This document shows, one piece after another, positions 1 to 64,000 of a DNA stretch of 64,000 nucleotides. The notes beneath the pieces are model-generated. The model searched no databases. It was not told the origin of the DNA and saw only the letters and a program-made list of their open reading frames with translations. This stretch comes from Thiotrichaceae bacterium (GTDB taxonomy: Bacteria > Pseudomonadota > Gammaproteobacteria > Thiotrichales > Thiotrichaceae), in contig JALSLX010000058.1 in NCBI GenBank assembly GCA_026988095.1, forward strand, positions 1-64,000, written 5' to 3'. Every line of letters begins with the position of its first letter. The stretch's first letter is position 1. A program made the translations under genes and the position numbers.

Positions 1-87
1 AGCTTAAAAGAAATAGCCAAGGTTTTGTAACGGTTGTCGTTACAGCGCCCTAGAGGTACTCCTGAGCAATCTAGCCGTGCCCTTCCC

Positions 88-178
88 TTCCGACTATACT
101 CAGGATAAACCAAGTCCGCCAGGGTACTGTAACGGTTATTTTTATACCGCATAACTTCCTGAGCTAAGTCGAAGGATG
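88..178. repeat. Diverged copy of repeat family E
   Basis: CCTTCCGACTATACTCAGG ... CCTGAGCTAAGTCGAAGG with internal GGGTACTG shared with copy at 4497. Confidence 0.55.
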
Positions 179-187
179 TGAAAAAAT

Positions 188-796
188 CTACAACATCCCT
201 TTATCTTTTATAAATGCAATCACCGCGTTTACATTTTCACCGTCTTTAAGATTAGTAAATAAATAAGGCTTGTCACCACGCATCCGTTTGGTATCTTTAT
301 CCATGACCTCTAAAGACGCTCCAACCATTGGAGCTAAATCTGTTTTATTGATAATTAATAAATCAGACTTTGTAATACCGGGTCCACCTTTACGTGGGAT
401 TTTATCACCTGCTGCAACATCAATTACATAAATGGTTAAATCTGATAATTCAGGGCTAAACGTCGCACTAAGATTATCCCCACCGCTTTCGATAATGACA
501 AAATCAAGATTAGGAAAGCGATCACACATGGTATCAACCGCTGATAAATTGATAGACGCATCTTCACGAATTGCAGTATGCGGACAACCACCTGTTTCTA
601 CACCCATGATTCTATCCGCATCTAGCGCGTTATGTCGTAGTAAAAACTCGGCATCTTCTTTTGTGTAAATATCATTTGTGACAACTGCTAGGTCATAGTC
701 ATCTTGCATTTCTTTACAAAGTTGGCGCAGTAATGCTGTTTTTCCTGACCCTACGGGGCCACCTACGCCTATTCTTAATACTTGTTTATTACTCAT
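188..796 (-). CDS. ureG: Urease accessory GTPase UreG
   Basis: P-loop [47 protein letters not shown] motifs; in urease operon. Confidence 0.98.
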
Positions 797-833
797 TAAA
801 TACGTTTCCTTTTACTTGTTTTATTTTGCTTTT

Positions 834-882
834 AGTCCCCTCCACTCTCGCCCTCTCCCCTATACTTAGAGGAGAGGGAACT
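834..882. repeat. Palindromic repeat family D copy
   Basis: AGTCCCCTCCACTCTCGCCCTCTCCCCTATACTTAGAGGAGAGGGAACT. Confidence 0.7.
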
Positions 883-889
883 AAAAGAA

Positions 890-1588
890 TTAAGATCTAA
901 ATAATCTTGAGTATTGCGTTTCATGTTGAGAACTCAATATCGCCATCATTGGCAAAGAAGCCCCGATCTCTTCATCTTCAACGCTAAGCCCCTGCTTAAC
1001 AATCTCTGGGATTATTGGCAACAACTCTGACAACACGCGTTGTCCGTCTGTTTGTCCCAGAGGCACTAGTTTAATCGCCGCCGCTATTTGATTATCCAGC
1101 CATGACCAGATAAAACCATTTGCCGCCTGCTCTACCTCTATTTTCCATTCAACAGCAGCCAAAGTGAACAGCGTTAAAAAACACAGTTGTTTTTCTTTTC
1201 TTAATGCTTTTGCTTGTTCAATACCTAAATCATCCAATAAACGCGCTAAGGCTAATCCTAATTGATGATCTTCATCACGTAGTTCTTTGGTTTCTCTTTG
1301 CGCAAACAAATTTTGATTCCAAGACAATACAGCTTTCGTATCAGTATCAGTATCACTCTCTTCCCAACTCTTATAAAGTCGGGAAAACAGAGGTAAATCA
1401 ACATTTTTTAAACTAAACGTAAGTGAATCTTTTAGCCATGTAGCCAGTGTTTCCCTGTTGGTGATCATACCTGCTTCAATTGCAGATTCTAAACCCTGCG
1501 AATAAGCAAATGCACCTACTGGCAATGTAGGGCTGCTCAATTGCATAAGTCTTAATAGACTTAAATTGTTCTGAGCAGTATTACTCAT
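890..1588 (-). CDS. ureF: Urease accessory protein UreF
   Basis: LMQLSSPTLPVGAFAYSQGLE motif; position between ureE and ureG. Confidence 0.97.
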   Translation of the reverse strand: MSNTAQNNLSLLRLMQLSSPTLPVGAFAYSQGLESAIEAGMITNRETLATWLKDSLTFSLKNVDLPLFSRLYKSWEESDTDTDTKAVLSWNQNLFAQRETKELRDEDHQLGLALARLLDDLGIEQAKALRKEKQLCFLTLFTLAAVEWKIEVEQAANGFIWSWLDNQIAAAIKLVPLGQTDGQRVLSELLPIIPEIVKQGLSVEDEEIGASLPMMAILSSQHETQYSRLFRS

Positions 1589-2044
1589 TTAGTGACTATG
1601 ACCATGGTGATGATGCCCGCCACCACTATAAGCGCCAGATTCAGGCTCAAACGGTGCTTGTTCTGCTTTAACGTCTAAGCCAAAACCTCGCACCATATCA
1701 TCCAAAACATGATCGTGTTGATAACGTAACATACCTTCATCTATTTGCAGTGGAATATGGCGATTGCCAAGGTGGTAACAAGCGCGCGCAAGTTGTAATG
1801 GATCATCACAATACACACTTGAGACCGTTTCATCAGCGGCTTTAATTTCAACCAGCACCTTATTATCATCGCTGATGATGAGATCACCATCTTGAAAGCT
1901 TACTCCTTTTTCAAAAAACAAGCCTGCTTCACGACCATCATCAAGTGTAACTTTTAGACGGCTCTTCTCACGTTGATCACGTGGTAATGTGACGGTTGTA
2001 TCGGCTGATTTTGTTGTGGATATTTTTTCTTCAAACTTTATCAT
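1589..2044 (-). CDS. ureE: Urease accessory protein UreE (nickel metallochaperone)
   Basis: UreE-like domain with His-rich C-terminus GGGHHHHGHSH; operon position. Confidence 0.96.
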   Translation of the reverse strand: MIKFEEKISTTKSADTTVTLPRDQREKSRLKVTLDDGREAGLFFEKGVSFQDGDLIISDDNKVLVEIKAADETVSSVYCDDPLQLARACYHLGNRHIPLQIDEGMLRYQHDHVLDDMVRGFGLDVKAEQAPFEPESGAYSGGGHHHHGHSH

Positions 2045-2064
2045 AATTTTCTAGCCTGCCTTGC

Positions 2065-2397
2065 TTACACTTTTAACGTGTAAATATAAGCATCAATTGT
2101 TGCTTCATTTTTTAAATTTACTTTAACGATAACACGCTCATATTCACTTCCTTCAAATTCATCTAATTCCTCCCAATAACTAGAAAAATCATCTGAACTA
2201 AATACAAAACCGTTTACTTCTTTACCATTTACATCAAGCGTGATGGCAGGATACCCCATCGTAGCGCCCCAACCCTCTTGGTGTAATATCCCAGTGACAC
2301 TACCTTTTCTCCACGTTCCTCCTATCTTTTTTAAGACATGTTCATTAGGACGACCTGGAGCTAAAGTACCGTATACAAATAGACTATTAATACTCAT
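2065..2397 (-). CDS. Gamma-glutamylcyclotransferase-like (AIG2/GGCT fold) protein within urease operon
   Basis: N-terminal FVYGTLAPGRPNEHVL and late acidic ELDEFEGSEYERVIVKV motifs typical of the GGCT-like fold. Confidence 0.8.
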   Translation of the reverse strand: MSINSLFVYGTLAPGRPNEHVLKKIGGTWRKGSVTGILHQEGWGATMGYPAITLDVNGKEVNGFVFSSDDFSSYWEELDEFEGSEYERVIVKVNLKNEATIDAYIYTLKV

Positions 2398-2423
2398 TTC
2401 TTCTTAGCTCTATAAACAGCGTG

Positions 2424-4127
2424 TTAAAATAAAAAGTATCGCTGTGCCAACGGCAAAATATCTGCTGGTTCACAGGTCAATAACTCTCCATCTGCGCGTA
2501 CTTCATAGGTTTGTGAATCCACATTAATCTCTGGCATATAGTCATTGTGAATCATGTCTGTTTTCTTCACTGAACGACAGTTTTTAACCGCGCTTACCAA
2601 ACTCTTTAAACCCAGTTGTTCTGTAATGCCTGCATTCATACTCGCTTGTGATAAAAACGTCATACGGGTTGCTAAACGCGCACCACCATAGCTGCCAAAC
2701 ATAGGGCGATAATGTACTGGCTGAGGCGTAGGGATTGAAGCATTGGGGTCACCCATTGGTGCAGATGCAATCATACCGCCTTTTATAATCAAACTTGGTT
2801 TTGTCGCAAAGAAGGCAGGTTTCCACAACACTAAATCTGCCAGTTTACCCACCTCAATCGAGCCAACTTCGTGTGCAATACCATGCGCCAAAGCAGGGTT
2901 TATGGTGTACTTTGCAATATAGCGCTTAATACGATTATTATCGTTTGTTTTAGGATCACCTTTTAAACTACCACGCTGTACTTTCATTTTATGCGCGGTT
3001 TGCCATGTGCGCGTAATCACCTCGCCCACTCGTCCCATTGCTTGCGAGTCTGATGAAATCATCGAGAATGCGCCCAAATCATGCAAAATATCTTCAGCCG
3101 CGATGGTTTCTCGGCGGATGCGAGATTCTGCAAATGCCACGTCTTCAGCGATGCTTGGGTCAAGATGATGGCAGACCATCAACATATCCAAATGCTCATC
3201 AACCGTGTTTACGGTGTAAGGTCGTGTAGGATTTGTTGATGACGGTAATACATTTAACTCACCACAAGCTTTGATAATATCGGGCGCATGACCACCACCC
3301 GCACCTTCAGTATGGAAAGTATGAATGGTGCGATTTTTAAATGCTGCAAAGGTATCTTCAACAAAACCTGACTCATTTAACGTGTCGGTATGAATCGCCA
3401 CTTGCACATCATAACGCTCAGCAACACTTAAACAATTGTCGATAGAAGCGGGCGTTGTACCCCAATCTTCATGCAGTTTTAAGCCCATTACACCTGCTTC
3501 AACTTGTTCATCAAGTCCTTCAGGCAGACTGGCATTGCCCTTGCCCATAAAGCCTAAATTCATCGGGAATTCTTCTGCCGCTTGTAACATACGATGAATA
3601 TTCCACGGGCCGGGAGTACACGTCGTTGCGTTTGTTCCCGTCGCTGGGCCAGTGCCTCCGCCTAGCATGGTAGTCATGCCTGAGGTAAGTGCTTCTTCAA
3701 TTTGTTGTGGGCAAATAAAGTGGATGTGTGCGTCGATACCGCCAGCTGTAATGATATGCCCTTCACCTGCTATTGCTTCTGTTCCGGGGCCGATGACTAT
3801 ATTTACGTCTGGCTGAACATCGGGATTTCCTGCTTTACCAATACCTGCGATACGTCCGTCTTTAATGCCAATATCGGCTTTTATAATCCCCCAATGATCC
3901 ATGATTAAGGCATTGGTGATGACGGTATCAACGACATCAGCCGATACTCGCTGACTTTGCCCCATGCCATCACGGATAACTTTTCCGCCACCAAATTTTA
4001 CTTCGTCACCGTAGGTTGTGAGGTCTTTTTCGACTTCTAACCACAACTCGGTGTCTCCTAAACGTAGGCGATCACCCTCTGTTGGGCCGTACATTTCTGC
4101 GTAGGCTTGTCTGCTTATTTTTGCCAT
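2424..4127 (-). CDS. ureC: Urease subunit alpha
   Basis: [31 protein letters not shown] (carbamylated Lys), MVCHHLDP active-site segments; 567 aa. Confidence 0.99.
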
Positions 4128-4444
4128 TAGCTATTCTCCTCGAGTGACCCACTAATTTCAGCATTGAAGCCGTAGACTTTACGGTCACCCACAAAATCAA
4201 CAAGGCTTACTGAGCGTGTTTGCCCTGGCTCAAAACGCACCGCAGTACCAGCAGCAATATCTAGTCGAAAGCCTTTTGTTTTATCACGCTCAAATTCAAG
4301 CGCATGGTTGGTTTCATAAAAGTGGTAATGCGAACCAACTTGAATAGGACGGTCGCCTGTATTGGCAACGGTTATATTTACAGTATTTCTGCCTTGGTTT
4401 AATTCTATTTCGCCTTTGACGACAATCATTTCACCTGGAATCAT
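4127..4444 (-). CDS. ureB: Urease subunit beta
   Basis: MIPGEM..., [19 protein letters not shown] motif. Confidence 0.98.
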
Positions 4445-4496
4445 TCTTTGCCTCTATTTTAAAGGGTAGATACTTGCTTAGTAAGCACTTACATTC

Positions 4497-4561
4497 CTTC
4501 GACTCCGCTCAGGGAACAGGCCTCAAATAGGGTACTGCTTGCTGAGCGGAGTCGAAGCATG
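4497..4561. repeat. Palindromic repeat family E between ureA and ureB
   Basis: CCTTCGACTCCGCTCAGGG...CTGAGCGGAGTCGAAG. Confidence 0.9.
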
Positions 4562-4589
4562 GTTGCAACTTGTAAAAATTTATTTCTGC

Positions 4590-4892
4590 CTAAACAATAG
4601 GATTATGAACAGTAACCAACTTCGTCCCATCAGGAAACGTCGCCTCAACTTGTACATCGTGAATCATTTCAGGAATTCCTTCCATTACGTCATCACGTTT
4701 CAGCAAGGTTTGACCATAGCCCATTAGTTCGGCAACGGTTTTACCATCACGCGCGCCTTCCATAATCGCCGCACTGATAAATGCGATAGATTCTGGGTAA
4801 TTGAGTTTTACTCCTCGATCTTTCCGCCTCTCTGCCAATAGAGCCGCGGTAAAAATGAGTAATTTATCTTTTTCTCTTGGGGTTAGTTCCAT
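4590..4892 (-). CDS. ureA: Urease subunit gamma
   Basis: [34 protein letters not shown]. Confidence 0.98.
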
Positions 4893-4922
4893 AATTCACC
4901 TGCTTTTTACTGTTTACTCTTG

Positions 4923-5127
4923 CCATCCCCCCTCTTTTTTGCTTTTTTGTACGCCCTAGGCGTTAAACGGCAAGCTCTAATAATTGAGTTAGTCGTTTTA
5001 AAAAGCAAAACGATAAGCTCACTAAAAGTATATCGCTACACCTTCCAAAGGAAGTGTCGATACTGCTTGAAGCATCGTATGCATCCCTTTTTAAGTACAA
5101 AACGTCGAAAAAGAGGGGGGGTGGTCT
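4923..5127. repeat. Composite palindromic repeat between ureD and ureA (family A arms with family B nested inside)
   Basis: CCATCCCCCCTCTTTTTTGCTTTTTTGTAC ... TAATTGAGTTAGTCGTTTTaaaaagcAAAACGATAAGCTCACTAAA ... GTACAAAACGTCGAAAAAGAGGGGGGGTGGTCT. Confidence 0.85.
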
Positions 5128-5158
5128 CAAATATTATATATTTTCGCCCTAAAAGTGG

Positions 5159-6037
5159 TCATGTTGCCCATATTCTTGGCAAACAGACACTTCTCTGCAT
5201 AATGTCTGGTCGTAACGCTGACCAAACTGCCTTGAGTGTAGTAGAAACTTGCTCTGCGTGTTGACCCAAGCATCGCATAACCAGTAAATCATCCAACAGT
5301 GTTATGCCGATGTACTGTTGATCTTGATTTAAAAATTTTGCGACACTTAATCGTGCCTTTTCTAATAATTCTGGCGTTACTTGTGTCGCAACAAATGTAC
5401 CAAAGCAAGGATAGCTATTCATGCTAACAGCGCTTTGCAACGCAAGATTGTCTTCGATTAATAATTTATCAAGCATAAGTGGCGCTCCGTCACGATATAC
5501 CTCTAAACGGGTCATCACCTTACCATTTTCAAATAATTCTTTTGATGCCGGCCTACCATAGCAATTAATTTCCCAGCCCATAAAACGCGCTGCTTTTTCT
5601 AGGTCTACCCGTGTTGATAAATGCGTGTGCGTACCATCGAAAAATATATTCTCTCGAGGAAACCACTCCAGCGCACAACCATCCGCTACTTTTAATGTTT
5701 GGATTTGATGCGCTAGTTTGCCCGTGTTTCTGTAAAACTTGGTGGCGCCAGGTGTGGTAATTAATGTTGAAGCCTGTTTTGCTAGATCAACATTGATATG
5801 CAATTCATCACCACCGACGACCCCACCAGGAGGATGCAAAATATAAAGATGGCAAACATCACCTTCAGGGTAAAAAGGACGTTGTACTGTGAGCGGGCCC
5901 GACTGTGAGCGTTTGGCTAAAATGGTTTCATGTTGGCTTTTTTCAAAACCAAGATTTAGCTCTGCCTTCCAGCCAAGTTTTGTATCAATATTAGACAACT
6001 CTGAAGCAATTCTGAGACAATGTTTATTTTCTATCAT
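5159..6037 (-). CDS. ureD: Urease accessory protein UreD
   Basis: HPPGGVVGGDELHINV, TPGATKFYR, WFPRENIFFDG motifs. Confidence 0.97.
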   Translation of the reverse strand: MIENKHCLRIASELSNIDTKLGWKAELNLGFEKSQHETILAKRSQSGPLTVQRPFYPEGDVCHLYILHPPGGVVGGDELHINVDLAKQASTLITTPGATKFYRNTGKLAHQIQTLKVADGCALEWFPRENIFFDGTHTHLSTRVDLEKAARFMGWEINCYGRPASKELFENGKVMTRLEVYRDGAPLMLDKLLIEDNLALQSAVSMNSYPCFGTFVATQVTPELLEKARLSVAKFLNQDQQYIGITLLDDLLVMRCLGQHAEQVSTTLKAVWSALRPDIMQRSVCLPRIWAT

Positions 6038-6236
6038 CCGTTTTAATACGCTGCTTTTTTGCTTTGGGTAGTTTACTCAACAGATAAAAACCTGCGGCCA
6101 TGATTGCTAGATAAATCCCTACTGTTGTTACAATATGAATAGCAATATGTAGAATTGATGCTTCATCCATGTTTGGGTGTGCTGATGCTGTTGTTGCTAT
6201 AAATACAGTTAAAATACTTAAAATAATTTTCTTCAT
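6024..6236 (-). CDS. Small secreted/membrane protein between urtE and ureD (signal peptide, one predicted TM, Lys/Arg-rich tail)
   Basis: 70-aa ORF co-oriented with the operon; MKKIILSILTVFIATTASAHP leader then a hydrophobic helix. Confidence 0.65.
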   Translation of the reverse strand: MKKIILSILTVFIATTASAHPNMDEASILHIAIHIVTTVGIYLAIMAAGFYLLSKLPKAKKQRIKTDDRK

Positions 6237-6256
6237 TACTTGCCCCTTATAAACAC

Positions 6257-7012
6257 TTATACCGTTAAAAACTTTTGAACAAGCTCATCGCTCAGTTCAC
6301 TCATTTCACCTGTCGCAACATTTTTGCCACGTTCCATAATACAGAAGTGATCGCCAACACGTCGTGCAAAGGGAAGTTTTTGCTCCACAAGCAATACTGT
6401 AATACCCATTTCTTGATTCAATTGAGTAATAATATCACCAATCTGTTGCACAATATTAGGCTGAATTCCTTCTGTTGGCTCATCTAAAATTAACATCTTA
6501 GGATCGATTACCAAGGCTCGCCCGATAGCAAGCTGTTGCTGTTGCCCACCTGATAAATCACCACCACGACGTGAAATCATTTCTTTTAACACGGGAAATA
6601 ACTCGAAAATAAATTCAGGAATTTTTTTAGCTTTATCTTTTCGTGCGAATAAGCCTAACTCTAAATTTTGTCCAACGGTTAATTGAGGAAATATCTGTCG
6701 CCCTTGTGGCACATAGCCAACGCCCATGCCTGCGCGTTTTTCAGCAATTTCATTTTGAATATCTTTGCCATCAAAATTAATGCTCCCATCACGAGTGTCT
6801 TCTAAACCCATAATGCATTGTAAAAGTGTGGTCTTACCCACGCCGTTACGCCCCATAAGTACGGTACATTTACCTTTTATTACCGACAAATCTAAATCCC
6901 ATAACGTATGACTTTCACCATAAAACTGATTGAGACTACTAACTTGCAGGATAGGGCTTCGCCCTTGATTGTGTTCTTTGCTTTGCTCTTTATTCACCAA
7001 GGTACACCTCAA
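6257..7012 (-). CDS. urtE: Urea ABC transporter ATP-binding subunit UrtE
   Basis: Walker A GRNGVGKTT, signature LSGGQQQQLAIGRAL; order urtABCDE. Exact start uncertain (overlaps urtD). Confidence 0.95.
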   Translation of the reverse strand: MRCTLVNKEQSKEHNQGRSPILQVSSLNQFYGESHTLWDLDLSVIKGKCTVLMGRNGVGKTTLLQCIMGLEDTRDGSINFDGKDIQNEIAEKRAGMGVGYVPQGRQIFPQLTVGQNLELGLFARKDKAKKIPEFIFELFPVLKEMISRRGGDLSGGQQQQLAIGRALVIDPKMLILDEPTEGIQPNIVQQIGDIITQLNQEMGITVLLVEQKLPFARRVGDHFCIMERGKNVATGEMSELSDELVQKFLTV

Positions 7013-7820
7013 TCACTTTCTGGTTATTTTGTACTTCGTCCATTGTACCTTCTGCCAAAATACTGCCTTGATGTAATACCGAAACTTTATTCGCTATTGA
7101 TCGCACAAAATCCATATCATGCTCGACGACTACAACAGAGTGCTCTCCTGCTAATGATGTTAATAGCTCACCTGTTTTATCCATCTCTTGATGGGTCATA
7201 CCCGCAACTGGCTCATCGACCAATAATAGCCTTGGGTTTTGCATGAGCAGCATACCAATCTCTAACCACTGTTTTTGCCCGTGTGATAGTGCGCCCGCAC
7301 GTTGTGTCGATTGTTCGGTCAACCCAATGGTATCCATGACGCTCATGATTCTGTCATGCTGCTCACTCGATATTTTTGCTCTAAAGGTTGCCCAGACATT
7401 TTTATTACCTGCCATTGCCATTTCGAGATTTTCAAAAATATTGTGGTGCTCAAAAACAGTGGGCTTTTGAAATTTTCGCCCAACGCCTGCTTGTGCAATT
7501 TCTGGCTCAGTCATCTTTAATAAATTGATGTTTTGTCCAAACCAAACCGTGCCTTTATCGGGTTTTGTTTTACCTGTGATGATGTCCATCATGGTGGTTT
7601 TGCCCGCACCATTAGGGCCAATCATGCAACGAAGTTCACCGACTTCAATATAAAAATTCAATTCGTTAATAGCTTTAAAGCCATCAAAAGAAACGGTAAC
7701 ATCTTCTACATATAAAATCTGACCGTGACTGGTATCAACTTCAGAATAATCTTGCTTATTGACCATGTCGAAAACTTGGTCACGACGCATCGTTTCACGA
7801 AATTTATCTAGCGCACTCAT
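6990..7820 (-). CDS. urtD: Urea ABC transporter ATP-binding subunit UrtD
   Basis: Walker A GPNGAGKTT, LSHGQKQWLEIGMLL (LivG/UrtD-like). Confidence 0.95.
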   Translation of the reverse strand: MSALDKFRETMRRDQVFDMVNKQDYSEVDTSHGQILYVEDVTVSFDGFKAINELNFYIEVGELRCMIGPNGAGKTTMMDIITGKTKPDKGTVWFGQNINLLKMTEPEIAQAGVGRKFQKPTVFEHHNIFENLEMAMAGNKNVWATFRAKISSEQHDRIMSVMDTIGLTEQSTQRAGALSHGQKQWLEIGMLLMQNPRLLLVDEPVAGMTHQEMDKTGELLTSLAGEHSVVVVEHDMDFVRSIANKVSVLHQGSILAEGTMDEVQNNQKVIEVYLGE

Positions 7821-8899
7821 GCTTTACCTCCCTTTCTTTTTAACAAGCCCACGATGCCATTGGGAAGATAAAGAGTGACAAAAACAAATAATGCACCGAG
7901 TGCAAATAGCCATGTTTCAGGCGCTACACCCGTAAGATAGGTCTTAGAATAGTTAACAATAAAAGCACCGAGAACCGCACCATAAAGCGTGGTTCTACCT
8001 CCTATAGCGACCCAAACGACCAGCTCAATTGATCGTAATGGTGAAAACTCACCAGGATTAATGATTCCAACTTGTGGAACATATAACGCCCCAGCAACAC
8101 CGGCAAGTACCGCTGAAAAAGTAAATATAGCGAGCTTTACACGGTCAACACGGTAGCCAATAAATCGTACGCGATCTTCAGAGTCACGTATTGCTACTGC
8201 CACTCGACCAAGGCGTGAAACTACGATTGCGCGACACGATAAATACCCCAAAGCCAAGGCAATAGCAGATGCAATAAACAAAGCGATTCGTGTGTTATCT
8301 GACTGCAAACTAAAGCCTAGAATATCTTTAAAGTCTGTTAAACCATTGTTGCCACCAAAGCCCATCTCATTTCTAAAAAAGGCTAGTAATAAAGCGTAAG
8401 TAAGCGCTTGTGTAATGATTGAAAGATAAACACCCGTTACACGAGAACGAAATGCCAATGCGCCAAAGATAAAGGCAAGCAAGCCAGGCACTAAGGCAAC
8501 CATAATCATCGCAAACCAAAAGTTATCAAAGCCATGCCAGAACCATGGTATTTCTTCCCAATTTAAGAAAACCATAAAGTCTGGTAAATCTGGGTTGCCG
8601 TAAACACCTCTATCGCCTATTTGTAGCATGAGATACATACCCATGGCATAACCACCCAGTGCAAAGAATGCACCATGCCCAAGACTCAAGATACCCATAT
8701 AGCCCCACACCAAATCAACCGATAGAGCCAATAAAGCAAAGGCGAGGTACTTGCCTAATAATGTAACCGTATAAGTAGAAACATGAAATGCACTACCTTC
8801 AGGTATGATCAAATTGAATATAGGAATCAAGACTGCTAAAACTGTGAGCAACACTAAGAATATTTGCCCGCCACGATCACCTTTTAATAAACTCATCAT
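7817..8899 (-). CDS. urtC: Urea ABC transporter permease UrtC
   Basis: Branched-chain/urea-type permease; likely start at MMSLLKGDRGGQ, downstream of the tracked ORF start 9013. Confidence 0.94.
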   Translation of the reverse strand: MMSLLKGDRGGQIFLVLLTVLAVLIPIFNLIIPEGSAFHVSTYTVTLLGKYLAFALLALSVDLVWGYMGILSLGHGAFFALGGYAMGMYLMLQIGDRGVYGNPDLPDFMVFLNWEEIPWFWHGFDNFWFAMIMVALVPGLLAFIFGALAFRSRVTGVYLSIITQALTYALLLAFFRNEMGFGGNNGLTDFKDILGFSLQSDNTRIALFIASAIALALGYLSCRAIVVSRLGRVAVAIRDSEDRVRFIGYRVDRVKLAIFTFSAVLAGVAGALYVPQVGIINPGEFSPLRSIELVVWVAIGGRTTLYGAVLGAFIVNYSKTYLTGVAPETWLFALGALFVFVTLYLPNGIVGLLKRKGGKA

Positions 8900-8901
8900 G
8901 G

Positions 8902-10527
8902 CTATGACTCCGCAGCTCGACCTTTTTTCGGGAATAACCCGCGAGGTCGTTTCTGTATGAATAAAATAATAAAGACAAGCACCAGTATTTTGGCTAATAC
9001 TGCCCCAGCCCATGGTTCCATAAATTTATTAGCAATACCTAACGTAAAGCCACTTATAAGTGTTCCCCATAGGTTTCCTACACCGCCAAACACAACCACC
9101 ATAAAGGAGTCGATAATATAGTCTTGCCCCATACTTGGCCCAACATTGGTAAGTTGAGAAAGAGCCACACCAGCAATACCCGCAATACCCGAACCCAACC
9201 CAAAAGTAAGTGCATCAACACGACTGGCACGTATTCCCATAGCGCGCGCCATTGAACGGTTTTGTGAAACTGCTTGCACACTCAAACCTAAAGATGTTCT
9301 TTTAATAATTAAATAGAGAAAAGCAAAAACAGCTAAACAGAAGAAAATGATATAAAGACGATTGTAGGTAAGTGCTAATGCAGGGTTTATCTCTAATGCT
9401 CCTGACATCCATGAAGGTGTTTCAACAGCACGGTTTAAAGGAGAAAAAATTGATCTGATAGCCTGTTGCAAAATAAGACTAATACCAAATGTGGCTAACA
9501 AAGTTTCTAACGGTCTCCCGTATAAATGCCGTATTACTAGACGCTCAATTAGCACCCCGACCGAGCCTGAAACAATGAAGGCCGCAGGTACCGCTATAAC
9601 CAACGAAAGACCAATGTGGTTGGGCATAATCTGCTGAATTACATACGTGGTGTACGCGCCCAGCATAATTAATTCGCCATGCGCCATATTAATAACGCCC
9701 ATTACACCAAAGGTTATAGCAAGCCCTATTGCCGCAAGCACTAATACTGAGCCAAGGCTTAGTCCAAAGAATACCGTATTTACTTTTTCATAAAAGCCTA
9801 GTTTTTTTTGAATATTTTTTAATGCATTTTGTGAGGCTGTTGCAATCTCGGCATCATCACTATCTTTTAGTGTTTCTAACTGATTGCGAGTTTCAGGATT
9901 AAGGTCATTGAATAAGGTTTTGATCGCAGCGAGTTTCACTGCCTTATCACTAGAATTTAAATCATTGATACTGATAAGAGTTTCTATTTTTTCTCTAACC
10001 GCAGTATCTTTTTCACTTTTAAGGTGCGCCTTTAAAAAAGCGATACCCGTATCATTAGTTTTCCCAAGCATTTGCTTAACAGCGCTTAAACGCTTATCTG
10101 CATCGGGACTAGAAAGACTTAAAGTTGCTATGGATGCACGCAAAACACCACGAAGCTTATTATTAACTTTTATTTTTTTAAGTTTAGACTTACTAAGTAC
10201 GCCTAAATCTTTTTGATCAAGTACGCTAACTAAAGAAAAACCATCATCATGTTTTTTTCCAATAACGGTAATTTTATCTTCTTTAGTATAAAAAAGCCGT
10301 GCTTTTAGCATGGCCTCTAAAATTGGTTGAACACGTTCATCTTTTGTTATGACGAGCTGCTCTATTGCTTTGCCTTTTTTGTTATAGCTTTTAGATTGTA
10401 GCAACTCTAAGGCTTGTTTAAAAGACTCTGAATTTGTTGTTTCTGCAAAACTACTGCTTGAAAAAAGCAGGATGAGAGAAATGATTAAAAAGGGGAGTAT
10501 TCTATTTTTCATTGAGAAAAATGACAT
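8902..10527 (-). CDS. urtB: Urea ABC transporter permease UrtB with N-terminal periplasmic extension
   Basis: GVMGVINMAHGELIMLGAYTTYV, FGISLILQQ motifs; signal-like start MSFFSMKNRILPFLIISLILLFSSSSFA; tracked ORF start 10608 probably too long. Confidence 0.94.
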   Translation of the reverse strand: MSFFSMKNRILPFLIISLILLFSSSSFAETTNSESFKQALELLQSKSYNKKGKAIEQLVITKDERVQPILEAMLKARLFYTKEDKITVIGKKHDDGFSLVSVLDQKDLGVLSKSKLKKIKVNNKLRGVLRASIATLSLSSPDADKRLSAVKQMLGKTNDTGIAFLKAHLKSEKDTAVREKIETLISINDLNSSDKAVKLAAIKTLFNDLNPETRNQLETLKDSDDAEIATASQNALKNIQKKLGFYEKVNTVFFGLSLGSVLVLAAIGLAITFGVMGVINMAHGELIMLGAYTTYVIQQIMPNHIGLSLVIAVPAAFIVSGSVGVLIERLVIRHLYGRPLETLLATFGISLILQQAIRSIFSPLNRAVETPSWMSGALEINPALALTYNRLYIIFFCLAVFAFLYLIIKRTSLGLSVQAVSQNRSMARAMGIRASRVDALTFGLGSGIAGIAGVALSQLTNVGPSMGQDYIIDSFMVVVFGGVGNLWGTLISGFTLGIANKFMEPWAGAVLAKILVLVFIILFIQKRPRGLFPKKGRAAES

Positions 10528-10561
10528 AACTAATACATCTTGGTTACTAAAAATGGGGGCT

Positions 10562-10598
10562 AAAAAAAACACCCCTCTCCCAAAGGAAAAGAGGTGTC
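10562..10598 (-). terminator. Intra-operon stem-loop with U-tract between urtA and urtB (attenuating terminator)
   Basis: On the minus strand ACACCTCT..AGAGGGGTGT followed by TTTTTTTT, just after the urtA stop. Confidence 0.7.
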
Positions 10599-10624
10599 CG
10601 TGAGACATTTAGAATGTATAACAA

Positions 10625-11926
10625 TTATTTAGCAGTTGCCAAACATTTCTTCTCTTTTGTGTTGTAGTTTCCACATTTGATAGGCGCAGTCCAATCAGAG
10701 ATTAGATCTTTACTACCTGGTAAGAAATCAGACCATGCATCACCAGCTACTTCACCGTCTGTTTGCCAAACCACATCAAACTGACCATCTTCTTGAATCT
10801 CTCCAATAAGAACAGGTTTAGTTATATGATGGTTCTTCAACATTTTAGCTGTACCGCCAGTCATGTTTGGCACTTCAATACCGATCATTGCATCAATTAC
10901 TTTATCTGTATCAGTCGTACCTGCTTTCTCAACCGCTTTTACCCACATTTTAAAACCGATAACATGAGCTTCCATAGGATCGTTAGTTACACGCTTTTTG
11001 TCTTTAATGAATGCCTGCCAAGTTTTGATGAACTCTTCGTTTTCTTTACTCTCAACACTCATGAAGTAGTTCCATGCTGCAAGATGACCAACAAGAGGTT
11101 TAGTATCTAAACCAGAAAGCTCTTCTTCGCCAACAGAGAATGCTACAACAGGAATATCTTCTGATGAGATACCTTGATTACCAAGCTCTTTGTAGAATGG
11201 TACGTTTGCATCACCATTAATAGTAGAAACAACCGCTGTTTTCTTACCCGTAGAACCAAACTTTTTAATATCAGATACAATTGACTGCCAATCAGAATGC
11301 CCGAAAGGCGTGTAGTTGATCATGATATCTTTTTCAGCAACACCTTTAGAAAGCAAGTAAGCTTTTAATATTTTGTTAGTAGTACGTGGGTAAACGTAGT
11401 CAGTACCCGCAAGTACCCAACGCTTAACTTTGATTTCATCCATTAAGTAATTAACTGCAGGAATCGCCTGTTGATTTGGCGCTGCACCTGTATAGAAGAT
11501 ATTCTTAGATGACTCTTCACCTTCGTACTGAACAGGGTAAAACATTAAGCCGTTAAGCTCTTCAATTACAGGCAATACTGATTTACGAGATACTGATGTC
11601 CAACAGCCGAAAATTGCGTCTACTTTCTTTTTAGAAATAAGCTCACGTGTTTTTTCAGCAAATAAAGGCCAATCAGATGCAGGGTCGACAACAACAGCTT
11701 CTAACTGTTTGCCTAGTAACCCACCTTTTTTATTCTGTTGCTCGATAAGCATTAACATAGTGTCTTTCAGTGTTGTTTCACTGATAGCCATCGTTCCAGA
11801 AAGCGAGTGCAAAACACCAACTTTGATTGTCTCTTTAGAATGAGATGCGGCAAAAGCCTGAGTTACTACAAATGAAGTGCTCAGCATTAAAGCGCCTGCC
11901 AACATTTTTTTGAAATTGATATTCAC
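10625..11926 (-). CDS. urtA: Urea ABC transporter substrate-binding protein UrtA
   Basis: IKVGVLHSLSGTMAISETTLKD, GCWTSVSRKSVLPV; GTG start (VNINFKKMLAG) preceded by AAGGAGGA, shorter than the tracked ORF. Confidence 0.95.
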   Translation of the reverse strand: MNINFKKMLAGALMLSTSFVVTQAFAASHSKETIKVGVLHSLSGTMAISETTLKDTMLMLIEQQNKKGGLLGKQLEAVVVDPASDWPLFAEKTRELISKKKVDAIFGCWTSVSRKSVLPVIEELNGLMFYPVQYEGEESSKNIFYTGAAPNQQAIPAVNYLMDEIKVKRWVLAGTDYVYPRTTNKILKAYLLSKGVAEKDIMINYTPFGHSDWQSIVSDIKKFGSTGKKTAVVSTINGDANVPFYKELGNQGISSEDIPVVAFSVGEEELSGLDTKPLVGHLAAWNYFMSVESKENEEFIKTWQAFIKDKKRVTNDPMEAHVIGFKMWVKAVEKAGTTDTDKVIDAMIGIEVPNMTGGTAKMLKNHHITKPVLIGEIQEDGQFDVVWQTDGEVAGDAWSDFLPGSKDLISDWTAPIKCGNYNTKEKKCLATAK

Positions 11927-11972
11927 TAAATATTCCTCCTTGGAATTTATTGGGTTTGTTCGGAGGGTATAT

Positions 11973-11989
11973 AGCAGGAAGTGTGCCAA
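11973..11989 (-). promoter_or_regulatory. Putative sigma54 (RpoN) promoter upstream of urtA
   Basis: Minus strand TTGGCACACTTCCTGCT: GG at -24 and GC at -12 with correct spacing, upstream of the GTG start. Confidence 0.75.
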
Positions 11990-12094
11990 AACTAAATTTA
12001 CTAATAAACAAGTACTTACCGCTTACCATGCAGAGAAAAAGATCGTCCTTGGTGCGTATATTTTACTTTCGCCCCAAGAGAAAGCAACAGAACA

Positions 12095-12763
12095 TCAAGT
12101 CAAGACGCGTTGAAGCCACTGTGAAACATCTTTGACCTCTTGCGCACACAATGAGTGCTCCATATCATACGAATGAGCCTCTACATCGAAGCCTTGCACT
12201 TCGAGTTTTGGCACATAGTCCTGCCAACTTGCCACAGGAATTACAGGGTCACGCATACCGTGAGCAGCAAAAATAGGTAGGCCATTTTGCTCAGAGCTTG
12301 TTTGTTTAAATAAGTTCTCGTCAAAAGGCACATAAGTGGATAGCGCCATAACACCTGCTAACTTTTTGGAATAACGAAGTCCGGCATGAAGTGCGATTAC
12401 GCCACCTTGCGAAAAGCCTGCTAGTAGGATATTTGTTGACGGCACACCATTTTCGATCTCTCGATCAATGAATTGATTGATCCAGCCAACGGTGGTTAGC
12501 AAATCAGATTCATCGGTGTTATTATTCCTATCCAGCGAGAACATGTCGAACCATGCGCGCATTTCATAGCCATTATTTAGCGTTATCGGCCTGACTGGCG
12601 CGTGAGGAAAAATGAACTTTATCGCCAAAGATTCTGGCAACCTTAACTCTGGCACTAGTGGCACAAAATCATTACCATCTGCGCCTAAGCCGTGAAGCCA
12701 GATGATAGTGTATTCAGTTTTTTCTGCTGTTTTTACAACTTCAAAGGGCAATAACTCAGACAT
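12095..12763 (-). CDS. Carboxylesterase/phospholipase family alpha/beta hydrolase
   Basis: IIWLHGLGADGNDF, GFSQGGVIALH, AHGMRDPVIP. Confidence 0.92.
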   Translation of the reverse strand: MSELLPFEVVKTAEKTEYTIIWLHGLGADGNDFVPLVPELRLPESLAIKFIFPHAPVRPITLNNGYEMRAWFDMFSLDRNNNTDESDLLTTVGWINQFIDREIENGVPSTNILLAGFSQGGVIALHAGLRYSKKLAGVMALSTYVPFDENLFKQTSSEQNGLPIFAAHGMRDPVIPVASWQDYVPKLEVQGFDVEAHSYDMEHSLCAQEVKDVSQWLQRVLT

Positions 12764-14189
12764 CTTTGTCTAACTCGCTTTTAGTTGACTCACTAATATT
12801 CAAATCTTTTAGTTTTCTCGTTAAAGTATTTCTTCCCCAGCCCAATAAATCCGCCGCATCCTTCTTACGCCCACCTGTTTTTTGTAACGCTGCATTTAGT
12901 GCAATAGCTTCAAAGATTGGAGTCACTTCATCAAGAATGCGTTTATCACCACGATTTAGGCGCTGCATCATATTTTGATGTAAAAGAGACTTCCAACTAT
13001 TATTTGTATCACCCGTGCTGCTTTTCAAATCTTGGGGCAAATCATCCAATGTTATTTCATGCCCTGTTGCCATTACCGTTAGCCATCTACTAGCATTTTC
13101 TAGCTGACGAACATTACCTGGCCAATTGAGTGTTTGCAGATAATGACTAACATCTTCATTCAAAGATTTTTGATCTACGCTTAACTCTTTTGATGCTTGC
13201 GCTAAAAAGTGATTCAGCAAGAGAATTATATCTTCACCTCGCTCACGCAAAGCAGGTATTTGCACGCGAATAACATTTAAGCGATGATATAAATCCTCAC
13301 GAAATGACCCGTTTTTCACATGTTGCTCTAAATCCTGATGGGTTGCGGCAACCACACGGACATCAACTTTTACTGGCTGTGTTCCACCTACACGGTAGAA
13401 TTCACCATCAGCCAATACACGCAATAGTCGAGTTTGTAGCTCTGCTGGCATATCGCCAATTTCATCTAAAAATAAGGTGCCACCATCAGCTTGCTCAAAG
13501 CGACCTTTGCGCTGTGCTTGCGCCCCTGTAAATGCTCCTTTTTCATGCCCAAATAGTTCGGACTCTAATAAGTCTTTTGGAATTGCGGCGGTATTTATTG
13601 CAATGAATGTATTATTCGCTCGCGGGCTATGCGTGTGTAATGCCTTAGCAACCAACTCTTTACCCGTGCCTGATTCACCTGTGATTAATACCGATATACT
13701 AGTTTTGCTTAAACGCCCTATGGTACGAAACAGTTCCTGCATCGCAACCGACTTACCTATAATTTCTTGCTGAGTAATGGGCGATTCATCATCTGTAGCT
13801 TTTTCAGGGAGTTGATTTGAAGCACAGGCTCGTCTGGCTAACTCAATAGCCTCATTGATATCAAAGGGTTTTGGTAAGTATTCGAATGCACCACTTTCAT
13901 AGGCTGACATGGCACTATCCATATCTGAATGTGCAGTCATGATAATTACAGGGAGATCGGGATATAGTTTGTGAATCTCATTAATCAGCTCAAAACCATC
14001 CATGCCCGGCATACGAATATCGGAGATTATTGCATCAGGAAACTCACCCTCACTCGCCTCTCGTAATTGACGCAGCAAATCTGTCGCAAACTCAAAGGCA
14101 ATTACATCCATTTGTGCTTTTTCAAGTGCGCGCTGTAAGACCCAGCGGATAGACTGATCATCATCGACTATCCATAGTTTTTCTGTCAC
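12756..14189 (-). CDS. glnG: Nitrogen regulation response regulator NtrC
   Basis: Receiver + sigma54 AAA (GESGTGKELVAKALH, ELFGHEKGAFTGAQ) + Fis HTH (GGRKKDAADLLGWGRNTLTRKLKDL). Confidence 0.97.
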   Translation of the reverse strand: MTEKLWIVDDDQSIRWVLQRALEKAQMDVIAFEFATDLLRQLREASEGEFPDAIISDIRMPGMDGFELINEIHKLYPDLPVIIMTAHSDMDSAMSAYESGAFEYLPKPFDINEAIELARRACASNQLPEKATDDESPITQQEIIGKSVAMQELFRTIGRLSKTSISVLITGESGTGKELVAKALHTHSPRANNTFIAINTAAIPKDLLESELFGHEKGAFTGAQAQRKGRFEQADGGTLFLDEIGDMPAELQTRLLRVLADGEFYRVGGTQPVKVDVRVVAATHQDLEQHVKNGSFREDLYHRLNVIRVQIPALRERGEDIILLLNHFLAQASKELSVDQKSLNEDVSHYLQTLNWPGNVRQLENASRWLTVMATGHEITLDDLPQDLKSSTGDTNNSWKSLLHQNMMQRLNRGDKRILDEVTPIFEAIALNAALQKTGGRKKDAADLLGWGRNTLTRKLKDLNISESTKSELDKDV

Positions 14190-15304
14190 GTTTTAGCTCC
14201 TGCTGATTTTTTTGTATTTCCCTGTTTTTTATCAAAAATGGGCAATAGTAAAGTGAAACATGTTTCGCCCACTTGTGATTCAAATTCAATAACACCATGA
14301 TGACGGTTTGCCAATGATTGAGCGATAGACAAACCAAGCCCCGTCCCCTTTGCTGAACCACTAATCATAGGGAAAAAGAGCTTATCGCGAATATCATCTG
14401 GCACACCTTGACCGTTATCAATAATATCTAGCCTTAGCGCCAAACGATGCGTTTTGTGATTAATGGTGAAATTTCTTAGCACTCTCGTTTTAAATAGTAT
14501 TTTACCCGAGTCACCCACAGCCTTTATTGCGTTACCTGCGATGTTAAATACTAGCTGTATGAGACTATCTCTATCCGCATTTAAATCTGGAATACTGGGA
14601 TCGTAATCAAAGCGCAACTCCACACCTTCTGGAATATCAGCAATAATGAGCTTTCTAACACGCTCTAACACCTCATGAATATTTACCACTTCGTTTTTTA
14701 TCGGCTGAGGAGAGCCCAGCATACGATCAACTAATTTCTTTAACCGATCAGCCTCTGAAATAATAATGTTTGTGTATTCTTTTAACTCGCTGTTATAAGT
14801 ATCATCAAACTCTGATTCTAATAACTGCGCTGCCCCACGGATTCCACCAAGAGGGTTCTTAATTTCATGCGCCATACCGCGCACTAATACTTGCGTGGCT
14901 TCTTGCTGTTTTAATAATTGCTCTTCACGATTAATACGAAGCTGATAATCTTTTCGATGCAGTTCCAGCACGATACCCTGTAGCTCGCCTGTCTTTAAAA
15001 GCGGATTTGCCACACAATCTAAAGTAATACCTTCCTGATACTTCCCTTTTAAATAGCATTCTCGCAAAGTTTGAGGCTCATTTGTTTTAAGAACCGCTTG
15101 CAAATGCTCATCAACCATATCGGCATTAAGTAAAAAACTATAGGATTTATTAATGACGCGTTTTCGACTTTGACCAAACAAGTTCTCAGCCGCCGCATTC
15201 ATGTGCTTAACATATAATGACTTATCTAACACGACCACGGCTGTGCTGAGCGCATCACTTACCGCATCGGAAAAAACCGTACTATTGATATTTTTATCTG
15301 TCAT
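14186..15304 (-). CDS. glnL: Nitrogen regulation sensor kinase NtrB
   Basis: PAS + HATPase; MAHEIKNPLGGIRGAAQLLESE H-box. Confidence 0.96.
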   Translation of the reverse strand: MTDKNINSTVFSDAVSDALSTAVVVLDKSLYVKHMNAAAENLFGQSRKRVINKSYSFLLNADMVDEHLQAVLKTNEPQTLRECYLKGKYQEGITLDCVANPLLKTGELQGIVLELHRKDYQLRINREEQLLKQQEATQVLVRGMAHEIKNPLGGIRGAAQLLESEFDDTYNSELKEYTNIIISEADRLKKLVDRMLGSPQPIKNEVVNIHEVLERVRKLIIADIPEGVELRFDYDPSIPDLNADRDSLIQLVFNIAGNAIKAVGDSGKILFKTRVLRNFTINHKTHRLALRLDIIDNGQGVPDDIRDKLFFPMISGSAKGTGLGLSIAQSLANRHHGVIEFESQVGETCFTLLLPIFDKKQGNTKKSAGAKT

Positions 15305-15414
15305 TTAATAAACTCTATAGCAAACATCGCGCCAACTCTTCCTAGCCTGACTATTGATTGATTTGACTATTCCAGACTCTCAAAGCACCAATTTAAAACA
15401 AGTGGCAATAATAG

Positions 15415-15431
15415 TGCACTATATTGGTGCT
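15415..15431 (+). promoter_or_regulatory. Putative NtrC-binding site upstream of glnK
   Basis: TGCACTATATTGGTGCT closely matches the NtrC palindrome TGCAC-N7-GTGCA. Confidence 0.7.
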
Positions 15432-15501
15432 ATACAGTTAGAAACCAAGGACACAACTACCATTCATCGCGGTTTATCAATAAAAAGGGCTTTCCTAAAG
15501 T

Positions 15502-15517
15502 TGGCACAGTAGTTGCA
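15502..15517 (+). promoter_or_regulatory. Sigma54 promoter of glnK-amtB
   Basis: TGGCAC-AGTAG-TTGCA, a near-consensus -24/-12 element. Confidence 0.85.
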
Positions 15518-15584
15518 CTATTTGAGTTAGCAATCTTTTTACTGGTTATAAACACCAGCTAAAAATTAACTTTAAGTCATGCAC

Positions 15585-15652
15585 GTCGCCGATAAAGCTG
15601 ACGACATAATCGAGTTATCCGTTTTTAACAACAAAACGGCAAGCTCGCTAAA
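15585..15652. repeat. Palindromic repeat family B, copy 2
   Basis: GTCGCCGATAAAGCTGACGACATAATCGAGTTATCCGTTTTT..AAAACGGCAAGCTCGCTAAA; matches copies near 4981 and 33153. Confidence 0.7.
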
Positions 15653-15667
15653 TATTTTTTAAAATAG

Positions 15668-16018
<351 letters not shown>

Positions 16019-16033
16019 AGGAGAAGCAATATC

Positions 16034-17335
16034 ATGGAAAATAATATATTAGAATTACAATATGCAATGGATACCTTTTACTTCTTAGTAATGGGTGCAT
16101 TGGTAATGTGGATGGCTGCTGGTTTCTCAATGTTAGAAGCAGGTTTAGTTCGCTCTAAAAGTACCACAGAAATATTAACCAAGAACATCGCACTATACGC
16201 GATTGCTTGCACGGCTTATTTAGTTGTCGGTTACGAGCTAATGTACGACGGTGGCATGTTCTTAAAAGACATCGCACTTGATGGCGCTAAAGATGCTGAC
16301 AGCATGGTTGCTACAGTACTAAAAGAGGCGGCAGATAGAGAGGGTGGGTTCACTGGCGGATCTGTTTACTCAAATGCATCCGACTTCTTCTTCCAAGTGG
16401 TATTTGTTGCTACGGCAATGTCTATCGTTTCGGGTGCCGTGGCTGAGCGCATGAAGCTTTGGGCGTTCCTTTTGTTCGCCGTTGTTATGACTGCATTCAT
16501 CTACCCAATTGAAGGCTCTTGGACTTGGGGTGGAAAACCAGTTGGTCTATTTGGAATTGAGCTATATAGTTTAGGTGATGACTTTGGTTTCTCTGACTTT
16601 GCTGGTTCTGGTATTGTTCACATGGCAGGTGCTGCCGCTGCATTAGCAGGTGTTATCTTACTTGGCGCACGTAAAGGCAAGTACGGAAAAGATGGAAAAA
16701 TCACTCCAATCCAAGGTGCTAACCTGCCAATGGCTACACTAGGCACATTCATTCTTTGGATGGGCTGGTTCGGCTTTAACGGTGGCTCGGTTCTTAAACT
16801 TGGCGACATCGCTAACTCAAATGCAGTTGCAATGGTATTTTTAAATACTAACGCAGCAGCTGCAGGTGGCGTAATCGTTGCTTTATTAGTTGCACGCTTA
16901 ATGTTTGGCAAAGCTGACTTAACCATGACGCTTAACGGCGCATTAGCTGGCTTAGTTGCAATCACGGCAGAGCCTTCTACACCTACTCCACTACAAGCGT
17001 TAATCATTGGTGGAATCGGCGGATTAATTGTTGTTTTCTCTATCCTAGCTTTGGATAAAATGAAGATTGATGATCCTGTAGGCGCTATCTCAGTTCACGG
17101 TGTTGTTGGATTCTTCGGCGTAATGATCGTGCCTTGGACTAACGATGGCGCCAACATCATAGGTCAACTTGTCGGCGCGGCAACTATCTTTGTTTGGGTA
17201 TTTGTTGCTTCATTCATCGTTTGGTTGATTATCAAGATGGTATTCGGTATCAGAGTATCTGAAGAAGAAGAATACGAAGGTGTTGATATTGGCGAGTGTG
17301 GTATGGAAGCATATCCAGAATTCACTAATAAATAA
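16034..17335 (+). CDS. amtB: Ammonium transporter
   Basis: Amt family; GSGIVHMAGAAAALAG, ISVHGVVGFFGV. Confidence 0.97.
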   Translation: MENNILELQYAMDTFYFLVMGALVMWMAAGFSMLEAGLVRSKSTTEILTKNIALYAIACTAYLVVGYELMYDGGMFLKDIALDGAKDADSMVATVLKEAADREGGFTGGSVYSNASDFFFQVVFVATAMSIVSGAVAERMKLWAFLLFAVVMTAFIYPIEGSWTWGGKPVGLFGIELYSLGDDFGFSDFAGSGIVHMAGAAAALAGVILLGARKGKYGKDGKITPIQGANLPMATLGTFILWMGWFGFNGGSVLKLGDIANSNAVAMVFLNTNAAAAGGVIVALLVARLMFGKADLTMTLNGALAGLVAITAEPSTPTPLQALIIGGIGGLIVVFSILALDKMKIDDPVGAISVHGVVGFFGVMIVPWTNDGANIIGQLVGAATIFVWVFVASFIVWLIIKMVFGIRVSEEEEYEGVDIGECGMEAYPEFTNK

Positions 17336-17361
17336 ATTCTACACTTCATAGATAAACTAAA

Positions 17362-17386
17362 GGTCACCATTAGGTGGCCTTTTTTA
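17362..17386 (+). terminator. Rho-independent terminator after amtB
   Basis: GGTCACC-atta-GGTGGCC-TTTTTT. Confidence 0.85.
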
Positions 17387-17444
17387 TTACTATCGTGCTT
17401 CGACAAAGTACTAATATTTATTTCAGAAGCACAACGACATACTT

Positions 17445-17555
17445 TTTGTCTTTAGCTTAGCCCCAAAAAGGAACTTGTAGTAGCAATCTTACTTTTCCCC
17501 GCCCTAAGATAAAGCGATCAAGGTACAATCTGAGCAGCACTTGAGCTTTGTGGTC
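17445..17555 (-). repeat. Probable diverged family C copy (opposite strand)
   Basis: CTTACTTTTCCCCGCCCTAAGATAAAGCGATCAAGGTACAATCTGAGC aligns with the reverse complement of copy C1 (CTACTTTCCCGCCTTGATC...ATACAATCTGAGC). Confidence 0.45.
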
Positions 17556-17570
17556 TTATAACTTACAAAC

Positions 17571-17602
17571 AAAAAAAGAGAGCCAAATGGCTCTCTTTTT
17601 TT
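17571..17602. terminator. Bidirectional-looking hairpin terminator
   Basis: AAAAAAAGAGAGCCaaatGGCTCTCTTTTTTT. Confidence 0.8.
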
Positions 17603-17631
17603 GTTTGTGTTTTTCATGAAGGAAAAAACAT

Positions 17632-17746
17632 TTAATTTAAAAAAGTAGTTCTAGGAAGACCACGGGGAGAAGATATGCGCAGCTGAAGTGTATCAACCGC
17701 AATCCGCCTAGAACCAAATATGAAGGTAAGGAAATAATCCTTCATA
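17632..17746. other. Unidentified stem-bounded element; also encodes a 37-aa ORF on the minus strand (17632..17745)
   Basis: GTTCTAGG (17648-17655) pairs with CCTAGAAC (17707-17714); adjacent TATGAAGG/CCTTCATA hairpin; minus-strand ATG ORF MKDYFLTFIFGSRRIAVDTLQLRISSPRGLPRTTFLN*. Confidence 0.5.
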
Positions 17747-17940
17747 CAATTACTCTGAACAGCAAAATGCTTATTAGTTCAAAAATAGTTCAAAAAATAA
17801 TGAAATTAATTTCATCTTCCTTCCCTTTATATATTAACCCCATGAAAATAATGGAATTTTTAAGAGCAAGCCTTTACAAGTTTATTAGAGCAATCTTAAA
17901 AGAATCGGTATAATTCTCAACCTTAAAGGAGTTTATCAAT

Positions 17941-18117
17941 ATGTTTAAAAAAATTTGTTGGGCAAACTGGCTATTTATTATAATGATAGGTGGGCTTGCT
18001 CTTATCAGTATCACCTCATCACTATCAGGCTGTGGCAATAAAAGTAACTTAGTATTACCCGTAAACTCTTCAGATCAAACACCCGCTACGACTGCGGCAA
18101 CAACAAAGAACAACTAA
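17941..18117 (+). CDS. lptM: Small lipoprotein, LptM (YifL)-like
   Basis: 58-aa ORF below the track cutoff: MFKKICWANWLFIIMIGGLALISITSSLSGCGNKSNLVLP..; lipobox LSGC-GNK; directly upstream of lysA, the usual location. Confidence 0.75.
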   Translation: MFKKICWANWLFIIMIGGLALISITSSLSGCGNKSNLVLPVNSSDQTPATTAATTKNN

Positions 18118-18120
18118 CAT

Positions 18121-19371
18121 ATGGATTTTTTCAATTATAAAAACGGACAACTTTTTGCAGAAGATGTTAATTTAGAATCACTCGCAAATAAGTATGGTAC
18201 ACCTTGTTTTGTTTATTCTCGCGCCACACTTGAGCGTCACTGGCATGCGTTCAATGATGCATTTGGTGATCAGCCTCACCTCATCTGCTACTCGGTTAAG
18301 GCAAATTCAAATATTGGAATTTTAAATCTCTTGGCCAGGCTCGGTTCTGGCTTTGACATTGTTTCTGTCGGTGAGCTTGAGCGTGTTTTAAAAGCAGGTG
18401 GAGACCCTAGCAAAGTTGTATTCTCCGGTGTTGGTAAACGCGCTGATGAAATGCAACGTGCGCTTGAAGTCGGTATCCGTTGTTTTAATATTGAATCTAT
18501 CGGCGAATTGGAGCGCTTAAACGATGTAGCTGGTGATATGGGTAAAGTTGCCAATATCTCTATCCGTGTGAACCCTGATGTTGACGCACAAACACACCCT
18601 TATATTTCGACAGGCTTAAAAGATAACAAGTTTGGTATTGATATTGATATTGTTGAAAATGTTTATCAGCAAGCTGCAGCAATGCCAAACATTCATGTCA
18701 CGGGAATTGATTGTCATATTGGCTCCCAACTAACGGATCTGTCGCCCGTTATGGATGCACTTACACGTTTAATTGCGCTGGCTGATCGTCTAAAAGACCA
18801 GGGCATTGAAATTCACCACCTCGATATTGGTGGAGGCTTGGGAGTGCGCTATCAAGACGAAAACCCTCCGCTCCCTTCAGATTACACGGCTGAACTATTC
18901 ACCAACGAACGCATCAAAGATTACGAAATAATTATCGAGCCAGGTAGAGCAATCGCAGCCAATACTGCCGTATTGCTTACGCAGGTGGAATACCTAAAGC
19001 ATGGCGACGAAAAGAATTTCGCCATTGTTGATACCGCAATGAATGACTTAATCCGCCCTGCTTTATACCAAGCATGGCAAGAAATAGTACCTGTAAAAGA
19101 AGCTACTGAAGAAGCGGAGATTGCTTACGACATCGTTGGACCTATTTGTGAATCTGCCGACTTTTTAGGCAAGGATCGCAAGCTGAGCCTTAAACAAGGT
19201 GATCTTTTAGCGATTCGTTCAGTTGGTGCTTATGGCTTTACAATGGCATCCAACTACAACTCACGACCACGAGCTGCTGAAGTACTTGTTGATGGCACTA
19301 ATACAACAATAATTCGAGACAGAGAGACGATAGAAAGCCTTTTTGATAATGAATACATTATTAGCGAGTAG
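18121..19371 (+). CDS. lysA: Diaminopimelate decarboxylase
   Basis: PLP-lysine YSVKANSNIGIL, HIGSQLTDLSP, GGGLGVRY, EPGRAI. Confidence 0.98.
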   Translation: MDFFNYKNGQLFAEDVNLESLANKYGTPCFVYSRATLERHWHAFNDAFGDQPHLICYSVKANSNIGILNLLARLGSGFDIVSVGELERVLKAGGDPSKVVFSGVGKRADEMQRALEVGIRCFNIESIGELERLNDVAGDMGKVANISIRVNPDVDAQTHPYISTGLKDNKFGIDIDIVENVYQQAAAMPNIHVTGIDCHIGSQLTDLSPVMDALTRLIALADRLKDQGIEIHHLDIGGGLGVRYQDENPPLPSDYTAELFTNERIKDYEIIIEPGRAIAANTAVLLTQVEYLKHGDEKNFAIVDTAMNDLIRPALYQAWQEIVPVKEATEEAEIAYDIVGPICESADFLGKDRKLSLKQGDLLAIRSVGAYGFTMASNYNSRPRAAEVLVDGTNTTIIRDRETIESLFDNEYIISE

Positions 19372-19440
19372 ATTCGTACTAAGTATCTGATAATTTTTAG
19401 AAAATTTAGTAGAATATACGCAAAATACATAACAAACAGT

Positions 19441-19481
19441 TAAACAGCTGTTAATTTGGCTAAAAATAGCTGTTTTTATTA
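19441..19481 (+). terminator. Terminator after lysA
   Basis: AAACAGCT...AGCTGTTTTTATT stem with T-run. Confidence 0.55.
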
Positions 19482-19492
19482 CTTTTAAATAG

Positions 19493-19563
19493 GCCACCCC
19501 CCCTCTTTTTCGATGATTTGTATCTTAAATTAATACAAATCACCGAAAAAGAGGGGGGGTGGC
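19493..19563. repeat. Palindromic repeat family A (C7CTCTTTTTCGATGATTTGTAT), inverted pair
   Basis: GCCACCCCCCCCTCTTTTTCGATGATTTGTAT-cttaaatta-ATACAAATCACCGAAAAAGAGGGGGGGTGGC. Confidence 0.95.
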
Positions 19564-19641
19564 TCTAAATATCCTTGAATTTGCACTTCTTTTTCTAACG
19601 AATTAATAAAAAGAAGGTAGTAGTTCGTATTTAGAGTAAAC

Positions 19642-20547
19642 GTGGCTAAAATACACATGGAAAATTCAGTTTTTGAAACCAATTTAAAGAAACTTCCTCT
19701 CATTACACGAGGCAAGGTACGTGATATATACGATGTTGATGACCAACATATGCTTATAGTCACTACTGACAGACTTTCTGCATTTGATGTTGTGCTTCCC
19801 GACCCTGTACCAAACAAAGGCATTGTTTTAACGCAGGTTTCTAATTTTTGGTTCGATAAGCTTTCTCATATCGTCCCTAATCACTTCAGTGATTTAACAC
19901 TTAAAGACCTAAAGATCAGCAAAGATGAATATAAAATTCTTGAAGGTCGCAGTGTTATAGTAAAAAAACTAAAACCATTACCTGTTGAAGCGATTGTTCG
20001 TGGTTACATCATTGGTTCTGGCTGGAAAGACTATCAATCTACAGGCCAAGTCTGTGGAATTGATCTTCCTGAAGGCTTAAAACAAGCAGAAAAGTTACCA
20101 GAAGTTCTGTTTACCCCATCAACAAAAGCTGATGTCGGTGGGCATGATGAAAATATAAGCTTTAAAAAGATGCATGCACTTATCGGAGGTTTTTTAGCCG
20201 AAGAAGTCCGAAGAATTAGTTTAGAGCTTTATACAGAAGCATCTGAATACGCACTAAAAAAAGGGATTATCATTGCTGATACTAAATTTGAATTTGGCTT
20301 GGATAATGCGGGGAAACTAGTCTTAATTGATGAAATTTTATCACCTGACTCTTCTCGTTTTTGGCCTGCAGATCAATACCAAGCAGGCATTAGCCCACCA
20401 TCATTTGACAAACAATATATTCGTGATTATCTAGAAACACTAGATTGGGATAAAACACCACCTGGCCCGCATTTACCAAAAAATATTTTGGCAAAGAGTG
20501 CTGAGAAATACCAAGAAGTCGCTTCACTTTTACTAAGTAATAAATAG
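19642..20547 (+). CDS. purC: Phosphoribosylaminoimidazole-succinocarboxamide synthase
   Basis: GKVRDIYDVDDQHMLIVTTDRLSAFDVVL, VEAIVRGYIIGSGWKDY. Confidence 0.97.
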   Translation: MAKIHMENSVFETNLKKLPLITRGKVRDIYDVDDQHMLIVTTDRLSAFDVVLPDPVPNKGIVLTQVSNFWFDKLSHIVPNHFSDLTLKDLKISKDEYKILEGRSVIVKKLKPLPVEAIVRGYIIGSGWKDYQSTGQVCGIDLPEGLKQAEKLPEVLFTPSTKADVGGHDENISFKKMHALIGGFLAEEVRRISLELYTEASEYALKKGIIIADTKFEFGLDNAGKLVLIDEILSPDSSRFWPADQYQAGISPPSFDKQYIRDYLETLDWDKTPPGPHLPKNILAKSAEKYQEVASLLLSNK

Positions 20548-20555
20548 AGAGTCAC

Positions 20556-21449
20556 ATGAGTACTGCAACACAAACAAAACCAAAGCTCCCTGGGTTATTT
20601 AGTTTAATCTTAATAATTGTGCTCGGTATTTTAGGCGCAAAACTCATGTGGCTGATTCTTGCGCCAAAACAAATAAATACCAATCAAGCTCCATCTTTAA
20701 GAAATTCAACTATCGCCTCCAAAGAGAAAGTTAATTATGGAAAACTCATTGCCAATCACCATCTATTTGGTGAAGTGGTTGTAAAAAAAGAACCTGTCGT
20801 AAAGGCGCCGGTTAAAACTATTGAACCCAAAGTCGTCGCTACCAAATTGAACCTTAAATTACATGGTATCGTCTCTTACAAAAGCGATTCGAAGAAAGGC
20901 TATGCACTAATATCTTCCAGCGGAAAATCACAGCAAGTATATGGTAAAGGTGATGAGTTACAAAAAGGGGTGACGGTTAGGGATATTTTCCCTGAAAAGG
21001 TCGTGCTTGATAATCATGGTAAAACTGAGGAACTGATTTTACCTGTTAAGAATACGAAATCATCATCACCTAAACAAAGAAATAAAATACCAGCCACTTA
21101 TCCAGCATCTCTTGGCATACAAACATCTAAAAAAGCATCGGATCTTGACCTTGGTGAATTTCGTCGAAAGATACAAAAAAATCCTCAAAAGCTATTAGAT
21201 ATAGCATCACCCTCACCCGCTATAGTAAACGGTAAATTTATAGGCTTTCGGCTTCAGCCTGGCAGAAAGAGAAAACTATTTCGCCAGCTAGGTTTCCGTG
21301 CAAATGATGTTATTACAGAAGTAAACGGTATTATTTTAGACGACTCTAGCAAAGGCCCTATGGTTTTAGGTGAACTTGCTCAGGCAAGCGAATTATCAAT
21401 CACCTTAAAACGTGGCTCACAGGAAATTTTCATTCAGCATAGCTTCTAA
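20556..21449 (+). CDS. gspC: Type II secretion system protein C-like (GspC)
   Basis: N-terminal TM, HR-like domain (LKLHGIVSYKSDSKKGYALISSSGKSQQVYGKGDEL), C-terminal PDZ-like domain. Confidence 0.85.
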   Translation: MSTATQTKPKLPGLFSLILIIVLGILGAKLMWLILAPKQINTNQAPSLRNSTIASKEKVNYGKLIANHHLFGEVVVKKEPVVKAPVKTIEPKVVATKLNLKLHGIVSYKSDSKKGYALISSSGKSQQVYGKGDELQKGVTVRDIFPEKVVLDNHGKTEELILPVKNTKSSSPKQRNKIPATYPASLGIQTSKKASDLDLGEFRRKIQKNPQKLLDIASPSPAIVNGKFIGFRLQPGRKRKLFRQLGFRANDVITEVNGIILDDSSKGPMVLGELAQASELSITLKRGSQEIFIQHSF

Positions 21450-21460
21450 ATAATAGTGTC

Positions 21461-22474
21461 ATGATGCTCCGAGTTTTCATATCTTGTTTCCTACTGTTAA
21501 TTGCCGCTTGCTCTGACAAGAACTCTAAAACAACTGTCAAAATTAAGGGCTCCACCATGGGAACCCAGTATCATATCGTTCTAATCACTAGCGATAATCA
21601 ACTAGCCAATATAGATAATTTAAAAAAGAATATTGAAGACCTTCTGCAACAGCTAAATCAAGAAATGTCTACTTATATTCCTACTTCTGAAATCTCCTTG
21701 TTCAATCAATACAAACAAAGAAATTGGTTTCCAGTCTCTACTGATTTTGCCCAAGTGGTTTCTAGTGCTCAAAATATCAGTAAACTCTCAAACGGAGCAT
21801 TTGACATAACCGTAGCCCCATTAATTGACCTATGGGGTTTTGGAGCTAAAAATCAGCTCTCATTACCCACACAAAAACAAATTACTAACGCACTACAAAA
21901 TATAGGTTATCAGCAGCTAGAAGTGAGAATCTCACCACCTGCCTTGAAAAAGTCAAATCTTAATCTTCATATTGACCTATCTGCGATCGCTAAAGGATTT
22001 GCTGTTGATAAAATATCAGAGCTTCTAAATAAAAATAAATACTCTAATTATTTAGTTGAGATTGGGGGTGAAATTCGTGATCGAGGTCTGAACCTAAAAG
22101 GAAAGCCTTGGAAAATTGGCATAGAAATACCTGAAAAAAAAACCTCAAAAACCAATCAAACATTACTCACCAGCAATATAGCGCTTGCAACCTCAGGCGA
22201 CTATCGTAATTATTTCATTAAAGATGGCATACGTTTTTCACACACCATCAACCCAACTTCTGGCAAACCTATCACACACAAACTTGCGTCTATTACCGTA
22301 CTTCATGAATCAACAATGATGGCAGATGCCTATGCAACTGCAATAATGGTTTTAGGTGATAAAAAAGGAAAACTTTTTGCTAAAGCGAATCAATTAAAAA
22401 TTAATATGATTATTAGGAAGGGTTCTGGTTTTCTAGTATGGAAAAATTTTAACGAGGAAAAACTAATTTATTAA
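21461..22474 (+). CDS. apbE: FAD:protein FMN transferase
   Basis: KGSTMGTQYHI, NGAFDITVAPLIDLWGFG, LSAIAKGFAVDKI, lipoprotein N-terminus LIAACSD. Confidence 0.95.
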   Translation: MMLRVFISCFLLLIAACSDKNSKTTVKIKGSTMGTQYHIVLITSDNQLANIDNLKKNIEDLLQQLNQEMSTYIPTSEISLFNQYKQRNWFPVSTDFAQVVSSAQNISKLSNGAFDITVAPLIDLWGFGAKNQLSLPTQKQITNALQNIGYQQLEVRISPPALKKSNLNLHIDLSAIAKGFAVDKISELLNKNKYSNYLVEIGGEIRDRGLNLKGKPWKIGIEIPEKKTSKTNQTLLTSNIALATSGDYRNYFIKDGIRFSHTINPTSGKPITHKLASITVLHESTMMADAYATAIMVLGDKKGKLFAKANQLKINMIIRKGSGFLVWKNFNEEKLIY

Positions 22475-22520
22475 TTGTATAAAGACAAGAAAGAAGGCTT
22501 ATCTAATAAACTTTATACAC

Positions 22521-22553
22521 AAAAAAAGGGATGCTAAAAGCATCCCTTTTTTA
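22521..22553. terminator. Bidirectional terminator between apbE and fba
   Basis: AAAAAAAGGGATGCTaaaAGCATCCCTTTTTT. Confidence 0.85.
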
Positions 22554-22598
22554 TGACTCTCACTTCAAAGTAAGAACGTAAGAGTAAACTAAATCAGA

Positions 22599-23666
22599 TT
22601 AAGAAATCTTCTGATCTAACTCACCAGACGCATAACGCTGAGACATTTCATCAAGAGAGTAAATCTTACCAATCTTGCTTGCCTGACCAGCCGCATTGAA
22701 TGCTTCATAACGCGCCTGACAAATACCTTTCATTGCGTTAGTTGCTTCTTTAAGGAATTTACGTGGATCAAAGTTAGATGGATTGTCTTGCAAGTGCTTA
22801 CGAACAGAACCCGTTGATGCCATACGTAAATCTGTATCGATATTAACTTTTGTAACACCTGATTTAAGACCTTCAACAATCTCAGCAACCGGTACGCCAT
22901 AAGTCTGTCCCATATCACCACCGTAGTTATTGATGATTTCTAACCACTCTTGAGGTACAGATGAAGAACCGTGCATTACAAGGTGAGTATTAGGAAGACG
23001 TTCGTGAATTTCTTTGATACGGTCGATACGCAAAATCTCGCCTGTAGGCTCTTGAGTAAACTTGTAAGCACCGTGTGAAGTACCGATAGCGATTGCTAAT
23101 GCATCTACGTTAGTTGCTTTTACAAAATCAGCTGCTTCTTCTACAGAGGTAAGAAGCATATCCATATCTAATTTGCCTTCAGCTCCGTGACCATCTTCTT
23201 CGCCCATTTCACCTGTTTCTAGTGAACCAAGACAACCTAGCTCGCCTTCTACCGAAACACCGCCAGCATGAGCCATTTTAACAACTTCAGCAGTAACGCC
23301 AGCATTGTATTCAAAAGATGCTGGAGTTTTACAGTCCGCTTCTAATGAACCATCCATCATTACTGATGTGAAACCAGACTGGATCGAACGCAAACATACT
23401 GCTGGCTCAGAACCATGATCTTGGTGCATTACAACAGGAATATGTGGGTACATTTCAGTTGCTGCAATGATTAGATGACGTAAGAAAGGCTCGCCTGCGT
23501 AACCTCGAGCGCCGGCAGAACCCTGCATGATAACTGGAGAATCTACCGCATCGGCAGCTTCCATGATAGCGTGCACTTGCTCCATGTTGTTTACGTTAAA
23601 TGCGGGTAAACCATAGTTATTTTCTGCTGCATGATCGAGCAGTTGTCTCATTGAAATTAGGGCCAT
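22599..23666 (-). CDS. fba: Class II fructose-bisphosphate aldolase (Calvin-cycle subtype)
   Basis: [40 protein letters not shown]; 355 aa. Confidence 0.96.
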
Positions 23667-23785
23667 TTGGTCCTCCTATTTATTAATCGATTAATGTATA
23701 ACGTTTAAACTAAAATTTTGTGCCAAGATTCTACAACAAATGCTAAATCCCCAGCAAATCACTGCCTTTAATAACTGTCCGACAA

Positions 23786-25237
23786 TTAACCATTGTGGTG
23801 CTCACCCACACGAATCACCTTCATCTGGTTTGTTCCGCCATCAGTGCCTGCACCCACTAAGTCGCCTTTGGTTATGATAACAAGATCACCATCTGCAACT
23901 ACTTCTTGTTCAATTAAATGCTCTACAACCGTGATATTCGCTTGCTTCGGATCGGTTAGCTTTTCATGTACCCAAACTGGATAAACACCTCGATACATAC
24001 AAACACGGCGACACGTTTTTTTATGCGTGGTCATTGCATAAATTGGGATACCTGAGCTAATGCGTGACATCCATAAAGCAGTTGAACCGGATTCAGTTAG
24101 TGCGCCAATACCCTTCACGCCCATCTGATTTGCAGCATACATAGCCGACATCGCTATGCCTTCATCAATGCGTTCGAACTGTTGTCCGATTCGGTGTTTT
24201 GAATGTGTTGAACCTGATGCTTTCTCTGCTTCTTCACAAATATCTGCCATCGCCGCAACTACTTTATCTGGGTGCTTACCGACTGCAGTTTCACCTGAAA
24301 GCATCACCGCATCAGTACCATCCATTACTGCATTTGCGACATCAAATACTTCCGCACGAGTAGGGATCGTATTATCGATCATGGTTTCCATCATCTGTGT
24401 TGCTGTGATTACGGGACGATTAAGCTCTCGCGAACGTTTAATCAGCTTCTTTTGCATCAGTGGTAAATTAGCGTCACCAATTTCTACACCCAGATCACCA
24501 CGTGCAACCATGATCACATCAGATGCGAGAATGATATCATCCATCGTTGGCTGCTCAACAGCTTCAGCACGCTCTACTTTTGCAACGATAGCAGCATCAC
24601 CGCCAGCATCTTGCATCAAGGTACGTGCATATTCTAAATCGGCCGCACTTCTTGGAAATGAAACTGCCAAGAAATCTACGCCAATTTCTGCAGCTGTTTT
24701 AATGTCTTCTTTATCTTTTTCGGTTAACGCCTCAGCTGAAATACCACCGCCACGTTTATTGATGCCTTTGTTGTTTGAAAGTGCACCACCAACAACTACC
24801 GTTGTATGTACTTCTGCGCCTTTAACAGATGTTACTCGCAAAACAATACGACCATCATCAAGCAATAAATCGTCACCATCATAAACATCATTAGGTAAAT
24901 GTTTATAGGCAATACCTACTCGCTCTGTGGTACCCGAATATTTATCAAACTTGGCATCTAATATGAAGCTATCACCTGCTTTGATGAATACTTTTTCATC
25001 ATTGACAAAACGTTCGATACGAATTTTAGGACCTTGTAAGTCACCCAATATTCCGACCGTCCAGCCGAGCTTATCTGCGGCATCTCTGACCATTTTTACG
25101 CGTCGTTTGTGGTCTTCCACTTCACCGTGTGAAAAATTCATGCGAACAACATCAACGCCCGCACGAATCATATTTTCAACAGATTCTGGCGTATCCGTCG
25201 CCGGCCCCATTGTTGCTACAATTTTTGTTCTTCTCAT
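23786..25237 (-). CDS. pyk: Pyruvate kinase
   Basis: [53 protein letters not shown]. Confidence 0.97.
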
Positions 25238-25302
25238 AGAGAGTAACTTATCCTTTTTATTATCAATAAAGTCTAGAATATCTATACTTTATGACAGTCG
25301 TA

Positions 25303-26484
25303 TTATCCCTTAGCGCGTGCTTCTAACATTGCAACTACAGGTAGTTCTTTACCTTCTAAAAACTCAAGGAATGAACCACCACCTGTTGAGATGTATGAAA
25401 CTTTATCCGCAATATCATACTTATCTACCGCTGCAAGTGTGTCGCCACCGCCTGCCACAGAGAATGCATTTGATTCTGCAATCGCCATTGAAATAGCTTT
25501 TGTACCACTGCCAAATTGATCAAATTCAAATACGCCAACAGGGCCATTCCAAACGATTGTGCCTGCATTTTTAATCACTTCGCAAAGCTCTGCGATAGAT
25601 TTAGGACCAATATCAAAAATCATGTCGTCATCTGCAACATCTTCAACATTCATCGTAGTTGCTTCTGCTGATTCTGAAAATTCCTTTCCACAAATAACAT
25701 CAGTAGGGACAGGAATGTCACCACCGTTCTTTTGAGCTGCTGCTTTTAACTCTCTTGCTGTTTCAACTAAGTCTTCTTCATAAAGAGATTTACCCACGTT
25801 GTGACCTTCTGCCGCAATGAATGTATTTGCGATTCCGCCACCAACAATTAGTTGATCCACTATTTTAGACAGCGAATCAAGAACGGTTAATTTTGTAGAT
25901 ACTTTTGCGCCACCAACTAATGCCACAAACGGACGCGCTGGATTATCAAGAGCTTTACCTAATGCTTCAAGTTCTCCAGCAAGCAAAGGACCTGCCGCTG
26001 CTGTAGGTGCAAATTGACCTGCGCCATGAGTAGATGCCTGTGCGCGATGCGCTGTACCAAATGCATCCATCACATATACATCACAAAGTGCTGCGTATTG
26101 CTTTGATAGTGCTTCGTCGTTTGCTTTCTCGCCTTTATTAAAACGAACGTTTTCAAGTAGAACAACCTGTCCATTTTCAAGCTCTGGCACATTTTCTAGG
26201 TAATCAGACACAAGATTAACATCCTGCCCTAAAAGACCTGCCATGTGTGATGCAACTGGTGCAAGAGAAAACTGATCTTCAGGTGAACCTTCAGTAGGGC
26301 GACCAAGATGAGACATAACCATAATCTTTGCGCCCGCTTTGATAAGCAGCTCAAGAGAAGGCAATGAAGCTTGAATACGTTTGTCAGAAGAAACAGCACC
26401 ATCTTTAAGTGGTACATTTAAATCTTGGCGAATAAGAACTCGCTTACCAGCGAGATCTAGGTCAGTCATTTTGATTACAGACAT
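25303..26484 (-). CDS. pgk: Phosphoglycerate kinase
   Basis: [50 protein letters not shown]. Confidence 0.98.
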
Positions 26485-26572
26485 GTTTTCTTCCTTTAAG
26501 TTTAGATTTATTAAATAAAATAACTAGAGAATTTATTAAAAAGCTAGGAAGACAGTAGAAATCTAAATCTTT

Positions 26573-26614
26573 CTACCCCCTCCCTAACCCTCCCCCTGCT
26601 AGGGAGAGGGGACT
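26573..26614. repeat. Palindromic repeat family D (CCCTCCCTAACCCTCCCCCTGCTAGGGAGAGGGG)
   Basis: Shared consensus with 834-882, 55493-55535, 55568-55611, 62257-62302. Confidence 0.8.
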
Positions 26615-26743
26615 GTCGTGCTTTTTAAAATACGAATAAAATTATCTCTAATTCTTTTATTTAATAAATCTGTGGGCATGGTTATTATTAATAACAAACA
26701 CGCCCACAAATCAATTTTTTACCAATCCAAACTAATACAAATA

Positions 26744-26869
26744 CTTAGTAGCTCAGATTGTATCTAGTAGCCTTCAGATCAAGGCGGGAAAGTAGGAGCT
26801 TACAATAGTAAGTGACTACTTTTCCAACGAAGAGCTGGAGGCTAATAGATGCGAGCTGAGCTACTAAGA
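26744..26869. repeat. Structured palindromic repeat family C, copy 1 (overlaps gap stop)
   Basis: 13-bp perfect terminal arms CTTAGTAGCTCAG/CTGAGCTACTAAG and core CAAGGCGGGAAAGTAGGAGCTTACAATAGTAAGTGACTACTTTTCCAACGAAGA. Confidence 0.9.
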
Positions 26870-27862
26870 GACGTGCTCTACTAGTCTTAGCATATTACAA
26901 GTGTAACCATATTCGTTGTCGTACCAAGAAACCACTTTAACGAAAGTATCATCTAGTGCAATACCTGCACCAGCATCGAAGATTGAAGATGCGCTGATTC
27001 CACGGAAGTCAGAAGATACTACGCTCTCATCTGTATATGACAAAGTGCCTTTCATTGAACCTTCAGATGCTTCTTTGATTGCGCCACAAATGTCATCGTA
27101 AGATGCTGGCTTATCAAGCTCACAAGTTAGGTCAACAACTGATACATCCACAGAAGGGATACGGAAAGCCATACCTGTCAATTTTCCGTTTAGCTCAGGT
27201 AATACAATACCTACAGCTTTTGCAGCGCCAGTAGATGATGGGATGATGTTCTCAAATACAGAACGTCCACCACGCCAGTCTTTCATTGAAGGGCCATCTA
27301 CTGTCTTCTGTGTAGCTGTTGATGCATGAACTGTTGTCATTAAACCACGCTTCAAGCCCCAGTTATCATTGATAACTTTAGCGATAGGCGCTAAACAGTT
27401 TGTTGTACAAGATGCTGCAGAAACAATTGCTTGTCCGTCGTATTCTGTGTGGTTTACGCCATATACAAACATTGCCGTATCATCTTTAGCAGGTGCAGAT
27501 TGAACAACTTTCTTTGCACCAGCATCAATGTGAGCTTGACAGCTTTCAGTTGTTAAGAAGAAACCAGTACAATCAATAACTACGTCTGCGCCGATGTCGC
27601 CCCACTTAAGGTCAGCTGGGTTACGCTCTGCAGTTAGGCGGATTTTCTTACCGTCTACTGTGAAAGAAGTATCATCTACATCTGTTACTTCACCGTCAAA
27701 ACGACCGTGTGCTGTATCGTACTTAAGCATGTATGCTAGGTATTCATTTTCTAGTAGGTCGTTTATTCCTACAACTTCAAGACTCGGGAAGTCTTTCTTA
27801 ATTGCGCGAAATACCATACGTCCTATACGGCCAAAACCGTTAATTCCAACTTTTGTTGTCAT
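26864..27862 (-). CDS. gap: Glyceraldehyde-3-phosphate dehydrogenase
   Basis: [41 protein letters not shown]. Confidence 0.98.
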
Positions 27863-27942
27863 GGAGAGCTCCTTAGAGAGGTTAATAAATGTCTTTTGCG
27901 ACCTTTATGCTTTTAAATACACTTAAAGAATAAAAATCTCAG

Positions 27943-28026
27943 TATAAAATCGCGAAAAACAGGGGGGGTGGGCTTATAAAAAGGGTGTTTTAAAGTCCAC
28001 CCCCCCTCTTTTTAGCTGTTTTGTAT
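27943..28026. repeat. Palindromic repeat family A, tail-to-tail pair
   Basis: GAAAAACAGGGGGGGTGGGCTTATAAAAAGGGTGTTTTAAAGTCCACCCCCCCTCTTTTTAGC. Confidence 0.85.
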
Positions 28027-28044
28027 TTCATATTTTATTTGGCT

Positions 28045-28156
28045 GCTTAGATTACCCCTAATGCTCGTCAGTTCAAGGCGGGAAATATGAGCTTGCAGAT
28101 GCAAGTGATTATTTTTCCAACGCAGAAATGGCGAGTAATAGGGGTGAGCTATGCAG
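28045..28156. repeat. Structured palindromic repeat family C, copy 2
   Basis: TTCAAGGCGGGAAATATGAGCTTGCAGATGCAAGTGATTATTTTTCCAACGCAGAAATGG, outer arms ACCCCTA/TAGGGGT. Confidence 0.9.
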
Positions 28157-28161
28157 TCAAA

Positions 28162-30171
28162 TTATGCTACTTCGTCAATTGCTTCTGAAACTGCTTCTGT
28201 AGTAATTCCGAAGTATTTGAATAGTTCAGGCGCTGGAGCTGACTCACCGAAGGTAGTCATGCCAATCACTTTGCCGTTCGTTCCAACGTATTTCCACCAG
28301 CCATCCATAATCGCTGCTTCAACCGCAACACGTGCAGTAACTGCCGCAGGAAGAACAGACTCTTTGTAAGCATCATCTTGCTGTTCAAATACTTCAACAG
28401 AAGGCATTGAAACAACACGTACTTTCTTCGATGAAGCTTCAGCAGCTTCCATCGCAAGAGATACTTCAGAACCTGTCGCCATAACAATAACGTCTGGTGT
28501 TCCGTCTGTATCTTTAAGGATGTAACCACCCTTTTCAATGTTCGTGATTGTTGCCGCATCACGCTTTTGGAAAGGTAAATTCTGACGAGAGAAAATCAAT
28601 ACAGAAGGACGAGATTCATTTTTAATTGCATCTTTCCAAGCAACCGCTGTTTCAACCGTATCACAAGGTCTCCACACTGCCATATTAGGAATCATACGTA
28701 GTGTTGGAATTTGCTCAACCGCCTGATGCGTTGGGCCATCTTCACCCAAACCGATTGAATCATGAGTGTAAACAAAGATAGTACGAATCTTCATTAATGC
28801 AGCCATGCGTAGTGCGTTACGTGCGTACTCTGAGAACATTAAGAATGTTGCGCCGTAAGGCATCAAACCACCGTGAAGTGTTACCCCGTTCATAATTGCC
28901 GACATACCAAACTCACGAACACCGTAAGAAATGTAGTTGCCTGCGAAGTTCATGTCAGCAGAACCGTGATCATCATTAATACGAACCGACTTATCGTTAA
29001 ACGTATTATTTGATGGAGAAAGGTCAGCCGAACCACCTAAGAACTCAGGAAGCATTGGAGCAAAACCATTTAGAGCGCCTTTAGATGCAACACGTGTTGC
29101 TGGAGACTCTTCTTTAGTATTAACTTCTGCGATAAATTTGTTAGCTTGCGCTTCAAAATCAGCTGGAAGATCACCCGCCATACGACGTTTGAATTCAGCA
29201 GCTTCTGCAGGATAAGCTGCTTCATAAGCTGCAAACTTCTCGTTCCATGCCGCTTCTTTAGCTTTACCTGCTTCTTTAGCATCCCAACCTGCATAAATAT
29301 CAGCAGGAATTTCAAACGGCGCGTGATCCCAACCCATATTTTTACGAGCATCAGCAAGGGCAGCTTCGCCCAGTGCTTCACCGTGGATGTTGTGTCCGCC
29401 TTCTTTCTTATCGCCAGCTGTACCGATACCTTTACCAATCACTGTTTTACAACAGATTAATGAAGGCTTATCAGATGCGATTGCTGCCTCAGTAGCCGCT
29501 TTGATTGCATCTGAATCGTGACCATCAATAGATTGTACGTGCCAGTTAGATGCTTCAAAACGCATTGGCGTATTATCTACGAACCAGCCATCAACGTTAC
29601 CGTCGATAGAAATATTATTGTCATCGTAGAAACAGATCAATTTGCTAAGACCGAAAGAACCCGCAAGAGAGATAGCCTCCTGTGAAATACCTTCCATCAA
29701 ACAACCATCACCTAAGAAAACGTAAGTGTTGTGATCTACAATCTCGTGCCCGTCTTTATTAAACTGTGCAGCCATTACTTTTTCAGCTAGTGCGAAACCC
29801 ACTGCGTTTGTAATGCCTTGACCAAGAGGACCTGTAGTCGTCTCGATTCCTGGTGCATAACCGTATTCAGGATGACCCGGAGTCTTAGAGTGCAACTTAC
29901 GGAAAGATTTAAGATCATCAATCGAAAGATCGTAACCTGTTAAATGAAGCACAGAATAAGGCAACATTGAACCATGCCCATTAGACATAATGAAACGGTC
30001 GCGATCAGCCCATTCTGGGTTAGTCGGGTTATGATTCATAAAGTCGTTATAAAGTACTTCTGCTATGTCTGCCATTCCCATTGGCGCACCAGGGTGACCA
30101 GAATTTGGGATTTGAACAGCGTCCATAGTAAGAGCGCGTATGGCGTTAGCCAGAGTTGCACGATTTGACAT
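28162..30171 (-). CDS. tkt: Transketolase
   Basis: [39 protein letters not shown]; 669 aa. Confidence 0.98.
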
Positions 30172-30434
30172 TAAGCTCTCCTTGTTTAAGGGTGTAATTG
30201 TGATAATAGATTACTGTGCGGCCTATTTTGAGTTAACAAATAAAGGCTAAAGCCACATAGGAATCAATTATTGTGCGTATTTGTAACATACGGTCTTCAT
30301 AAATTTCCTGCTATACATAATTGATGGGATAACAATTAAAATAGGAGCAGAGAATTTGGATCGAACATTTTGTAGCAAATAGAGATAATGAGCAACATCC
30401 AATTAGGGATAGTCGCCTCAAAACCCTCCAAATA

Positions 30435-30476
30435 CAAAAAAAGCCCCATTACTCAAAGAGCAATGGGGCTTTTTTG
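30435..30476. terminator. Strong terminator between cbbM and tkt
   Basis: AAAAAAAGCCCCATTactcaaagAGCAATGGGGCTTTTTT. Confidence 0.85.
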
Positions 30477-30494
30477 TTCAAAATAAACTACTGC

Positions 30495-31877
30495 CTATTT
30501 ATGAACACCTAACTTCTCTCTCCAACCTGGGTAGAGCGAGTCAGCATCGCCTGGGAATGATTCGAATGCGCGAGCAAATTCATTGTGCTCTTTAGCGAAC
30601 TCGATAGGGTCCGCACCTTCTTTCCAACATTCAAATGCCTGACGTAATGACGTTGCACCAGCAGCAGGAGAATCGATATGACCGTATGCTCCACCACCAG
30701 AAGTGTTGATTAAGTTACCGTGTCCTAAGTTTTCGAAGAAACCGGGAAGACGAAGTGCGTTCATACCACCAGAAATGATTGGCGTAGTAGGCTTCATTCC
30801 AAACCATTCTTGATGATAAAAAGGACCGTCTGCACTATCACGCTCGATCATGTATGCGATGTTTCTATCATCAGCACCACCTTCCATCTTACCGTAACCC
30901 ATTGTACCTACGTGGATACCTGAAGCACCCATAAGGCGTGAAAGCTTAGAAAGAACAAATGCAGTGTAACCACGAACCGATGAAGGTGAAGTGATCGCAC
31001 CGTGACCAGCACGATGGTAATGTAAGTACTGTGATGGGTAGTTACGACGAGCAGTAGTAACCATTCCACAACCACCTACATAACCATCAACCAAGAATGC
31101 AACGTGATGCGCGTTCTCACCGAAAGTTTCTAGGATGTAGTCAGCACGAGCACACATTTCGTGGTGATCGTCAGCTGTGATATTAGCAGAGAATAATTTT
31201 GCTTCACCTGTCTCATCTTGAGCGCGTTTCATTGCGTCAGCTACAAGAGGGGTAACATCTTTCATGCGTGCATAAACTTGGTTTCCTTGTGGTTCATCGT
31301 TCTTGATGAAGTCACCACCAAGCCAGAACTGATATGCAGCCTCTGCAAATGGCTTAGGACGTAGACCTAATTTAGGCTTGATGATAGTACCAGCGATGTA
31401 ACCACCGTCGACACGTGGACGACCAAGTACATTCCAAAGATCAGTGATATCCGTCGAAGGACCATCAAAGATATCTAGCATAGCTTTAGGAACATGAAAA
31501 TCTTGAATTTGCGCACACTGTACATCACCCATGCCTTGGTTGTTACCAATTGCAAGAGTAAGAAAAGATACAACCATTGCACGACCGTCAATTACGTTGC
31601 GGTCAAATAAGTCATTAGGGTATGCGATTTTCATGATGCCTTTAGCTTCATCAATCTCGTAAACCATTGCATCTAGGTCTTTAGTGAAATCATCAGTCGT
31701 TGATACTTCAACGTTCGTACCTGTTGATGACTCAGCTGCAAAGTGAGCAGCAGTTTCTAAATAACCACCAAAACCTGGCATTGGCGTCATAGTGTAAGCA
31801 ACAAGCATGTGCTTGCCTTCTTTTATAAGCGTATCTTCGTCGAGACTTAAGTCTGCATAACGACCGGACTGATCCAT
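30495..31877 (-). CDS. cbbM: Ribulose-bisphosphate carboxylase form II
   Basis: [31 protein letters not shown] active-site motif, 460 aa. Confidence 0.98.
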
Positions 31878-31948
31878 TTGGAACCCCTTCTTTAATTAAT
31901 AACAATAAATATTTTCTGAAATATCTATCAGATTTTCAGTGCGGGCAG

Positions 31949-31982
31949 TATACCCTTGGTATAAAATAATTAAAACTGATTA
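31949..31982. promoter_or_regulatory. Candidate CbbR/operator elements in the cbbM-cbbR intergenic region
   Basis: Perfect palindrome TATACC-ctt-GGTATA (31949-31963) and TTA-AAACTGA-TTA (31970-31982), matching the CbbR TNA-N7-TNA consensus. Confidence 0.5.
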
Positions 31983-32041
31983 AATAAGATGAAAACATAA
32001 TTAATACTTATGCTTCTTTACCTCCAAACTAAAAGCCAATC

Positions 32042-32968
32042 ATGAATATAACACTGCGCCAATTACAAATTTTTGAATCTGTTGCACAAACACAAAGTTA
32101 CACGCGTGCGGCCGAAAGGTTATTTATGACACAGCCTGCGGTCTCCATGCAGATGAAGCAACTCGAAGAAACCGTTGGTTTAGATTTATTTGAAAGACAA
32201 GGGAAAAAAATCGTCGCAACAAGGGCGGGGGAGAAACTACGCAAGCATGCCAATAAGATTATAGGCCGCTTTGAAATACTGCATAACTCAATTGCCAAAT
32301 TAAAAAAAGGGCAGCACGAACAAATCAAAATATCAGCAGCAACCACTGCCAATCATTTTGTTACTCATATGATGGCGGAGTTCAGCAGGCAACATCAAGA
32401 TATCAATATCACGCTAGATATAACTAACCGTGAAACTTTAGTAAAGCAATTGCAAAACTACGATCCTGACTTCGTAATAATGGGGGAACCACCCAGCAAG
32501 CTTGATTTAGATTCTCGATTAATCATGGAGAACCCGCTTATCGTTATCGCATCACCCGAACATCCCGTTGTTAAAAAATACAAATCCAAAAACGTACCCA
32601 TGGATAAAGTCATCAAAGAATCATTTGTAGTGCGTGAAGAAGGTTCGGGCACAAAAGCTGCCATCCGCAGGTACTTTAAAAAATATAAGCTAGATTTCAT
32701 AAGCTCATACGAAATGAGCAGTAACGAGTCTATTAAACACGCTGTAGTTGCAGGCTTGGGCTTAGGAATAGTGGCCTTACATACCGTCAAACTAGAACTA
32801 GAAGCTGGCAAACTAATTATTTTACATGTTGAAAATTTTCCATTAGAACGCCACTGGCATTTAGTCTCACGCAAAGGTCGAAAATTATCTCCTGCCGCAA
32901 TAGAGTTTCAAGAATTTATTTTAGATAGCGCAGAGAAATACCAGCAAGGATATGAGTATTTTTTATAA
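32042..32968 (+). CDS. cbbR: LysR-family RuBisCO operon regulator
   Basis: N-terminal LysR HTH (LRQLQIFESVAQTQSYTRAAERLFMTQPAVSMQMKQLE), divergent from cbbM. Confidence 0.93.
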   Translation: MNITLRQLQIFESVAQTQSYTRAAERLFMTQPAVSMQMKQLEETVGLDLFERQGKKIVATRAGEKLRKHANKIIGRFEILHNSIAKLKKGQHEQIKISAATTANHFVTHMMAEFSRQHQDINITLDITNRETLVKQLQNYDPDFVIMGEPPSKLDLDSRLIMENPLIVIASPEHPVVKKYKSKNVPMDKVIKESFVVREEGSGTKAAIRRYFKKYKLDFISSYEMSSNESIKHAVVAGLGLGIVALHTVKLELEAGKLIILHVENFPLERHWHLVSRKGRKLSPAAIEFQEFILDSAEKYQQGYEYFL

Positions 32969-33152
32969 TGAGCAAAGAATGCCTTAAAAAATTATTTAAA
33001 AAAGCTCCCTAGTAACTAATGTTCGACTCTAGAGAACCTAATCAGCCCCCCTTAAAGTCAAAAAAAGAAAACTGCAGATAAAATAAATCAGGTGTTTGTT
33101 TCACCTTTGAGGCATTGCGCTTCGAAACTGATGTGCCTTAGTTTTACTCTCG

Positions 33153-33230
33153 GTGCACAACGTCGGCAGAAAACGCCGACATAATTGAGTTGTCCATTTT
33201 TGTGAAACAAAATGGCAAGCTCACTAAATA
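33153..33230. repeat. Palindromic repeat family B, copy 3
   Basis: GTCGGCAGAAAACGCCGACATAATTGAGTTGTCCATTTTT..AAAATGGCAAGCTCACTAAA. Confidence 0.75.
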
Positions 33231-33324
33231 AGTTCTAGTTATCTTTTCATCTCTTTTAATCAGTTTTAATTATCCTAAACAGATGTATACTTCTCGTATT
33301 AAATTTCATTAGGAACAGGCACAA

Positions 33325-34134
33325 ATGTCAGAACTAGATATCGAGCAATACAAAATCACTGAAGAACCTTACTATGAAGCACAGGGAGATGAGGTTAAGT
33401 GGTATCAAGCGGCTTATGACGCACGTTTACCTATGATGGTAAAGGGGCCAACGGGTTGTGGCAAATCTCGTTTTATTGAACACATGGCATATAAACTGGA
33501 TAAGCCGTTAATCACGGTAGCGTGTAATGAAGATATGACAGCATCTGATTTAGTTGGCCGCTATCTACTCGATGCTAACGGCACACGTTGGCTAGATGGC
33601 CCATTAACCGTTGCGGCGCGAATTGGTGCAATTTGTTATTTAGATGAGATTGTTGAAGCACGCCAAGATACTACCGTTGTGATTCACCCATTAACCGATC
33701 ACCGCCGTGAATTACCACTTGATAAGAAAGGTGAGATGATCAAAGCACATCCTGATTTTCAATTAGTCATATCTTACAATCCCGGCTATCAAAGCTTAAT
33801 GAAAGAACTAAAGCAGTCAACTAAACAAAGGTTCGTTGCGATGGATTTTGATTATGCCCCAGCAAAAGTAGAAGAAGGCATTATTGCAAAAGAAGCAGGC
33901 ATTGATGCAGAAACGGCTAAGAAACTAGTAAAAATTGGCGATGTTGCTCGAAACCTTAAAGGTCACGGCTTGGATGAAGGCATCTCAACACGTTTATTAG
34001 TGTATGCGGCAAGCTTAATGAATCACGGTATCAATGCACAAGATGCTTGTAAGATGGCGCTAGTTCGTCCGATTACGGATGACGCGGATATAAGACAAAC
34101 ATTAGATCATGCTATTGAGTCTGTATTTTCATAG
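33325..34134 (+). CDS. cbbQ: RuBisCO-activase MoxR-type AAA+ ATPase CbbQ
   Basis: GPTGCGKSRFIEHMA, LDEIVEARQDT; next to cbbO and cbbM. Confidence 0.96.
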   Translation: MSELDIEQYKITEEPYYEAQGDEVKWYQAAYDARLPMMVKGPTGCGKSRFIEHMAYKLDKPLITVACNEDMTASDLVGRYLLDANGTRWLDGPLTVAARIGAICYLDEIVEARQDTTVVIHPLTDHRRELPLDKKGEMIKAHPDFQLVISYNPGYQSLMKELKQSTKQRFVAMDFDYAPAKVEEGIIAKEAGIDAETAKKLVKIGDVARNLKGHGLDEGISTRLLVYAASLMNHGINAQDACKMALVRPITDDADIRQTLDHAIESVFS

Positions 34135-34184
34135 TCACTCAACTAGACAAGTAATCAAGTATAACTACTAATTAGAAGTTAAAA

Positions 34185-36497
34185 ATGAGCGTAACCGAAG
34201 AAAAAAAACAACTCCCGCCCGAGCTTCAAAACTTTCGCAATCAACTCAAATGTAGTTTTGAGCAGATTGACGATGTGTTTGAAGAATGCATCATTGATGC
34301 GCAAACACGTCTTACCAATCAAGGTGTACAAGATTACTTAAAGGGTGCGTCACTGATTTGTATGATCGGGCGTGGCGTTGAGCCTGTCTTACAGTTTATG
34401 GAGATTATCCCTGAACTGGCGGGTCGTTTGGGCGAAGAAGCTATCACCTTAATTTCTGACGGTGTTTGGGAGGTTTCACGAACACCCAACGGTGTTGCTA
34501 TTCCTCCTTTTATGGCAACCTTGCAAGAAGCGGGTCGTCGTTTAGGCTCATTAGAACAGTTTAAAAACTACCTCGATATCTTATTCAGTATGATGGAGCG
34601 CACCACAGGCTCTATCCATGGTCATCATACCACCATGCCTAGCCCAGGCTTACCTGATTTATTGAATCAAATGCCATATTTACTAAGCCAAATTTCTCTT
34701 GAAGGTTTAAAAAACTGGATTGATTACGGCGTTCATAACTATGGCAATCACCCTGAGCGGCAAATAGATTACTTTACGCTACAATCGGCAGATGCACGCG
34801 CCATGATGCAAAAAGAGCGCCATGGTACCTTGTTTGCAGATAACGAACGAAATCTTGGCATGTATCTGCAAGGGCTTTGGAACGATAAAGAATACTTAGT
34901 ACCCTATTCAACGGGGTTTGATGAATTGCGCCAACCAATCCCGTATTACGACAAACTCGGTATGCGCATCCCTGATGTGTTTGATGATTATATTAAAGAA
35001 ACAACTGATGGCGATGTAACTGTTACTGGTATAGATCGTTACCGTGCAGTACTTGCTCACATGGTTTCGCATCGTCGTTGGAGCTCACAAATTGTGGCGG
35101 ACAACTTCAGCCCATTTCAACGAATTTCTATCGATTTATTAGAAGATTCACGTGTTGAATATTTAGCGATGAAGGAATACCCTGGCTTACGAAAACTATG
35201 GCTATCGCTTCACCCAGTACCTGTTGAAGGCGAATGTGATGAAAAAGGTGTGTCGTGTATTCGCCACCGTTTGGCTATGCTTTCATATGCCTTGTTAAAC
35301 CCTGATCATGGCTACGAAAATAAAGATATATTGATCACTGTTCAGCAATTTCATGATTTCATGGAAGGTGCAGAAGAGTCTAACACCGAAACCAGCACGA
35401 AAGACATGGTGAATATTGGTCTAGGTTTTATCACCCGAACACGCCGTCAAGAAGATCAAGCGGCAAAAGTATTTTTTGATAATACCTTGGTTGATTATCG
35501 CGATGATAACCGCGGGATGTGGGTGTTTATCGAAGAAGGTGATGACGAAGAGCAGTTTGAAAAAGAACCTAAAAAAGCAAATGAAGAGGAAGAAATTCCT
35601 GCACTTCCACCACGTCATTATCCTGAGTGGGATTACAACACTAAAAGCTATCGCCCTGATTGGGTAAGCTTGTATGAGAGCTTGCACCCATCAGGAAACC
35701 CAGCCGATATTGATAAATTGCTGGAAAAACATGCAGGATTAGCAAAACGCCTAAAACAAATTCTTGATATGTTAAAGCCGCAAAATTATGTGCGTGTGCG
35801 TTATCAAGAAGAAGGCAGCGAACTTGATTTAGATGTGGCGATTCGCTCATTAATCGACTTTAAAGGCGGCGCACAGCCAGATACACGCATAAACATGAGC
35901 CATAAACATGATGGCCGTGACATTGCCGTGACTTTGTTGCTAGATTTATCAGCATCAATTGATGATGTTCCTCACGGTAGCACCCAATCATTATTGGAAC
36001 TTAGCCAAGAAGCCGTTTCATTATTAGGTTGGGCAATTGATAATTTGGATGACAAGTTTTCTATCGGTGGCTTCTTCTCCAATACGCGCCACGATGTAAG
36101 ATATCTTCATATGAAAGGCTTTAACGAGCGCTGGAATGATGAAGTAAAAGCGCGTGTTGCAAAAATGGAAGCAGGCTTCTCAACCCGAATGGGCGCTGCA
36201 ATGCGTCATGCAGGACATTACCTAGGCAGCCAAAAAGCTGATAAAAAATTGTTATTGATTTTGACTGATGGCGAACCTGCAGATATTGATGTTGACGATG
36301 AAAAGTTACTTATCAAAGATGCACACAAGGCAGTTGGTGAATTGGATGCCGACGGTATCTACACACACTGTATCAGCCTAGACCCTAATGCAGACGAATA
36401 TGTGAGTGATATATTTGGTTCGCACTATACGGTTATTGATAATGTAAATCGTTTACCAGAGAAATTGCCGCAGTTGTTTATGGCACTGACTAAATAA
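34185..36497 (+). CDS. cbbO: RuBisCO activation protein CbbO (VWA domain)
   Basis: C-terminal [36 protein letters not shown]; follows cbbQ. Confidence 0.95.
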   Translation: MSVTEEKKQLPPELQNFRNQLKCSFEQIDDVFEECIIDAQTRLTNQGVQDYLKGASLICMIGRGVEPVLQFMEIIPELAGRLGEEAITLISDGVWEVSRTPNGVAIPPFMATLQEAGRRLGSLEQFKNYLDILFSMMERTTGSIHGHHTTMPSPGLPDLLNQMPYLLSQISLEGLKNWIDYGVHNYGNHPERQIDYFTLQSADARAMMQKERHGTLFADNERNLGMYLQGLWNDKEYLVPYSTGFDELRQPIPYYDKLGMRIPDVFDDYIKETTDGDVTVTGIDRYRAVLAHMVSHRRWSSQIVADNFSPFQRISIDLLEDSRVEYLAMKEYPGLRKLWLSLHPVPVEGECDEKGVSCIRHRLAMLSYALLNPDHGYENKDILITVQQFHDFMEGAEESNTETSTKDMVNIGLGFITRTRRQEDQAAKVFFDNTLVDYRDDNRGMWVFIEEGDDEEQFEKEPKKANEEEEIPALPPRHYPEWDYNTKSYRPDWVSLYESLHPSGNPADIDKLLEKHAGLAKRLKQILDMLKPQNYVRVRYQEEGSELDLDVAIRSLIDFKGGAQPDTRINMSHKHDGRDIAVTLLLDLSASIDDVPHGSTQSLLELSQEAVSLLGWAIDNLDDKFSIGGFFSNTRHDVRYLHMKGFNERWNDEVKARVAKMEAGFSTRMGAAMRHAGHYLGSQKADKKLLLILTDGEPADIDVDDEKLLIKDAHKAVGELDADGIYTHCISLDPNADEYVSDIFGSHYTVIDNVNRLPEKLPQLFMALTK

Positions 36498-36521
36498 CAC
36501 TAATATAAATCGAGCCAAAGT

Positions 36522-36977
36522 ATGAAAAACTCCATTAAAGTGACTATTCCTTTTTCATTTAAAGGCACTGATCACGAACCTTCCTGCATTGTTGACCTTG
36601 ATGCATTTATACTAGGAGACCAAGGTATTGAGGCCGTGTTTCACATTGTCGCCAGCCAAAATAATATTGGCAATTACTCGTATGAATATGAAGTTCTAGA
36701 ATCATCTACTAAAGTATTTAGCGAGCCAACAGGCATTGCAGACGAGTTTATTTGTGAGGATGGTTTTGATTTAGAAGGGTTTAAATTAAAACAAAGTCTA
36801 GAAGGAGCGTTTGAAAAATTACAAGCAATAGCAACTGATGTTTTAAATATCGATAACCTCGCCGATGCTGACAACGAAGCGATAAAAAAAGCACTTCAGC
36901 AAGCCTATCAACTTGGCACTGAAAACTGTAAAGAGAAAAAAGAAGAAACTACAATGCCTGATTTTGGTGGTTTTTAG
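36522..36977 (+). CDS. Conserved-looking hypothetical protein downstream of cbbO
   Basis: 151-aa ORF starting 24 nt after cbbO stop, same strand; C-terminus TTMPDFGGF. Confidence 0.75.
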   Translation: MKNSIKVTIPFSFKGTDHEPSCIVDLDAFILGDQGIEAVFHIVASQNNIGNYSYEYEVLESSTKVFSEPTGIADEFICEDGFDLEGFKLKQSLEGAFEKLQAIATDVLNIDNLADADNEAIKKALQQAYQLGTENCKEKKEETTMPDFGGF

Positions 36978-37121
36978 TTAACCACCAGTAATTCCCAATG
37001 GTTATATACCTACTAAATATAAACAAACCCAAGAATTCTCGGCTATTTGGTACTGATTAAAGAACCGTTTAGCTAATAAATGGTATTTTTTATATTTCTA
37101 GTGTAATATTATTCGCCCAAT

Positions 37122-37203
37122 GTTTGAGGAGCGTTGCAATCTAACTTCTTTTTTAAAGAATCGTTAGGCTAGGCTCAAACAGTTTTCTACCGCAACGACG
37201 CTC
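37122..37203 (+). promoter_or_regulatory. SAH riboswitch-like RNA upstream of metK
   Basis: GTTTGAG/CTCAAAC P1; GAGGAGCG..TGCAA; CTAAC-TTCTTT/AAAGAA-GTTAG P2; pseudoknot GAGCGT/ACGCTC just upstream of the SD. Confidence 0.85.
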
Positions 37204-37227
37204 AGCTAATATTTAGGAGAACTTAAT

Positions 37228-38382
37228 ATGGCTGGGAATCATCTATTCACTTCCGAGTCTGTATCAGCGGGTCATCCCGACAAAATGGCAGATCAAATAT
37301 CTGATGCCATCCTTGATGCAATTCTAGAACAAGACACTGAAGCACGTGTAGCTTGTGAAACACTGGTTAAGACTGGCATGGTTGTACTTGCAGGCGAAGT
37401 AACCACTTCTGCAACTATTGACTACGAAAGAATTGTGCGTGATGTTGTTAATGACATCGGCTACAACTCATCTGAAATCGGCTTTGATGGCGAGTCTTGT
37501 GCAGTACTTAACGCGCTTGGCCAACAATCACCTGATATCGCAATGGGTGTTGACCGTGCTGATAAAGAATCACAAGGCGCGGGCGACCAAGGTCTGATGT
37601 TTGGTTACGCAAGCAACGAAACTGACGTTTTAATGCCTGCTCCAATTACTTATTCTCATCTTCTTGTTGCAAAACAAGCTGAGCTTATGAAGAACGGTAC
37701 ACTACCTTTCTTACGCCCTGATGCGAAAAGCCAAGTTACTTTTCGTTATGAAGATGACAAACCTGTGGCAATTGATGCGGTTGTGCTTTCAACTCAACAT
37801 AATCCTGATATTAGCCTTGCCGACCTTCAAGAAGCAGTAATGGAAGAAATCGTTAAACCGACTTTACCTTCTGAATGGCTAAATGCTGATACGCAGTACC
37901 ACATTAATCCAACAGGTAACTTTGTTATCGGTGGTCCCGTGGGCGATTGTGGATTAACTGGTCGTAAAATCATCGTTGATACTTATGGTGGAATGGCACG
38001 TCACGGTGGCGGTGCATTCTCTGGCAAAGACCCATCTAAGGTTGACCGTTCTGCAGCATACGCGGGTCGTTATGTTGCTAAGAATATTGTTGCTGCTGGC
38101 CTTGCTGAGCGTTGTGAAATTCAGGTTTCTTATGCGATTGGTGTTGCAGAGCCAACTTCAATCTCTATTGATACTTTCGGCACAGGCACTATTAGTGACG
38201 AAAGAATAGAAGCTTTAGTACGTGAACACTTTGATCTACGTCCTTATGCCATTCTTACTATGCTTGACTTACTAAAGCCTATCTATCGCCAGACTGCATC
38301 TTACGGTCACTTTGGTCGTGAAGATATCGGTCTCCCTTGGGAAAAAACAGATCGCGCTGATACATTGAAAGCAAGTACATAA
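37228..38382 (+). CDS. metK: S-adenosylmethionine synthetase
   Basis: [57 protein letters not shown]. Confidence 0.99.
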
Positions 38383-38391
38383 TTAAGAATA

Positions 38392-38480
38392 ACGTCATTC
38401 CCGTGAAAACAGGAATCCATGCTACTACGAAGTAAAGTACTTCGACGCAGATGGATTCCCGCCCACGCGGGAATGACGGC
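38392..38480. repeat. Palindromic repeat family F (CGTCATTCCCG...CGGGAATGACG)
   Basis: CGTCATTCCCGTGAAAACAGGAATCCAT...ATGGATTCCCGCCCACGCGGGAATGACGG. Confidence 0.85.
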
Positions 38481-38497
38481 AAATTAAATTACACCTT

Positions 38498-38573
38498 CTT
38501 TTGAGGAGCGCTGCACCTTATTTTTAATAAATGAGGGAGGCTCAAAGGAATATTTAAATTTTAACTGCGTTCC
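38498..38573 (+). promoter_or_regulatory. SAH riboswitch upstream of ahcY
   Basis: CTTTTGAG/CTCAAAGG P1; GAGGAGCGCTGCA conserved core; CCTTATTT/AAATGAGG P2; pseudoknot GGAGCGC/GCGTTCC. Confidence 0.9.
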
Positions 38574-38597
38574 AAAATTGAATACAGGAAATACAAA

Positions 38598-39989
38598 ATG
38601 AACGATTACATCGTAACTGACATCAGTCTTGCAGACTGGGGTCGTAAAGAATTAACTATCGCTGAAACTGAAATGCCAGGTTTGATGGCACTACGTAGAA
38701 AATATGGCGAAGAGAAGCCACTTAAGGGTGCACGCATCGCTGGCTCTTTACACATGACAATCCAAACAGGCGTTTTGATTGAAACATTGACTGCTCTTGG
38801 CGCTGAAGTACGCTGGGCATCTTGTAATATCTTCTCAACGCAAGACCATGCTGCAGCCGCTATCGCAGCTTCTGGCGTTCCTGTTTTTGCCACTAAAGGC
38901 GAGACATTGGATGAGTACTGGGATTACGCACACAAAATCTTCGAATGGCCAAATGGCGACACAGCTAACATGATTCTTGATGACGGTGGTGATGCGACTA
39001 TGCTTATCGAGCTTGGCACAAAAGCTGAGTCTGATCTTTCTGTTCTTGATAATCCAGAAAGTGAAGAAGAAGTTTCACTTTACAACTCTATTAAAGCAAA
39101 ACTAAAAACATCACCAAACTGGTACTCAAACATCCGTCCAAACATCCAAGGTGTTACTGAAGAAACTACAACAGGTGTTCACCGTTTATACGAGATGGAA
39201 AAAACAGGCGAGCTAATCTACCCAGCTATCAACGTAAACGACTCTGTAACAAAATCTAAGTTTGATAACCTTTACGGTTGTCGTGAGTCTTTAGTTGACG
39301 GCATCAAACGCGCAACAGACGTAATGATTGCAGGTAAAATTGCCGTTGTATTAGGTTACGGAGACGTTGGTAAAGGTTGCGCGCAATCTCTACGCGGCTT
39401 AGGCGCAACAGTTTGGGTTACAGAAATCGACCCGATTTGTGCATTACAAGCAGCAATGGAAGGCTACCGCGTTGTAACAATGGATGATGTGGCTGATCAA
39501 GGTGATATTTTTGTTACGGCTACAGGTAACTTCCACGTAATCAACGAAGAGCAAATGCTTAAAATGAAGCACGAGTCTATCGTTTGTAACATCGGACATT
39601 TTGATAATGAAATCGCTGTAGCAGATATGGAAAAGTACGAGTGGGAAGAGATCAAGCCACAGGTTGATCATATTATTCTACCTTCTGGTAACCGTATCAT
39701 CTTACTTGCACAAGGTCGTTTGGTTAACTTAGGTTGTGCAACAGGTCACCCTAGCTTTGTAATGTCTAACTCATTCACTAACCAAGTGCTTGCTCAAATC
39801 GAAATCTTTAAAGATGGCGAAAAGTACGAAAACAAGGTTTACATGCTTCCTAAGTCATTGGACGAAGAGGTTGCACGTTTACATCTTGAGAAGATCGGCG
39901 TGAACTTGACTGAGTTGACTGATTATCAGGCTGATTATATTTCAGTCGATAAGAAAGGACCTTACAAGGTTGAGCATTACAGATATTAA
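38598..39989 (+). CDS. ahcY: Adenosylhomocysteinase
   Basis: [54 protein letters not shown]. Confidence 0.98.
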
Positions 39990-40012
39990 TTAGCACGGCT
40001 AATTAATCTGAG

Positions 40013-40053
40013 CAAAAGCCTCTTCTCTTTCTTGCAAAGGAAGAGGCTTTTTT
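40013..40053 (+). terminator. Terminator after ahcY
   Basis: AAAAGCCTCTTCTctttcttgcaaAGGAAGAGGCTTTTTT. Confidence 0.85.
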
Positions 40054-40093
40054 ATGTTTAATATGCTCATCAACTTTGAGCAAGGAGTTAAGT

Positions 40094-40936
40094 ATGAAAG
40101 CACAATCATTCAGCTTTGAGTTTTTCCCGCCTAAGACAAACAAGGGCATAGAAAACTTAGCAAAAGTACGTGATACCTTTGCGGCGCTTAATCCTGCCTT
40201 CTTTTCGGTAACTTACGGCGCAGGTGGCTCCACCCAAGAAACAACCATCAACACCGTTATCAAAACCCAAAAAGAATCAGGTATTCCTACTGCTTCGCAC
40301 CTTTCTTGTGTCGGTTCTAGTGCCGAGCAGATTCTCGATATCCTTACAATGTATAAAGACAACGGCATCAACCGACTTGTTGCTTTACGGGGTGATTTAC
40401 CTTCCGGAATGCGCGACATTGGTGACTTTCAATATGCCAATGAGCTCATCGCTTTTATCCGTAAAGAAACAGGCGATTATTTTCAGATAGAGGCTGCGGC
40501 ATATCCTGAAATGCACCCGCAAGCCAAAAACTATCAAACAGATATTGATAATTTTGTACGAAAGATGAACGCGGGTGCTGACCGAGCGATCACCCAATAT
40601 TTTTACAACGCTGATGCCTACTTCCATTTTGTTGATAGCGTAAGAAAAGCAGGCTCTGACCAACCTGTAGTCCCCGGTATCATGCCAATTACAAACTTTA
40701 CACAGCTTGCACGATTCTCTGATGGCACGGGTGCAGAGATCCCCCGTTGGTTGCGTAAACGTCTTGAAGGTTACGGCGATGATTTAGAATCTATCCAGAA
40801 ATTAGGCAATGAATTTGTCACTCAAATGTGTGAGAAACTCATTGCTGGTGGCGCGCCGGGTTTACATTTTTACTCTATGAATAGAGTTGAACCAAGTTTA
40901 TCTATTTGGAATAATTTGGAGCTTTCTGATCGTTAA
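40094..40936 (+). CDS. metF: Methylenetetrahydrofolate reductase
   Basis: SFEFFPPKTNKG, SVTYGAGGSTQETT, GGAPGLHFYSMNR; start set at MKAQSFS after AAGGAG. Confidence 0.97.
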   Translation: MKAQSFSFEFFPPKTNKGIENLAKVRDTFAALNPAFFSVTYGAGGSTQETTINTVIKTQKESGIPTASHLSCVGSSAEQILDILTMYKDNGINRLVALRGDLPSGMRDIGDFQYANELIAFIRKETGDYFQIEAAAYPEMHPQAKNYQTDIDNFVRKMNAGADRAITQYFYNADAYFHFVDSVRKAGSDQPVVPGIMPITNFTQLARFSDGTGAEIPRWLRKRLEGYGDDLESIQKLGNEFVTQMCEKLIAGGAPGLHFYSMNRVEPSLSIWNNLELSDR

Positions 40937-40950
40937 AAAGTCTTAAATAT

Positions 40951-41038
40951 CATACAAATCATCGAAAAAGAGGGGGGGGTGGCTTATAAAAGTACTATAT
41001 TTATAAGCCACCCCCCCTCTTTTTCGATGATTTGTATG
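40951..41038. repeat. Palindromic repeat family A, long near-perfect inverted repeat overlapping queA 3' end
   Basis: CATACAAATCATCGAAAAAGAGGGGGGGGTGGCTTATAAA-agtactata-TTTATAAGCCACCCCCCCTCTTTTTCGATGATTTGTATG. Confidence 0.97.
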
Positions 41039-42071
41039 TGTTTTTCGTTAAAAACATAGCATCGCCATAGCTAAAGAAGCGGTACTTCTTTGAAATTGCG
41101 TGCTTATAGCCTTGAATAATATTTTCATAACCTGAAAAAGCAGAAACTAACATCAATAAAGTAGATTCTGATAGGTGAAAGTTAGTCACCATCGCATCAA
41201 CAACATTAAACTCATAGCCTGGAGTAATAAAGAGTTTGGTATCAGCCATAAACGGCTGTAACGTACCTGTCTCTTTAGCCGCAGATTCTAAACTGCGTAC
41301 ACTTGTTGTGCCCACTGCAATCACTCTACCACCACGCGCTTTGCACGCATCAACTGCATCACAAACCTGCTGTTCAACCTCTACCCACTCAGCGTGCATT
41401 ACATGATCATCCAAATTATCAACGCTTACTGGCAAAAATGTACCCGCACCTACGTGCAAAGTTACCTGCGCGGTTGCTACACCTTTTTCTTTTATCTCTT
41501 GCAACAACTCATCGGTAAAATGTAAGCCTGCGGTTGGTGCGGCAACGGCACCAAGCTTTTTGGCAAATACAGTTTGATAGCGCTCTTTGTCTGCTTCGGT
41601 ATCCTCTCGCTCAATATACGGTGGCAAGGGGATATGACCATATTCTTCAAGTAATTCATAAACTGTACGTTTATGTAAGAAACGTATTTCGAATAAGCGA
41701 TCTTCACGCCCTATGACTTCTGCTTGCAAAACACCTTCGAGCAATAACTTTCCACCTGCTTTAGGTGATTTGTTAGCACGAACATGTGCGAGGATGCGAT
41801 GATCATCCAACACCCGCTCAACCATGACTTCGACTTTGCCACCGCTTTCTTTATTGCCCTGTAATCGCGCAGGAATAACTCGCGTGTTATTAAAAACAAG
41901 CAGATCATCTTTATGGATTAAATCTAAAATATCAGAAAATATTTTATCGTGGATAGTAGCTGGACTGGATTTGGCATCAAGGTACAACATTCTACTTGAT
42001 GTGCGCTCTTCTAGTGCTTCTTGAGCAATGAGTTCAGGAGGCAGTGAATATTTGAAATCACTTAGTTTCAT
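41001..42071 (-). CDS. queA: tRNA preQ1(34) S-adenosylmethionine ribosyltransferase-isomerase
   Basis: [36 protein letters not shown]-terminus [12 protein letters not shown] lies in repeat A. Confidence 0.97.
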
Positions 42072-42117
42072 TTCACTCGTTTCTCACAGACAATCAGTAA
42101 TTATAAAAACTAAAAGA

Positions 42118-42567
42118 CTAAGACTCTTCTTCTACAGGTCTTTTGGGTACCATTACACCAGCAGTACCGCGGATAATAACTTTTCCGTTCACTGAGCATT
42201 GCACCTTCATTTTTACATGCCCATACTTCTCTTTGATTTCTGCAATCTCAGCGCGTGCAACAATTTCATCATCAATAAAAGCAGGCTTTCTAAAACGCAT
42301 ATTAAGCTCAAGAAATATTGCCCCAGGGCCAGGTAAATCATTGCCTAAAATAGCAGAAATCAATGATGCTGATAATGCACCATGAGCAATTCGCTTACCA
42401 AATGGCGTTGTCGCAGCAAATTCTGCATCCATATGAATGGGATTATAGTCGCCTGATAACTCAGCAAATTTTTCTATCTTATCTGCTGAAACAACCATGC
42501 TGGTTTCAGCAAACATACCTACGCTTAAATCTTCTAGATAGTAACCTTGTGTTTTAGTTTTTGTCAT
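42118..42567 (-). CDS. MaoC-family (R)-hydratase/dehydratase
   Basis: DYNPIHMDAEFAATTPFGKRIAHGALSASLIS hydratase-2 motif; start moved to MTKTKTQGYY because the upstream tracked part is tRNA sequence. Confidence 0.9.
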   Translation of the reverse strand: MTKTKTQGYYLEDLSVGMFAETSMVVSADKIEKFAELSGDYNPIHMDAEFAATTPFGKRIAHGALSASLISAILGNDLPGPGAIFLELNMRFRKPAFIDDEIVARAEIAEIKEKYGHVKMKVQCSVNGKVIIRGTAGVMVPKRPVEEES

Positions 42568-42601
42568 AGTTTTGGATGGAGCATTTATGATTTGAATGAA
42601 G

Positions 42602-42687
42602 TGGTGCCGGTGGTCGGAATCGAACCGACACTCCCAGAGGGAACAGGATTTTGAATCCAGCGCGTCTACCAATTCCGCCACACCGGC
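42602..42687 (-). tRNA. tRNA-Leu (anticodon CAA)
   Basis: GCCGGTGTGGCGGAATTGGTAGACGCGCTGGATTCAAAATCCTGTTCCCTCTGGGAGTGTCGGTTCGATTCCGACCACCGGCACCA; long variable arm, encoded CCA. Confidence 0.97.
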
Positions 42688-42900
42688 ACAGATTCAAGGC
42701 GCGAAGTATATCACTAGTTTTAGGAATTTAAAGGGGAGTTTCTTATAATACGAACAAAGTTTTCAGCTCTTTAGCATAAAAGTTTCCAAGCGTCTCACTT
42801 GCTCACCTAGCAAAGCAGATTAATTGAGCTGCATCAAAGCCATAAATAATAAAAAGTGTATGCTTAGAATGAAAGTCAATTAAAACTAGAGAGAAGTATC

Positions 42901-43143
42901 ATGTTTGCAGAAAGTCATGATTTACACCACGAATTTCCTGAATATAACGATCAAATCCATGCGTTAAAAATATCAAATGGTCATTTCCAGCGACTTTTTA
43001 AAGAGTATGACGAGATTGTTCATCAACTTGTACGCGTTGAACAGGGTATTGAGAATCCATCTGATGATGTTATTGAAGAAATGAAAAAGAAGCGCTTACA
43101 CTTAAAAGATCAGCTATACGTTATGCTTAGATCGCATACATAA
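42901..43143 (+). CDS. DUF465/YdcH-family protein
   Basis: HEFPEYNDQIHALKISNGHFQRLFKEYDEIVHQL...KKKRLHLKDQLYVML. Confidence 0.9.
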   Translation: MFAESHDLHHEFPEYNDQIHALKISNGHFQRLFKEYDEIVHQLVRVEQGIENPSDDVIEEMKKKRLHLKDQLYVMLRSHT

Positions 43144-43154
43144 GTAAGTGTAAT

Positions 43155-43445
43155 TTAATCTGCATCTAGGATAAACAAAGTACAATCAGCATTCTCGGTA
43201 CGTAAAGGTTTAACAGGCGCATACTCTTTCGAGTCGATAAAAGCTCTAGCACTTTTTGTATCAGGAAACTCTATAATGACAACCCGAGTTGGCGCCCAGA
43301 GTGTATCTTCCACCAGGTCGATAGCTCCACCTCTTGCACGATAAACACCCCCGTATTTTTCGGCAATCGGCTTAGCCAGCTTTTTATACTCCTCGTAGAC
43401 ACTAGGATCTTTGATCTTAGTATCTACGATAAGAAAGGCGCTCAC
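43155..43445 (-). CDS. DUF1330 domain protein
   Basis: Ferredoxin-like DUF1330 pattern: [45 protein letters not shown]. Confidence 0.88.
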
Positions 43446-44317
43446 GAAAACTTTTCTTTCATCTTCTCGCCCATTTGCGTTAACGCGCGCACAACATCAA
43501 CACCCGCAGCTTCTAACGCAGCTATTTTTTGCTCTGCCGTACCTTTTCCACCTGCAATGATTGCACCTGCATGTCCCATACGTTTTCCTGCTGGTGCTGT
43601 TACACCTGCAATGTATGCAACAACGGGTTTTGTTACAAACTCTTTAATGTAATCTGCCGCATCTTCTTCTGCACTTCCTCCAATTTCACCGACCATAATG
43701 ATACCTTCGGTTTGAGGATCTTCATTGAATAGCTTTAAGCAATCTACAAAGTTCATACCTTGGATGGGGTCTCCACCAATACCGATACAGGTTGATTGAC
43801 CAAGCCCTGCAAGCGTTGTTTGGTGAACGGCTTCATAAGTAAGCGTGCCCGAACGAGATACGATACCAATCTTACCTACTTGATGAATTGAGCCTGGCAT
43901 AATGCCAATTTTACATTCCCCTGGTGTGATCAAACCTGGGCAATTTGGGCCAATTAAATAAGTATCTGGGTAATCTGTCATCAATGATGCTTTTACTTTA
44001 AGCATATCCATCACAGGAATACCTTCTGTAATACAGGCAATAATTTTTATACCTGCGCTTGCTGCTTCTAAAATTGCATCTGCTGCAAAGGGTGGCGGCA
44101 CAAATATCATTGATGCGTCTGCACCTGTTTCATTTACAGCATCACGCACCGTATTAAAAACAGGACGATCAAGATGTATTTGCCCACCCTTACCTGGAGT
44201 GACTCCTCCGACAATTTTTGTGCCATATTCGATAGCTTGTGTGGCGTGAAATGTACCTTGTTGACCCGTAAAGCCTTGTACGATAACTTTGGTGTCTTTA
44301 TTAATTAATACACTCAT
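43442..44317 (-). CDS. sucD: Succinyl-CoA ligase alpha subunit
   Basis: [41 protein letters not shown]. Confidence 0.95.
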
Positions 44318-44318
44318 T

Positions 44319-45485
44319 TTATTGTTCTCCCGCCGCTGCAACAATTTTATCCGCAGCATCCGCCAAAGTTTCTGCCGCTATAATATTCATATCACTATCT
44401 GCTAATAATGCTCGTCCTTCTGGTGCATTTGTGCCTTCTAATCTCACAACTACAGGCACGCTAACATTCACTTCGTTTACTGCTTGAATAATACCTTCTG
44501 CTATTAAGTCACAACGTACAATTCCACCAAAAATATTAACGAGAATACCTTTTACCGCAGGATCAGACAGAATAATCTTGAATGCCTCTGCCACACGTTC
44601 TGCGGTTGCTCCGCCACCTACATCTAAGAAGTTTGCTGGCTCACCACCATGCAGTTTAATCAAATCCATTGTTGCCATTGCCAAGCCTGCACCATTGACC
44701 ATGCAACCAATATCACCATCGAGGTGAATATAGTTAAGCTCAAACTCTGCAGCTTTTGATTCACGCTCATCTTCTTGCGTAATATCGCGCATCGCAACAA
44801 TATCTTTTTGACGGTAAAGCGCGTTGTCATCAAAATTTATTTTGGCATCCAGCGCCATTAAATTACCTTCAGTCGTCACTACTAATGGATTGATTTCCAT
44901 GAGTGAGGCATCTTTTTCAATAAAGAGTTTGACTAATGACCCCAATAGAGCCGTGAATTGGCGAATCTGCACACCCTCTAGTCCCAATGCAAATGATAAA
45001 TTTCTTGCTACATAAGGCTGAAAGCCTGCAATAATATCGATGGTTTCAGTTAGAATTTTCTCAGGTGTTTCTTCTGCCACCTCTTCGATATTCATGCCAC
45101 CTTCGGTAGAAGCCATCACCGTAATCCGTCTACTTGCGCGGTCAACCACTAAACTTAGATAAAGCTCATTGGCAATATCAGTTAGTGATTCAATTAATAG
45201 TGTATTGATAGGCATGCCATCTGCATCGGTTTGATGCGTAACGAGTGATTGCCCTAGCATATTGCTTGCAGCTTCTTTTGCTTCAGCTAAGCTTTGGGTG
45301 ATTTTTACACCTCCTGCTTTACCGCGTCCGCCAGCGTGTACCTGTGCTTTTACTGCCCAACCTGTTCCACCCAATGTTTGGGTAGCGGGCTCAAGTTCAT
45401 CTAAAGCGTTAATGGCAACACCTTGCGGTACAGAAATTCCGTAACTAGCAAAGAGTTGCTTTGATTGATATTCGTGGAGATTCAT
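44319..45485 (-). CDS. sucC: Succinyl-CoA ligase beta subunit
   Basis: [45 protein letters not shown]. Confidence 0.95.
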
Positions 45486-45672
45486 TACTTTTTACTCTTT
45501 TGTAATAGAAGAAGTATAGGAAGCCAACTTCAAGGCATCACTATTAATCGGAATATAGTAGATATTATAGATAAGGTAGAAAGAATTAAGCCTATTATTC
45601 AATTAATGGTAAAATAAGTGTTTATTACACATCATTTACCCCTTTTTACCTTTTTTAGTGAGATTTTTACTT

Positions 45673-45915
45673 ATGGGACGTCTTTTAGTTGTTCTCGTTC
45701 TGCTGGCAGTCAGCTTGTATGTTGTAAAATTGATAAAAATAAAACTGGATGAACCAACACCTAAGTTAAAAAAGGACAGCTCTCGCAATGAAAGCGCCGA
45801 AAATAACACGATGGTCAAGTGCCTGCACTGTGGTTTACATATTCCAGAAAATGAAGCAATAAAACAAGGGGATAAAGTATTTTGCAGTCTAGAGCACGCA
45901 GGGCGGGAGATTTAG
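45673..45915 (+). CDS. PP0621-like small membrane protein with C-terminal zinc-ribbon-like motif
   Basis: N-terminal TM, VKCLHCGLHIPENEAIKQGDKVFCSLEHA; directly upstream of sensor kinase. Confidence 0.8.
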   Translation: MGRLLVVLVLLAVSLYVVKLIKIKLDEPTPKLKKDSSRNESAENNTMVKCLHCGLHIPENEAIKQGDKVFCSLEHAGREI

Positions 45916-47543
45916 GGAATAGTCATGCCCCCTCCAGCCAAGATTTAATTATTGGCTCCGATCCGTGGAGCCCAATACAGCTTTATAGTGTTTACCGCTT
46001 AATCCTTGCAGGCATTATGCTTGCTTTTGGTCTATCCACTAACGTCTCATTGCAGCTAGGTACTTTTGATAACGGATTATTCACTAATGCAACCAATAGT
46101 TACCTTGGTATTTCCGTTGTTGGTGTGTTTCTTACACACTTTCGTAGCCCAAGTTTTTCAAAACAAGTCTACCTACACACAATTACTGATATTATTTTTC
46201 TCTTAATAATTGTTTATTCAAGCGGAGGACTCAATTCTGGCTTAGGTACTTTATTACTATTACCCGTAATCCTTCCAAGTGTGCTACGCCCAGGTCAAGG
46301 TTCATTATTGATAGCTGCTTGTACCGTTATCGCATTGCTTACAATAGAAGCCTATTTACAGACACAACAACAAAACAGCTCATTTGAAATGTTTCATACT
46401 GGCGTATTGTCATTTTTTATTATGATCATTTCATGGCTTGCTGGTAGCTGGTTTGAAAACGCATCAAAAACAGCTGAATTAGCAAAACGTCGAGGTATTG
46501 ATTTAGCAAACCTTTCACAGCTTAATCAGTCAATTTTAGATCAGTTACAAACAGGAATTGTGGTACTTGATCAGTCTGGACAGCTTCGCCATCTAAATCC
46601 AACAGCATGGGATATGCTGGGTCAGCCAGAAGACTGGCGCAATGAAACTTTGCAGAGCTTTGCTCCCGAGTTACACGCTCATCTAAGATATTGGCTAGAT
46701 AAAGTTTCACCTAAAGTTGCCAGCTACGATATTAAGCATTGGAAAACGACAGAATTTACCATGCGCTTATCTCAGCTTGGTGTTAAAAATCAGGGTGTTG
46801 TTTTAATGTATTTGGAAGATACCCGACAACAACGTGAAAAACAGCAAGATGTAAAAATGGCATCACTCGGTCAATTAACAGCGAATATTGCTCATGAAAT
46901 TCGTAATCCGCTTGGAGCAATCAGCCATGCCGCACAGTTACTATCTGAGTCTGAGTTATTAGATAAAGCGGATGAACGCATGATTCAAATCATTCAATCA
47001 AATTCTAAGCGCATGAATGGTACGATTGAAAGTGTATTAAATCTATCCCGTAAGAGTAACCCTAAACGAGAAAATATCAGGCTTAAATTATGGCTCAATG
47101 ATTTTATTAATGAATTTACCGTTCAATCTTCATTAAATAGAAAACAAATTAATTTATTCATGGATGTTGCCGATGCCTCCATTCAGTTTGATCCAACACA
47201 CTTACATCAAGTGATGTGGAACTTATGCCGTAATGCTGAAAAATATGCAAAAGATGATGTTCGTAAATTACATATTGATATTCAAGGAAGCCATCCATCA
47301 CATACCAGAGACATCATGTTAAATATCATAGACAATGGAAAAGGCGTACCAACAAAGAACATTGAACGCTTATTTGAGCCATTTTTCACAACCTCAACAA
47401 AGGGTGATGAAGGCACAGGACTGGGTTTATTTATGGCACGAGAATTATGCCTAAGCAACGGCTCTACACTTGAATATGTAAAACTACCCGCAGGTGGTAG
47501 CTGTTTTAGATTAATATTTTCACAATCAAATCTTGAAAACTGA
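45882..47543 (+). CDS. PilS-type membrane sensor histidine kinase
   Basis: Multi-TM N-terminus, PAS, NIAHEIRNPLGAISHAAQLLSES, HATPase GTGLGLFMARELC. Confidence 0.9.
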   Translation: MQSRARRAGDLGNSHAPSSQDLIIGSDPWSPIQLYSVYRLILAGIMLAFGLSTNVSLQLGTFDNGLFTNATNSYLGISVVGVFLTHFRSPSFSKQVYLHTITDIIFLLIIVYSSGGLNSGLGTLLLLPVILPSVLRPGQGSLLIAACTVIALLTIEAYLQTQQQNSSFEMFHTGVLSFFIMIISWLAGSWFENASKTAELAKRRGIDLANLSQLNQSILDQLQTGIVVLDQSGQLRHLNPTAWDMLGQPEDWRNETLQSFAPELHAHLRYWLDKVSPKVASYDIKHWKTTEFTMRLSQLGVKNQGVVLMYLEDTRQQREKQQDVKMASLGQLTANIAHEIRNPLGAISHAAQLLSESELLDKADERMIQIIQSNSKRMNGTIESVLNLSRKSNPKRENIRLKLWLNDFINEFTVQSSLNRKQINLFMDVADASIQFDPTHLHQVMWNLCRNAEKYAKDDVRKLHIDIQGSHPSHTRDIMLNIIDNGKGVPTKNIERLFEPFFTTSTKGDEGTGLGLFMARELCLSNGSTLEYVKLPAGGSCFRLIFSQSNLEN

Positions 47544-47585
47544 TAACAACAATAAAAAGAAAAACTAAAAAGAAGAGAGAATATA

Positions 47586-48953
47586 ATGACACAACGCGTT
47601 TTAGTAATTGATGATGAGCCAGATATTCGTGAGCTTTTAGAGCTAACTTTATTACGCATGGGTTTAGATACCGCAACAGCAGGTACTGTAAAAGAAGGCT
47701 TGCTAGAAATCCAAAAATTTAAGCCAGATCTCTGCTTAACAGATATGAAACTCCCTGACGGCACAGGCTTTGATATTGTGCGCTATATTCAACGTGAAGT
47801 ACCTCATATTCCTGTTGCCGTCATTACTGCTTTTGGCAGTATGGAAGCAGCAGTTGAAGCACTAAAAGCAGGTGCTTATGACTTTGTTTCTAAGCCTGTA
47901 GATTTAACCAAGTTACGTGACTTAGTACATACTGCGCTTAAACTATCGGAAAACAACGATTCACCAGCACCCGTCGTTAAGTCAAAACCTGAAAGTACTA
48001 CCGCAATTATTGGTAACTCAGCCCCGATTGAACTTCTTAAAAGAACAATCGATAAACTTGCACGTAGCCAAGCTCCTGTATTTATTCACGGTGAATCAGG
48101 GACAGGTAAGGAATTAGTGGCCAAACAGATTCATGAGCTGAGCCCCAGATCATCCAGTGCTTTTGTGCCTGTAAACTGTGGTGCAATACCCGAAAGTTTA
48201 ATGGAAAGTGAATTCTTTGGTCATAAAAAAGGCAGTTTTACAGGTGCTATTGAAGATAAAATTGGCCTTTTTCAAGCCGCAAATCATGGCACACTATTTT
48301 TAGATGAAGTGGCTGATTTACCACTGAGTATGCAAGTTAAGTTACTCAGAGTAATTCAAGAAAAAGCCGTAAAAGCAGTGGGTGGCGTAGAAGAAATTCC
48401 TACCGATTGCAGAATACTAAGTGCCACGCATAAAAACTTAGAAGAAGAGGTTGAAAAAGGCAATTTCAGACAAGATTTATTCTACCGTCTTAATGTTATT
48501 AAGCTTGATGTACCTCCATTAAATGCCCGTGGTGACGACATTATGCTACTTGCAGAATTCTTCCTCCTGCAAATTGCTGATCGTTGGGACTTACCCAAAG
48601 CTCAACTATCCCAAAGATCAATCAATGCTTTGACCAATTACTCATTCCCTGGGAATGTACGTGAGTTAGAAAATATTCTAGAACGTGCTTGTACGTTAGC
48701 TGATGGTGAATTTATCGAGCCAGAAGATTTACAATTACCTATAGCAAAACCTGTTATTAAAAGCCAAACATTTAATGCTATTGAGCCTGAACAGAAGCAG
48801 TCATTTGCTAATCCACAAAATGAGCGAGAAGAGATACTTCAAGCGCTTGACCAAACACGCTGGAATAGAACAGCTGCAGCCAAGAGTTTAGGCATGACGT
48901 TTAGACAACTACGATACCGCATTAAGAAATATGAGCTGGATCAAGCTCCTTAG
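47586..48953 (+). CDS. PilR-type sigma54-dependent response regulator
   Basis: Receiver, GESGTGKELVAKQIHELSPR, ESEFFGHKKGSFTGA, Fis HTH. Confidence 0.92.
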   Translation: MTQRVLVIDDEPDIRELLELTLLRMGLDTATAGTVKEGLLEIQKFKPDLCLTDMKLPDGTGFDIVRYIQREVPHIPVAVITAFGSMEAAVEALKAGAYDFVSKPVDLTKLRDLVHTALKLSENNDSPAPVVKSKPESTTAIIGNSAPIELLKRTIDKLARSQAPVFIHGESGTGKELVAKQIHELSPRSSSAFVPVNCGAIPESLMESEFFGHKKGSFTGAIEDKIGLFQAANHGTLFLDEVADLPLSMQVKLLRVIQEKAVKAVGGVEEIPTDCRILSATHKNLEEEVEKGNFRQDLFYRLNVIKLDVPPLNARGDDIMLLAEFFLLQIADRWDLPKAQLSQRSINALTNYSFPGNVRELENILERACTLADGEFIEPEDLQLPIAKPVIKSQTFNAIEPEQKQSFANPQNEREEILQALDQTRWNRTAAAKSLGMTFRQLRYRIKKYELDQAP

Positions 48954-49006
48954 AACCTCCGATTAGAGGTTCTATAAATTCAGCCCTCTTATCAAGTTTC
49001 TATATT

Positions 49007-49633
49007 TTACAGAGCTAAACGAGTCTTCCCTTTGATAAAATTTAATACAGGTACAGGGTCATTATAATTAAGTGGTACTGTTTGATACACCCCGTTGATT
49101 TCCAAAATCAGACTCGGAAAACCTCTTGCCCCAATGTTTTGCCCAAGATGAATCTCTTTTTCTAACTGTTGCTGTGTTTCAATACCCTCTAAATCAGATG
49201 CAAATCGTTCTTCATCTAAGCCTAGTTGTTTTGCTATATCAATGAGTGTTTCGCTATCAGAAGGATTTTTAGCATTAAGATAATAAGCTATTTGGATTTC
49301 CTCAATCATTCGCTGTTCAATCTCAGAGTCCTGTTTGCGCGCAGCAATCACTGCCCTGCAAGCAGGGTAGGTTGAGCGCCTTGGTTCGCATTTATCCCAA
49401 AAATCAAAATTAAACTCTGTACCAGGAATATGTTGCTGAATTTTCTTCCAATATCCCGCTATATCCGTCTGCATGGCTTTTGGCATCATTTCACTGCTAT
49501 CAGGCGCAAGACCTCCTAGCAAGTATTTAACTTGGATATTATCAGGTAAGTTAGTTTGAATTATTTGCCAAGTTGGACGAAAACCCCAACACCAACTGCA
49601 CATTGGGTCGTGAACGTAGTAAAGTATCATCAT
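49007..49633 (-). CDS. DsbA-family thioredoxin-like protein
   Basis: DPMCSWCWGFRPTW (CxxC) and NIGARGFPSLILEI (cis-Pro). Confidence 0.9.
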   Translation of the reverse strand: MMILYYVHDPMCSWCWGFRPTWQIIQTNLPDNIQVKYLLGGLAPDSSEMMPKAMQTDIAGYWKKIQQHIPGTEFNFDFWDKCEPRRSTYPACRAVIAARKQDSEIEQRMIEEIQIAYYLNAKNPSDSETLIDIAKQLGLDEERFASDLEGIETQQQLEKEIHLGQNIGARGFPSLILEINGVYQTVPLNYNDPVPVLNFIKGKTRLAL

Positions 49634-49668
49634 TAATATTCCTCAGACTAAGCATAGGAGAGAACCTC

Positions 49669-50007
49669 ATGAAAACAAAACTATTAATTGCAGCCGCTGT
49701 TTTAAGCCTCACGGGCTGCACACAAGAAACACAAAACCAGTTTGGTCGTGCTTTACAAAACTGGACAGGTACCGATGGCATTTTAGAAATTTATGCAGGT
49801 GAAAAGCTGGTAAAACGATTTATGAAAATTGATAAGCTCACCACTGCATTAGGCACTAGCAATGATAAAGACCGCCCTTATCGCTACGGATATGGCTATA
49901 TGGATATCAACTTAAATGGGAAAGTTGATGACAATGAAGATAAGAAGATTTACTTTGAGTTTAGTGATTACTCTACTTCGTATATTTTCTTTCAAGACCC
50001 AAATTAA
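49669..50007 (+). CDS. Hypothetical lipoprotein
   Basis: MKTKLLIAAAVLSLTGCTQ lipobox; start moved downstream of tracked ORF. Confidence 0.75.
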   Translation: MKTKLLIAAAVLSLTGCTQETQNQFGRALQNWTGTDGILEIYAGEKLVKRFMKIDKLTTALGTSNDKDRPYRYGYGYMDINLNGKVDDNEDKKIYFEFSDYSTSYIFFQDPN

Positions 50008-50128
50008 GGAAAAATATCGTCATACTGGCTAATGCCATTATCCATCTATGCAACTGTACTACAGTACAACGTGGATTACAGCCACCTCCGAAATAACGAT
50101 AATTAAAAAAGTAATTAACAGTACTTTT

Positions 50129-50998
50129 TTAATTTCCTGCTGCTGTCATTTTTGCCAAACGTCTTTGCGCCAAATTGACAGCATTTTTATTGTCAGGAAA
50201 ATATTTAATAACATCGTCAAATGTTCTTCTCGCGTACTTCCAATTTTTTAGCGCATAGAAGCTGTAACCCAGCTTGATAGCGGCATCGGGTGCTTTATCA
50301 CTATATTTATATTTTTGTAATACCTTAATAAATTCTTGCACTGCACCTTTATAGTTATTGTGCGAATACATGATTTCACCAATCCAATACTGTGCGTTAG
50401 CAGCTAGCGGACTTTCTGGCTGCATTTTTATATATTCTTGAAAGGCTTTAGTCGCTGCAGATGGTGATTTACTCATTAAACTGAAGGCCGCTTGATAAGT
50501 TTCTCTTTCATAGCTATTGGGTGCTCTAATTTTTTTGTTAGATGTAGACGTGACAGCTGAATTTTTTTTAGCTTGTTGCTCTGTGGCTTTTGATGCTGTT
50601 GTGACAGTTGATGTTTCTTTTTTATCATCGGAGGTCTTGGTTATTTCACTACTCTCAATAATTTTTACTTTTGCATCATTCTTGGTTTTAGCATCCCCAT
50701 CATCTTTTTTGGCCTCTGGTTTAGATTCAGATTTTAGTTCTGCCTCTGGCTTCTTCTTCATATTAGCCAGCTCTTCAAGTCGCTCATCTACATTTAAGAA
50801 ACCCTGTTTTTGGGTTTTCTTTAACTGGCTTATTTGATGTTTAAGAACCTCATTTTCACCATTTAACTCACGTGTTTTTTTCTCAAGCGCTTCTAGACGC
50901 TGAAAAATATCCACGACTGTTTCTGGGCTTACCTCGGCATAAACCGAGCTAAGCGATAACAATAAACTGAGAATTACCCCTGTTAATAATTTATTCAT
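50129..50998 (-). CDS. cpoB: Cell division coordinator CpoB (YbgF)
   Basis: Signal peptide, coiled coil, C-terminal TPR repeats; last gene of tol-pal operon. Confidence 0.92.
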   Translation of the reverse strand: MNKLLTGVILSLLLSLSSVYAEVSPETVVDIFQRLEALEKKTRELNGENEVLKHQISQLKKTQKQGFLNVDERLEELANMKKKPEAELKSESKPEAKKDDGDAKTKNDAKVKIIESSEITKTSDDKKETSTVTTASKATEQQAKKNSAVTSTSNKKIRAPNSYERETYQAAFSLMSKSPSAATKAFQEYIKMQPESPLAANAQYWIGEIMYSHNNYKGAVQEFIKVLQKYKYSDKAPDAAIKLGYSFYALKNWKYARRTFDDVIKYFPDNKNAVNLAQRRLAKMTAAGN

Positions 50999-51017
50999 CT
51001 ACTTTTATCTCTAGCCT

Positions 51018-51638
51018 CTAGTAATTATCATACTTAATTTCAACGCGACGATTTTGCTGCCAAGAATCTTTATCATGACCTGTTACGATAGGCACCTCCT
51101 CACCGTAACCAATGGTCTTGATTTGTCCACTTCTTGCGCCTTGTATACCCATAAGACGTTTTACTGATTGCGAACGTTGTTCTGATAATGCCACATTGTA
51201 CTCACGTGATCCACGCTCATCGGCATGACCTTCTAGGCGCATTTTTAACTGTGGATATTTAGCCGCCAATTTTGCATGCGTATTAATTAAAATCATATAT
51301 TCAGGGCGAATACCTGCTTTATTGTAATCAAAATAAATCACTCTTTTTGAGAGTAAATTACTTGGGTCATTCAAACCTGACAATGTTAAATCATTAGTAT
51401 TATTTGGATCATTATTTACGTTCTGATTCGGTAAGTAATCCCCACGTGTACTATTGCTATTTACTCCAGAAGCACCGCCTGCACCTATAGTGCCACTTTT
51501 CGTGCCATCACCACCTTGACTAGATGTTACTGTACCTGCATTTTTATCATCTTGCTTGGCATTTTGGCTACAAGCTCCTAATGCTAAGGTACTCAATAAA
51601 AGCGGTAAAAGCATTAATCTTATTTTGATGTTTTTCAT
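51018..51638 (-). CDS. pal: Peptidoglycan-associated lipoprotein
   Basis: LALGACSQ lipobox, VIYFDYNKAGIRPEY, GHADERGSREYNVALSEQRSQSV. Confidence 0.97.
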   Translation of the reverse strand: MKNIKIRLMLLPLLLSTLALGACSQNAKQDDKNAGTVTSSQGGDGTKSGTIGAGGASGVNSNSTRGDYLPNQNVNNDPNNTNDLTLSGLNDPSNLLSKRVIYFDYNKAGIRPEYMILINTHAKLAAKYPQLKMRLEGHADERGSREYNVALSEQRSQSVKRLMGIQGARSGQIKTIGYGEEVPIVTGHDKDSWQQNRRVEIKYDNY

Positions 51639-51659
51639 TATTTTGTCCTTTGTAAAAGT

Positions 51660-52994
51660 TTATTTGTGTAAATACGGAGACCATGCAGGCTCACGAACAT
51701 CGCCAGCGGGAGATGTTAAAAACTGTCTTGATTTTCCATTATCACTAACCACGGCTAAGGTATTTTGCCCATTGCGTAACGTGGTATAGGCAACCATTGC
51801 ACCGTTTGGTGCTAATGTTGGAGATTCATCTAAACGACCATTTGAGAGCATATTTTTACCCGACTCACTCATCGATTTAATCGCCACATGAAATGCACCA
51901 CGATTGCCGCTGATAAATGCTATTTTGTTATTCGCAATATCGGCAGCGCTATTATATTTACCATCAAAGGTTATGCGTTGAGCGTCACCACCGTTTGCGC
52001 TAATACGATATAGTTGTGGGCTTCCACCGCGATTTGAGGTAAAAATAATTGAACCTGTTCCATTCCAAGCTGGCTCAGTATCAATAGCACTTGAGTTTGT
52101 AATTCTTTTTAATGCGCCACTTTTTGTATTAATTGTATAAATTTCAGGATTACCATTAATAGACAAACTCATCGCAATACGTGAGCCATCGGGCGACCAT
52201 GCTGGCGCTCCATTAATACCTTCACGTGCGGAAATCAATCGCTTTGCGCCAGTGAAAATATTCTGTACATAAATTGCGGAAGTATTTTTTTCAAATGAAA
52301 CATACGCCAGTTCACTACCATCAGGTGACCATGCTGGCGACATGATAGGGCGACGTGAACTTAAAATAGATTGAGGATTATTTCCGTCAGAATCTGAAAT
52401 ATACAGCCTAAAGGTACGATTCTTACTCGTGCTATTGGTTACGGTGACATAAGCTAAACGTGTGTCAAAAGCACCTTTTCTGCGGGTAATTTTTTCATAG
52501 ATTAAGTCTGCTGCCTTATGTGCAGGGCGACGTGGATTTTCATTCGCGGTAATGGTGTAGTTTGTTTTTGCATTGTCTGTTGTGCTGACTAACTCAATAA
52601 ATAAACCACCGTTGCCATTGTCTTTACCACGCACGATATAGTCTGCAATATCTTGGTATGCACCTGCATTCAATGTTTCGCCGTAGGACGCTATGTTTGG
52701 TATTTTTGAACGATTAACTATGGTGAAGCGACCACTGCGCTTTAAATCTGCTTCAATTATACCGTTGTGCCCACCGGGAATTCCTGCTGAAATGTTAGCA
52801 ATATAGATAGGGATGCCATCATCTGATGTTTTTGATATATGCAGTTCTAATTCTGCATAGGTAGAAGAGCTCAAAAGTATAAAAATCACTGAAAACAGGG
52901 GTAAAAAGGCTTTTTTTATAGACCACCCCCCCCTTTTTTCGATGATTTGTGTTTTAGAGTTACTCACCTTGTCCATTTTATTTCCATTTCTCAT
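51660..52994 (-). CDS. tolB: Tol-Pal system beta-propeller TolB
   Basis: SPAWSPDGSELAYVSFE, GAPAWSPDGSRIAMSLS repeats; N-terminal extension encoded by repeat A. Confidence 0.97.
   Translation of the reverse strand: MRNGNKMDKVSNSKTQIIEKRGGWSIKKAFLPLFSVIFILLSSSTYAELELHISKTSDDGIPIYIANISAGIPGGHNGIIEADLKRSGRFTIVNRSKIPNIASYGETLNAGAYQDIADYIVRGKDNGNGGLFIELVSTTDNAKTNYTITANENPRRPAHKAADLIYEKITRRKGAFDTRLAYVTVTNSTSKNRTFRLYISDSDGNNPQSILSSRRPIMSPAWSPDGSELAYVSFEKNTSAIYVQNIFTGAKRLISAREGINGAPAWSPDGSRIAMSLSINGNPEIYTINTKSGALKRITNSSAIDTEPAWNGTGSIIFTSNRGGSPQLYRISANGGDAQRITFDGKYNSAADIANNKIAFISGNRGAFHVAIKSMSESGKNMLSNGRLDESPTLAPNGAMVAYTTLRNGQNTLAVVSDNGKSRQFLTSPAGDVREPAWSPYLHK
52921..52957. repeat. Palindromic repeat family A, single arm inside tolB 5' coding end
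   Basis: GACCACCCCCCCCTTTTTTCGATGATTTGTGTTTTAGAG. Confidence 0.9.
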
Positions 52995-53000
52995 AAGCTA

Positions 53001-54326
53001 TTAGTCCATAATAAATGTAATAGTTCGATCTGATTTATTAAAATTAAATTTACTTGGCGGTCTTGGCAGTGGTTCTGCTTGTTCAAAGGCATCTTTTACC
53101 GATGCACAAAATTCATCACTACCTGAGCAAGATAAAACCTTTATACCACTAGAAATATAGCCACTTGCAGATACCGTAATCTTAACTTTTGCTGACTTTC
53201 CGCTTGTTCCTGGAGGCGGATGCCAGCGTCGTTTTACGTGGCGCTGAATTTTGCTTCCCCATGATATCTGTGCGCCTCTTTTGGCTTTTACTAACGCCTC
53301 TTTGTTTGATGCAGCTTCTGCTGCGGCTTTCTTTCTAGCTTCTGCCGCGATTGCATCTGCCTTTTTCTTTTCTTGTGCTTCTTTCCATTTACGGTGATAT
53401 TCCGCTTTTTTTGCTGCTAGTTTTTCTGCAGCTTCTTTCTCTGCTTTTAGCTTTGCAGCTTTTATAGCCGCTGCTTTTTCTGCCGCCCTTTTCTTTGCTA
53501 GTCGTTCAGCCTCTTCTTTTTCGGCCTTGATCTTGGCTGCTCGTTCTTCTGCTTGCTTCTTTTCTTTGGCTTCTTTTTCCTTTGCTAAGCGTTTTGCTTT
53601 CTCTCGTTTTTTTCTTTCTTCTTTTTTCTTCGCGTTCTTTTTGGCTTGCGCATCCTTTATAGCTTGCTCATCTCTTTTAGCTTGTGCGTCCTTCTTTGCC
53701 TGTGCTTCTCTTTTCGCTTCTGCTATTTTCTTAGCCTTTTCTTCTGCTTTGCGTTTGGCTTCTTTTTCTGTCTTTTCTTTCGCAAGCGCCTCTTCCTTCT
53801 GCTTTGCTTTTTCTACTATTTTTTGTTCCTCGGCTTTACGTTCTTGTTCTGCCTTTTCTGCTTGCTTCTCTTTTTCTCGCTTTGCTTTTTCCTGTTCGGT
53901 TTTCTTTTGTTCGGCTAACTTTTGATCTGCTAGCTTTTGATCTGCTAGCTTTTTTTTCGCCCGTGCTTGTTCAAGTAATCTCTTTTCGGTGGCTTCTTTT
54001 ATTTTAAGTGCAGCCTCTTGTCTTGCAATTGTTGCTAACTGTTGTTGTTCTTGCTTTTTTTCTATAGCTTCTGCGGCTTTTATTGATTCCTCAGACGGCT
54101 CAGGCTCCACTATTTGTTTTTCAGGCTCCTTTTCAGTATTGCCTATTTTTGTAGGTAGCTCTAATGCTTCGGCGTTAGGTAATATGATAGAAACAGGAAT
54201 TCCAGCTTCTGCCATCTCTGGCTTTTCTGTCCAATCAAAACTCAGTACAAAAAGCCCAACAATAAGCACGTGAAATAAGATTGCACCTATCATTGCCATG
54301 GGATGTCTTAAAAATATTTTTATCAT
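53001..54326 (-). CDS. tolA: Cell envelope integrity protein TolA
   Basis: N-terminal TM, very long Lys/Glu/Ala helix, C-terminal TonB/TolA domain; operon position. Confidence 0.95.
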   Translation of the reverse strand: MIKIFLRHPMAMIGAILFHVLIVGLFVLSFDWTEKPEMAEAGIPVSIILPNAEALELPTKIGNTEKEPEKQIVEPEPSEESIKAAEAIEKKQEQQQLATIARQEAALKIKEATEKRLLEQARAKKKLADQKLADQKLAEQKKTEQEKAKREKEKQAEKAEQERKAEEQKIVEKAKQKEEALAKEKTEKEAKRKAEEKAKKIAEAKREAQAKKDAQAKRDEQAIKDAQAKKNAKKKEERKKREKAKRLAKEKEAKEKKQAEERAAKIKAEKEEAERLAKKRAAEKAAAIKAAKLKAEKEAAEKLAAKKAEYHRKWKEAQEKKKADAIAAEARKKAAAEAASNKEALVKAKRGAQISWGSKIQRHVKRRWHPPPGTSGKSAKVKITVSASGYISSGIKVLSCSGSDEFCASVKDAFEQAEPLPRPPSKFNFNKSDRTITFIMD

Positions 54327-54336
54327 GAATGAATAA

Positions 54337-54771
54337 TTATTTATCTTCTGCCGCTAAATCAGCAACTAAACCTATTTTTTTAGCACCCGCTTTTTGTGCC
54401 GCAACCATTACTCGCATAATCTGTTTATAGGCAATATTGCTATCAGCTCTAATGTTTACAGCACGCAAGCTCTTATCACCTAATTGACCTGTCATACGTG
54501 TAATTAGTTCCGTTTCACTAATTTCTGCGTAGGTACTTTCACCATCTTCAAGTGTAATACTGCCTTTGCCATCAACAGAAATCGTAATCGGCTCTTGCCC
54601 TTCGCCAGTCTCTAATGTGCTGGCATCTGCACTGGGTAAATCAACCTGAACACCGGTTTGCATCATCGGCGCTGTTACCATAAAAATAATCAGCAACACT
54701 AGCATTACGTCAATATAGGGCACGACGTTCATTTCTGCCATTGCGCGTCTTTTCTTACAACGGCGTGACAT
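54337..54771 (-). CDS. tolR: Tol-Pal system protein TolR
   Basis: AEMNVVPYIDVMLVLLIIFMVTAPM. Confidence 0.97.
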   Translation of the reverse strand: MSRRCKKRRAMAEMNVVPYIDVMLVLLIIFMVTAPMMQTGVQVDLPSADASTLETGEGQEPITISVDGKGSITLEDGESTYAEISETELITRMTGQLGDKSLRAVNIRADSNIAYKQIMRVMVAAQKAGAKKIGLVADLAAEDK

Positions 54772-55457
54772 TACACATCATCCTTCTTTAAATGAACTTG
54801 GCGTTCTAATAATGTGGTGAATTCTTCCCTAAAATTTTCATAGCGTACTGCGATACGGTCGACTTTATCGCTAAATCGGTTGTAGGCAATAACCGCTGGT
54901 ATTGCCGCAAATAAACCAATCGCCGTTGCGATTAAGGCTTCTGCAATACCTGGGGCGACGACGGCTAGTGTTGCTTGTTTCATCGCACTTAATGATAAGA
55001 ATGAATTCATGATCCCCCAAACTGTGCCAAATAAACCAATATACGGGCTGGTAGAACCCACCGTTGCTAAGAATGTAAGATTTTGCTCTAATTTATCAAG
55101 TTCACGCGTTTCGGCAACTCGCATGGCACGTTGTGCGGTATCAATAATAGGAAGCTGTCTAGGTGTCGCGCCTTTATTTAAACGTGCATACTCGTGATAG
55201 CCACCAAAAAAGATAGCCGCCATCCCTTCTCGGTTAGTACGCTGTGCTAAGTCACTATAAAGCTTATTAAGGGAAATACCGCTCCAAAAACGATCTTCAA
55301 AAACGTCTAATCTTTTTTGTGCTTTTCTTATTTGACTGGATTTTATGAACATTAATGTCCACGAGGCAAGTGATGCTAACACCAAAATAACCATGACTAT
55401 TTTTACAATCAGGCTGGCATCGAGTATTAATTTTAATATGGTTTGGTCAAATGACAC
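54771..55457 (-). CDS. tolQ: Tol-Pal system protein TolQ
   Basis: LATVGSTSPYIGLFGTVWGIMNSFLSL, AEALIATAIGLFAAIPAVIAYN. Confidence 0.97.
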   Translation of the reverse strand: MSFDQTILKLILDASLIVKIVMVILVLASLASWTLMFIKSSQIRKAQKRLDVFEDRFWSGISLNKLYSDLAQRTNREGMAAIFFGGYHEYARLNKGATPRQLPIIDTAQRAMRVAETRELDKLEQNLTFLATVGSTSPYIGLFGTVWGIMNSFLSLSAMKQATLAVVAPGIAEALIATAIGLFAAIPAVIAYNRFSDKVDRIAVRYENFREEFTTLLERQVHLKKDDV

Positions 55458-55492
55458 TGCTTTCCCCTTGCGTACTTATTGTTTGTCTTTTT

Positions 55493-55611
55493 ACTCCCTC
55501 TACCTAGCAGGGGGAGGGCTGGGGAGGGGGTAGAAAGTTTAGAGAGCTATATTCTCTTCAAGCATTCCACCCCCCTCCCTAACCCTCCCCCCCTGCTAGG
55601 TGGAGGGGACT
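55493..55611. repeat. Two inverted family-D palindromes between tolQ and ybgC
   Basis: CTCCCTCTACCTAGCAGGGGGAGGGCTGGGGAGGGGG ... CCCCCCTCCCTAACCCTCCCCCCCTGCTAGGTGGAGGGGAC. Confidence 0.9.
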
Positions 55612-55620
55612 AATCACTGA

Positions 55621-56082
55621 CTAGCTTTCAGCAATCTCTTTAATTGTTTCTAATAATTTTTTTGGCAAGCGTTTGGGTCTAAATTTATTGCTATCAACGC
55701 TTACCACGGTAACTTGCCCTTTTGCTAATGTGATGTAAGCCTCATCGGTTTTATCGACCTCTTTACTCACTCGCATTACTTTTTGTTCAAACTGAATACT
55801 GGTGTTACCCATCTCTATGATTTCAGCGGAGACAAAAAGTTCGTCATTAAAGATGGCAGGGCGTAAATATTCACAGTTTAGTGCTCTGACTACAAAGACC
55901 ATTTGTTCATCACGCACCAGTTCATCCATCTCATAACCTAATTGCCGAAGCCATTCTGTACGGGCGCGCTCAAAAAAATTAATGTAGTTAGAATGGTATA
56001 CCACTCCACCTGCATCGGTGTCTTCGTAATAGACCCGGACGGGGAGGATAAAGGTTCTATGTTCATGTGTATTTGTCATCAT
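55621..56082 (-). CDS. ybgC: Tol-Pal-associated acyl-CoA thioesterase
   Basis: VYYEDTDAGGVVYHSNYINFFERARTEWLR. Confidence 0.97.
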   Translation of the reverse strand: MMTNTHEHRTFILPVRVYYEDTDAGGVVYHSNYINFFERARTEWLRQLGYEMDELVRDEQMVFVVRALNCEYLRPAIFNDELFVSAEIIEMGNTSIQFEQKVMRVSKEVDKTDEAYITLAKGQVTVVSVDSNKFRPKRLPKKLLETIKEIAES

Positions 56083-56149
56083 GCTCCAATCGTATCACAC
56101 CCTATCTGACTAGACTTGCATTCTATTTGCAAAAGAATATGCTTAAAAT

Positions 56150-56602
56150 ATGAACAAAAATCAAATAATAACAATTCTTCAAAAATCTAAACCTGATCAT
56201 ATCGAGCTGATTAAGCAAGCACATAAATTACTTGCCAATCACCCACAAGATAAAATCAAGAAACCTGTTACTTGTGATGCCTGTTTATTAGGTAAATGGC
56301 ATGCTAAAGAAGGCTATAAATTAGTTAATATTCCCCAGCTAACTAATTTAGAGGCTCTGCACAAAGATGTTCACAACCTTTATACCGCACTTTATTACAC
56401 GACTTTTGATCGCCGAACAAAACCCCGTGCAACGGTTATTAGTGCCGGTGTTGAAATTCCTGTAGTAGAAAAAAAGTTTCGAGACAAAAAATTAAAACAA
56501 CTTGAGAAGAAAACAGTAACCTTGGTTCGTTCACTTGAGTCTATCGAGAAAAAAGTTGCAAACATGCCAGAACAAGATTTTTCTAGCCCATGGCTTTGTT
56601 AA
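56150..56602 (+). CDS. Stand-alone CZB (chemoreceptor zinc-binding)-like protein
   Basis: HIELIKQAHKL..CDACLLGKWHAKEGYKL....LEALHKDVHNLY matches the H-CxLGkW-H-H pattern of CZB. Confidence 0.7.
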   Translation: MNKNQIITILQKSKPDHIELIKQAHKLLANHPQDKIKKPVTCDACLLGKWHAKEGYKLVNIPQLTNLEALHKDVHNLYTALYYTTFDRRTKPRATVISAGVEIPVVEKKFRDKKLKQLEKKTVTLVRSLESIEKKVANMPEQDFSSPWLC

Positions 56603-56761
56603 ATTTTTATTGCATTCCCATAAAAATAAGCAGACACTCCTTTCATGAACTTAATTTTCACATTACGAGCAGTTTCTTATCTACGCCGATTTGTCGCGTA
56701 TCGATATTCTGTGTGTGAGTTTTAAGTACCGTTAGCTATTTTAGCAAAAAGCAATATTCTT

Positions 56762-56793
56762 AAAAAGCCGCAGATTTCTGCGGCTTTTTTGTT
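56762..56793. terminator. Hairpin terminator
   Basis: AAAAAGCCGCAGatttCTGCGGCTTTTTT. Confidence 0.85.
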
Positions 56794-56848
56794 TTTGGGG
56801 TTATTGGTTATGAGTTTTAAGTTTAAATGGTAGGAATAGGAAATAGAT

Positions 56849-57727
56849 ATGGCGATTAAGCTAGCCTTTTTAGGTGTCATCATTATTTGGTCAACCACTC
56901 CGCTTGCAATCAAGTGGAGTGGTGGCGATGACGTAGGGTTTTTATTTGGCGTTACCATGCGAATGATTCTTGGTTGTGTGGTGGCAGGTTTTCTTGTGAC
57001 AGTATTACGCCATCAGTTTTCATTGTCTAAAAACTCGATTAAAGCCTATCTTGCATCTGGTATTGGCATTTATGTTGCGATGCTGATGGCTTATTGGTCA
57101 GCAAGCTATATGCCGTCTGGATGGATTGCGCTTGTTTGGGGAGTTTCTCCCGTATTAGCAGGTATTTTCGGGCATTTTTTCTTAGGTGAAAATGCGTTAT
57201 TAATGCACAAGCTGATTGGTATTTTTATAGGATTGTTGGGCTTGTTTGTAATATTTATCGAAGGTGCAGGTATGGGAAGCAACGTCATGCTAGGCGTATT
57301 TTTGGCATTTATAGGCGTACTCGGTCAGCTTAGTTCGGCCATCGCAATCAAAAAAATAGATGCGGATGTATCAGGTTTAGTCATGACTACAGGGGGGCTT
57401 GCGGTATCAATTCCACTATTTATTATATCTTGGCTAATCTTTGATGGTGAATTACCTGATGAAATCCCTTTTAGAACAGCTTCTTCTATTGTTTACTTAG
57501 CGTTGATGGGTTCTGTTGTTGGCTTTTCTTTGTACTATTATTTATTAAAAAATGTTGAAGCCTCTAAAGTTGCTTTAATTACCTTGGTCACACCCGTAAG
57601 TGCTTTATTGCTTGGTAGTTATTTAAACGATGAAACTATTACTACCAGTGTCATCATCGGAGCAGCATTAATCATTGGCGGTCTAGCCAGTTATCAATGG
57701 GGCGACAAAATATTTCAAAAACCTTAA
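56849..57727 (+). CDS. EamA/DMT-family transporter
   Basis: Approximately ten TM helices in two EamA repeats; WSTTPLAIKWSG. Confidence 0.93.
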   Translation: MAIKLAFLGVIIIWSTTPLAIKWSGGDDVGFLFGVTMRMILGCVVAGFLVTVLRHQFSLSKNSIKAYLASGIGIYVAMLMAYWSASYMPSGWIALVWGVSPVLAGIFGHFFLGENALLMHKLIGIFIGLLGLFVIFIEGAGMGSNVMLGVFLAFIGVLGQLSSAIAIKKIDADVSGLVMTTGGLAVSIPLFIISWLIFDGELPDEIPFRTASSIVYLALMGSVVGFSLYYYLLKNVEASKVALITLVTPVSALLLGSYLNDETITTSVIIGAALIIGGLASYQWGDKIFQKP

Positions 57728-57852
57728 ACTATTAAAGTACAAGGAAAGACCACGGTGTTTCTCTTGAATATTGTATTTAAGAGATGATTTTAATAAACTT
57801 TTAAAACTGAAAACATTCTTGATGATAAGAAGCGATAAAAAACGGGGAAAAT

Positions 57853-58461
57853 ATGACAAAATTATTTGATAAAGCCATCGAGTTATACGACGCAGCCAAC
57901 AGCAAAGACCCTAATATGGTCAAAGATGAAAATGGCAATGATGTGCCAAAAGAGCTTATCTACTCTCACAGAATGTTAGACATGATCAACCGTTATTTAC
58001 CTGATGCTGATGAGGTGGCAAAGCTTTCTGTTGCCGCGCAACACATCCAACGCTGGACATCACCTCGTAGTGATTACCCGATGAATCGTAAAGGCTATCA
58101 CCAATGGCGCACCCGTCTTTATGGCTACCATGCAGAAACTGCCACTGCAATTTTAGAAGAAGTCGGTTATGACGAAGATACCATTGCACGTGTAAAACTT
58201 GCTATCGGCAAAAAAGATTTAAAAAACAACAAAGATACTCAAATACTTGAAGATGTTGCTGCACTGACTTTTATTGAGCACTACATGACAGCAATGTATG
58301 AAAACTTCCCTCAGTATGATGAAGAAAAATGGATTGATATTATTATCCGCACATGGAAAAAGATGTCAGCCGATGCCCAAGCATTCGCATTATCTGGTGA
58401 TTTAAAACTACCTGCAGATTTAGTACCTGTCATTCAAAAGGCTCTGGCTAAAGCTGGTTAA
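57853..58461 (+). CDS. DUF4202 family protein
   Basis: AAQHIQRWTSPRSDYPMNRKGYHQWRTRLYGYHAE motif. Confidence 0.85.
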   Translation: MTKLFDKAIELYDAANSKDPNMVKDENGNDVPKELIYSHRMLDMINRYLPDADEVAKLSVAAQHIQRWTSPRSDYPMNRKGYHQWRTRLYGYHAETATAILEEVGYDEDTIARVKLAIGKKDLKNNKDTQILEDVAALTFIEHYMTAMYENFPQYDEEKWIDIIIRTWKKMSADAQAFALSGDLKLPADLVPVIQKALAKAG

Positions 58462-58507
58462 TAATCCTTTTAACCCTCAAAACACACTAAAAATCACTAA
58501 TTTTGTA

Positions 58508-58583
58508 TACCACCCCCCCTCTTTTTCGATGATTTGTACGTTATTTAGAACACAAATCATCGAAAAAGAGGGGGGGTGGTCTA
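58508..58583. repeat. Palindromic repeat family A, head-to-head pair
   Basis: ACCACCCCCCCTCTTTTTCGATGATTTGTacgttatttagaacACAAATCATCGAAAAAGAGGGGGGGTGGT. Confidence 0.95.
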
Positions 58584-58596
58584 TTAAAAAGACGTT

Positions 58597-58797
58597 TTAA
58601 GCCTGTTTTCTTAGCTCTGTCACACTTTTTCCTGCTATTCCCCAGTTATCGGTATCTACTTCATCAATTACAACGAGTAATGATGTGGGGTCTTTACCTA
58701 AAACATCCACTAATAGTTGAGTTGCACCTTCTATAAGCTGTTGTTTTTGCTCCTTAGTCGCACCTTCTTTGGTTATTTTGATATTTACGTATGGCAT
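58597..58797 (-). CDS. 4-oxalocrotonate tautomerase-family protein
   Basis: MPYVNIKITKEGATKEQKQQLIEGATQLLVDVLGK (Pro1, small tautomerase). Confidence 0.93.
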   Translation of the reverse strand: MPYVNIKITKEGATKEQKQQLIEGATQLLVDVLGKDPTSLLVVIDEVDTDNWGIAGKSVTELRKQA

Positions 58798-58807
58798 ATT
58801 ATTAATC

Positions 58808-59497
58808 CTATAAAAGTCTCATTTGAATAAGCTGATAGGTCTCAAGACTCGTCAGCGTATCAATAAATTGACGGGCATCTGGGGTGAAAAACCACAAAAA
58901 CACGAGGCTTACAATTATCACTGCGCTACTTATCTTCTCTTGAAAATCAAATAACTTTAAAGCTGTTCCAAAAGAACGTTTGAGTCGATGACCCATAAAA
59001 TCTACGCTATAAATTTCATCTAAGATTAAGTGTAGAATAAAACCAAGAAAAACAAACAACCCAATCAACCATGCAATAAACGGCGATTTTGCAAAAAAAT
59101 GGTAACTTAGTGATGAGGCAATAAAACAGAAAAGTAATGCCACTGCGATAGAGTGGATAGACCCTCGATGTACTGTAAAATTCTGAAACAATGCCCAAAT
59201 GGGAAAACGCACAAACAAATAAATACCCAAGCCTGCCCCCCAAAGCTCAATAATAGAAAGATCATTTTCGGCTGAAAAAACCCAAAGAAAAGCAACTACT
59301 ATTCCCAACAATGAGAACAAGATGCGACTCGGATGAGAATAGTGCAAGTCAATATCTGGCAAAATCCCTCCAAGCACACCTACGGATGCTAACAACAGCG
59401 CATCATTCGCATCAACAAAACCGACTTGCAGACAAAGAGTAGCGAGCATTCCCGAACCGACAGCCGCTACGCCTAAGTGTGTGTTGAAATTTGCCAT
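58808..59497 (-). CDS. YdjM-like membrane-bound metal-dependent hydrolase
   Basis: NTHLGVAAVGSGM, GGILPDIDLHYSHPSRI, HRGSIHS. Confidence 0.88.
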   Translation of the reverse strand: MANFNTHLGVAAVGSGMLATLCLQVGFVDANDALLLASVGVLGGILPDIDLHYSHPSRILFSLLGIVVAFLWVFSAENDLSIIELWGAGLGIYLFVRFPIWALFQNFTVHRGSIHSIAVALLFCFIASSLSYHFFAKSPFIAWLIGLFVFLGFILHLILDEIYSVDFMGHRLKRSFGTALKLFDFQEKISSAVIIVSLVFLWFFTPDARQFIDTLTSLETYQLIQMRLL

Positions 59498-59510
59498 TAT
59501 TGTTTGCCCG

Positions 59511-59583
59511 TCATTCCCGAATGCTTTTATCGGGAATCTCCTTGATAGCCACAGATCCCCGAGAAAAGCATTCGAGGATGACG
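59511..59583. repeat. Palindromic repeat family F, second copy
   Basis: CGTCATTCCCGAATGCTTTTATCGGGAATCTCC...CCCCGAGAAAAGCATTCGAGGATGACG. Confidence 0.8.
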
Positions 59584-59662
59584 TGTTATTGTTGTAGAAA
59601 AGTCTCTATTTGTTCATCATTTTACTTCTATACTTACGCCATTCATAGCGAGAAAAAACAGT

Positions 59663-60802
59663 ATGCCAACCATCACCAATATCCACGATTTACAACGCTT
59701 GTTTAAAAAGCGTGTACCCAAAATGTTCCATGATTATGTGCATTCTGGCTCATGGACGGAAAGTACCTATCGCGCCAATGAAACTGACTTTGAAAAAATA
59801 AAATTTCGCCAACGTGTTGCGGTAGATATGAGCAACCGTTCTCTCGAAACGACCATGATTGGGCAAAAAGTCAGTATGCCCGTTGCCATTGCACCTACAG
59901 GGTTAACAGGAATGCTGTATGCCGATGGTGAAATGCTCGGCGCAATAGCGGCAGAGGCAATGGGCGTGCCGTTTACGTTATCAACCATGAGTGTTTGCTC
60001 AATTGAAGATGTTGCCAGCGTCACGACTAAGCCATTTTGGTTTCAACTTTATGTCATGAAAGATCGTAGTTTTGTAGAAAATTTAATTGATCGCGCAAAA
60101 GCCGCAAACTGTTCTGCCCTTGTACTTACGCTTGATTTACAAATTTTAGGACAACGCCATAAAGATATTAAGAATGGCTTATCTGTTCCGCCTAAAATGA
60201 CTGCTTCACAAATTTATAATATGGCAATTAAACCAGCTTGGTGCATGAATATGCTCACCACTAAACGCCATAGTTTTCGCAATATCGAAGGCCATGTAAA
60301 AGATGCGACTGATTTATCATCCTTGAGTGTTTGGACACAAAAACAGTTTGAAGATAAATTATCGTGGGATGACATTGAGTGGATAAAACAAAAATGGGGT
60401 GGTCCACTTATCTTAAAAGGCATTCTAGATGTGGAAGATGCCAAGCTTGCCGTGAAATCAGGAGCTGATGCGATTATTGTTTCTAATCATGGCGGACGAC
60501 AATTAGATGGTGCGCGCTCATCCATTGATATTTTGCCAGAAATTGTTGATGCGGTAGGTGATCAAATAGAAATCCATATGGATGGTGGTATTCGTTCTGG
60601 TCAAGATGCTTTAAAAGCTGTTTCATTAGGCGCAAAAGGTGTTTATATAGGGCGACCTTTTCTTTATGGCTTAGGCGCTATGGGGCAAAAAGGTGTGACA
60701 ACTGCGTTAGAAATTATCCGTAATGAAATGGATATTAGTATGGCTTTTTGTGGTGAGAGAGATATAAATATAATGAACCGAAATCATCTTTATCTAAGTT
60801 AA
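59663..60802 (+). CDS. lldD: FMN-dependent alpha-hydroxy-acid dehydrogenase (L-lactate dehydrogenase-like)
   Basis: VAIAPTGLTGMLYADGE, IVSNHGGRQLDGARSSIDILPEIVDAV, DGGIRSGQDALKAVSLGAKGVYIGRPFLYGL. Confidence 0.9.
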   Translation: MPTITNIHDLQRLFKKRVPKMFHDYVHSGSWTESTYRANETDFEKIKFRQRVAVDMSNRSLETTMIGQKVSMPVAIAPTGLTGMLYADGEMLGAIAAEAMGVPFTLSTMSVCSIEDVASVTTKPFWFQLYVMKDRSFVENLIDRAKAANCSALVLTLDLQILGQRHKDIKNGLSVPPKMTASQIYNMAIKPAWCMNMLTTKRHSFRNIEGHVKDATDLSSLSVWTQKQFEDKLSWDDIEWIKQKWGGPLILKGILDVEDAKLAVKSGADAIIVSNHGGRQLDGARSSIDILPEIVDAVGDQIEIHMDGGIRSGQDALKAVSLGAKGVYIGRPFLYGLGAMGQKGVTTALEIIRNEMDISMAFCGERDINIMNRNHLYLS

Positions 60803-60880
60803 TGCTAATTATTAAATTATAATGACTATAGGTTAGACTTATGTCATAGTTGTTGATATTTATCAATAACTACTAGCCAT

Positions 60881-61336
60881 ATGCCACGCAATACACCACT
60901 TGCATACTCCTACAACCCTGATCTCATTAATCTGCTAGGAGCAGAACATCAAGAATTAGGAGCTGACTGCGATCTAATCTTTAGATATATCAAAAATAAA
61001 GATTTTGATGAGTTAAATAAGGCTTTTAATCGATTCTCATCGCTTTTACAAACACACTGGGCAAATGAACGAAAAATGTATACCTATTTAGATCTTGTTG
61101 TAAGTAAGTGTGATGGAAGATACAAAGATACACGCACTGAAATGCGCGCAATTGCCTCCTCAATAAATTCAACAATTAATTTACATACGAACATCCCCAT
61201 TAATAAATCAACCTTAAAAGACTTTAAAAAAGATTTTTCAATTCTCACCAAAGCATTGATTGGCCGAATACGCTATGAAGAAAAATATTTATTTAAAGAA
61301 TATGATGAGTATTTTGATAACAATAAAACGTCCTAG
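60881..61336 (+). CDS. Hemerythrin-like four-helix protein
   Basis: AEHQELGADCDLIF, QTHWANERKMY, YEEKYLFKEYDEYF; some canonical ligands not obvious. Confidence 0.55.
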   Translation: MPRNTPLAYSYNPDLINLLGAEHQELGADCDLIFRYIKNKDFDELNKAFNRFSSLLQTHWANERKMYTYLDLVVSKCDGRYKDTRTEMRAIASSINSTINLHTNIPINKSTLKDFKKDFSILTKALIGRIRYEEKYLFKEYDEYFDNNKTS

Positions 61337-61392
61337 AAGGATTCACAATACATCCATGTCTTAGCGCAAAGGTGATTGAACATTTACTCTCT

Positions 61393-62184
61393 CTATAAAT
61401 TTCGATACTCACTAATCACTGGCGCATGATCAGAGGGACGCTCCCAACCACGTGGTTCAGGATCTACATAGCTTGCGATACATTGTTCTGCCAATAATGA
61501 ACTGGATAAGATCAGGTCAATTCGTAAACCCATATTTTTATCAAAGCCCCCACTACGGTAATCCCACCAACTATAGGTTTGATCCTCTTGCTCAAACATT
61601 CGAAAAGAATCGACAAAGCCAATATCGAGTATTTTCTGCAAAGCATTGCGCTCAGGTGTTGAGCAGAGAATACGCTCATGCCAGTTTTTAGGGTTATGCA
61701 CATCGCGGTCTTTGGGGGCGATATTAAAATCACCTAGGATGACAAACTTAGCATATTCCTTAGCCTGCTCTTCAATCCATGCGGTGACTTTTTCTAGCCA
61801 ATCGAGCTTATAAGCAAATTTCTCTGACCCAACTTCAGAGCCGTTTACCACGTATAAATCTAAGATGCGGATACCATTTACCGTTGCTGCTAAGATGCGT
61901 CGTTGTGGGTCATCTAAATTTGGTAAATCAAATACAACATCCTCAATCAATAGGTTTTCTTTACACAGTAGCGCGACACCGTTATAGGTTTTTTGCCCTG
62001 AATAAACGACTTGATAACCTGCTGCTTCAATTTCTTCTTGAGGGAAGTTTTCGTCGATACATTTGGTTTCTTGCAAAACTAATATATCAACCTCTGTTTT
62101 TTCTAACCATTGCAAAACATGTGGCAAACGCACTTTGAGAGAGTTGACATTCCAACTGGCTATTTTGAAGGGTGTTGCTTGCAT
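61393..62184 (-). CDS. xthA: Exodeoxyribonuclease III
   Basis: KIASWNVNSLKVRLPHVLQWL, LQETKCIDENFP, GDFNIAPKDRDVHNP, PSDHAPVI. Confidence 0.96.
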   Translation of the reverse strand: MQATPFKIASWNVNSLKVRLPHVLQWLEKTEVDILVLQETKCIDENFPQEEIEAAGYQVVYSGQKTYNGVALLCKENLLIEDVVFDLPNLDDPQRRILAATVNGIRILDLYVVNGSEVGSEKFAYKLDWLEKVTAWIEEQAKEYAKFVILGDFNIAPKDRDVHNPKNWHERILCSTPERNALQKILDIGFVDSFRMFEQEDQTYSWWDYRSGGFDKNMGLRIDLILSSSLLAEQCIASYVDPEPRGWERPSDHAPVISEYRNL

Positions 62185-62256
62185 ATTCGTTATCCAAATT
62201 TTATAGGGCGTTTAACTTTTTTATTAACAAAAGGAACTGTTTGAAGAAAAATAAAA

Positions 62257-62302
62257 GTTCCCTCTCTCCAACTCTCTCCCTGCTAGGGAGAGAGGGCTAA
62301 AA
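62257..62302. repeat. Palindromic repeat family D copy
   Basis: AGTTCCCTCTCTCCAACTCTCTCCCTGCTAGGGAGAGAGGGCT. Confidence 0.85.
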
Positions 62303-62348
62303 CAAAGTAATATTTCAGCCCTCGTTATTAAAGAAGAAGTTTATAGCT

Positions 62349-64000
62349 TTAAGCCGCCAATCCAGAATGCTTTAGTAAAGCATCCACGCTTGGCTCTCTA
62401 CCACGGAAAGCTTTAAAAGATTCCATCGCCGTGCGCGAGCCACCAACCTCTAATACTTCTTTAAGAAAGGACTCTCCCACTTCAGGATTAAACAAACCTT
62501 CTTCTTCAAAGCGCGCAAACGCATCGGCAGATAAAACCTCTGCCCATTTATAACTGTAATAACCTGCCGCATAACCACCCGCAAAAATATGCGAAAAACC
62601 ATGTTGAAAACGGTTGAACTTCGGCGGGATAACAACGGCAATCTGTTTACGTGTTTCATCTAATACCGTTTGGATTTTCTCAGCAGAATTAATGTTTGGA
62701 TCACCATGAATCTTCATATCAAAAATTGAGAATTCTAATTGACGCACCATGCCCATTGCTGTTTGAAAGTGCCTTGCGGCTTGCATCTTATCAAATAAAT
62801 CATCGGGGATTTTTTCACCCGTTTCATAATGTGCCGCAAACATATCGAGTGCTTCACGCTGCCAACACCAGTTTTCCATAAACTGACTAGGGAGCTCTAC
62901 CGCATCCCACTCCACACCTGAAATACCAGAAATATCTAAATATTCCACTTTGCTCATCATGTGGTGCAAGCCGTGCCCAAATTCATGAAATAGGGTGATG
63001 ACTTCATCATGCGTAAATAGCGCAGGTTTACCGCCAGCTGGTGGTGCTGAATTACAGGTCATAAACGCAACGGGGGTTTGTAACTCATCGCCCATTCTAA
63101 AACGGCTACAAAAATCAGCCATCCATGCACCACCACGTTTGTGTTGGCGTGCGTATAAGTCTAAATAGAAACGTGCCTTTAAGTTTTTGTTTTCATCATA
63201 AATTTCAAAAAATCGTACATCATCATGCCAGCTTTTAACCGATGTGTTTTGTTTGATAGATACTTTATAAAGCTTCTCAACCAATTCAAACAAACCGTCT
63301 AAAACATTATCGACAGAGAAGTAGGGTTTTAAATCTTCATCACTAATCGCATAGCGTTGTTGCTTTAGTTTTTCGCTTGCGTAGCCCACATCCCATGCTT
63401 GTAAGTCTTTAATACCTAGTTCTTTTTCAGCAAATTCTGATAGCTCTTGGAATTCTTTTTTAGCAAAAGGTAATGATTTTTCTGCCAGCTCATCAAGAAA
63501 GCCTAAAACCTGTTCGGGAGAATCTGCCATTTTTGTATCTAGCGATAAATCAGCGTAGCTATCAAAACCTAACAATGCTGCTTTCTCTTGGCGTAGTTGT
63601 AAAATCTTGCCCATATTCTCGCTGTTATCTAACTTCGCATCACCTTGATCAGAAGCGCGTGTACTGTAAGCGCGATAAACTTCTTCACGCAAGCTTTGAT
63701 CATCAGCGTAAGTCATCACGGCATAATACGACGGGAAATCAAGTGTCAGTAACCAACCTGATAAATCGCGTTGTTTTGCAGCTTCTTCTGCTTGTTCAAT
63801 GGCGCTTTCTGGTAAACCTGCTAAGGCAGAAATATCATCAATCTCTTTCGTCCATGCGTTATTAGCATCCAGCACATTATCCGAATATTTTGAGGTTAGC
63901 GTTGAAAGCTTTGTGCTTATTTCAGCGTAGCGTTTCTTTTTATCATCCGATAAATCTACACCCGACAGACGAAAACCTTTAAGCGTATTCTCTAAACTTT
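62349..64000 (-). CDS. prlC: Oligopeptidase A (M3 metallopeptidase), truncated by window edge
   Basis: ITLFHEFGHGLHHMMSK zinc motif; frame continues upstream (..FRLSGVDLSDDKKKRYAEISTKLSTLTSKYSDNVLDANNAW) beyond tracked ATG to the window end. Confidence 0.95.
   Translation of the reverse strand, partial: SLENTLKGFRLSGVDLSDDKKKRYAEISTKLSTLTSKYSDNVLDANNAWTKEIDDISALAGLPESAIEQAEEAAKQRDLSGWLLTLDFPSYYAVMTYADDQSLREEVYRAYSTRASDQGDAKLDNSENMGKILQLRQEKAALLGFDSYADLSLDTKMADSPEQVLGFLDELAEKSLPFAKKEFQELSEFAEKELGIKDLQAWDVGYASEKLKQQRYAISDEDLKPYFSVDNVLDGLFELVEKLYKVSIKQNTSVKSWHDDVRFFEIYDENKNLKARFYLDLYARQHKRGGAWMADFCSRFRMGDELQTPVAFMTCNSAPPAGGKPALFTHDEVITLFHEFGHGLHHMMSKVEYLDISGISGVEWDAVELPSQFMENWCWQREALDMFAAHYETGEKIPDDLFDKMQAARHFQTAMGMVRQLEFSIFDMKIHGDPNINSAEKIQTVLDETRKQIAVVIPPKFNRFQHGFSHIFAGGYAAGYYSYKWAEVLSADAFARFEEEGLFNPEVGESFLKEVLEVGGSRTAMESFKAFRGREPSVDALLKHSGLAA

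Follow-up and report, generated by a model that had tools for sequence, protein, structure and literature searches.

The TolB precursor encoded in the DNA analysed here (the window, a stretch of 64,000 nucleotides) carries in its N-terminal region a piece of a repeat found throughout the genome, which raises the question of how a DNA repeat came to write part of an exported protein. An earlier note on this DNA had proposed the capture of a mobile palindrome, in the manner of Rickettsia palindromic elements (RPEs). We examined the repeat in the genome of the window (G000, a MAG of 2.26 Mb in 167 contigs) and in congeners (numbered from G001); the species that carry it are uncultured marine bacteria resembling Cocleimonas. 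The tolB half-site is probably one copy of a genus-wide, dialect-forming DNA motif with several hundred sites per genome, ancestral at its position and rewritten in place.

A repeat arm in the TolB signal region

The open reading frame at 51660-52994 (minus strand, 444 aa at its longest) encodes TolB, with matches to TIGR02800, PD40 and TolB_N. Alignment to the TIGR02800 model (E = 2e-119) begins only at residue 40, and the named relatives of the protein are from Cocleimonas and Leucothrix; tolA lies upstream (53001-54326). The arm, ACAAATCATCGAAAAAAGGGGGGGGTGG, occupies 52923-52950 on the minus strand as a single 28-nt copy, in frame between the likely start codon and the hydrophobic core, and contributes T-QIIEKRGGW to the n-region. 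The earlier note had read this peptide as ..SNSKTQIIEKRGGWSIKKAFLPL.. at the 5' coding end of tolB, exactly as we find it.

The longest reading frame opens at 52994; TolB probably begins instead at the ATG at 52974-52976 (MDKV.., giving 438 aa), which is favoured by the GGAAA upstream of it and by its alignment with the MNK[IV] start of G002 and G010. From this ATG, the n-region is MDKVSNSKTQIIEKRGGWSIKKAF, about 24 residues with a net charge of about +4, and so is unusually long and charged, as had been predicted. TolB signal peptides measure about 24 aa in several congeners without the arm versus 36-44 aa in arm carriers.

It is very improbable that TolB starts downstream of the arm, leaving the arm outside the translated precursor. 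The idea draws on G002, in which an in-frame TTG directly past the motif would yield a normal short signal peptide. Against it, the only starts remaining 3' of the arm in G000, GTG and TTG, fall within the hydrophobic core, no in-frame ATG, GTG or TTG past the arm leaves a usable signal in G000, G010, or G007, and the start codons that precede the arm can be aligned among G000, G002, and G010. Since there is no usable downstream start, export of TolB in G000 requires that the arm be translated, and the arm copy is translated sequence in any TolB able to be exported.

The long n-region probably has no function of its own and is simply tolerated. The G000 tolB copy departs from its own genome's consensus by a GAG to AGG change, and the resulting replacement of Glu by Arg would suit a positively charged signal n-region. 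The RNA of the arm region folded no better than shuffled sequences (z = +1.0) and formed no hairpin. A run of eight G in the coding sequence of the arm (52926-52933) is a possible slippage site, at which slippage would frameshift TolB.

The repeat family in the genome and the window

The 28-mer occurs 284 times in the G000 MAG with at most three mismatches (136 copies on one strand and 148 on the other), whereas the reversed control 28-mer occurs 0 times. In the window, the 19-nt core was found 11 times at the same tolerance, against 0.00 expected by chance. The core can be written A5-N2-G6/7-N-TG[G/T]; an A tract precedes it, and it is surrounded by A/T tracts. A lone arm is not a palindrome; palindromes arise only from two arms placed head to head or tail to tail. 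In these inverted pairs, the arms are near-identical and the loops are unrelated from pair to pair, and many arms are single. Within pairs, spacings of about 35 nt and of about 46 nt are preferred, a difference of one helical turn.

Inverted pairs in the window lie at 19494-19562 (-/+), 27953-28015 (+/-), 40951-41038 (+/-), and 58510-58579 (-/+, intergenic). G007 has a copy at the junction of 27953-28015 as well (L169), in its own dialect, and the junction holding the arm core at 5106-5124 (plus strand), with a weaker copy at 4923-4941 (minus strand), is also occupied in G010. The pair at 40951-41038 follows queA: the QueA frame (41001-42071, minus strand) reads into it with its C-terminal tail, which is extra sequence because the QueA family models end at residue 341-344. 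The frame and peptide of this copy differ from those in tolB, in agreement with the earlier note, whose claim that the repeat supplies protein sequence to two genes also stands and extends to the further genes described below.

As RNA, inverted pairs have folding energies of -55 to -66 kcal/mol, the pair after queA reaching -66 kcal/mol (z = -16.5). We rejected bidirectional termination as a general function: of the 34 inverted pairs within the first 420 kb of G000, just 6 show the A-G-loop-C-T order. A known RNA family was likewise set aside, as 40-60 kb of the window matches only a tRNA, and so was carriage by viruses, the viral contigs having no exact match. The tRNA gene (Rfam tRNA, 59 bits) is at 42605-42687, minus strand. 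The window also contains an unrelated second repeat family, REP-like in appearance (CCCCCTCCCTAACCCTCCCCCTGCTAGGGAGAGGG-like), at 839-877, 26576-26614, 55573-55611, and 62260-62298.

A probably ancestral tolB site written in species dialects

The tolB genes of G002 (MNKITNKSKIVKKGGGW), G010 (MNKISYKEKIYKKRGGW), and G007 (MIDDRQSEKSQKKWGGV) also carry the arm, matching G000 in its codon (+/-1) and frame, and it is absent from tolB in seven congeners (G001, G003, G004, G005, G008, G009, and G011). A recent insertion in G000 only is ruled out by these three further carriers. The shared codon and frame indicate that the tolB copy is ancestral to four species and was not captured in a single lineage. 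A single gain fits the TolB tree, in which, however, the carriers are not resolved as a clade. The earlier note named an ancestral, conserved N-terminus as evidence against its reading, and half of this applies: the position is ancestral, but the letters are not conserved.

The letters follow the species. The consensus is TACAAATCATCGAAAAAGAGGGGGGGTGG in G000, TAAAAAATNTNAAAAAAAGGGGGGATGG-GTAT in G010, AAAAATATATAAAAAACAGGGGGGATGG-GTAT in G002, and GGAGAAAAGGGCAAAAAAGTGGGGGGGTGT-ACTTTT in G007, the sisters G002 and G010 having near-identical dialects. A strict pattern had made congeners appear to lack the repeat, a result that was overturned once other dialects were searched: G003, G004, G008, G009, and G011 have 456-769 copies each of a GTGGGGGGGTGT dialect (pattern AAAAGTGGGGGGGTGT[AC][CT]TT, at most three mismatches). 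Copy number varies widely among congeners, with 163 copies in G007 and, in another count, 213 in G011.

In leave-one-out assignment over four species, copies were returned to their own dialect in 194 of 213, 69 of 88, 83 of 86, and 87 of 96 cases. The G000 tolB arm scores 58.0 with the G000 dialect versus at most 22.2 with those of the other three species. More generally, the own dialect scores best for the copies in tolB, mnmH, an NDUFAF7-like gene, and DNA polymerase II, with the exception of the G002 tolB copy, which scores slightly better with the dialect of its sister G010.

Motif copies in other genes and at shared junctions

Over the four species, we found 43 copies in coding sequence (frames of at least 150 aa or with homologues). 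These use three reading frames and share no common peptide, and the coding strand is the G-rich strand in 34 of them (P = 2e-4). In mnmH, the motif lies just before VLYCFRGG in G000, G007, G009, G004, and G011 (L277-L286). In the NDUFAF7-like gene, it precedes [VI]LELGAG at a shared position (L287-L296), with a slightly different offset within the loop between G007/G011 and G002/G010. DNA polymerase II carries an in-frame motif at a shared position (L233 8629-11064; L096 6947-9298). An EpmA-like gene also contains an in-frame motif (L097 8182-9246 and L095 310-1290).

Some shared coding sites hold the motif without any net insertion. The mnmH sites of G008 and G003 differ by substitutions only (CCGGGGGGTGTCC versus CCTAATGGTGTGC), and the NDUFAF7-like proteins of G002 and G010, which contain the motif, are nevertheless shorter there than that of G001. 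Part of the motif's tail is already present in species that lack the motif, both in mnmH (GGTGTGCTTT in G003) and in the NDUFAF7-like gene (TGTATTTT in G001). Net gains near the motif length do occur elsewhere (+11 aa in the EpmA-like gene of G010, +16 aa at L116, and +12 to +20 aa in the TolB signal), and given the gains of 11-16 aa, insertion may be a second route to motif copies.

Orthologous intergenic junctions are co-occupied far above chance, including those with gaps of at least 100 nt. Counting junctions occupied in both genomes, in the first only, in the second only, and in neither, G000 and G010 gave 5/0/5/34 (P = 2e-4), G000 and G007 gave 4/2/4/44 (P = 0.003), and the pooled junctions with gaps of at least 100 nt gave 10/3/6/43 (P = 1.5e-5); the loci were picked for containing copies, which biases the absolute frequencies, and the association is measured within loci.

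The shared tolB site, the copies written in their own dialects, and the same pattern at junctions and in at least three other genes lead us to favour in-place rewriting over fresh capture of the RPE type. The earlier comparison with a captured palindrome is not supported, given a site orthologous in four species, copies in the dialect of their own genome, some shared coding sites that show no net insertion, a single 28-nt arm, no conserved peptide, and no REP-type transposase accompanying the family.

Phased A/T tracts around the copies

In G000 and G007 (L097-L116, L197-L256), A/T content around the copies follows a 10.4-10.6 bp period that is phase-locked to the motif, with a power of 0.47 versus a control maximum of 0.013. 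The phasing spans at least 150 bp on either side, its amplitude declining over about 200 bp (from 0.18 to 0.03 over 250 bp), and reaches into flanking genes. It is equally strong at copies embedded in coding sequence (0.166 +/- 0.022, n = 11) and at single copies. G002 and G010 lack it despite having as many copies.

At tolB, the 60 nt following the arm (52863-52922, minus strand) consist of phased T tracts that encode the hydrophobic core (..SIKKAFLPLFSVIFILLSSS..). Their correlation with the genome-wide G000 flank profile (r = 0.53) was equalled by 0 of 6,595 overlapping hydrophobic control windows, and the in-phase amplitude was significant (P = 0.0013). These nucleotides are in the G000 phase, so the Phe, Leu, and Ile codons of the signal core are also phased T tracts. 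We considered and rejected the idea that the core codons retain the remains of another, inverted arm: the phased T tracts account better for the G000 match (score 12, P = 0.001-0.009), and no match was convincing in G002, G010, or G007.

Strand polarity, competence, and transposases

The G-rich strand follows GC skew in G002 (49 to 21), and strand polarity is absent or weak in G000, G007, and G010. A list of G003 copies on contig C1, selected by match quality, hints at a possible replichore polarity: its 14 entries beyond 630 kb all share one strand, and those before that point are mixed (9 to 11).

G000 encodes the type IV pilus secretin PilQ, and G007 a minor pilin of the ComP_DUS family, a Pfam family that is not known to be specific to uptake receptors. 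A search of 46% of the genome turned up no ComEC, DprA, or ComEA. RAYT genes (Y1_Tnp) are absent from G007 and G011, both of which bear the repeat, and only remnants are present in G000. A REP family driven by a RAYT was rejected, as the repeat is not tracked by one. One IS200-like Y1 transposase remnant with an internal stop (L069 1501-1638, G000 C139) lies about 130 nt from a repeat-A copy.

Origin and maintenance of the motif

In the history that best fits these observations, the motif would have arrived at the 5' end of tolB a single time, in an ancestor shared by G000, G007, G002, and G010. The entry site would have been permissive, since a peptide such as KKRGGW, being hydrophilic and basic, is tolerated in a Sec n-region. 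Afterwards, the tolB DNA would have been rewritten as the dialect changed, much as DNA uptake sequences accumulated by drive settle in permissive regions of proteins. The force maintaining the motif may be biased uptake or a DNA-wrapping protein. Our likeliest candidate, held tentatively, is biased recombination or uptake of motif-bearing DNA; selection by a protein that binds and wraps DNA is the main alternative, which is possible but rather doubtful.

Two rival accounts of the whole family must be weighed. A mobile palindromic element of the RPE, REP, or MITE type might have inserted the arm in tolB and elsewhere, the shared sites being permissive hot spots struck repeatedly by each lineage's active version. 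Common inverted pairs, the net lengthening by 11-16 aa of certain coding copies, the offsets in the NDUFAF7 loop, and the variable copy number would all suit such an element. Nevertheless, we find it unlikely, because it must place four tolB copies at one codon (+/-1) and in one frame, and because the loops between arms are unconserved, many arms stand alone, some motifs have formed by substitution only, A/T phasing continues into flanking genes, and no RAYT accompanies the 163 copies of G007 or the 213 of G011.

Alternatively, the motif could be a chromosome-organising site, at which a protein binds the G-rich core and the DNA wraps or curves, with selection keeping the core and the phased tracts and dialects following the protein. 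The phase-locked periodicity, its equal strength at coding-embedded copies, pair spacings one helical turn apart, and the skew-aligned G-rich strand of G002 all speak for this reading, which we still consider less than likely: G002 and G010 are unphased though equally rich in copies, no candidate protein was identified, and polarity is absent or weak in three genomes. In its broadest form, several hundred anchor motifs would phase-lock A/T tracts (10.4 bp, at least 150 bp on each side) into a sequence-encoded wrapping or curvature system with species dialects, dictating protein sequence in genes such as tolB; we regard this as conceivable, with the balance against it.

Under in-place rewriting, local protein sequence gives way to a DNA motif found genome-wide, in the TolB n-region and, in G000, in part of the hydrophobic core. 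A TolB signal sequence would then be written by a constraint at the DNA level and written again upon a change of dialect. If the motif is an uptake signal, the Thiotrichales would join the groups known to have dialect-forming uptake sequences; if proteins bind it, the phase-locked tracts would indicate a DNA-wrapping system not yet described.

Comparison with known systems

Translation of repeat DNA within proteins is already known, as are dialects in abundant motifs. In the literature searched, we found no description of the combination of a translated repeat, motif dialects, and phase-locked flanks, and none of repeats in Cocleimonas or transformation in Leucothrix. RPEs resemble this family in being translated in frame within unrelated genes, in several frames, but are palindromes of about 150 bp (PMC10969869) rather than single 28-nt arms, and here there is no common peptide and the orthologous sites are shared and rewritten between species. 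REP/BIME elements are likewise short, G-rich, mostly intergenic, and found in inverted pairs; unlike them, the motif unit is not itself a hairpin, and no RAYT tracks the family. MITEs differ in that here the interior between identical inverted arms is unconserved. The extended signal peptide region (ESPR) of autotransporters also places a long charged n-region before the Sec core, as in this TolB, but the two have no sequence relation, the TolB extension being derived from a genomic DNA motif.

The closest parallels are the DUS of Neisseriaceae, with their dialects, and the USS of Pasteurellaceae. To our knowledge, no uptake sequences have phase-locked tracts out to 150 bp, and the present motif differs from DUS/USS in its phasing over at least 150 bp, its greater length (17-29 nt), its lower density, and a possible strand polarity in one genome, uptake sequences not being strand-polar (PMC1939737). 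Both have copies in the hundreds on the two strands, dialects that differ by species, intergenic inverted pairs, depletion in coding DNA outside permissive stretches, and A/T tracts flanking a core that contains G; formation in place, at some sites, is a probable further likeness. The literature on DUS describes dialects, inverted pairs, coding sites that are permissive, and origin through point mutation (PMC3630211, PMC1939737), and the mnmH (G008/G003) and NDUFAF7-like (G002/G010 versus G001) sites fit such in-place substitution, with net gains at other sites.
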